This document shows, piece by piece, positions 1 through 32,188 of a DNA stretch of 32,188 nt; the stretch's first letter is position 1; each line of letters starts with the position of its first letter. Source of the DNA: Candidatus Dojkabacteria bacterium (GTDB lineage: Bacteria; Patescibacteriota; Dojkabacteria; JAHIVN01). The position numbers and the translations under genes are program-made. Location: positions 1-32,188 of the forward strand of contig JAQVGX010000006.1 in NCBI GenBank assembly GCA_028696515.1. The letters run 5' to 3'. The notes under the pieces were generated by a model. It saw only the letters and a program-made list of their open reading frames with translations, ran no database searches and had not been told where the DNA came from.

Positions 1-374
1 ACCGAAGACCAAAAAGTTACTGTATCTCCTCTTACAGCGTAAAATCCGGGTGACGAGACCTTTTCCACTCTTTGAAACGATTTTTCTTCTAAGATTTGCT
101 TCAATGAGGTGAATGATATGTTACCTTTTGTTATAAAGTTTTCAAAGTATCTTCTTATGTTTGTGTTCACATGAGTTGAATATACTATGGCCTTTTTGAT
201 ATCTTTGGATAAGGACTTTAGGATAATGCTTTTGGTGTCTATAGTTGTACCCATAACCGTAAAATGTTCTCCCTGGATTTTTTTTGTGGGGGTATCGAAT
301 TCACGAACAAGTTTTTTATACTCAGAACTCTGAGTGATATACTTTGTGAGAAGCACCCTGGGATTATATCGGAT
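1..374 (-). CDS. Partial gene, tentative UvrB/Mfd-like N-terminal region
   Basis: An open frame on the minus strand runs off the left edge of the window. I translated it by hand. It has no ATG near its 5' end; a GTG at 356 is a possible start, and an in-frame TGA lies at 375-377. The last visible residues include the stretch VEKVSSPGFYAVRGD, which resembles the part of transcription-repair coupling factor (Mfd) where a helicase-like UvrB-homology domain carries a G-x-F-x-V-R-G motif. An SLKQILEEKSFQRV segment sits just before it, as in that family. Upstream of the TGA the same frame stays open to about position 495, so the gene may be disrupted rather than starting here. The assignment rests on one short motif and is weak; the rest of the gene is outside the window. 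Confidence 0.35.
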   Translation of the reverse strand, partial: MRYNPRVLLTKYITQSSEYKKLVREFDTPTKKIQGEHFTVMGTTIDTKSIILKSLSKDIKKAIVYSTHVNTNIRRYFENFITKGNISFTSLKQILEEKSFQRVEKVSSPGFYAVRGDTVTFWSS

Positions 375-415
375 TCAGAAGTATTTGGCTAGTATTTTCC
401 TCTTTCTGTTTGTAA

Positions 416-676
416 CTATATATCTATTCGAAGATACATCACCATAGAACTTTGGGGAATCTCGGGTAAGCTGAAAAGCTGGTTGAGTGCTCTAGAAATA
501 TCTTCGCCAGATAGTTCTGTTGTATCTACCGCGAGTATGTTTCTCTCTGTAAGCGCATAAGATAATCTCTGGTGTCCTGATACCGTTTCTATAGTCAGCT
601 CTCCGCGTACAGTTGTTACAGTATCTCTTGCATATGTTAAGAATTCGTTCAAGGAGGGAAGTGACTCTTTAGACAT
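416..676 (-). CDS. Small hypothetical protein, possibly the 5' piece of the neighbouring disrupted gene
   Basis: An 86-residue frame starts at ATG and ends at TAG. It has no transmembrane segment and I recognise no domain. Its composition is protein-like (for example RNILAVDTTELSGEDISRAL) and it lies 40 bp upstream of the partial Mfd-like frame, in a different frame on the same strand. It could be an independent small gene or the front part of a frameshifted larger one. No Shine-Dalgarno sequence is evident. The opposite strand has no competing long frame here. Confidence 0.4.
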   Translation of the reverse strand: MSKESLPSLNEFLTYARDTVTTVRGELTIETVSGHQRLSYALTERNILAVDTTELSGEDISRALNQLFSLPEIPQSSMVMYLRIDI

Positions 677-880
677 AATATAAAACTATTAAATATTATA
701 TATCCAGTATAGCTATTTCAGAAAAAAATGCAAGCAGATGGCTTTTCTCTCTTCCGAAATACCCAAAGGGCATTTGACAGTGAAGTCTGGTAAACCTTTC
801 ATTTAGATCGGGGCTGACAAGGATGTGGGTAGCACGATGAGGCCATTGAATAGGCCACTGTGCACAAGTATGGGAATAGG

Positions 881-1312
881 TTATATGACAAACCCCTTAG
901 GTCTCTTGAGGTTTTCTCTTTTTCTCAGTGAGGGACGTGGAAATCCTGTACGGGGGGTGAATAAGTCTGATTCAGTAAAGTTTCTTATCAATATAGCCAG
1001 TTTCGATCTACCTATGATATGTGCAATGTCAACAGTGATTAGTTCTTTGATTTCTTTCAAATCATTCTGCTCAATATTATCAGGGGAGATCAATAGATAG
1101 TATCTACTATTATCTCGTTTGTAAAATAATATCCAGGGTATACGATTTGAAGTTTTTTCCGTCTCTGTTCCTGACTGTTTTTCGTAAGTAGTAACACCAT
1201 GTTCTACGCGACTTCATGCCTTTCCTGTTTTTGAACTAAGCCACCTAGACAAAGGACCAAAGTCGCTTCTATCTATTATTATTTTCGGCTCAAATACAAA
1301 TTCCACAATCAA
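881..1312 (-). pseudogene. Unknown gene downstream of plsY, interrupted by an in-frame TGA
   Basis: On the minus strand a frame opens at TTG 1312 (overlapping the plsY stop) or GTG 1306 and runs to TAA at 881-883, about 141 codons. A single TGA interrupts it at 1214-1216. Both sides look coding: before the stop it reads EPKIIIDRSDFGPLSRWLSS, and after it RIPWILFYKRDNSRYYLLIS and ELITVDIAHIIGRSKLAILI. The overlap with plsY suggests translational coupling. I recognise no family. After the final TAA the same frame continues with another stop, so the 3' part (to about 700) may also be decayed. Explanations are a nonsense mutation, a sequencing or assembly error, or TGA readthrough; the sequence alone does not decide. 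Confidence 0.45.
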
Positions 1313-1965
1313 AAAGAATAATCGTTATCAAAGAGTAACCTTGACATAAAAAGTCTAAAGGATTTTTGTTTTTTGTATTCATAAATCCTAGCGGTCACTC
1401 TTCTGAAAAGTACAAGAATCATTATCATAATTGAAAAAACCCTGAATGTATTGTTTTCACAGATAAAGGTCATCAAAACGTACGCGGAAAGAGCAGCCAG
1501 CGTAAGAACAGGTGAGCTTATGATTTTTATTTTCTTTAGACTGTCAACCAATGCTGTAATAAGAGAAAATGCGAATATAGCTAGGGGTAACAGTGCTGCG
1601 ATTGGAGTTAGAAAGAGCATAGTTCCAAAGATGGTAGCTATGCCTCGCCCACCTGCAAAATTGAAGTATATGGGCCAATTATGTCCTATAACAGCAGAAA
1701 TAGCTATGAAAGGCAGCCACATAGCATCGATTCCCATAAATTGAGCGATAATCAATATAGGAATGCCTTTTATAACGTCAAAAGCTCCAACGATAATTCC
1801 CCAGAGTAAGCCAACATTTTTCAGTACATTTGATCCTCCAGCTTTGCGATCTCCTATTTCCCTTATATCTTCATTTATAACAAGCCTTGTGATGATGACG
1901 GCTGAAGAAATCGAACCGACGAGATAGTTAAATATTGCAAGTAGAATGCCAATTGACAAATTCAT
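1309..1965 (-). CDS. plsY: Glycerol-3-phosphate acyltransferase PlsY
   Basis: PlsY is a polytopic membrane enzyme that transfers the acyl group of acyl-phosphate to glycerol-3-phosphate, giving lysophosphatidate, the first step of phospholipid synthesis. The 218-residue protein is of family size. Three family motifs are visible: the N-terminal GSISSAVI segment, RKAGGSNVLKNVG (counterpart of the GNPGATN motif) and GHNWPIYFNFAGGRGIAT (counterpart of GHxFPxFxxFKGGKG). Several hydrophobic helices separate them. The start lies 3 nt after the degV stop, so the two are almost certainly co-transcribed with fakA further upstream. FakA/FakB make acyl-phosphate from free fatty acids, which is PlsY's substrate. 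The stop codon (TGA) overlaps the start of the following interrupted frame. Confidence 0.93.
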   Translation of the reverse strand: MNLSIGILLAIFNYLVGSISSAVIITRLVINEDIREIGDRKAGGSNVLKNVGLLWGIIVGAFDVIKGIPILIIAQFMGIDAMWLPFIAISAVIGHNWPIYFNFAGGRGIATIFGTMLFLTPIAALLPLAIFAFSLITALVDSLKKIKIISSPVLTLAALSAYVLMTFICENNTFRVFSIMIMILVLFRRVTARIYEYKKQKSFRLFMSRLLFDNDYSF

Positions 1966-1968
1966 AAC

Positions 1969-2838
1969 TTACTTTTCCATATAAAAAGCGACCCCTATGA
2001 CTTCTGGACCAAAATGGCTGGCAACAGTCATAGACATCTGATTGTACGAAATAACCTCAGGGTTAAACTCTTTTTCAATAACTGGGGCAAATTCACTTTC
2101 GATTATTTCCCTTGTGCTTCCATAGTCATACATAACTTTAATTTTTGATGGTTTTACCCTGTCTATCTGTTCACTGATTTTCCTAACAATCACATTGAGG
2201 CCTTGAGAATATGTTCTTACTTTGGTGATTGGTTCTAAGGTACCGCCCATGTGCGTAATAACTGGTTTAAAAGACAAAAGACTTCCCAGCCAGGCCTTCG
2301 CCTTTCCGATTCTGCCTCCCTTTTCAAGATATTTCAAGGTGCCTATGACGCCATATTCATCAACCAGCCTGTTTTCTCTAACATTTCTCAAGAAGTCTAA
2401 GATATCATCGATGCTCTTTCCCTCTTGAGCTAGCTGATTGCTCTCGTATGCTAAGAGTCCTTCTAAAGAAACAAGGACTTGAGAATCAAAAGCCCTGATA
2501 TCCTTCCCCTCATCTTTAAGCTTTTCTGCTGTTTGTTTTCCGAGACTGTAAAAACTTGACAATTTCGATGATGCGCCTATGTAAATGGCTTTATCAGTAT
2601 CCTTTGTTGCTTCTAAGAAATGCTGACGCATTTCGGCAGGAGATATAACTGCAGTTTTCGGCATTTCATCTAGGGAAGCCAATTGATGTATGAATTCATC
2701 ACATTTTTCATCAGTATCTTCTTTTTCGGTTTTTCCTTTGTAAACTACATTAGCGGGGATAAGGTGGATACCATGATTCTTTGCAAAATCAAATGATAAC
2801 GAAGAAATTCTTTCAGTGATAATCTTTACTTTGGACAT
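1969..2838 (-). CDS. DegV family fatty-acid-binding protein (FakB-like)
   Basis: DegV/FakB proteins bind a single fatty acid and present its carboxylate to the kinase FakA. The 289-residue length is typical. Visible family features are SSKLSSFYSLGKQTAE (the SSxLSxxYxS fatty-acid-head loop), the strongly conserved LKYLEKGGRIGKAKAWLGSL segment in the middle, the KVRT segment, and a C-terminal SHFGPEVIGVAF, equivalent to the HxGPxxxG motif whose His contacts the ligand. It sits between fakA (66 bp upstream) and plsY (3 bp downstream), matching its expected job as carrier between the two. No promoter is obvious in the 66-bp gap. Which fatty acid it prefers cannot be read from the sequence. Confidence 0.9.
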   Translation of the reverse strand: MSKVKIITERISSLSFDFAKNHGIHLIPANVVYKGKTEKEDTDEKCDEFIHQLASLDEMPKTAVISPAEMRQHFLEATKDTDKAIYIGASSKLSSFYSLGKQTAEKLKDEGKDIRAFDSQVLVSLEGLLAYESNQLAQEGKSIDDILDFLRNVRENRLVDEYGVIGTLKYLEKGGRIGKAKAWLGSLLSFKPVITHMGGTLEPITKVRTYSQGLNVIVRKISEQIDRVKPSKIKVMYDYGSTREIIESEFAPVIEKEFNPEVISYNQMSMTVASHFGPEVIGVAFYMEK

Positions 2839-2904
2839 AACTTTTTAGAAAACTAATATGGGAAGTCTAACTGATTAATTTCGAAATATCAAATTTGAGT
2901 TAGA

Positions 2905-4746
2905 TCATTCGAGAGAAACTATAAATTGATAGTTAGGTTGCCCTCCCTTTTGTGCCTGAACTTCGATTTCATGTTCTTTTTCTATAGATTCGAAAAGTGC
3001 TTTATAATGAGAAATGTTTACCTTTTTTCCAGCATAGATAGTCATGAGTTCTTCATTATTATACAGAAGCTGGATACTATTAGTTAACACCTCATGTACA
3101 TTTTCTGCACTCGAGATAACTTTGTTTTTATCTACGGAGAAGTAGTTTCCTTTTTTGATAGTGACTCCGTCTATAGTAGAGTCCTTTATCGCCTTTGAAA
3201 TAGAGAAAGTCTTAACTAAAGTTAAACCGTTTTCTATCATATCAAGATTCTTTTCTAACGATTCGTTTTTATCAAAATTTAAAATTGCCGACAGTCCCTG
3301 TACTTGATCAAATGTTTCGACGACACTGACCTGCTTTATCGACTTCTCAGCAGCTTTCTTCGCACCGATAAAGATGTTTTTGTTGTTTGGAAGTAAAATG
3401 ATGTTTTGTGACTGGGTAAAATCTATCTTTTGTGATATATCTGAAATGCTGGGATTCATGGTGTTTCCGCCAGGTATAGTATATACCCCTTCAAAACTTT
3501 CGTACATTTCTTTAAACTCGTGACTATTTACTACAGCTATCACGGCAGAATTTGAGGTTTGTGGCTCTGCCTGTATTTTTCGATTGATAAATTCTCTTTG
3601 TTGCTTGTGGATATCATCAACTTTAATTTTTTCTATCCTGCCAATTGTCGCCAATACTTTCTCAATGTTTTGCTTTTCCTTTAAGTGGAAGTGTATTTTT
3701 GTGTACTGATCCTTCTGGGCAACTATCAATGAACTGCCAAAGGCTGAAAGTTTAGTTTTTATGTTATCAGCTGACATAACAACATCTGAAAGAATTGCCT
3801 CATAGCAGTATCTTTCCTTAGGCGGTTTTTGCCACACTTGCAACAAGCTGAAGATCGATAGATTTGCCTTTTTAATATTCTGCCATTTTAGCTGAGTTCC
3901 TAGAGTCCTCATCAGATGGAATGCCTTCCTTACAGAAAGAAAGTTTTTCCCTCTTTTTAAAATGTGAAAAGCCTGTTTAAACAGCCATTTTACTTTGGAA
4001 AACGTGTATTTCAGCACTTTAAAATTAAATTCAATTATTGATCTTGCTCCTCCTGAGCCAAAGGTGCCAACTGTATCATCCCAGACACGTGCGAGTTTTG
4101 GTGATGTAAAATCATCCGAAGAAGTAGATGTTATCAGCTTTCTTCCTTCTAGGGCTTGATAAAAAGCTTCTAAGAAATAAACAAAACCTGCACCTCCTGC
4201 GTCAACTACTCCTGCCTCTTTCAGCTTATGAAGCATTTCAGGAGTTTGACGTAGAGTATTTTGTGCTTTCACAAGTGCAGCTTTCATAATTTTTTCAAGC
4301 GAATTGTACGATTGCTTTCTACCTATTTCATCCGTGGCGGATTTTATGATTGTGAGAATTGTTCCCTCGACTGGTTCTGAAACACTGTTGTATGCTTCTT
4401 TCTGTCCATTCTGAAATGCTTCGTATAATTGATTTTTATCAAGATTTGTCTCAATTTTCTCACAGAATCCTCCAATGAACTGAGAAAGAATAACTCCGCT
4501 GTTCCCACGGGCACCCATAAGACTTGCCTTTGATATTTTCATAGCAAGATTTGATATTGTTACATTCTTATCTTCTCCTATCTCCTTCATAACCTCATTC
4601 AGTGTCATCGACATGTTTGTTCCTGTATCTCCATCGGGAACCGGGTAGACGTTTAGATTGTTAAGAAGTTCTTCTTTTGATAAAAGCAATTTTTCAGCGT
4701 ATTGGAAAATTTGCTTAAGTTTTTCTGCATCAATTTCGGTGATCAT
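2905..4746 (-). CDS. fakA: Fatty acid kinase FakA (DAK2/YloV family)
   Basis: FakA phosphorylates FakB-bound fatty acids with ATP. The N-terminal DhaL-like domain (about residues 1-200) shows the Mg-ATP motifs VPDGDTGTNM and MGARGNSGVILSQ, plus VDAGGAGFVYFLEAF. A middle domain contains the YCYEAIL segment, corresponding to the YCTEF segment of FakA, and the C-terminal third is the DegV-like part ending in GGQPNYQFIVSLE, the usual family terminus. At 613 residues it is longer than typical (about 550); the extra sequence appears around residues 275-325 and is basic. I chose ATG 4746 over an upstream GTG at 4788 because a -10 box with TGC extension (TGCTATAAT) lies only 6 nt before it, inside what would otherwise be coding sequence. 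It ends in TGA. Confidence 0.93.
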   Translation of the reverse strand: MITEIDAEKLKQIFQYAEKLLLSKEELLNNLNVYPVPDGDTGTNMSMTLNEVMKEIGEDKNVTISNLAMKISKASLMGARGNSGVILSQFIGGFCEKIETNLDKNQLYEAFQNGQKEAYNSVSEPVEGTILTIIKSATDEIGRKQSYNSLEKIMKAALVKAQNTLRQTPEMLHKLKEAGVVDAGGAGFVYFLEAFYQALEGRKLITSTSSDDFTSPKLARVWDDTVGTFGSGGARSIIEFNFKVLKYTFSKVKWLFKQAFHILKRGKNFLSVRKAFHLMRTLGTQLKWQNIKKANLSIFSLLQVWQKPPKERYCYEAILSDVVMSADNIKTKLSAFGSSLIVAQKDQYTKIHFHLKEKQNIEKVLATIGRIEKIKVDDIHKQQREFINRKIQAEPQTSNSAVIAVVNSHEFKEMYESFEGVYTIPGGNTMNPSISDISQKIDFTQSQNIILLPNNKNIFIGAKKAAEKSIKQVSVVETFDQVQGLSAILNFDKNESLEKNLDMIENGLTLVKTFSISKAIKDSTIDGVTIKKGNYFSVDKNKVISSAENVHEVLTNSIQLLYNNEELMTIYAGKKVNISHYKALFESIEKEHEIEVQAQKGGQPNYQFIVSLE

Positions 4747-4752
4747 TTTGCC

Positions 4753-4758
4753 ATTATA
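4753..4758 (-). promoter_or_regulatory. -10 box of fakA, six nt from the ATG
   Basis: On the minus strand TGCTATAAT ends 6 nt before ATG 4746. This is a consensus -10 with the TGn extension. Transcription would start at or within a couple of bases of the ATG, giving a leaderless or near-leaderless mRNA. No clear -35 is seen; that region falls inside the long inverted repeat at 4767-4808. Confidence 0.55.
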
Positions 4759-4766
4759 GCAGAGGA

Positions 4767-4808
4767 GGATAAACAATTGTATAACCACGGTTATACAATT
4801 GTTTATCC
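4767..4808. repeat. Perfect 20-bp inverted repeat with a 2-bp centre
   Basis: Arms 4767-4786 and 4789-4808 are exact reverse complements (core CAATTGTATAACC / GGTTATACAATTG) around the centre AC. It lies between the asparagine-synthase-like gene and fakA, contains the TAA stop of the former (4803-4805) and covers the expected -35 region of the fakA promoter. No U-run follows on either strand, so it is not a standard intrinsic terminator. An operator, or a processing or termination hairpin, are the likely options. Confidence 0.85.
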
Positions 4809-5606
4809 CCTTGCTGCATTTAGCATTCTGTACTTTTCAATTCTTCTAAGATGTTTCATCACGTTTGTGCTGTATTGTAAAGCCTTTTTGGGAGCTTGTG
4901 TTATTTCTTCAGGCAATCCGGCGTCATCAGCTACTTTTCGAAGAAGATGCTTTCTAATGCCATTTCGTATCAGGAAATTGCCAGGTAGTGAAAGTACGTA
5001 TTCAGCTAGTTTCTCGTTAGCAAATGGCAGTATAAGTTTCTTATTCAAATACTTTGCTAGCTTGAACTCTCTCTTTTCTAAATTCTCAGTAAATTCTTTA
5101 TAACAATCCTTCATTTTGAGTTTCAAGTTTTGAGTTTTAAGATACTTATGAAAGCCACCAAACAGAGTGTCTGCTCCATGTCCTGTCAAAACATATTTTT
5201 CTTTGATATTTTTGAGAAGAATGAAGAAGGGCAGGGTATAGGAAATAGAAACTTTGTCAGTATCTTTCGTGATGGCTAGGTATTCACTGAGATTGGTTCT
5301 TAAATCGATGTCAGTTAATTTGATTCTCTTGTATTTGAATGGCTTTCCGGCTAATAGGGTTCTCAGCTTCTGTGCGGATTTGTTTACAAGCCGATATGCT
5401 AAAAGGCTTTGGCCAAAATCATAACATCCCTCAAAGCCAATAGTGTAAAGAGTTATCTTGGCATTTGTGTAAGCATTAGCAAGAAAAGCAACTAGTGAAC
5501 TGTCTAAACTCCCAGAGAAAGGAATAGCAAGCTTGGTTACATCCTTCAGCGACTCAGAAAAGATTAGTATCAAAAGTTCCTTAGTTTTTTGAACTGCTTG
5601 GTCCAC
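4803..5606 (-). CDS. Asparagine-synthase-like ATP pyrophosphatase (no glutaminase domain)
   Basis: The protein matches the C-terminal synthetase domain of asparagine synthase B, which adenylates a carboxylate (aspartate in AsnB) with ATP before amide formation. It shows the PP-loop as PFSGSLDSS (usually SGGxDSS, so the second Gly is Ser) and a GHGADTLFGG motif typical of the family. The N-terminal Ntn glutaminase domain is absent, so nitrogen would have to come from ammonia or a partner, or the substrate differs. The frame is open up to 5702, but its first 32 codons translate a low-complexity intergenic stretch. I prefer GTG 5606 because a TGCTATATA sequence lies 8 nt upstream, giving 267 residues. 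Stop TAA lies inside the long inverted repeat. It is upstream of fakA on the same strand. Confidence 0.75.
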   Translation of the reverse strand: MDQAVQKTKELLILIFSESLKDVTKLAIPFSGSLDSSLVAFLANAYTNAKITLYTIGFEGCYDFGQSLLAYRLVNKSAQKLRTLLAGKPFKYKRIKLTDIDLRTNLSEYLAITKDTDKVSISYTLPFFILLKNIKEKYVLTGHGADTLFGGFHKYLKTQNLKLKMKDCYKEFTENLEKREFKLAKYLNKKLILPFANEKLAEYVLSLPGNFLIRNGIRKHLLRKVADDAGLPEEITQAPKKALQYSTNVMKHLRRIEKYRMLNAARG

Positions 5607-5835
5607 GGAAGAAGTATATAGCAAATAGCAGTTAGCGTACAGAGAGAAACGAGTAGCTGATAGTAGACAGCGAAGCAGTGAAACAGATGAGCAGTGTAAC
5701 AAGTAAATGGACGATAATGTAGCTAATAGACCATATTTCTACCAACCATTCTTTGTGGCTTTAGGACATGAGTAACATTTGGTGCATTATGCATTTTAAG
5801 GTTGTATAATGTTTTATTATTAGCTTAGACTCGAA

Positions 5836-6684
5836 ATGTGGCCCATATATATAGCGTTAAGTAAAACCTTTGACTCTTTTGCTACTATAGTTCAGAAGAA
5901 GATACTTCGAAGTGATGATACTCATCCAATCACATTTGCAATTGTTTTTCAGTTTATAACGGGTTTACTTATTGGAGCATTTGGCATACTGATTGGAGAT
6001 TTCGGTATGAAAGCGAATGGAGAGTTTAGACCTTGGAATATACTCATTATGCTTATTCTTTATGGCTTCGGAAATATCTTTTATTTCAGGTCTTTGAAGG
6101 TAATAGATGCGTCCAAGTTTGTCGTGATTTCAGGCAGCACCTCGATATTTACAATTATTACCTCAGTATTATTTTTGAAAGAGAAATTGGAAGTTCCTCA
6201 AATAATTGGTGCTTCTTTCATTTTTTTAGGTGTTTTAGTCGTGAATTTGAAAAAAATGAAACTGTCATTTGGGAAGGGAGAGTTTCTGGCTCTACTTGGT
6301 GCAGCTTTTTTTGGGTTTGAAGTAACAAACGATAAGTACTTATTGTCAGATATGAAATTATATCTATTCTTGACTTTAGGATTCTCTGCCTGTGCTGCAT
6401 TTGTGGCATTATTTTACATAAGGGAACTTAAGTACGCTAAAGCTATACTTGGCAAAGATGGAATTTTTAAATTCTTGCTTTTCTGCATATTATATGCTCT
6501 GCAGGCAATATTTTTCTTTCAAGCTCTAGATATGAGCGATTCTTCTTCTCTTGTAGTTATCATAAATACGGCAGGAAGAATTATTACAGTTGTTTTGTCA
6601 ATAATATTTCTTAAAGAACTAGATAATATTTTACAAAAATTTCTGGGTGTAATATTTGTTGTAGCAGGCCTGTTTTTTTTATAG
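5836..6684 (+). CDS. EamA/DMT family transporter
   Basis: A 282-residue integral membrane protein with about ten hydrophobic helices arranged as two EamA repeats (roughly 1-140 and 145-282). Each repeat ends in a typical block: IFTIITSVLFLKEKL followed by IIGASFIFLGVLVVN in the first, and ITVVLSIIFLKEL followed by FLGVIFVVAGLFF in the second. The family exports or imports small metabolites; the substrate cannot be inferred. A TATAAT box lies at 5805-5810, 25 nt before the ATG. It is followed 20 bp later by the HD-family gene, probably in one transcript. Two further EamA genes occur in this window. Confidence 0.88.
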   Translation: MWPIYIALSKTFDSFATIVQKKILRSDDTHPITFAIVFQFITGLLIGAFGILIGDFGMKANGEFRPWNILIMLILYGFGNIFYFRSLKVIDASKFVVISGSTSIFTIITSVLFLKEKLEVPQIIGASFIFLGVLVVNLKKMKLSFGKGEFLALLGAAFFGFEVTNDKYLLSDMKLYLFLTLGFSACAAFVALFYIRELKYAKAILGKDGIFKFLLFCILYALQAIFFFQALDMSDSSSLVVIINTAGRIITVVLSIIFLKELDNILQKFLGVIFVVAGLFFL

Positions 6685-6704
6685 TTTAAATAAGCAATCT
6701 TCAT

Positions 6705-7310
6705 ATGGATCATAAACAAATAATACTGTTTCTCTTTGAACTTGGACAAGCTAGGTTGATCAAGAATAGTGGCTGGAATCTTATCAATGCGGATCCGGCC
6801 AGCGTTCCGTCCATTGCTGAGCACTCTTTTAGAAATGCTGTTATTGCTTTGATTCTGGCTCGGATGGAAAAGGCAGAAAATCCTGAGCGGATAGCTCTTA
6901 GAGCTCTTTTTCATAAACTGCATAAAACCAGACTTTGTGATAGACATAAGGTAGCAGCAAATTATTATGATTATCCTCCGGAAGTTAAATCTTTGATCAA
7001 CAATGATCAATTTTCAATGCTGGGAGATGATTTGAAAGGTGAAGTCCAGAAAATGATTGAATTAACTGACGAAGAGAAATTGATCGCTAAAGATGCCGAC
7101 CAGCTGGAGCTGGCTCTTGAAGCAAAAGAATTTATAGATAGAGGGTATTCCAGGGCTCAAATGTGGATTGATAGAATCGGTGAAGTTTTACAGACAAAAT
7201 CAGCAAAGAAGTTGCTTGATGAAATCAAGTCGACACATTCATGCGACTGGTGGAAGGATCTGAAAAAGAAGCCGCAAACGAATGAGAAAGATTATGTTTC
7301 GAGGGTTTAG
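6705..7310 (+). CDS. HD-domain phosphohydrolase family protein with altered HD motif
   Basis: The fold resembles HD-superfamily nucleotidases of the YfbR/HDDC2 type, which use two His and two Asp to bind a divalent metal. Visible landmarks are AEHSFR (His40), the FHKLHKTR segment at residues 69-76 where the family normally has FHDLHExR, DRHKV at 79-83, and the late Asp motif KDADQLELA (Asp130/132). So the HD-motif Asp is Lys71 (codon AAA at 6915) and the following Glu is Lys74, which should abolish normal metal binding. The rest of the domain is well kept and there is no frameshift. It may be a recently inactivated enzyme or a binding or regulatory version. It lies 20 bp after an EamA gene. 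Length is 201 residues. Confidence 0.75.
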   Translation: MDHKQIILFLFELGQARLIKNSGWNLINADPASVPSIAEHSFRNAVIALILARMEKAENPERIALRALFHKLHKTRLCDRHKVAANYYDYPPEVKSLINNDQFSMLGDDLKGEVQKMIELTDEEKLIAKDADQLELALEAKEFIDRGYSRAQMWIDRIGEVLQTKSAKKLLDEIKSTHSCDWWKDLKKKPQTNEKDYVSRV

Positions 7311-7633
7311 AGAGCCAGCAAAACTGCTAACCAGAAAGGAGCTAGCGGACTTAGGGAATTTGACTTGTCTAGTCTGCGTGATTTGTAAAATTCTATCGTA
7401 CTCACCAACTCAAAAACACACTCTTCTCTAAAGTTATCCATAGTAACAATTTACAAAGTTTTTGAGTCTTTGCAGCTAACCAACAACATCAAACTTCTGA
7501 CATCCAACGTCTAACATCCGATATCTTAGAATAGTGCATGAAGTTTATTTACTAAGGTTTGTGTAGATCGTGACGGTCAAATCACTAGTCCCATAGTAAA
7601 TCTCGCGGAAAAGTAAAAACATTTTAGTCTTAT

Positions 7634-7664
7634 AGTATTAACTCCTAAATTATAAGTTAATACT
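7634..7664. promoter_or_regulatory. Dyad in the elp3 promoter (possible operator)
   Basis: AGTATTAACT (7634-7643) and AGTTAATACT (7655-7664) are perfect 10-bp reverse complements separated by 11 bp. The second arm ends one base before the -10 box, so a bound protein would cover the -35/-10 spacer. The half-site spacing (21 bp centre to centre, two helical turns) suits a dimeric repressor. It could also simply be AT-rich chance. Confidence 0.45.
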
Positions 7665-7665
7665 G

Positions 7666-7671
7666 TATAAT
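7666..7671 (+). promoter_or_regulatory. -10 box of elp3, ten nt from the ATG
   Basis: TATAAT lies 10 nt before ATG 7682, so the mRNA leader would be only a few bases. There is no Shine-Dalgarno sequence. The same spacing recurs at the RNR fusion gene (16232-16237). Confidence 0.5.
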
Positions 7672-7681
7672 TGTACTTTCT

Positions 7682-9394
7682 ATGACTAACTTAGAAAAGA
7701 TAGTTCACGAGCTATCAAGATTAAATAAAATCAATAATAAAAAGCTTCGTAGTTTGCAGTCAAGATATCCAAAACACGGAAATGAACTTTATTCTAAGAG
7801 CGAAATTCTAGGGGAATTTAAACGAATAGCACGCCTCGACTTGTACAAGTCAAAGCGGGAAGATGTCAAAAAGCAAATAGAGAAACCTGATTTGTTGAGT
7901 TTTCTCAAAACCAAGCCCACAAGAACTATCTCTGGCGTAACGCCTGTTACAGCTCTTACTAAGCCTTACAAGTGTCCGGGAAATTGTGTATTTTGCCCAA
8001 CAGAATCGGGGCAGCCAAAAAGTTACTTATCTACTGAACCTGGGGCTATGAGAGCCCAAATGCTAAAATTTGATCCGTTTAATCAAGTGAGGGTACGAAT
8101 GCAGGCTCTTGAGAATATTGGTCACAATACAGAAAAAATAGAATTGATAATATTGGGAGGAACTTGGTCGGCATATCCCAAGAAGTATCAAGTCTGGTTT
8201 ATAAAAGAGTGTTTTAGAGCTATGAATAGTATTAAGTCAGAAAGGTTCAAGGCAGGAGCTATTGACCCGGTTGCCAGTAGTGATCAAGATTGTATTTCTA
8301 AAAATCAGTTGAGTAGATTTGGTCAATTTAAACTAAAGGATTTGCAGCAAATGCTTTTGGCTGAACATAAGAAAAACGAGGTTTCTAAGCATCGGTGTGT
8401 TGGTTTAGTGATCGAAACCCGTCCTGACTGTATCGATGAAGAACATGTCAAATGGCTTAGATTCTTGGGTGCTACAAAAATTCAGATTGGTGTTCAGAGT
8501 CTAGATGATAAATTGTTAAAACTGAATCAGAGAGGACATACTGTCGCTGATACAAAAAGAGCTATTAAAATTCTTCGTCTTGGGGGATTTAAACTCCATC
8601 TTCACTGGATGCTGAATCTGTATGGCTCTGATCCAAAAAATGATTTGGTGGACTTTGGCAGGTTGTTTAAGGATGAAGCAATCCGTCCGGATGAGTTGAA
8701 GATTTATCCTTGTATGCTTTTGAAAAATACTCAATTGTATAAGTTATATCTTGAAGGTAAATATAAACCGTATACGAGTAAGCAGCTTCTGGAATTGCTC
8801 ATTAAATGCAAAATTCAGGTCCCTGTTTATTGCAGAATCAGCAGGTTGTTCAGGGATATTCCTTCGTTTGAGGTCGTGAAGGGAGTAAAGGAAACGAATT
8901 TCAGGCAGATTGTTCAGGAAGAAATGAAAAAAAGAAACTTAGAGTGTAACTGTATCAGATGCAGGGAGATTAGAAACTCAAAGTTTAAGTATCAAAATTT
9001 ACAGTTAACTATTTGTAGATACGATACATCTGTTGGAAAGGAGTTTTTCATAATACGAAAAGATGAAAATGGAAAACTGCTTGGTTTCGTACGATTATCG
9101 CTTCCAGATGATAGTAATAGAAATTTCATTTTTGAAATTCAAAACTCTGCAATGATAAGAGAAGTACATGTGTATGGAATAGTGAAGCAGCTCACAGATA
9201 AGCAGCTAAACAGTGATGCAAAAAATGTTCAGCATAAGGGTGTGGGTAAGGAGCTTATCAAGAATGCAGAAATGATCGCCCGTACAAATGGTTATAGAAA
9301 GATTTCGGTTATTTCTGCTATTGGCACAAGAGGATACTATATGAAGCTTGGCTATAGACTAGGGGAGCTCTATATGAGTAAGAACTTAAAATGA
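7682..9394 (+). CDS. elp3: Elp3-family radical SAM / GNAT tRNA uridine-34 modification enzyme
   Basis: Elp3 builds the carboxymethyl-type modification on wobble uridine 34 of tRNA, using a radical SAM domain and an acetyl-CoA-binding GNAT domain. The 570-residue protein is full length. The N-terminal basic region leads to CPGNCVFC (Cys98, Cys102, Cys105: the 4Fe-4S ligands) and the radical SAM core with LIILGGTW, GLVIETRPD, KIQIGVQSLDD and RGHTVADTKRAI, all characteristic. A Cys-rich linker (CNCIRCREI) is followed by the GNAT domain, with VQHKGVGKELIKNAE as the acetyl-CoA loop and GYYMKLGYRL at the end. Bacterial Elp3 is uncommon outside a few groups, so an archaeal-like origin by transfer is possible. 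The 3' end overlaps the convergent surface-protein gene by 9 bp. Confidence 0.95.
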   Translation: MTNLEKIVHELSRLNKINNKKLRSLQSRYPKHGNELYSKSEILGEFKRIARLDLYKSKREDVKKQIEKPDLLSFLKTKPTRTISGVTPVTALTKPYKCPGNCVFCPTESGQPKSYLSTEPGAMRAQMLKFDPFNQVRVRMQALENIGHNTEKIELIILGGTWSAYPKKYQVWFIKECFRAMNSIKSERFKAGAIDPVASSDQDCISKNQLSRFGQFKLKDLQQMLLAEHKKNEVSKHRCVGLVIETRPDCIDEEHVKWLRFLGATKIQIGVQSLDDKLLKLNQRGHTVADTKRAIKILRLGGFKLHLHWMLNLYGSDPKNDLVDFGRLFKDEAIRPDELKIYPCMLLKNTQLYKLYLEGKYKPYTSKQLLELLIKCKIQVPVYCRISRLFRDIPSFEVVKGVKETNFRQIVQEEMKKRNLECNCIRCREIRNSKFKYQNLQLTICRYDTSVGKEFFIIRKDENGKLLGFVRLSLPDDSNRNFIFEIQNSAMIREVHVYGIVKQLTDKQLNSDAKNVQHKGVGKELIKNAEMIARTNGYRKISVISAIGTRGYYMKLGYRLGELYMSKNLK

Positions 9395-10423
9395 TTCTTT
9401 ATGTTTTGCCCTTCGCATTACTAGTAGTAGTATGGGAACGCTGAGCAGTAAAACCCCCCCTCCAATACCAATGATTAATAGCCAATTTGTGGATTTATCA
9501 TCTTCCCCAGTTTCGGGAAGTATTGGGCTTGATGTTATATCAGAAACACGTGGATTGGTGCCATTCAGATATTCCTCAAGGTTTGAAAAGCCGTCATTAT
9601 CCGGATCGCTTTCAGAGTCATCAATATTTGGATTCAACGAGTTCTCGACTTCCCATCCGTCCGGCATACTATCTCTATCAGTGTCAGCATTGCAGGGGTC
9701 ACATTCATTTGAAAATTCGGAATAGTTGATAAGTCCGTCGTTGTCAAAATCGTCTGAGGAATCAATCTTGAGATAATTCATACAGCTATATATTTGTTCC
9801 CAGTAGTCTGGGATACCATCCTTGTCTGTATCGGTGGTTGGAGCGCTACTAGTCGTGGTAGAGGAGGAAGAAGTAGTTGAACTTGAAGAAACTGTTGTTG
9901 TCGTTGTAGTGGTTGCCAGATAACAGGAAGATTTATTGAATGAGCAATTATTATAACACGCAAGGCTGCCGCTGTCATAACCAAAGGACAGACAGCTTTT
10001 GCTGTCGAGGTCGCTTCCGTCGCAATCTTCACCGCTTTGCTGTATGCCATCGCCGCAGTACTCTGATGTTGTCGTGCATAGTGAAGTATTGAAGGTGCAG
10101 TTGGGATTACAGCTGAGAGTTCCGCCATCAAAACCAAGTCCTGTACAGTTCTCGCTGTTAAGATCGCTTCCATCGCAGTCCTCGCTTCCTTCCTGGGTTC
10201 CATTTCCGCAAACATAGTCAATAACTATAACCTCAGTCAACGAATCACCGAGAACAAGACCTTTTGCGTTTTGCTGACTTTGGAGATTCGAACTTAGTGA
10301 CGGGGTATCTTGTCTGCCTAGATCTTTTACTATCATGACAACCGAAATGCAGCCAGCGATTATACCGATTGCCAATGCAGTAATATATATAATCTCGTCA
10401 AGCCTTTTGAGTTTTTTTAGCAT
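9386..10423 (-). CDS. LPETG-anchored cysteine-repeat / calcium-repeat surface protein
   Basis: A 345-residue secreted, wall- or membrane-anchored protein. Residues 10-32 form an N-terminal hydrophobic segment (signal or anchor). Two cysteine-rich repeats of the CGDGxxxxGEDCDG type (about 72-116 and 123-167) resemble the DUF4215/Myxococcus cysteine-rich repeat. A Thr/Ser-rich linker (171-197) follows. Next come Asp-rich repeats of the DTDxDGxPDxWE / DPDNDGxSNxEE type (198-290), resembling thrombospondin type 3 calcium-binding repeats. The C-terminus is a classical sorting signal: LPETG (302-306), a hydrophobic helix and RRAKHKESF. A sortase would be needed; none is in this window. A TATAAAAT box lies about 12 nt upstream of the ATG. 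It likely acts at the cell surface in adhesion, which is inference. Confidence 0.85.
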   Translation of the reverse strand: MLKKLKRLDEIIYITALAIGIIAGCISVVMIVKDLGRQDTPSLSSNLQSQQNAKGLVLGDSLTEVIVIDYVCGNGTQEGSEDCDGSDLNSENCTGLGFDGGTLSCNPNCTFNTSLCTTTSEYCGDGIQQSGEDCDGSDLDSKSCLSFGYDSGSLACYNNCSFNKSSCYLATTTTTTTVSSSSTTSSSSTTTSSAPTTDTDKDGIPDYWEQIYSCMNYLKIDSSDDFDNDGLINYSEFSNECDPCNADTDRDSMPDGWEVENSLNPNIDDSESDPDNDGFSNLEEYLNGTNPRVSDITSSPILPETGEDDKSTNWLLIIGIGGGVLLLSVPILLLVMRRAKHKESF

Positions 10424-10562
10424 AATTCATACTTAATTTTATACACTTTACAACAAAATAAGATTTGATGCAATGGTGAAACTTCTTTTTTGTCAGACAG
10501 CTGAGTTCTTCCGTAAAAAGCTATGGGGTGTTATAATCTAAGTATTGTTTATAGAACCAGCA

Positions 10563-10721
10563 ATGTCACAATGTAGACAGCAAGAAGGAGAAACTCTATA
10601 TTTCGACACAGGAGAATGGACTACATACGTTGGTCAAGTTTATAAAATCCCTGTACGGGTGAACTATGCCGGAAATATGATCAAGCACTGGACAATGATA
10701 AGCCTGGCCTCAAGACTTTAA
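10563..10721 (+). pseudogene. 5' fragment of a kinase-like gene, ended by in-frame TAA
   Basis: ATG 10563 opens a frame that runs 52 codons to TAA 10719-10721. The same frame then continues without a break into the kinase-like coding region starting at GTG 10803; between the two it reads PFINIPTGFRTADNGKSVEV and VYKRLNG. The continuity suggests one original gene cut by a single stop. A TATAAT box at 10532-10537 precedes the ATG by 25 nt. The fragment would form the N-lobe of the kinase. Confidence 0.5.
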
Positions 10722-10802
10722 CCTTTTATTAATATTCCAACTGGGTTTAGGACAGCGGATAATGGTAAATCCGTAGAAGTTGTTTATAAAAGATTAAATG
10801 GT

Positions 10803-11390
10803 GTGTCGGCCGATGTTTTGTTTGGTATTCCAGAGCATACTAGGGATCTTGATCCAAGCTTAAAATTAATTGCTGATCGGTTCCCCCTAAAATTCAATTT
10901 GCTTGATCGGTCTGAGCAAATCTCGTTTATCACAAGTCTTGGAGAAAGCATAGAGGCCTGTCATGCAGCTGGTTTTTGCCATCTGGATTTAAAACCTTCG
11001 AATCTAATTGTTCCTTTTGGGAAGTCTTTCTTTATACTAAACGATTTAAAGATCGTGCGTCCCGTAGGTTCTAAAAATATTATTGATGGTGAGAAGACTT
11101 CAGCAGGTAGTGAGGGTTATAGTCCACCAGAGCAATATGGAACGAATACTACAGTAGCAGTTACTATGGATATATACGCACTTTCTGTTACACTAGGTGA
11201 GATAATGATGGGAATAGAGACGAAAATTCCATTTTCCTTTAGTGAACATTTAGAAAAACTTAAAGAATTATACGGAACTCAAGTAGCTGAAGTTTTCGAA
11301 AAGGGCTGGGAAATTGAACCAATAGATAGATATCAAACTGTTGGGGAGTTCATCCAGGATCTTATTGATGCGTTGCGAAACCAAGGTTAG
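10803..11390 (+). CDS. Ser/Thr protein kinase-like C-lobe (probably a broken gene)
   Basis: This 195-residue frame carries the C-lobe of a eukaryotic-type protein kinase. It shows HLDLKPSN (HRDLKPxN with Arg replaced by Leu; catalytic Asp and Asn kept), a divergent LNDLKIV in place of the DFG segment, GSEGYSPPEQYG as the activation and APE region, and DIYALSVTLGEIMMG as helix F. The N-lobe is missing from this frame; a candidate beta-3 lysine (VVYKRL) lies just upstream in the same frame, beyond an in-frame TAA at 10719. A protein started at GTG 10803 would lack the ATP-binding N-lobe. I think this is a decaying kinase gene, or one affected by a sequence error. It ends 13 bp before the end of the convergent RNR fusion gene. 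Confidence 0.65.
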   Translation: MSADVLFGIPEHTRDLDPSLKLIADRFPLKFNLLDRSEQISFITSLGESIEACHAAGFCHLDLKPSNLIVPFGKSFFILNDLKIVRPVGSKNIIDGEKTSAGSEGYSPPEQYGTNTTVAVTMDIYALSVTLGEIMMGIETKIPFSFSEHLEKLKELYGTQVAEVFEKGWEIEPIDRYQTVGEFIQDLIDALRNQG

Positions 11391-11403
11391 AACCAGGTCT
11401 TGG

Positions 11404-14400
11404 CTATCCGCACTTACTGTACCCGCAGCTTCGGCATAATATGCATCCTTCTGCGTATTCTAAATCGCTGCTGCACTCAGGACACTCTGGCAGATCATCA
11501 TATTTATTGTCATTGGAGTATTTGGATTCGTGCTTTTCTTTTTTTGGATTCTCTGATTTTGTTGCAATGGTTTTGTCATCTTGAACAGGTTCTTTTTTTG
11601 GTCTTTCCTTTTTCTCTTCCTCTGCTATATCCTTTTCAGTTTTTACTGTGAGAGTATTATTTTCAACAAACATAGAAATTCTTCCTTCTCTTTCCTTTTT
11701 CCAGTTTTCAAGAACCTTGGCAACAGCGTCGGGAACGGAGTAAACAAACATGCCTTTGTTCAGCGTTGGAGCGGATGTTCTGATCCCTTTCAGCTGATCG
11801 ATGATTGAATCAACGCTTAACCCTGCTCTTGCGCTTATTGAGATCAATCGACCGATTGCTTCGCAATATCCGGATGAATAGCCTCCACTCTTTCCTATAT
11901 TCAAGAAAACTTCTGTAAGACCTTTTTCATCCTCGTTGATAGTCAGATAGAGTCTTCCCTGATCAGTTTGTACTTGTGTTGTTGTTCCATGTGTTATAGC
12001 TGGTCTTGGTCTTGGCTCACTTGAGACCTTGGTTTTGGATTCTTTCTGATCTTCTTGCTCTTTGATGTTGGAAGATTGAGCTTCAGCCTTACAGCCTTCC
12101 CTAAATATGGTTATACCTTTGCAGCCTAGTCGATAGGCTAAAAGGAATATGTTCCTGACATCTTTGACGGTAGCTGAGTTCGGAAGGTTTATAGTTTTCG
12201 ATACTGCCGAATCGCAATACTTTTGAAAAGCGGACTGAATTTTGACATGCTGTTCAGGCTCTATATCGTGACTAGTTTTAAATATCATCTTCACATCATT
12301 TGGGATATTTCCGAATTCTGAAATTTTCTTTCCTTCAGAAAGACTTTCCATAAGTTCCTTCGTATAAAAGCCCCTGGCCTTAGCTATTTCTTCAAAGAGA
12401 GGTTCGACCACGATTTGGTCTTCTCCGCCAAGAGACTGCATTCTTTTGAACACAAGAGAAAATATTGGTTCTATCCCGGGATTGCAATTACCGACAATTG
12501 AAACAGTCCCAGTAGGAGCTATGGTCGTACATCTAGAATTTCTCATCTTTTTTACTGCTTTTTTGTCCCAGACACTTCCTTTGAAACCGGGGAAATTTCC
12601 CCGCCTTTCAGCCAGTTTCCCGGAGGCCTGATGAGATTTTTCTTTTAAGAATTTCATTATTTTCTCAGCAACCTTTTGTGCATCGTTGCTGTCATACGGA
12701 ATTCCAAGTTTGATGAGTAAATCAGCAAAGCCCATGATCCCGAGTCCTATACTTCTTGTCTGTTTTGTCATTTTTTCGATTTGTGGTATTGGATAGTTAT
12801 TTATATCTATTATGTTATCCAAAAACTCAACTCCTGAATCAATGATACTTTCGAACTTTGCCCAGTCAATAAGGTTCAATTTATGCGCTAGGCTATGTTT
12901 TGTAATATCACTATCATCAAGAAAAGGAAATCCTTTGACTATCTTTGTTAAATTGATGTTCCCAAGATTGCAGGACTCATAAGGTAGCAGGGGTTGTTCT
13001 CCGCATACGTTAGTTGCGTCGATTTTCCCCAGATCTGGAGTAGGATTATCCTTTTCCAGCCTGTCTATGAATACTACTCCTGGATCTCCAGATGCCCAAG
13101 CGTTGGATGCGATTTTTTTAAACAAATCCTGGGCATGAAGTTTCCTATATACATTTCCATCATGCGGATCGATAAGTTCCCAGCGTTTGTCTTCCTGGAC
13201 AGCTTTCATAAACTCATCTGTAATACCTACAGAGATGTTGTAGTGAACAATATCATTATTGCCATTTTTTGCGCTGATAAATTCTGGAATGTTAGGATGA
13301 TCTATATTTAGAATCGCCATGGAACCCATCTGTCTTCCCCCGCGGCCAATAATGGTTTCCTGGGCTCTGTTGAAAACCTTCAGATATGAAACAGGTCCGG
13401 CTGCCTTTTCTCCTGTGCTGGAAACAGTCGCGTAAGTGGATCTTATTCTAGAGAAGTTAAAACCGGTTCCTCCGCCATGTCTTAAAACTTCTATATTGTC
13501 ATTTAAAGTATTGAATATGTTGCGAATAGAATCCTCGATCGGTAGTACAAAGCACTTTGACCAAATGGCTCTTTTCCCACTATCGTCACTCATTCCTGCC
13601 CAGATCAAAGCTCCTCCACATAAGAATTCAAGATTTTTCAAAATTTTCATAAATCGTTGTTTTGAATCTTCTATTTCTTTTGTCGAATATCCATACCTTT
13701 TGGATGCTCTTGATATATATTCTGCTATTCGTTCAAAGAGTTCATTGGGTGTTTCTGTAACTTTTCCATCTTTGTCTTTCCTCAATGCACGTCTTTCAAG
13801 GACGTGATAGGCATTCTTTGATAATGTGACTTCAATTTTTTCCTTTCTGTAAACATTGAACTTTTCAAGAAGTTTCTGTAGGGCTTTGTATCTGTGATGA
13901 AAACTTCTGAAATCTTCTTTGCTAGGTACTTTGGAGAAAGAATCCAATCCTTGGTGAATGAATGCTAATTCAAACTTTTTATCGTTTATCCTAACAATTC
14001 TTCCGGGTATTTTCGCAACTGTGCTTATGGTTTTGTTGCGGATAGGATCATAAATCGCTACAGCCGAAGCTATATATGCCTTAGTTGAGCTTTTTAGCTG
14101 TAGATTGATGAGCTTCTTGAATAGTGAGGCAGAATATATATTTGCTCTGCCAAGATATAAAGTTTTATCGAGAGATTTGCTTGAAAGTTTCTTTCCTACA
14201 AGAAAGCCCGTTTCGTCTGCTAGGCTTATCTTCTCGCATTTTTTTGCTACCTGAGTAGCTCTTCTGATGGCGTTTGAGATAAGCTTTTTTTCGGTAGTCT
14301 TTATCCTTACGGGGTCGTCTATGTCTATTTTGCCTTTGTATTCTTCTACCTTGAATGAACCGTTAAATTCGGATAGGAACTCCTTTATATCATTGATTTT

Positions 14401-16221
14401 CTTTTTATTCCTGCTTGCGATGACAAATTCTAAATGTTCTTTAAATTTCTTTGTCACGTTTAGCTGGCCTTCTTTTGTCGAAACATAAGTTTGAGAATCT
14501 TTGCTTCCGTCCCTAAATATAGTTACTCCTTTGAGACCTAGTTTATAAGCTTCAATAAACACTTTTCTTATGTCATCAGCAGTAGCATCGTTTGGGAAAT
14601 TGATTGTTTTGGAAATAGCGCTGTCTACACTTTCCTGGAACGCAGCCTGCATTTGAAGGTGCCATTGGGGTTCGATATCAAGTGCTGTTACCAGAACAGG
14701 TTTTAATCTATCGGGGATTTCATGAATTTCAGAAACGGAAGTTCCTGATGCTAATTGCTCTATTAGTTTTTCAGAGTAGAATTTATACTTTTTTGCCAGA
14801 TGAACAAAAGCTTGATTTACGTTAAAGAGTATTTCAGTCGCTCGATAATTCTTATCTTCTACTCCACCGATTTTGTACGCTAACGCGTAGGCAGGTTCGA
14901 TTCCTCCTGTTGCTCCGCCAATGATACTTGTATTTCCAGTTGGAGCAATTGTAGTAATAGTTGCATTTCTTAGAGGAAGATTTCTTTTCTCCCAGAGACT
15001 TCCCTTATAGGCAGGGAATGTGCCTCTTTTCTTTGCCAGCTCTAAAGAAGCTTTGATACCCTCTTGATGAATAAATTTCATGATTTTCTTAGCTAACCTG
15101 ATACCTTCAATACTGTTATAGGGGACCTCTTTGAGAATCAGAACATCTGCAAGCCCCATCAAGCCAAGTCCGATTTTCCTGTTTTTGAAGCGCGTAATTT
15201 CCTCTATTTTTTTCAGTGGAAAATAATTGATATCTACAATATTGTCTAAAAAATGAACGGCCTTATGAACTGTGTCTTTAACTTTACTCCAGTCCAGGTC
15301 GCTCTTCTTGTAATCAAAATGAGTAAGCAGGTTTATGTGACCCAAGTTACACGATTCATAAGGCAACAATGGCTGCTCACCGCAAGGATTTGTGGCGTCC
15401 ATGTGGCCGAGATTGGGAGTAGGATTTGCCTTGGCAATGTTGTCTATAAACGCAATCCCAGGATCTCCTGTTTTATAAGCCATTTGAACTATTTCGTTGA
15501 ATACATAGCTAGCGGGTAGTTCTTTTACAGCTTTGTTTGTTCTAGGGTTTATAAGCTTGAATTTTTCATCGTTTCGAAGAGCCTCCATAAAGCGATCAGT
15601 AAGTCCAACAGAAATATTGAAATTCATGATTGAGCGATCACGCTCCTTGAGGTGAATGAAGTCAAGGATATCCGGGTGATCGACATTGAGAATAGCCATA
15701 TTGCCTCCACCTCGTTTTCCGCCTTGCCTTATGCCCATCAGGGCTTCCGAAAAAGTTTTTATGATATGGACTGGCCCTGCAGCAACATCCGGTATACCTC
15801 CTGCTTCGTCTCCTTTGGGACGGATTTTTGAAAAATTGAAGCCAGTCCCGCCACCTTTCCATTGGACCTGCACTGCGTCAGAAAGCGTTTGATAGATAGA
15901 ATCCAATGAGTCTTCAAGTGGTAAAACAAAACAGGCAGAAAGAGTTTTTCTGGCACGTCCAGCGCTGATGATAGTTGGAGAGTTCGGGATAAATCTTAAG
16001 TCAAACAGAATTTCAAAAAAATCTGATTCAGCTTTAGCCCTATTCTTGTTGTCTTTTGAATAGTTGTCTTCAGCTTTTGCAACTGCAAAAGATACCCTAT
16101 GCCATAGTTCCCTTGGTGTTTCTATCGGAGTTCCGTTCCTGGTAGTCTTTAGGAATCTACTGGCTAATAATCTTTTTGAACTTTCTGTGTAACAACTTGG
16201 TAACGATTTACTGTTCTTCAT
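11404..16221 (-). CDS. Giant fusion: class II RNR - HAM1/ITPase-like - class II RNR - TSCPD - Cys tail
   Basis: One uninterrupted frame (numbering here from an upstream ATG at 16248; I prefer the start at residue 10, ATG 16221, because TATAAT lies 10 nt before it). Module 1 (about 20-600) and module 2 (about 808-1390) are each a complete adenosylcobalamin-type ribonucleotide reductase. Both have the GGGTGFNFS loop, NxCGEQPLLPYESCNLG with the thiyl-radical Cys (Cys289, Cys1082), the redox pair (Cys106/Cys300; Cys899/Cys1093) and the APTG loop. Between them, residues 608-797 match HAM1/RdgB-type NTP pyrophosphatase: ASRNKKKINDI, ISNAIRRA, SLADETGF and FHHRYKAL. The Glu of the ENAxxKA motif is Ser here. 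A TSCPD domain (1417-1520), a charged linker and a redox or zinc tail with CxxC pairs (1589-1613) end the protein. Usual NrdJ length is 700-1000; this one is 1605. A (deoxy)nucleotide-kinase-like gene and a third RNR lie upstream. Confidence 0.9.
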   Translation of the reverse strand: MKNSKSLPSCYTESSKRLLASRFLKTTRNGTPIETPRELWHRVSFAVAKAEDNYSKDNKNRAKAESDFFEILFDLRFIPNSPTIISAGRARKTLSACFVLPLEDSLDSIYQTLSDAVQVQWKGGGTGFNFSKIRPKGDEAGGIPDVAAGPVHIIKTFSEALMGIRQGGKRGGGNMAILNVDHPDILDFIHLKERDRSIMNFNISVGLTDRFMEALRNDEKFKLINPRTNKAVKELPASYVFNEIVQMAYKTGDPGIAFIDNIAKANPTPNLGHMDATNPCGEQPLLPYESCNLGHINLLTHFDYKKSDLDWSKVKDTVHKAVHFLDNIVDINYFPLKKIEEITRFKNRKIGLGLMGLADVLILKEVPYNSIEGIRLAKKIMKFIHQEGIKASLELAKKRGTFPAYKGSLWEKRNLPLRNATITTIAPTGNTSIIGGATGGIEPAYALAYKIGGVEDKNYRATEILFNVNQAFVHLAKKYKFYSEKLIEQLASGTSVSEIHEIPDRLKPVLVTALDIEPQWHLQMQAAFQESVDSAISKTINFPNDATADDIRKVFIEAYKLGLKGVTIFRDGSKDSQTYVSTKEGQLNVTKKFKEHLEFVIASRNKKKINDIKEFLSEFNGSFKVEEYKGKIDIDDPVRIKTTEKKLISNAIRRATQVAKKCEKISLADETGFLVGKKLSSKSLDKTLYLGRANIYSASLFKKLINLQLKSSTKAYIASAVAIYDPIRNKTISTVAKIPGRIVRINDKKFELAFIHQGLDSFSKVPSKEDFRSFHHRYKALQKLLEKFNVYRKEKIEVTLSKNAYHVLERRALRKDKDGKVTETPNELFERIAEYISRASKRYGYSTKEIEDSKQRFMKILKNLEFLCGGALIWAGMSDDSGKRAIWSKCFVLPIEDSIRNIFNTLNDNIEVLRHGGGTGFNFSRIRSTYATVSSTGEKAAGPVSYLKVFNRAQETIIGRGGRQMGSMAILNIDHPNIPEFISAKNGNNDIVHYNISVGITDEFMKAVQEDKRWELIDPHDGNVYRKLHAQDLFKKIASNAWASGDPGVVFIDRLEKDNPTPDLGKIDATNVCGEQPLLPYESCNLGNINLTKIVKGFPFLDDSDITKHSLAHKLNLIDWAKFESIIDSGVEFLDNIIDINNYPIPQIEKMTKQTRSIGLGIMGFADLLIKLGIPYDSNDAQKVAEKIMKFLKEKSHQASGKLAERRGNFPGFKGSVWDKKAVKKMRNSRCTTIAPTGTVSIVGNCNPGIEPIFSLVFKRMQSLGGEDQIVVEPLFEEIAKARGFYTKELMESLSEGKKISEFGNIPNDVKMIFKTSHDIEPEQHVKIQSAFQKYCDSAVSKTINLPNSATVKDVRNIFLLAYRLGCKGITIFREGCKAEAQSSNIKEQEDQKESKTKVSSEPRPRPAITHGTTTQVQTDQGRLYLTINEDEKGLTEVFLNIGKSGGYSSGYCEAIGRLISISARAGLSVDSIIDQLKGIRTSAPTLNKGMFVYSVPDAVAKVLENWKKEREGRISMFVENNTLTVKTEKDIAEEEKKERPKKEPVQDDKTIATKSENPKKEKHESKYSNDNKYDDLPECPECSSDLEYAEGCILCRSCGYSKCG

Positions 16222-16231
16222 GTGAATATAG

Positions 16232-16237
16232 ATTATA
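16232..16237 (-). promoter_or_regulatory. -10 box of the RNR fusion gene
   Basis: TATAAT on the minus strand is 10 nt before ATG 16221 and would lie inside the coding region if the upstream ATG 16248 were used, so it argues for the shorter start. There is no -35 consensus and no Shine-Dalgarno sequence. I saw no convincing NrdR-box pair in the upstream 80 bp. Confidence 0.5.
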
Positions 16238-16328
16238 AAAAAGCGCAAAAAATTAAGCCTGAGTTTTGTTTGAGACTTGTTTGACTATGTGATTTGTGTT
16301 AGATTTGCCCCAAGCAAATTTCTATTGA

Positions 16329-16955
16329 TTAAATCTCAAAGTCATCAAAAGTACCTGTATCAACAATATCCGTAATCTGTCTTTTTTCTAAGAATTTAGT
16401 CAGTTTTAGATTCAAGTCGTTTAGAGAACCGTCGTTGTCAATAACTATATCAGCAAGTTTTTTGCATGCAGACAGGTTTGGAAGATACTCACGGTCAGGC
16501 CCTTTTGGGTTATTCTCCTGATCATCCTTCGCCTTAAATTCTTCCTTAGTCATGCCGCCTCCTAGCTCCTTCAAAAATGTACGCTTATATCTTGTATCAA
16601 AATCTGCTTCTACAAAGATTACAAGAGCGTCATATTTCTTTTTCAGATATTCGATTTCTGCAGGGTGGCGAATCGGACAAATAACATACCTTTCACCTTC
16701 GGTTATGAGTTTGGAAGCTTTCTTGGATAAGATATCCATACCTTCTTTTTTCCTCATATCCACCAAAACGTCAATCCAATTTTGTCTGTCTTTCATGTCA
16801 AGTTTTCTTTTTAATCCTTCTTGTAATATAGGATCTGTATGACGAATATACTGAAAACCTTTATCAACAAGGAAGTATTTTACAGCCGCTTTCCCTGACG
16901 TCATTGTTCCTGTGACAGCAATCACTAGAGTGCCTGCTGTTCCTGATTGAGTCAT
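16329..16955 (-). CDS. P-loop (deoxy)nucleotide kinase / dephospho-CoA kinase-like protein
   Basis: A 208-residue protein with an N-terminal Walker A-like loop GTMTSGKAAV (the usual Ser/Thr after Lys is Ala). It continues with DMRKKEGMDILSKKA, CPIRHPAEIEYLKKKY and ALVIFVEAD, then RYKR and ADIVIDNDGSLNDL. This order (P-loop, R-H-P strand, arginine-rich lid, AD-x-VI-x-NDG) is that of the dephospho-CoA kinase / deoxynucleoside monophosphate kinase group. The C-terminal tail TGTFDDFEI is acidic. It lies between the RNR gene (36 bp) and the RNR fusion gene on the same strand, so a role in phosphorylating deoxynucleotides is attractive, but this is inference from context. The altered Walker A residue leaves activity uncertain. 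Confidence 0.7.
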   Translation of the reverse strand: MTQSGTAGTLVIAVTGTMTSGKAAVKYFLVDKGFQYIRHTDPILQEGLKRKLDMKDRQNWIDVLVDMRKKEGMDILSKKASKLITEGERYVICPIRHPAEIEYLKKKYDALVIFVEADFDTRYKRTFLKELGGGMTKEEFKAKDDQENNPKGPDREYLPNLSACKKLADIVIDNDGSLNDLNLKLTKFLEKRQITDIVDTGTFDDFEI

Positions 16956-16964
16956 GATATATCT

Positions 16965-16970
16965 ATTATA
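16965..16970 (-). promoter_or_regulatory. -10 box of the kinase-like gene
   Basis: TATAAT on the minus strand, 9 nt before ATG 16955, repeats the near-leaderless spacing seen at other genes here. It suggests the kinase-like gene can be transcribed separately from the RNR gene that ends 36 bp upstream. Confidence 0.45.
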
Positions 16971-16991
16971 AATTAATATAACACTACTATC

Positions 16992-18764
16992 CTATGTTAT
17001 CTTATTTTGCTTTTTTTGGCTACTAGTCACATTAAGAACCTGTTTATCCCTGCTTTTATCCCTGTAAATGGTCACTCCCTTAAGTTTCAGGCTGTGTGCT
17101 TCAAGATATACACTTTCTATTTCCTTCTCTGTAGTTGACTCCTTCACATTCAGAGTTTTTGAAACAGCGTTGTCAGTGTATTTTTGAAAAGCCGCTTGCA
17201 TCTTCAAGTGCCATTCTGGTGCAATCTCATAAGTAGTTCTAAAAATTCTTTTAATTTTGTCGGGGATATCCTCTATATTACTGATACTTCCAGAAGCAGA
17301 GACCTCCCTCATCAATTTTTTACTGAATAACCACTCTTCTTTTAGAGCTTTTTCGAGTGATTCATTTACAAAGTAAATCTTTTGATTATCTAAAGTCTCC
17401 ATGTTTTCTCGCGAGTACGCCAAAGCAAAGAAGGGTTCTACTCCGCTGTTGCAATCAGCAAAGAGTGATCTCGTTCCTGTCGGCGCTATTGTGGTAACAG
17501 TTGCGTTACGCATGTTCTTGAATCCGCGTTTATAGAATAAACTTTTTTTAAAGTTAGCAAAGTTTCCACGGATTCTCCCGAGTTTAGAGCTTTCATCTCT
17601 AGCGTTATTTTGTATGAAGCGCATAATTTTTTCTGCAAGTTTTACACCTTTGTCGCTATCATAAGGTATACGAAGTTCTGCAAGTAGGTCAGCCCATCCC
17701 AGTACACCTATTCCGATTTTTCTGTTCCCTTCTACATTTATCTTTTGTATTTCGGGAAGCACGTTATACCCAAGTTCTATCATATTATCAAGATATCGAA
17801 CTGCAAGTCTTGTTACTTCAGCTAATCTTTTCCACTTTATACCTTCTTTGGAGTTTTTTTCGTAGAATTTGTTTAAAGTAATTCCTCCTAGATAACATGC
17901 CTCAAAAGGCAGAAGTGGCTGTTCTCCGCACAAGTTGGTCGCACTAATCCTGCCAACTCCTGGAACGGTATTTTTTCTGTTTATCTCATCTATAAATATG
18001 ATACCTGGTTCGGCACTTTGGTGAACGCTCTTGGCGATAAGCTCCATCAAATACTTTGCATCAACTTTTGAAGCAACTTGGCCGCTGGATGGATCCCTGA
18101 GGCTTACGTGCGAACCGGTTTTATATGCGCGCATGAAACTATCCGTTATTGCTACTGAGAGATTAAAATTTGTCAACTGAGAGTAATCTTCCTTTGCTTT
18201 TATGAATTTTTCAATATCAGGGTGGTCTATCCTCAGGATTCCCATATGTCCTGCATGACGAGCACTTCCTCTATTTAGTATTATTTCAGACGAGAAGTCG
18301 AAAAGACGCATAAAGGAGATAGGGCCCGAAGCTTCTTTGCCGGTCGAATGAACTGTTGATCCTTCAGGTCGTAGTTTTGAGAAATCATAACCAATACCTG
18401 CTCCTAGTCTATGTAGCTGGACGGAGTAATACAGAGTATGATATATTGATTCCAGGCTATCTTCAAGTGGAAGCACATAACACTCCGCCATCAGTCGTTT
18501 CAATCCTCTATCATGCATAGGTGTTCCTGAAAGAAATTCCAAGGAAGCCTGCATTTGATAAAAGTCATCTTCAAGCATTTTCACTTCCTTTGGAGTAGTA
18601 TGGAATCTTTTCTCAGCTGAAGCTATGAGTTTTGATATCCGTATGAACATGTCGCGTGCAGTTTCTTTGACTTTTCCGTGACTATCTTTCAACAAATATC
18701 TGCTGTTTGCTATCAACTGTTGTTTTTCATTGAGTTTTGGTTCGATATAGAATCTTCTTGGCAT
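16992..18764 (-). CDS. Stand-alone class II ribonucleotide reductase, short form
   Basis: A 590-residue reductase domain, homologous to both modules of the fusion protein encoded downstream. The catalytic cysteines are all present: Cys95 (ECYVLP), Cys279 (the thiyl position in NLCGEQPLLP) and Cys290 (FEACYLG). The APTGT loop is present too (TTIAPTGTRSLF). The glycine-rich loop differs: GAGIGYDFS instead of GGGTGFNFS. It ends soon after KGVTIYRDKSRDKQ, with no TSCPD domain and no C-terminal cysteine pair, so re-reduction would need a partner, perhaps the tail of the fusion protein. No ATP-cone is evident. Transcription probably runs on to the kinase-like gene 36 bp downstream. I saw no clear promoter near its ATG. 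It likely makes deoxynucleotides, but substrate specificity cannot be read here. Confidence 0.9.
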   Translation of the reverse strand: MPRRFYIEPKLNEKQQLIANSRYLLKDSHGKVKETARDMFIRISKLIASAEKRFHTTPKEVKMLEDDFYQMQASLEFLSGTPMHDRGLKRLMAECYVLPLEDSLESIYHTLYYSVQLHRLGAGIGYDFSKLRPEGSTVHSTGKEASGPISFMRLFDFSSEIILNRGSARHAGHMGILRIDHPDIEKFIKAKEDYSQLTNFNLSVAITDSFMRAYKTGSHVSLRDPSSGQVASKVDAKYLMELIAKSVHQSAEPGIIFIDEINRKNTVPGVGRISATNLCGEQPLLPFEACYLGGITLNKFYEKNSKEGIKWKRLAEVTRLAVRYLDNMIELGYNVLPEIQKINVEGNRKIGIGVLGWADLLAELRIPYDSDKGVKLAEKIMRFIQNNARDESSKLGRIRGNFANFKKSLFYKRGFKNMRNATVTTIAPTGTRSLFADCNSGVEPFFALAYSRENMETLDNQKIYFVNESLEKALKEEWLFSKKLMREVSASGSISNIEDIPDKIKRIFRTTYEIAPEWHLKMQAAFQKYTDNAVSKTLNVKESTTEKEIESVYLEAHSLKLKGVTIYRDKSRDKQVLNVTSSQKKQNKIT

Positions 18765-19075
18765 ACCCTATTTGCCCGATAAACGGAAGTAATAAAAATA
18801 GAAGCAAAAGCTCGCAAAGTTGTGGAAAAACTTAGAGCCGCCCCAAGCTTCTCTATATTAAAGTTACCAATTAATGATAGAACAAGTCAAGAATTTTCAA
18901 TCCTTGAGTTTGGGACTGTGTCTCTTGCCTATAAACAGTTTTGTTATGATACTTTGAACAGATCGTTTCATTCAGTAGTATTGTAGGCTCTAAATCTATT
19001 TGGTATCATAATGATACAATACTGGGGAATGTTAGCTCTATATCAACTATATATTCTATTTCTTTATTATGAATT
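18765..19075. other. Divergent intergenic region between RNR and Mur ligase genes
   Basis: About 310 bp with no firm gene. A 61-codon plus-strand frame without ATG (about 18800-18986, possible GTG start at 18817) reads plausibly, for example LRAAPSFSILKLPINDRTSQ, but matches nothing I know; it may be a small gene or a remnant. The region also holds the dyad at 19003-19017 and a TATTAT box at 19065-19070, 5 nt before the Mur ligase ATG. Confidence 0.4.
19003..19017. promoter_or_regulatory. GTATCAT-A-ATGATAC dyad, possible operator
   Basis: Perfect 7-bp arms (19003-19009, 19011-19017) around one base. A third half-site ATGATAC occurs at 18946-18952. It lies about 60 bp upstream of the Mur ligase start, in a region shared with the divergent RNR gene. 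The repeated half-site favours a binding site over chance, but only modestly. Confidence 0.4.
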
Positions 19076-20536
19076 ATGTCTGTCAATAAAAGGTGGGTGC
19101 ATTTTATAGGTATTTGTGGGGTGACGATGGCGCCTCTTGCAAATATGTTTAAAGAGCTGGGTTGGTTTGTAACCGGTTCTGACAAGGGGATATTTCCGCC
19201 TATGAGTGATTATCTGAAAGATCGAAATATCAACATTGAGCTGGGCTTCAAGAAGGAACATTTGCAGGCTTCCCATTATAAAGATCTCAAACTCGACAGA
19301 GATTTTCCTGACCTTGTTGTAGTCGGAAATTATATTGGGCTCAGCAATATAGAATATAAGTTTGCTGTTAAGAATAACCTGAAGGTGAAATCTTACCCAG
19401 AAATTCTTGAAGAATATCTCGTTAAAAGCAACTCGGTTGTTGTTTGCGGTACTTACGGGAAGACAACAAGTAGTGCCTTGCTGGCTCTAATCTTTGAAAA
19501 AGCAGGGAAGAATCCTAGTTATATGATTGGAGGTTTGGCAGGTAATTTTGAGAATGGAATCAACAATACTAAAAGTGACTGGAGCATCATCGAGGGGGAT
19601 GAGTATATCAGCTCGAGGTTTGACCCCGTAAGCAAATTCTTTCATTATAAAGCTGAATTTGTGCTTTTGACAGCAGCCGCCTGGGAGCATACAGACTTCT
19701 TTGTCAGCGAGAATGATTATGTTCAAAACATTGTAAGCTTTATACATACTCTCCCTAAAAACGGACTTGTAGTCGCCTGCCGAACAGGTACAAACGTTTC
19801 TGAAGTTATCAAAGGTTCAAGATGTAAGGTCATAACTTATGAGCTCAACAAAATTGATGAGAATGTTGCAAAGGCTGACTGGTTCAACCTGGCACATAAG
19901 GAGAATAAAGAAGAGGGAGAAATTGTTTTATTCAACAGGAATTCTAAAGATGAGTTTTCCGTATTCACAAAACTCATTGGTGACCACAATAGAGAGAATA
20001 TTATCGGATGCTGTGCGCTTGCTCGGGAGCTTGGCATTGAAATTGAAGCTATTCAAGAAGCAGTAGAAAATTTCAAAGGGATAAGGCGCAGACTTGAAAT
20101 AAGATTTGAAGAGCAAAATGTAAAAGTGATTGATGATCATGCGTGTAGCCCGCCAAAGGTAAAAGGGTCATTAGAAGCATTGCAGAGTACTTACACAGAC
20201 TGGCACATTACTGTAGTTTTTGAGCCGAATGTAGGCAATCGAACGGAAGAATCTATGAAGTTGTTTAAGGGAGCATTTGATGAAGCTGATGAAGTTATTA
20301 TTCCAAGATTGAAGACGGTGAGAACAAAAGAGGGGTTACATCGTACATTGGGAAGCGAGTTGGCCACTCAGCTTATCAGCTTATCGGCTGAAGCCAAGTA
20401 TATAGGCGATGATGATAAACTAGTGAAGTATGTTACGGGCAAGGATGTCGGAAAACACATTATATGTTTTATGGGGGCCTATGGCTGGCGCGGAATGATT
20501 GAAGATGTGATGAAGGCCTATCGGCTTGTAAGCTAA
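19076..20536 (+). CDS. Mur ligase family protein, Mpl/MurC-like
   Basis: Mur ligases join an amino acid or peptide to UDP-N-acetylmuramic acid using ATP; Mpl recycles the tripeptide from old wall. This 486-residue protein has the N-terminal nucleotide-sugar domain with IGICGVTMAPLA and VTGSDKGIFPPMSDYL; the PPMS signature is typical of Mpl. The ATP P-loop is VCGTYGKTTSSALLAL and the metal site EGDEYISSRFD. The C-terminal domain carries GIRRRLEIRFE and DDHACSPPKVKGSLEALQ, where MurC/Mpl have DDFAHHPTA, so the usual HHP is ACSPP. It also has VFEPNVGNRTEES in place of the usual FxPHxxxRT. The altered C-terminal motifs leave the amino-acid or peptide substrate open. Cytoplasmic; apparently a single-gene transcript. 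Confidence 0.85.
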   Translation: MSVNKRWVHFIGICGVTMAPLANMFKELGWFVTGSDKGIFPPMSDYLKDRNINIELGFKKEHLQASHYKDLKLDRDFPDLVVVGNYIGLSNIEYKFAVKNNLKVKSYPEILEEYLVKSNSVVVCGTYGKTTSSALLALIFEKAGKNPSYMIGGLAGNFENGINNTKSDWSIIEGDEYISSRFDPVSKFFHYKAEFVLLTAAAWEHTDFFVSENDYVQNIVSFIHTLPKNGLVVACRTGTNVSEVIKGSRCKVITYELNKIDENVAKADWFNLAHKENKEEGEIVLFNRNSKDEFSVFTKLIGDHNRENIIGCCALARELGIEIEAIQEAVENFKGIRRRLEIRFEEQNVKVIDDHACSPPKVKGSLEALQSTYTDWHITVVFEPNVGNRTEESMKLFKGAFDEADEVIIPRLKTVRTKEGLHRTLGSELATQLISLSAEAKYIGDDDKLVKYVTGKDVGKHIICFMGAYGWRGMIEDVMKAYRLVS

Positions 20537-20613
20537 TCAGCTTTTTGGCTTATTAGTTAGTATGCATGTCAGCTCATTAGCTCACAACTCTCTAACTTAA
20601 ATGTTCATTTTCT

Positions 20614-20964
20614 ATGCAAAGTTTCAAAGAATTGGCAGCAAAACACAAAAAAGACCCCAAGGGAATGAGAGAATTGCTCCAGGAGTGGCAGTTTAGTCCT
20701 GATCGTGAGAAAAGTCAGAAATACGTAAAACACGAGTATCAGGATTATGGGGTACGATTATCATATAAACTCAATGATAGAAAGCATACCTCTTTGTACA
20801 TCGGTCTCGCTAAAAAAGAAAAGCGCGAACTTCTGGAAAAAGCATACAGCTTCGCTGTCGACTATCCCAATATGGAGGGCAAGAATAGGGGCAGGCTTTT
20901 TATGTGGGCGCTGGGGAAGTTACGCAAAGGGGGGAAATTATATGAAAAGAATAATCAAAAATGA
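20614..20964 (+). CDS. Small conserved-looking hypothetical protein
   Basis: A 116-residue, lysine-rich, soluble protein starting at ATG and ending in TGA. I recognise no family. The N-terminal half looks helical (SFKELAAKHKKDPKGMRELL); a beta-like middle (YGVRLSYKLNDRKHTSLYIG) is followed by a helical, basic C-terminus. The basic character would allow nucleic-acid binding but nothing proves it. It lies 77 bp after the Mur ligase gene; the gap holds short repeats of agctnattagct type. It is convergent with the downstream EamA gene. Confidence 0.6.
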   Translation: MQSFKELAAKHKKDPKGMRELLQEWQFSPDREKSQKYVKHEYQDYGVRLSYKLNDRKHTSLYIGLAKKEKRELLEKAYSFAVDYPNMEGKNRGRLFMWALGKLRKGGKLYEKNNQK

Positions 20965-21065
20965 CCAATTCCCAGTTAATTATCAATACTCACTTTCCCA
21001 ATGAACAATTACTACACCTCCAATAACTACCAAATAACTATTGGATTACTATGAATAACAATTTC

Positions 21066-21926
21066 TCATCCTTCATTCTTGAATATAATAATCGAAATCG
21101 AAACCAGTATACTCGCAATTATCTTTCTGATTAATATTTCATTGTCTTTAAGAAGAAGAGCACTCAAGATCACTATGAAAACAGTCGCAGTTCCCTTTAT
21201 AATATTAACTGAAGATAAATCTCCTCCCACCTCATAAGCAAAATATTGAAATACATAAATCCCAACCAGAAAAGCTCCAGTAATTATTGATGCCGGAATA
21301 TATTCCTTTTTGAGTGCAGATCTTGGCAGAAGAGAGAGATTTCTTGGGGTTAGGGCAAACTTTGTGATTTGAGAAATGATAAATGCCAGAAAAAGGAAAC
21401 TAAAGTTATTAAAATATTCAACGAGCGATTTATCCGCTGTGTATACTAGTGCAAATATCGAAGTAGATGCAAAAGCTAACAGATGATATTTGTTTAGCTT
21501 TGCTTTTTGTTTTCTGATTGTTACTAACAATATTGCGCTAAAGACTAGCAGGCAGGCTATGATCTTGATCAGAGACAAGTTTTCTGAAAAAAATACAATC
21601 CCTGTAACGAGAGTGATAAACAGGTTTGAAGAATTTATAATCTGATATTCAGAGGCGGTGATTTGTTTAAGTCCAATGTTAAGTAGTAGGGCTGCCCCTC
21701 CAGAAGCTGCAGACTTGATGATTAGCAATACTATTTCCTTTGTTCCGCCAGTAAATTCGAAACCAAAGTGTAGAACGAATGGAAGAAGCAAGAGCATGGC
21801 CCAAAAGGATTCCATGATAGAAAACGCTGTTGGACTTACATTTTTATGTGTTAGAAATTTCTTTTGGGTAATTCTATATCCTACAATACTGAATAATGAT
21901 AGAATCGAATAAATGAACCAGTTCAT
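21066..21926 (-). CDS. EamA/DMT family transporter (second copy)
   Basis: A 286-residue polytopic protein with about ten hydrophobic helices in two EamA repeats. Repeat ends are marked by TLVTGIVFFSENLSLIKIIA and FIVILSALLLKDNEILIRKI, which carry the acidic residue that precedes the last helix of each EamA repeat. It begins MNWFIYSILSL, matching the N-terminus of the third EamA protein (MNWILSSLIML). Substrate unknown. It is a lone gene on the minus strand between convergent and divergent neighbours. Confidence 0.87.
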   Translation of the reverse strand: MNWFIYSILSLFSIVGYRITQKKFLTHKNVSPTAFSIMESFWAMLLLLPFVLHFGFEFTGGTKEIVLLIIKSAASGGAALLLNIGLKQITASEYQIINSSNLFITLVTGIVFFSENLSLIKIIACLLVFSAILLVTIRKQKAKLNKYHLLAFASTSIFALVYTADKSLVEYFNNFSFLFLAFIISQITKFALTPRNLSLLPRSALKKEYIPASIITGAFLVGIYVFQYFAYEVGGDLSSVNIIKGTATVFIVILSALLLKDNEILIRKIIASILVSISIIIFKNEG

Positions 21927-22032
21927 GATAATTCAAAGCTCAAAGCTAAAATGTCAAAACTTAAAACAATAGTTTAAATTATATCGAAACTAGGGTAGAA
22001 TTACTAATATAATAAATTAATTTAATGATAAA

Positions 22033-23106
22033 ATGTCATATACTCCTTCCGAGAAAACTCTGCAAAAATATGCGGATGTTCTTATAAAATTTGCGCTCTG
22101 GAGCGGAAAAGGGATAAAGAAAGGAGAAAAAGTGTTTTTGCAGGTTCCTGAATGTGCCAAGCCGATACTTAAACCTTTGATGCTCTCTGTTCTTAAGCGA
22201 GGGGGTCATCCACTTATGCATTACATCCCTGACGATATCAATAGAACTTTTTTCGAAAATGCTTCGATGAAGCAGATCGAGTATATGCCAAAGAAATACT
22301 TGATAGAGCGTGTGAATGAGTGTGACCACTTTGTTGGTATCATAGCAGAAAAAGATAAGCACGAGTTGGAGGGAGTGGATACGAAGAAAATCATGGCCCA
22401 GAACATAGCAGCAAAATTCTACAAGGATGCCAGAAGTGATAAGGAATATGCGGGTAAGTTAACCTGGACTTTAGCATTGTACGGCACTCCGGCGATGGCA
22501 AAAGAAGCCGGGATGAGCCTCAAGGATTACTGGAAACAGATAGAAAAGGCTTGTTTTCTGGATTATAAAGACCCAATTGCCAAGTGGAGAAGGGTAGTGG
22601 AGAAGCAAAAAGAAATTATTAACAAGTTAAACAGGTTGCAGATAAACAACTTGCGCATAAAGGGAAAGTCGGTTGATCTGAAGATCACTCTGGGTATGAA
22701 AAGACAATGGGTTGGAGGAAGCGGAAGAAATATCCCCTCTTTTGAAATATTCACATCCCCGGACTGGCGAGGAACGGAAGGATGGGTAAGGTTTGATCAG
22801 CCTCTTTATAGATACGGAAGTCTTATCACCGACATAGAGCTAGAATTTAAGAATGGAGTCGTTGTAAGAAGTAATGCTTCGAAGAATAAGAAACTGTTAG
22901 CTGACATGATCAAGGTAAAAAATGCTGACAAACTTGGAGAATTTAGTTTGACTGACAAAAGGTTCTCCCGTATTACCAAATTTATGGCAGAAACACTTTT
23001 TGATGAGAATGTCGGAAGCAGATACGGTAATTTTCACATAGCTCTGGGGATGTCATACAAGGATGCATATGACGGAGATCCAAAAACAGTAAAAAGAAAT
23101 GAGTGA
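22033..23106 (+). CDS. M29-family aminopeptidase (thermophilic-type), cut by an in-frame TGA
   Basis: M29 metallopeptidases (AmpS/aminopeptidase T) remove N-terminal residues using two metal ions held by Glu, His, Tyr and Asp. This 357-residue frame covers most of the family: the N-terminal alpha/beta domain, GSGRNIPSFEIFTSPDWRGT, and a metal region with ETLFDENVGSRYGNFHIALG, where the ligand His and Tyr (SYKDAY) are seen. It stops at TGA 23104-23106 right after DGDPKTVKRNE. The family normally continues with EEWxxLGFN and a final HTD ligand pair. Those residues are present in the same frame beyond the stop (see 23107-23238). The truncated protein lacks the last two metal ligands and is probably inactive unless the TGA is read through. 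A TATAAT box lies at 22008-22013. Confidence 0.82.
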   Translation: MSYTPSEKTLQKYADVLIKFALWSGKGIKKGEKVFLQVPECAKPILKPLMLSVLKRGGHPLMHYIPDDINRTFFENASMKQIEYMPKKYLIERVNECDHFVGIIAEKDKHELEGVDTKKIMAQNIAAKFYKDARSDKEYAGKLTWTLALYGTPAMAKEAGMSLKDYWKQIEKACFLDYKDPIAKWRRVVEKQKEIINKLNRLQINNLRIKGKSVDLKITLGMKRQWVGGSGRNIPSFEIFTSPDWRGTEGWVRFDQPLYRYGSLITDIELEFKNGVVVRSNASKNKKLLADMIKVKNADKLGEFSLTDKRFSRITKFMAETLFDENVGSRYGNFHIALGMSYKDAYDGDPKTVKRNE

Positions 23107-23238
23107 AGCAGGATGGGTTTTAACCTTGATACAGCGATTCATACGGATATTATGTCAACTACAGATAGAACAGTGACAGCAATGTTGTCAAAAGGAAAAA
23201 AGAAGATAATATATGAGAATGGAATGTTTGTTATATGA
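23107..23238 (+). pseudogene. C-terminal remainder of the M29 aminopeptidase beyond the TGA
   Basis: In the same frame as the preceding gene, directly after TGA 23104-23106, the sequence reads SRMGFNLDTAIHTDIMSTTD and ends at TGA 23236. HTDIMSTTD is the family's final His/Asp metal-ligand motif. The TGA stands where relatives have Trp (EEWxKLGFN), one base away from TGG. With it the full protein would be 401 residues, normal for M29. Confidence 0.75.
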
Positions 23239-23385
23239 ATTTCGAAATATTAATTTCTAAACTCTAAACAAATTCAAGATTTGAAATTCCAAAGAGATGA
23301 AAGTTTATGGATTTGGATTAATCGATTTATTTGGGATTTATAGATTTAGATTTGTTTCGAATTTCGTACTTCTAGTTTCTGATTT

Positions 23386-25029
23386 ATGAATAAAAATCTG
23401 CCGTTCATTGTAATAATCCTTGTTGGAATATCACTGTTTTTTCTATCACTCTTCAATAGTTTTGTCTGGGACGATGAAGAGCAGGTTGTAAACAACACTC
23501 TTGTACATTCTCTCGAAAACATACCGAGCTTTTTTACCGGAAGTACTTTCAATACTGGCGGGGCGGGTGAACTAGGGGGTATTTATTACAAGCCAGTGAT
23601 GAGTGTTTGTTTCAGTATAATTTATTCCATCTTTGGCAGCGGTCCTTTTTGGTTTCATTTTTTTCAGGTAACGCTGCATATTGTGAACTCAATATTTGTT
23701 TTTCTGTTGATTCGCAATTTACTTCAGAGACTAGTTAAACCGAGTCCTTACGAAATGCACATATCTCTTGGTGTTTCCTTTCTGTTTTTGGTACATCCTA
23801 TTAACGTTGAAACTGTTGTGTATATTTCTGCTATGCAAGATGTGTTATTTTTCTTTTTCGGCATGCTTTCCCTTCTTACCATCTTATACAAAGATTACAA
23901 GATTTATCATAAGTTTAAAAACAGGCTGCAGATAGGTGAATACTGGCTGTCGTCTTTATTTTTATTTATTTCGATTCTCTCAAAGGAGACTGGTTTTGTT
24001 TTTGTAGGAATATTATTAGTCTATAATTTGATTTACGAAAAGAAGTTTTTCGGAAAATTTCTAAAATCAGTAGCTGTCTTGCTGGCTGTGTATTCTGTTT
24101 TGAGGCTGCTGATAGCGAAGATCCCTTTTCATCATGATGGTGGTATTTCGCCGATTATGCGAGTAAGCGTGATGGAAAGATTGCAGACTATTCCTCAAAT
24201 AGTATACTTTTATCTTAGAACATTTCTTTGGCCTGACAAACTAGCAATTGCCCAGCATTGGACTGTAAATACAGTCGACTGGAATAGCTTTTATTACCCG
24301 CTATTATTTGTATTTGCTATCTTGATTTTAATGATTCTATCTGGACTGATACTAAGGAAGAGAAATAACTCTGCATTCAAGGCATATGTTTTTTTCTCAC
24401 TTTGGTTTCTGGGGGGCTTGCTTCTGCATCTTCAAATCATCCCTCTTGATATGACAGTTGCAGATAGATGGTTTTATCTGCCATTTGTTGGATTGATTGG
24501 AGTAATCGGAGTAGTTATCATGGAATTCGTGAATCTCAAGAGTGAGTGGACACGCAGTTTACTTGGCCTAGGATTTGGTTTGTTCCTAATAATACTTTCA
24601 TTCAAAAGCTTGAATAGAACTCTTGACTGGTCAACCGGGTTGAAGCTGTTTTCAAAAGATGTTGCTATTTCTGGTGATTCATTTGATCTCCAAAACAATC
24701 TGGGCGTTGAGCTTTTCAGGACTGGAGAATATGATGAAGCTAAGAAGCACTTCACAAGATCCGTTGAAATTGCCCCTTACTGGTGGACCAACTGGAACAA
24801 TCTTGGAGCCATAGTAGAAAGAGAAGGGAAATTGAAAAAAGCTGAAGAGTATTATCTAACTGCCATAAACAATGGAGAATATTTCTTGGCATACGAAAAC
24901 TATGCTATGATACTTATAAAGCAAGAAAAGTATGATGAAGCAAAAATGTTTCTAGAAGAAAATGCATTATTGAGATTTCCTTACAATGAAAGGCTGAATC
25001 AGGCTTATCTTTATATTAAGTCACTGTAG
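23386..25029 (+). CDS. TMTC/PMT-like membrane glycosyltransferase with C-terminal TPRs
   Basis: A 547-residue protein with about ten to twelve hydrophobic helices (1-415) and a soluble TPR tail (about 435-540). The first external loop carries WDDEEQV (Trp28, Asp29, Asp30), the acidic motif at the catalytic position of GT-C glycosyltransferases such as PMT/ArnT/TMTC. The ISILSKETGFVF segment in the middle is typical of the TMTC/DUF1736-type proteins, which join GT-C and TPR domains. The TPRs are recognisable as NNLGVELFRTGEYDEAKKHF and NWNNLGAIVEREGKLKKAEE. It probably adds sugars to exported proteins or lipids at the membrane; donor and acceptor unknown. The upstream gap (23239-23385) is made of repetitive AT-rich sequence of the aatttcgaa type. 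The gene ends at the left repeat of the RAYT unit. Confidence 0.8.
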   Translation: MNKNLPFIVIILVGISLFFLSLFNSFVWDDEEQVVNNTLVHSLENIPSFFTGSTFNTGGAGELGGIYYKPVMSVCFSIIYSIFGSGPFWFHFFQVTLHIVNSIFVFLLIRNLLQRLVKPSPYEMHISLGVSFLFLVHPINVETVVYISAMQDVLFFFFGMLSLLTILYKDYKIYHKFKNRLQIGEYWLSSLFLFISILSKETGFVFVGILLVYNLIYEKKFFGKFLKSVAVLLAVYSVLRLLIAKIPFHHDGGISPIMRVSVMERLQTIPQIVYFYLRTFLWPDKLAIAQHWTVNTVDWNSFYYPLLFVFAILILMILSGLILRKRNNSAFKAYVFFSLWFLGGLLLHLQIIPLDMTVADRWFYLPFVGLIGVIGVVIMEFVNLKSEWTRSLLGLGFGLFLIILSFKSLNRTLDWSTGLKLFSKDVAISGDSFDLQNNLGVELFRTGEYDEAKKHFTRSVEIAPYWWTNWNNLGAIVEREGKLKKAEEYYLTAINNGEYFLAYENYAMILIKQEKYDEAKMFLEENALLRFPYNERLNQAYLYIKSL

Positions 25030-25741
25030 CAGTCGCCTTGTAGTCGGATTAATGTATTTCGAAGAAGAAACGGTAAAATGCGACCACTGGTCGCATAATA
25101 TTTTGGATTTGATGCGACGAGGTCGTCGCATTCTACGTAAGATGATAAAGAATGTAGATTTCAAAAAGCAACCGCCAAGACTATATGAAAATAATTCAAG
25201 TTATTTTCTTACTTTTAATACATATATGAGAAATAATATTCTTATCGCTAAAGGCGTCCCAGAAATTCTAATTGATTCACTGAACTTCCAATCTCGTTCG
25301 CCAGATCTTAGGCTAATGGCACATGTTATTCTGAATGATCACCTTCACCTTATGATTGACTGTAATGATGCCAGGAGGATTTCAATGTTTCTAAAAAGGT
25401 TTAAATCTTATACAGCTAAGCAGATCAAAAATTTACTTGGAATAGATAGAAAAATTATCTGGCAGCGCGGTTCGTATGATCATGTCATTCGAGATGATGA
25501 AGATTTTGATAATCATCTAGATTATATTCATTATAATCCTGTTAAACATGGTTTCGTGAAGAAGCCTGAAGAATGGAAATGGTCAAGTTATTCAAATTAT
25601 GTTAAGAAGAAGATATACGAGATTGGTTGGGGATGGGATGAATTAGATTTTAAAGACGATAAAGGTTATACTTGGGGAGAATAATCTTTAGAATTATTTT
25701 GTAACCTTATAATAAAATAATCCGCCTACAAGGCAGATGCT
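25028..25741 (+). mobile_element. RAYT unit: flanking inverted repeats, REP hairpins and transposase
   Basis: Left repeat 25028-25051 and right repeat 25718-25741 are inverted copies matching at 20 of 24 positions (shared core GCCTTGTAG / CTACAAGGC). Inside the left end are two perfect hairpins with the same stem start. The first is ATGCGACC-act-GGTCGCAT (25078-25096). The second is ATGCGACGA-gg-TCGTCGCAT (25112-25131). A REP-associated tyrosine transposase gene follows. This is the layout of a RAYT with its REP/BIME substrates. No target duplication could be judged. Confidence 0.7.
25142..25684 (+). CDS. REP-associated tyrosine transposase (RAYT, IS200/Y1-like)
   Basis: RAYTs are single-strand-specific Y1 nucleases that act on REP hairpins. 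The protein has the HUH-type motif as NDHLHLMID, the segment SYDHVIRDDEDFDNHLDYIH carrying the candidate catalytic tyrosine, and the hallmark YNPVKHGFV...EWKWSSY terminus. A longer frame starts at ATG 25052, but its first 30 codons are translated REP hairpins, so I choose ATG 25142 (180 residues), which puts the hairpins in the upstream untranslated region. The domain looks complete. It follows the glycosyltransferase gene and may be read from outside. Confidence 0.88.
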   Translation: MIKNVDFKKQPPRLYENNSSYFLTFNTYMRNNILIAKGVPEILIDSLNFQSRSPDLRLMAHVILNDHLHLMIDCNDARRISMFLKRFKSYTAKQIKNLLGIDRKIIWQRGSYDHVIRDDEDFDNHLDYIHYNPVKHGFVKKPEEWKWSSYSNYVKKKIYEIGWGWDELDFKDDKGYTWGE

Positions 25742-25871
25742 ACGAATAACATGAAATTACGAATTAGAAACAAGAAAAATATATGCAACAAAGCAATTTC
25801 TTGAGGAAGGTATGTAGCTGAAGTCTGCTTATATTTATGCGAAATCACAAAAAGACAGCGAGCAATAAGTA

Positions 25872-26225
25872 ATGCCAGAAATAGATGCCTTACAAAACTT
25901 GAGCAATGCAGAAATAGTATTAACTAGAGTAAACAGATACCCTGCACCCGATAGTTGGCGCGGAAGGTTGTGGCAAGAAATAGTATTGGGAACTAGAGAG
26001 AATGTTAATGTATTTCCAACGAGAAAAGGAATTACCAATTTAAACTATGATAAGGTATTGGCCTCTCCCGAAACAGTAAGAATTATAGAAATAGTTACTC
26101 GTAAGTTAACGGTGACTTTTAAGGATGAAAATGGGGCGATCAAGGTTGGATCTGTTCATAGGGGGGGGGTAAGAATTGCTCTCGGGAATGGAAAACAATA
26201 TATGGTTTTTTTCGAAAATGAATAA
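25872..26225 (+). CDS. Hypothetical protein with a G9 tract
   Basis: A 117-residue protein of unknown function, with a mixed N-terminus (LSNAEIVLTRVNRYPAP) and a beta-rich C-terminal half (IEIVTRKLTVTFKDENGAIK, QYMVFFENE). No signal peptide or membrane segment. Nine consecutive G (26161-26169) code for the end of an Arg codon, two Gly codons and the start of a Val codon. One extra G would change the last 16-20 residues, and one fewer would stop translation at once. Its last 8 bp overlap the start of the alpha/beta hydrolase gene, so the two are translationally coupled. Function not recognised. Confidence 0.6.
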   Translation: MPEIDALQNLSNAEIVLTRVNRYPAPDSWRGRLWQEIVLGTRENVNVFPTRKGITNLNYDKVLASPETVRIIEIVTRKLTVTFKDENGAIKVGSVHRGGVRIALGNGKQYMVFFENE

Positions 26226-27000
26226 ATTAGTGTTTATCAAAATCAGAAATAACAAAGGTTTAGGTCTTTCTACAATAATCCACAAACCAGATGGAGTGGG
26301 AAAGTATCCTACGGTAATACTTCTACATGGTTTTACGGGCTATAAAGATGAAAAGCATATTAAAGAATTAGCAGAGGATCTTGCTGATAACGGCTTTGTA
26401 GCTGTTCGTTTTGATGCCTCCGGTTTTGCAGAAAGTGAAGGTACGATTGAAAAAGACTTTAGATTTTCAAATTATGTCAGTGATCTTGAGTGTGTCCACG
26501 AGTATTTGAAGAAGCAGGATTATGTTGACAAGAAAAGAATCGGTTTGTGGGGTCATAGCATGGGTCCTATGGTCGGGATTACTTATGCTTCATGTAGAAG
26601 CGATATTAAGGCCTTTTGTGCAGTAGCACCAGCTGTTAAACTCGGGACGAATGATCAGCTGGGACAATTTAGAAAAGAGTGGAAGAAAAAAGGATTTTTT
26701 GAGAAGATAAGCTCTAATAAGAATGTGGGAAAAATCAGAATTCCGTATGTTTTCTTGAAGGATGCTGAAAAGTATGATATTCGTGATTTCGTCAAGAAGG
26801 TAGGATGTTTTATACTTTTTATTGTGGGTTCAAAAGACAAAACTACTTTGCCTGAAAACTCAAAATTATTATACAAGCTTGCCCCTCAGACTAAAGATTT
26901 TGTTGAGATAGAAGGAATGGGGCATGATTATAAGGATGATGAGAAATGGATAGAAAAGGTTAATGATATTTCGATTATGTTTTTCAAAAGATATTTGTGA
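26218..27000 (+). CDS. Alpha/beta hydrolase (serine hydrolase/esterase-like)
   Basis: A 260-residue alpha/beta hydrolase, probably a cytoplasmic esterase or peptidase. It shows LLHGFTGYKDEKH (oxyanion loop), the nucleophile elbow GLWGHSMGPM (Ser114), a candidate acid Asp in VGSKDKTTLPENS and a candidate His in GMGHDYKDDEKW, so the triad appears complete. The lid region between (FRKEWKKKGFFEKI) is short and basic. I chose ATG 26218, which overlaps the stop of the upstream gene, over a TTG at 26176. The TGA stop overlaps the GTG start of the HAD gene (GTGA). The three genes form a tight operon. The substrate cannot be inferred. Confidence 0.88.
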   Translation: MNKLVFIKIRNNKGLGLSTIIHKPDGVGKYPTVILLHGFTGYKDEKHIKELAEDLADNGFVAVRFDASGFAESEGTIEKDFRFSNYVSDLECVHEYLKKQDYVDKKRIGLWGHSMGPMVGITYASCRSDIKAFCAVAPAVKLGTNDQLGQFRKEWKKKGFFEKISSNKNVGKIRIPYVFLKDAEKYDIRDFVKKVGCFILFIVGSKDKTTLPENSKLLYKLAPQTKDFVEIEGMGHDYKDDEKWIEKVNDISIMFFKRYL

Positions 27001-27590
27001 AACTAGAAAACTATCTGTTAAAAAACAAAAAGAAACATATAATATTTGATTTTGATGAGACAATAGTAAAACTCTACCTCGATTGGGATGTCTTCCGGAG
27101 CGGAATCAAAAGAATCACGAGTAACTACGATCGAGAACTGGTTGAGAAATATGAAAAAGAAAAGCTTAGAGGAATAGATCTCATGAATTTAGGAATTCAG
27201 AAATATGGGAAAAAGTACTGGGAGAAGTTGATTGATTTTACTCTGGAATTTGAGAAGAAAAATTTATCAGGAGAATCAGTCAATCGGGAAATTGTAAAGT
27301 TCATCTTGGAGAATTCTGAACGTTATAAAATGTATATTTGGTCATCAAATACTTTGCCTACTATTGAGAACTCACTTAGAAGAATGGAATTGTTTGAAAG
27401 GTTTGAAAGAATTGTAACTCGTGAAATGTACAGTCTTGCTAAACCTTACACTGATGGGTTTGAAGTCATTTTCCATGATGAAGTTCCCGATAAATCAAAG
27501 ATACTTATGATTGGCGATTCAGGCAGCGATGAAAAAGCAGCTCAAAACTGCAGGATTGATTTTTATAAGGTGGGATACGACTTCGAGTAA
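26997..27590 (+). CDS. HAD-superfamily hydrolase (phosphatase-like)
   Basis: A 197-residue haloacid-dehalogenase-like phosphatase. Motif I is FDFDETIV (nucleophile Asp18, acid/base Asp20), motif II YIWSSNT, the motif III lysine sits in LAKPYTDGFE and motif IV is IGDSGSDEKAA. The cap between motifs I and II is helical (about 80 residues), as in phosphoglycolate phosphatase-like C1-cap members. It starts at GTG overlapping the TGA of the hydrolase gene by two bases, so it is translationally coupled. It likely removes phosphate from a small metabolite; the substrate is not recognisable. Confidence 0.85.
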   Translation: MKLENYLLKNKKKHIIFDFDETIVKLYLDWDVFRSGIKRITSNYDRELVEKYEKEKLRGIDLMNLGIQKYGKKYWEKLIDFTLEFEKKNLSGESVNREIVKFILENSERYKMYIWSSNTLPTIENSLRRMELFERFERIVTREMYSLAKPYTDGFEVIFHDEVPDKSKILMIGDSGSDEKAAQNCRIDFYKVGYDFE

Positions 27591-27680
27591 ATAAATACGT
27601 TAATGTAAATGTAACTAGGTAATTAATTAGATAAATAACTAGGCAACATAGTAACTAAATGCCCCAGAAATTTTGATCAT

Positions 27681-28046
27681 ATGAATCCTGAAACGTGTAT
27701 TGGTGACAGCATAAATATTGGCGATGTAGAGCCTGGGACAAGGGTGGTGGTCAAGGGTGGGCTTTTCATAGAAAGAGAAGCGTATCCACAGTCTGAAGAT
27801 GTACTAATGCGAAGTCAATTTCCAGTTTCGATTAGTCCAGCAGAACTAAAAGAAAAATTACATGATAAATATGTTACCTTGGAAGGGCAATCAGGGGAGA
27901 TAATAGTTTTTCGAGATGGAAGCAGGCACATTAAGTGTTTTGTGATAAAAACTCATACAACTACTGGTTTGGCAAAGACCCTTATCTTCCAGCCTCTACC
28001 CGGGTCGTTTTTTAGGATTATTAAATTCCCAGCGATCAAAGAATGA
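27681..28046 (+). CDS. Hypothetical beta-rich small protein
   Basis: A 121-residue soluble protein without a recognised domain. The sequence alternates short strands and turns (VEPGTRVVVKGGLFI, YVTLEGQSGEIIVFRD, HIKCFVIKT), suggesting a small beta-barrel, but no family motif is evident. It starts at ATG and ends in TGA. It is the first of three consecutive small genes (106-121 residues) on the plus strand, about 90 bp after the HAD gene. Confidence 0.55.
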   Translation: MNPETCIGDSINIGDVEPGTRVVVKGGLFIEREAYPQSEDVLMRSQFPVSISPAELKEKLHDKYVTLEGQSGEIIVFRDGSRHIKCFVIKTHTTTGLAKTLIFQPLPGSFFRIIKFPAIKE

Positions 28047-28108
28047 CCAAACTAAGTCAAGATATTCTACTATGATTAGTATATAATTATCTTATATGTC
28101 TAAATCGT

Positions 28109-28465
28109 ATGAGTGAGTATGTGTACGAGCCGACTTTTGAGGTTGGAGAAGAGGTTCCTTTAGCTGATATCTTCCCCGGAGATAGTAGAGTATGGGCTGT
28201 TCCGTTTGTGGATCCTCTTGCAGGTGATCTTACAGTTGCTCAAATAGTCCCGTGCAAGATTTGTTACCTTCGGTTAGATGGAGATGAGTCCATTAGAGCA
28301 GGTGTCACTCCATTAGTTCAACTAGAAGCAAGAGTTGTAGAAAAAGGGAAAGTTCTGTTAGGAGCTCTCAGTATGCTTTTATATTTTCCGGCTGACCAAA
28401 GAATTCATGAGGTAGTAAGATATGATACAAATATGACAGTTTCCTTAAGAACATTTCCTTTGTAA
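28109..28465 (+). CDS. Hypothetical small acidic protein
   Basis: A 118-residue acidic protein, no signal peptide, no known domain. It has a Pro/Gly-rich N-terminus (VGEEVPLADIFPGDSRVW) and a beta-like remainder. A TATAAT box lies at 28082-28087, 21 nt before the ATG, so this gene probably has its own promoter. Ends in TAA. I detect no convincing similarity to the adjacent small proteins. Confidence 0.55.
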   Translation: MSEYVYEPTFEVGEEVPLADIFPGDSRVWAVPFVDPLAGDLTVAQIVPCKICYLRLDGDESIRAGVTPLVQLEARVVEKGKVLLGALSMLLYFPADQRIHEVVRYDTNMTVSLRTFPL

Positions 28466-28571
28466 ATCCGGTTTTTCGATTAGAGATTTCAAACAAAACA
28501 GTTTAGAATTCATATCTTTGCACTATTATAGGACTGATGGTAGAATCCAATATTAATTTTGATCTTGCTCC

Positions 28572-28892
28572 ATGGAAAACGATTATGAAGTTCCTCAAAG
28601 GGAGACCGCTTTAGTATTGTCAAGTAGATTAGTAGGTGGCAATTTTTCTCACGGTGATAAGGTTACTTACTTTGGGAATGTGAATCCCCTACCTGATGTT
28701 AGCGATACTGGTTCAGATACAATAAAATTTCATGGAGTCTCCGGGGTATTAGTGTATATGGATCACCAGACGTTTTTGCAGGTTAAATTATCCCTGCCTT
28801 TATCAGATAGTACCTTTTTTGAAGTGGAATATAAATATAAGCTTATTGACGGGAGACTTGTCAAACAACACAATTCTGGCAAAGTTTATTGA
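28572..28892 (+). CDS. Hypothetical small beta-rich protein
   Basis: A 106-residue soluble protein rich in beta-forming residues (VSGVLVYMDHQTFLQVKLSL, FFEVEYKYKLIDGRLV). No family recognised. The 106-bp gap before it has no clear promoter apart from a TATTAT-like sequence. It is the last of the small plus-strand genes; about 190 bp of apparently empty sequence follow before the convergent HAF-like gene ends at 29084. Confidence 0.55.
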   Translation: MENDYEVPQRETALVLSSRLVGGNFSHGDKVTYFGNVNPLPDVSDTGSDTIKFHGVSGVLVYMDHQTFLQVKLSLPLSDSTFFEVEYKYKLIDGRLVKQHNSGKVY

Positions 28893-29083
28893 TGTTCCTT
28901 TATACTCTGAATTCTAGGCAATAGTATTATCAAGTCGCTAATGATGAGGTATAAACCTACTACATTTGTATAACGGGATTTTGTGTTTTTTCATTCTCCT
29001 TTCATGAAATAGTTGAACCTGCTCAAGGAGACTCTGATTATTTCCAATTAATATAAAATCTATATCATAACTCAAGTTCAAAA

Positions 29084-30358
29084 CTACTTAACCGGTGTCA
29101 ACCTCCATCCGCAAATTTGACCTGTTGATCTATGAACTCCCCAACCGACTACTGTGCCGCTGTTATTTACATCTGAAGCATACCAAAGTTTGTATTCGTT
29201 TGGTTTGACCTCTTTTTCAAGATATATGACATCTTTTATAACTTCTTCGCTTATCCTTATCAGTACTGGAGAAGATTCATACGTTGTCATGTCAAAGAGA
29301 GCCGCTGTCACATCATCGTTATTGTTAATGCCTGTGGCAAGCATGAATCCTGGGACGGGAGCTACACCTTTAGAAATGTCTTTAAATTTCCCATTACTCC
29401 ATATGAATTGAATAGAATCATCAGTATCTGAATCCCAGCCAACTCCTATGATATGACTGGCATCATTGATACGAAATGTGTCTATGTAGTCATATCTTCC
29501 CAAGGAACCCAGATCCATTGCTTTATACCCGCCGGCTTTGGAAGGTTTGAGAATAAATCCCCGATGAGAGCCAGCTGAGTCATTCTTGACATAGCTGCCG
29601 GTAATAATTGACAGGTTATTGATATCGCTGGCCGAGCTAGCAACAGCACCAAGATTTCTTAAGTAATAGTTCAGGTCAACTGGCTGTTTAGAACTTGAAG
29701 ACCAAAGGAAAGCTTTACCATTTGACTCACCGACAATTTGCTGTTTGTCATTCATTCCATATGCCATAGTGTGGGAGACACCTTCAGAAGTTGTATGTAT
29801 GCCCATCTCGTCTAGAAATTCTTGAGGAATATCATTTTCTTCTAAAAGTTCCTTGAAAGAAATACTCTGACTGTCTGTAACTGAGGTTTTTTGAACCGGA
29901 AGGCTTGGTATAGTGATACTCCTATTCCCATCCCAGTAAAAACTGATATAAGTATCTTCTTTTGCATAAAAGCCTGTTGCTGTTCCTAGAGATAGATTTG
30001 TTGTATTCTCAAGAACCGAAGACGCTTCAGTAACATAAAGGAATACTGGACTAGTCACTGCAGTAATCCTGGTTGGTATGAGAGAACTATTCCACAGATA
30101 AGGCAATACGTTGAAAGCATCGTTTCCATGCATCCCAGCAATAAATCCATTTTCAGAAATATCCATTAATTTGTATGAACACTCATCTTTTACTTTTACA
30201 GGTTCAAAGTCATAATTGTATTCTTCGGCAGATAGATCTGCTGCATCGCTGCGGGTATCAGTATCATCATATTTGCTCATTATCCATATAGTAGCAACAA
30301 CTCCGATTGTAACTATGAAGAAAGTAGTAATACCTATAAAATATTTAGCCTTGTTCAT
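29084..30358 (-). CDS. HAF-repeat-like secreted or membrane-anchored protein
   Basis: A 424-residue protein with an N-terminal transmembrane or signal segment (about 7-27) and an extracellular region that contains divergent repeats of the HAF type (GxNdxGxiVGxS...aFlW). Examples are AYGMNDKQQIVGESNGKAFL, RINDASHIIGVGWD, GINNNDDVTAALF and DVNNSGTVVGWG. Such repeats form beta-propeller-like extracellular modules of unknown role. There is no LPxTG motif; the N-terminal helix probably serves as the anchor. A TATTAT box 10 nt before the ATG fits the near-leaderless pattern. It probably faces the outside of the cell; its ligand is unknown. Confidence 0.72.
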   Translation of the reverse strand: MNKAKYFIGITTFFIVTIGVVATIWIMSKYDDTDTRSDAADLSAEEYNYDFEPVKVKDECSYKLMDISENGFIAGMHGNDAFNVLPYLWNSSLIPTRITAVTSPVFLYVTEASSVLENTTNLSLGTATGFYAKEDTYISFYWDGNRSITIPSLPVQKTSVTDSQSISFKELLEENDIPQEFLDEMGIHTTSEGVSHTMAYGMNDKQQIVGESNGKAFLWSSSSKQPVDLNYYLRNLGAVASSASDINNLSIITGSYVKNDSAGSHRGFILKPSKAGGYKAMDLGSLGRYDYIDTFRINDASHIIGVGWDSDTDDSIQFIWSNGKFKDISKGVAPVPGFMLATGINNNDDVTAALFDMTTYESSPVLIRISEEVIKDVIYLEKEVKPNEYKLWYASDVNNSGTVVGWGVHRSTGQICGWRLTPVK

Positions 30359-30368
30359 ACTCTAATAG

Positions 30369-30374
30369 ATAATA
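30369..30374 (-). promoter_or_regulatory. -10-like box of the HAF-repeat gene
   Basis: TATTAT on the minus strand, 10 nt before ATG 30358, the same spacing as at elp3 and the RNR fusion gene. One mismatch from TATAAT; no -35 consensus. Confidence 0.35.
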
Positions 30375-30433
30375 GATTAACTATCATAATCTATGCATTA
30401 TTCTGAGGAAAGTCAATAGCGAAGATGGAGGCA

Positions 30434-31288
30434 TCAAGTAAAGAGGATGATCAAACTTCCCATGATTCCAAGCACCCCTATCACCTTTCTGATATTCAAC
30501 TCATCTTTGAAAAGAAGTGCTGAAAAAATAGTTACAAATGCTATCGAAGTGGTGTTTACTGCGTTTATGTATCCGGGGTTTGGTGCTAACTTATATCCTT
30601 CCATCATGAAGTAATTAAATCCGCTCCAGGCAATTCCAATAATCCCTATTGTTGTCAAGGAGAATTTATCGATCACCAACTTAGACTTGTTGATGATGAT
30701 TTGAGATAGAATGAGGATCGAACCGATTGAGTTCAGGTAAATCAATATTACAAGCTTATTTAAACCAGTATCGGACAGGTATTTTAGAATCAGTGCCTGA
30801 AATCCCCAGGCAAAAAATGCGTAGAATGTATACAGAAGCCAACGCTTGCTACCAGTTTGTTCACTTTTTTTATCAATAATTATCAAAGCAGAGAAGATGA
30901 TAATCATAAAAATTGCCAAAATACTTTTCGGAGTAAGCTCCGAAGAAAAAAGCCATACTGACAAGACAGAGGTCATAACTACATAACTTTTGGAAATGAT
31001 CAAACTATACCCAGGATTTGGAGCTTCCTTTAAAGCTTTCAAGGATATAAAGTTTCCCAGCCAGCTGAAAAGAATACCATTTCCGAGCAGTATGAGAAGT
31101 TCCTTAAGGCTTATTTTCAAGCTGATGTTATTTAAACCAATAAGAAGTATGTACACAAATCCAGGGAGCATAAACATGGCAAGGTTTTGAAAGTCAACTT
31201 CAATTTTCTGTTTTTTTGCTGATCGGATAGCCAGATAGGCAATGACAGAAGAGAGGAGCATAATGAGACTAGAAAGTATCCAGTTCAT
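30434..31288 (-). CDS. EamA/DMT family transporter (third copy)
   Basis: A polytopic protein of 284 residues if started at ATG 31288 (MNWILSSLIML); an ATG 12 bp upstream (31300) is also open. I prefer 31288 because the second EamA protein begins MNW as well. Ten hydrophobic helices form two repeats, with LYTFYAFFAWGFQALILKYL at the midpoint and TSIAFVTIFSALLFKDEL near the end. It lies a few bases after the shikimate-dehydrogenase-like gene, so the pair is probably one transcript and the transporter may carry that enzyme's substrate or product. Stop TGA. Confidence 0.85.
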   Translation of the reverse strand: MNWILSSLIMLLSSVIAYLAIRSAKKQKIEVDFQNLAMFMLPGFVYILLIGLNNISLKISLKELLILLGNGILFSWLGNFISLKALKEAPNPGYSLIISKSYVVMTSVLSVWLFSSELTPKSILAIFMIIIFSALIIIDKKSEQTGSKRWLLYTFYAFFAWGFQALILKYLSDTGLNKLVILIYLNSIGSILILSQIIINKSKLVIDKFSLTTIGIIGIAWSGFNYFMMEGYKLAPNPGYINAVNTTSIAFVTIFSALLFKDELNIRKVIGVLGIMGSLIILFT

Positions 31289-31304
31289 AGTGATGTACAA
31301 ATAT

Positions 31305-32147
31305 TTAAGACCAATTTTCTTTAAAATCAGAAAGCATTATTTGATTCAGTATATCAAGATTTACGTCAATATCCAGAACTTTTTCTAGGCACATCTTTCC
31401 TTGATAAAGAAACATCCTATGACCAGGGGAGTTTGGGATGTTCAACTTATTTGCTATCTCAATTAACTGAGGTTCCAGTGGGACAAATGTAACATCTGCA
31501 ACATAATTAAACTTTCTAATAAACTTCTCTTTGAATTCATAATTTTGACCTTGAAGCCAAGGAGAACCAATGTATGTTGCGTTGACAAATATATTTCCTT
31601 CAGCACTTTCCATTTCTTTCATGTCTCCGGTTTTATTTACAACACTAATGTCTTTGGCAATTTTTTCAGCATTTTTGATCGTTCTGTTGTAAATTTCAAT
31701 TGATTTTGGTTTTATTCCATCTAATTTTAACTGAGTCAAAAAGGCCCTAACAACGTTTCCTGCTCCAAGAATTATGATTTTCTGACCATTCATATCAAAT
31801 TTTGTTTGAATTGACTGTACAAGTCCATAACCAGCTTGATAATAACCTGTAACCTTTCCTTCCCTTTGGCGTACAACACCAATTCGATCTGTTGCTTTTG
31901 ATATAGGGCCAAGTTCATCCACTAGATCAAGAAGAATGGGGTCTTTTTCAAAACCAGCCGGGATGGCGCCCGCAATATTTAATGATCTGAGCCCTTCAAA
32001 TAAAGGTTTTGGATCTTTATTATGGAACAAAACATAAAGTGCATTAGTACTTGATTCTTCAAAGTAAGGATTGTAGATATTTAGACCTCTGTTATTTGGA
32101 TCTGTGTGAAAACGAGCCATAATTTTTGTATTTTCGTCTATCTTCAT
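31305..32147 (-). CDS. Shikimate-dehydrogenase-like NAD(P)-binding protein, catalytic dyad not evident
   Basis: A 280-residue protein with the two-domain layout of AroE. The N-terminal part has GLNIYNPYFEESS. A cofactor domain follows with ILGAGNVVRAFLTQL (the nucleotide-binding GAGxxxRA loop), IEIYNRTIKNAEKIAKD (the NRT motif), NATYIGSP, and a C-terminal ADVTFVPLEPQLIEIA segment with GHRMFLYQG. In authentic AroE a Lys (in NVTxPxK) and an Asp (in GxNTD) act in catalysis. Here those places read IPAGFEK and GYYQAGYG, so the Asp is missing and the Lys is doubtful. It may act on another substrate or only bind nucleotide. The next gene, an EamA transporter, starts only a few bases after its stop. 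Confidence 0.72.
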   Translation of the reverse strand: MKIDENTKIMARFHTDPNNRGLNIYNPYFEESSTNALYVLFHNKDPKPLFEGLRSLNIAGAIPAGFEKDPILLDLVDELGPISKATDRIGVVRQREGKVTGYYQAGYGLVQSIQTKFDMNGQKIIILGAGNVVRAFLTQLKLDGIKPKSIEIYNRTIKNAEKIAKDISVVNKTGDMKEMESAEGNIFVNATYIGSPWLQGQNYEFKEKFIRKFNYVADVTFVPLEPQLIEIANKLNIPNSPGHRMFLYQGKMCLEKVLDIDVNLDILNQIMLSDFKENWS

Positions 32148-32188
32148 TTTGTTTTTAATTAATTTTAGTAATAATTTTCGCTTGGTTT

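Follow-up and report, generated by a model that had tools for sequence, protein, structure and literature searches.

The window, by which we mean the whole 32,188-nt stretch analysed here, corresponds to contig C57 of a draft genome (labelled G000) that totals 1.64 Mb and comprises 128 contigs. On its minus strand, an asparagine-synthase-like gene (PF00733; 4803-5702) that bears a hairpin at its 3′ end precedes a fakA-like gene (Dak2, FakA-like_M and FakA-like_C domains; 2905-4746), the ATG of which occupies positions 4744-4746. Specifically, the hairpin is the palindrome GGATAAACAATTGTATAACC-AC-GGTTATACAATTGTTTATCC at 4767-4808 (42 bp, no strand assigned), with two perfect 20-bp arms around a 2-nt centre, exactly where the original prediction had placed a near-symmetric element. 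It is the top hairpin of the window by a wide margin (20 versus 10.5 for the runner-up), and about 1e-6 such hairpins would be expected by chance in 32 kb, which bears out the earlier judgement that the element is long for chance. As had been described, the palindrome takes in the stop codon (TAA, 4803-4805, minus strand) that ends the asparagine-synthase-like gene.

On the fakA side, an extended −10-like element, TGCTATAAT (4753-4761, minus strand), lies downstream of the palindrome, its TATAAT hexamer starting 8 nt past the palindrome end. The description of the palindrome as covering the '−35 region of fakA' holds in terms of position only, as no good −35 hexamer is visible there. The lack of a U-run, also reported earlier, is borne out by the sequence directly 3′ of the hairpin, TCCTCTGC, and Rfam 15 returned no match above gathering score in the whole window. 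The predicted RNA fold of the element reaches z-scores of −8.7 and −9.2 on the two strands. Given this folding on both strands, the second of the proposed functions, that of an RNA hairpin separating the genes, is the better fit; the dispersed 11-bp family and the S23 link described below could not be seen from the window sequence.

Elsewhere in the window, a 1614-aa ORF (11404-16248, minus strand) encodes two ribonucleotide-reductase large-subunit modules separated by a Ham1-family (ITPase-like) domain, followed close to the C terminus by a TSCPD domain. A third reductase gene occupies 16992-18764. The window also encodes a REP-associated tyrosine transposase (25052-25684, plus strand; NF047646, above cut-off), with no palindrome family evident alongside.

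An 11-bp repeat unit dispersed across genomes

A search of the genome for further copies, the check that had accompanied the original prediction, recovered no second exact GTATAACCNNGGTTATAC but did recover diverged relatives. When the palindrome arms were used in a mismatch-tolerant search, related palindromes emerged at other gene boundaries, and their comparison revealed that the unit ACNATNGTNNN recurs every 11 bp. A three-unit pattern allowing at most three mismatches had 34 matches per strand in G000, 39 in its genus-mate G001 (a Patescibacteria metagenome bin, JAHIVN01) and none in the sister genus (G002), and reversed-pattern controls gave no matches in any of these genomes. Because matches overlap within arrays, these counts correspond to roughly twenty sites per genus genome.

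The window palindrome is among the matches. Its sequence on the plus strand divides into a first unit, ACAATTGTATA (4773-4783), which corresponds to ACNATNGTNNN, a degenerate second unit, ACCACGGTTAT (4784-4794), and a third unit, ACAATTGTTTA (4795-4805), the final three bases of which form, on the minus strand, the TAA that ends the asparagine-synthase-like gene. The agreement extends to 17 of 18 fixed positions despite the degenerate middle unit; a random palindrome of equal composition reaches 15 of 18 with a probability of 0.0002. Sequence, folding and pattern search, with three units at an 11-bp period placed at a gene 3′ end, identify the palindrome as an ORF-less hairpin belonging to a dispersed family of short-repeat arrays. 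Across 84,980 species genomes, at least 118 stretches contain the three-unit pattern without mismatch; some of these, about 17 as estimated from base composition, may be due to chance. The hosts include Clostridia, Bacteroidota, Synergistota, Armatimonadota and Patescibacteria, among others, and the unit has fixed AC-AT-GT positions across phyla.

These data also bear on the transposase gene of the window, the product of which could in principle have mobilised the palindrome as a REP-type element. REPs are extragenic palindromes, and the gene exceeds the NCBIfam REP_Tyr_transpos cut-off. Yet the window contains no other array, neither an array nor a strong palindrome lies beside the transposase gene, no homologue of the transposase was found in the 118 array-bearing loci of other genomes, and REPs are not characterised by an 11-bp period. 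We regard a REP origin as highly improbable. Integron attC sites and CRISPR-like sites were also considered and were dropped, with no supporting consensus.

Arrays at gene 3′ ends and the fakA gap of relatives

In G000 and G001 together, 22 of 26 arrays with an adjacent gene 3′ end lie at most 20 bp from the stop codon, at a median distance of 1 bp. Among other genomes, which were picked for array content and in which genes were called mechanically as open reading frames, 34 of 114 intergenic arrays fall between convergent genes, versus 108 of 643 gene pairs. Array sites common to G000 and G001 comprise C75/C129 (gyrB), C109/C116 (femAB), C46/C26 and C32/C38 (sulfate cluster), and the stem at the gyrB site carries four compensatory A-T to G-C changes between the two species. 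The folding z-scores of other arrays run from −10.6 to +1.8, the upper value being that of a Clostridiales array, so hairpin formation is common without being universal. Since some arrays do not fold as hairpins, the conserved feature may be the repeat unit instead of the hairpin.

A strong fold positioned just after a stop codon could be a plain intrinsic terminator or a 3′-end stabiliser of the asparagine-synthase-like gene, bearing no relation to S23, and both the enrichment of arrays between convergent genes and the compensatory changes at the conserved gyrB site would suit such a role. For a terminator, however, an 11-bp unit with positions fixed across phyla would be superfluous, some arrays do not fold, and the window hairpin is devoid of a U-run. 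Moreover, array hairpins are not the general terminator of this genome, because few occur in the ~270 kb of sampled G000 contigs. On balance, we consider a plain terminator or stabiliser unlikely.

The original prediction had also envisioned the operator of a fatty-acid-responsive repressor. Both G001 and G002 retain the order of the asparagine-synthase-like gene and fakA, together with the conserved CTGCTATAAT and the same −10-like element at the orthologous fakA site (CTCTGCTATAAT in G001), but the palindrome is absent from the fakA gap of both, at variance with the conservation at orthologous promoters expected of an operator. Related elements adjoin unrelated genes (gyrB, femAB and sulfate-activation genes), and in many cases the flanking genes converge, which leaves an operator nothing to regulate. 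The location of arrays directly after stop codons and their excess in convergent gene pairs make an operator responsive to fatty acids unlikely. The fakA gap of G002 (L016) instead holds an 8-bp-period repeat, AACTATCT AGCTATTT AACTATTT, scoring 16/20, a value reached by 0.15% of shuffles. No empty-site pair displays an insertion event, and the divergence of G001 is too great for a gain, as opposed to a loss, to be proven. Another perfect palindrome pair, with the core TTGATTAATCAA and outside the 11-bp family, was observed at L015:1832-1863 and L031:6946-6973; the G001 member of the pair is located upstream of the asparagine-synthase-like gene, and the G000 member upstream of an ABC transporter.

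The sulfate-activation cluster (L113, G000:C32, 9230-12478; L114, G001:C38, 639-3913) has 11-bp arrays in nearly every gap and encodes ATP sulfurylase, APS kinase, a sulfotransferase, an Rrf2 regulator and a small putative ribbon-helix-helix protein. The last two were at first plausible partners of the arrays because both are encoded within this array-rich cluster. Under this explanation, the array would be a DNA operator; a transcription factor, for example, one of these two regulators, would bind the 11-bp repeats and thereby control fakA among other genes. Operators typically have one repeat per helical turn; at the window, C75 and C109, the palindrome stops 7-8 nt before a −10-like hexamer; and both genus genomes encode Rrf2 (best match) as well as the small protein, with neither found in the array-free sister genus. 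Conversely, arrays hug stop codons, are enriched between convergent genes and occupy nearly every gap in a series of genes that share one direction, the genes neighbouring them have no common pathway, the fakA site is not conserved in G001 and G002, and no relative of Rrf2 or of the small protein was found near arrays in other phyla. The location of arrays between convergent genes, and the failure of either protein to recur near arrays elsewhere, led us to reject the two as partners, and an operator of any such factor appears to us decidedly unlikely.

S23 genes flanked by inverted arrays

Contigs C32 and C38 each contain one S23/IVP four-helix protein gene (PF05635) with an array on each side, and in G000:C32 the gene is bracketed on both sides by the same ACNATNGT-type repeat unit as that of the window element. 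The AlphaFold model of the G000 S23 protein (L113:12482-12874) is a four-helix bundle (pLDDT 91) that matches the solved IVP proteins 2gsc and 2rld. In a sample of 88 PF05635 genes from ~20 genomes, with 11-bp arrays counted within 250 bp, ACNATNGT arrays occur beside nine genes and on both sides of six (Patescibacteria, Armatimonadota, Bacteroidota and Clostridia). All nine belong to one part of the S23 tree, joined by a weak node (0.57); their tree neighbours have period-8 arrays, and period 7 occurs elsewhere.

When periods 7, 8 and 11, which were selected after inspection of the S23 data, were assessed under one rule, arrays were found on at least one side of 57 of the 88 S23 genes and on both sides of 23, versus 53 and 2, respectively, of 726 control genes drawn mostly from the same or related genomes. 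Where arrays are two-sided, the inverted orientation is better than the direct one in 37 of 41 cases. A held-out Patescibacteria set has period 7 in 20 of 48 S23 flanks versus 4 of 216 control windows, with no period-11 case. The array period tracks the S23 tree, requiring 14 changes against a shuffle mean of 20.5, and no shuffle was as low.

One Bacteroidota genome contains two S23 copies that share a 452-bp block (88% identical), which begins inside the array and extends to the vicinity of the S23 3′ end; outside it, the two copies show no similarity. S23 genes were identified in 72 of 117 sampled Patescibacteria genomes and in many array-bearing genomes of other phyla, whereas no S23 gene was found in G039, G043 and G053, each with many arrays, or beside a ACNATNGT array in G041, G044 and G046. 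The S23 genes of G049 (Patescibacteria RA.bin82; L271, L283 and L304) contain in-frame TGA codons, which suggests either recoded TGA or pseudogenes.

A proposed S23-linked element

The family membership of the palindrome, its 3′-end placement, its absence from this site in relatives, the statistical linkage between arrays and S23 genes, and one block duplication are direct observations, and the overall pattern suggests a small, largely undescribed mobile element, not a switch for the neighbouring fatty-acid gene. Because the intergenic window copy has a 2-nt centre and no ORF, we class it among ORF-less relatives and not among S23 elements, which carry their ORF between inverted repeats. In our assessment, it is probably a member of an array family the gene-carrying form of which is an S23 gene (PF05635) bracketed by inverted arrays, and it may have been derived from such an element. 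The S23 protein would act on or bind the repeats, and the element would be capable of movement. At the window, read-through RNA from the asparagine-synthase-like gene would fold as a 19-20-bp hairpin that might be cut by a double-strand RNase or might stall an exonuclease; the asparagine-synthase-like transcript would thereby be separated from fakA, which retains its own −10.

The gene-carrying form would have the layout of the 23S rRNA intervening sequence. In Coxiella burnetii, this element, described as selfish, contains an S23 ORF and terminal inverted repeats forming a stem and is excised by RNase III; in Coxiella strains, the S23 start is preceded by two or three tandem heptamers, GACAGAT (PMC4990558). 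An S23 ORF between inverted repeats is the shared trait, and most simply the intergenic S23 genes would belong to this general kind of element. Unlike the intervening sequence, the S23 elements described here reside in ordinary intergenic DNA, tandem arrays with a period of 7, 8 or 11 bp make up their inverted repeats, and arrays that have no ORF are dispersed through the genome. The latter property recalls the REP/REPIN and RAYT system (PMC3116915), in which small dispersed extragenic palindromes are linked to a protein gene of one or a few copies; by contrast with RAYT (Y1/HUH), S23 is a four-helix bundle, the stems are tandem repeats, and the fixed period tracks the protein phylogeny. The fold is also that of Avd of diversity-generating retroelements, with the G000 S23 model matching 4dwl and 8ube (TM ~0.73, E 6e-3) more weakly than the IVP proteins and with weak sequence similarity, but S23 scores 23 against the curated Avd cut-off of 80 bits. 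The STRR of filamentous cyanobacteria are short tandem heptamers dispersed in intergenic regions, and they resemble the present arrays in being short tandem units scattered between genes.

To our knowledge, no function has been assigned to S23/IVP genes beyond rRNA intervening sequences. The openly licensed literature, in which our coverage was partial and silence is weak evidence, yielded no paper tying S23 to dispersed tandem repeats or describing intergenic arrayed S23 elements. A 2023 Science paper names the 23S rRNA IVP solely in a figure legend on CRISPR-associated genes (PMC10910872).

More tentatively, and at somewhat less than even odds in our estimation, S23 (IVP) proteins might define a widespread, undescribed class of small mobile elements, in which inverted 7-, 8- or 11-bp arrays have a period set by clade and recognised by the protein, and array-only copies have spread to gene 3′ ends. 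The tie between array period and S23 clade, together with the inversion of the repeats around the gene, provides a testable nucleic-acid target for the S23 family, and the link between S23 and arrays may account for many of the short tandem repeats that occur, so far unexplained, at the ends of genes in metagenome-assembled genomes.
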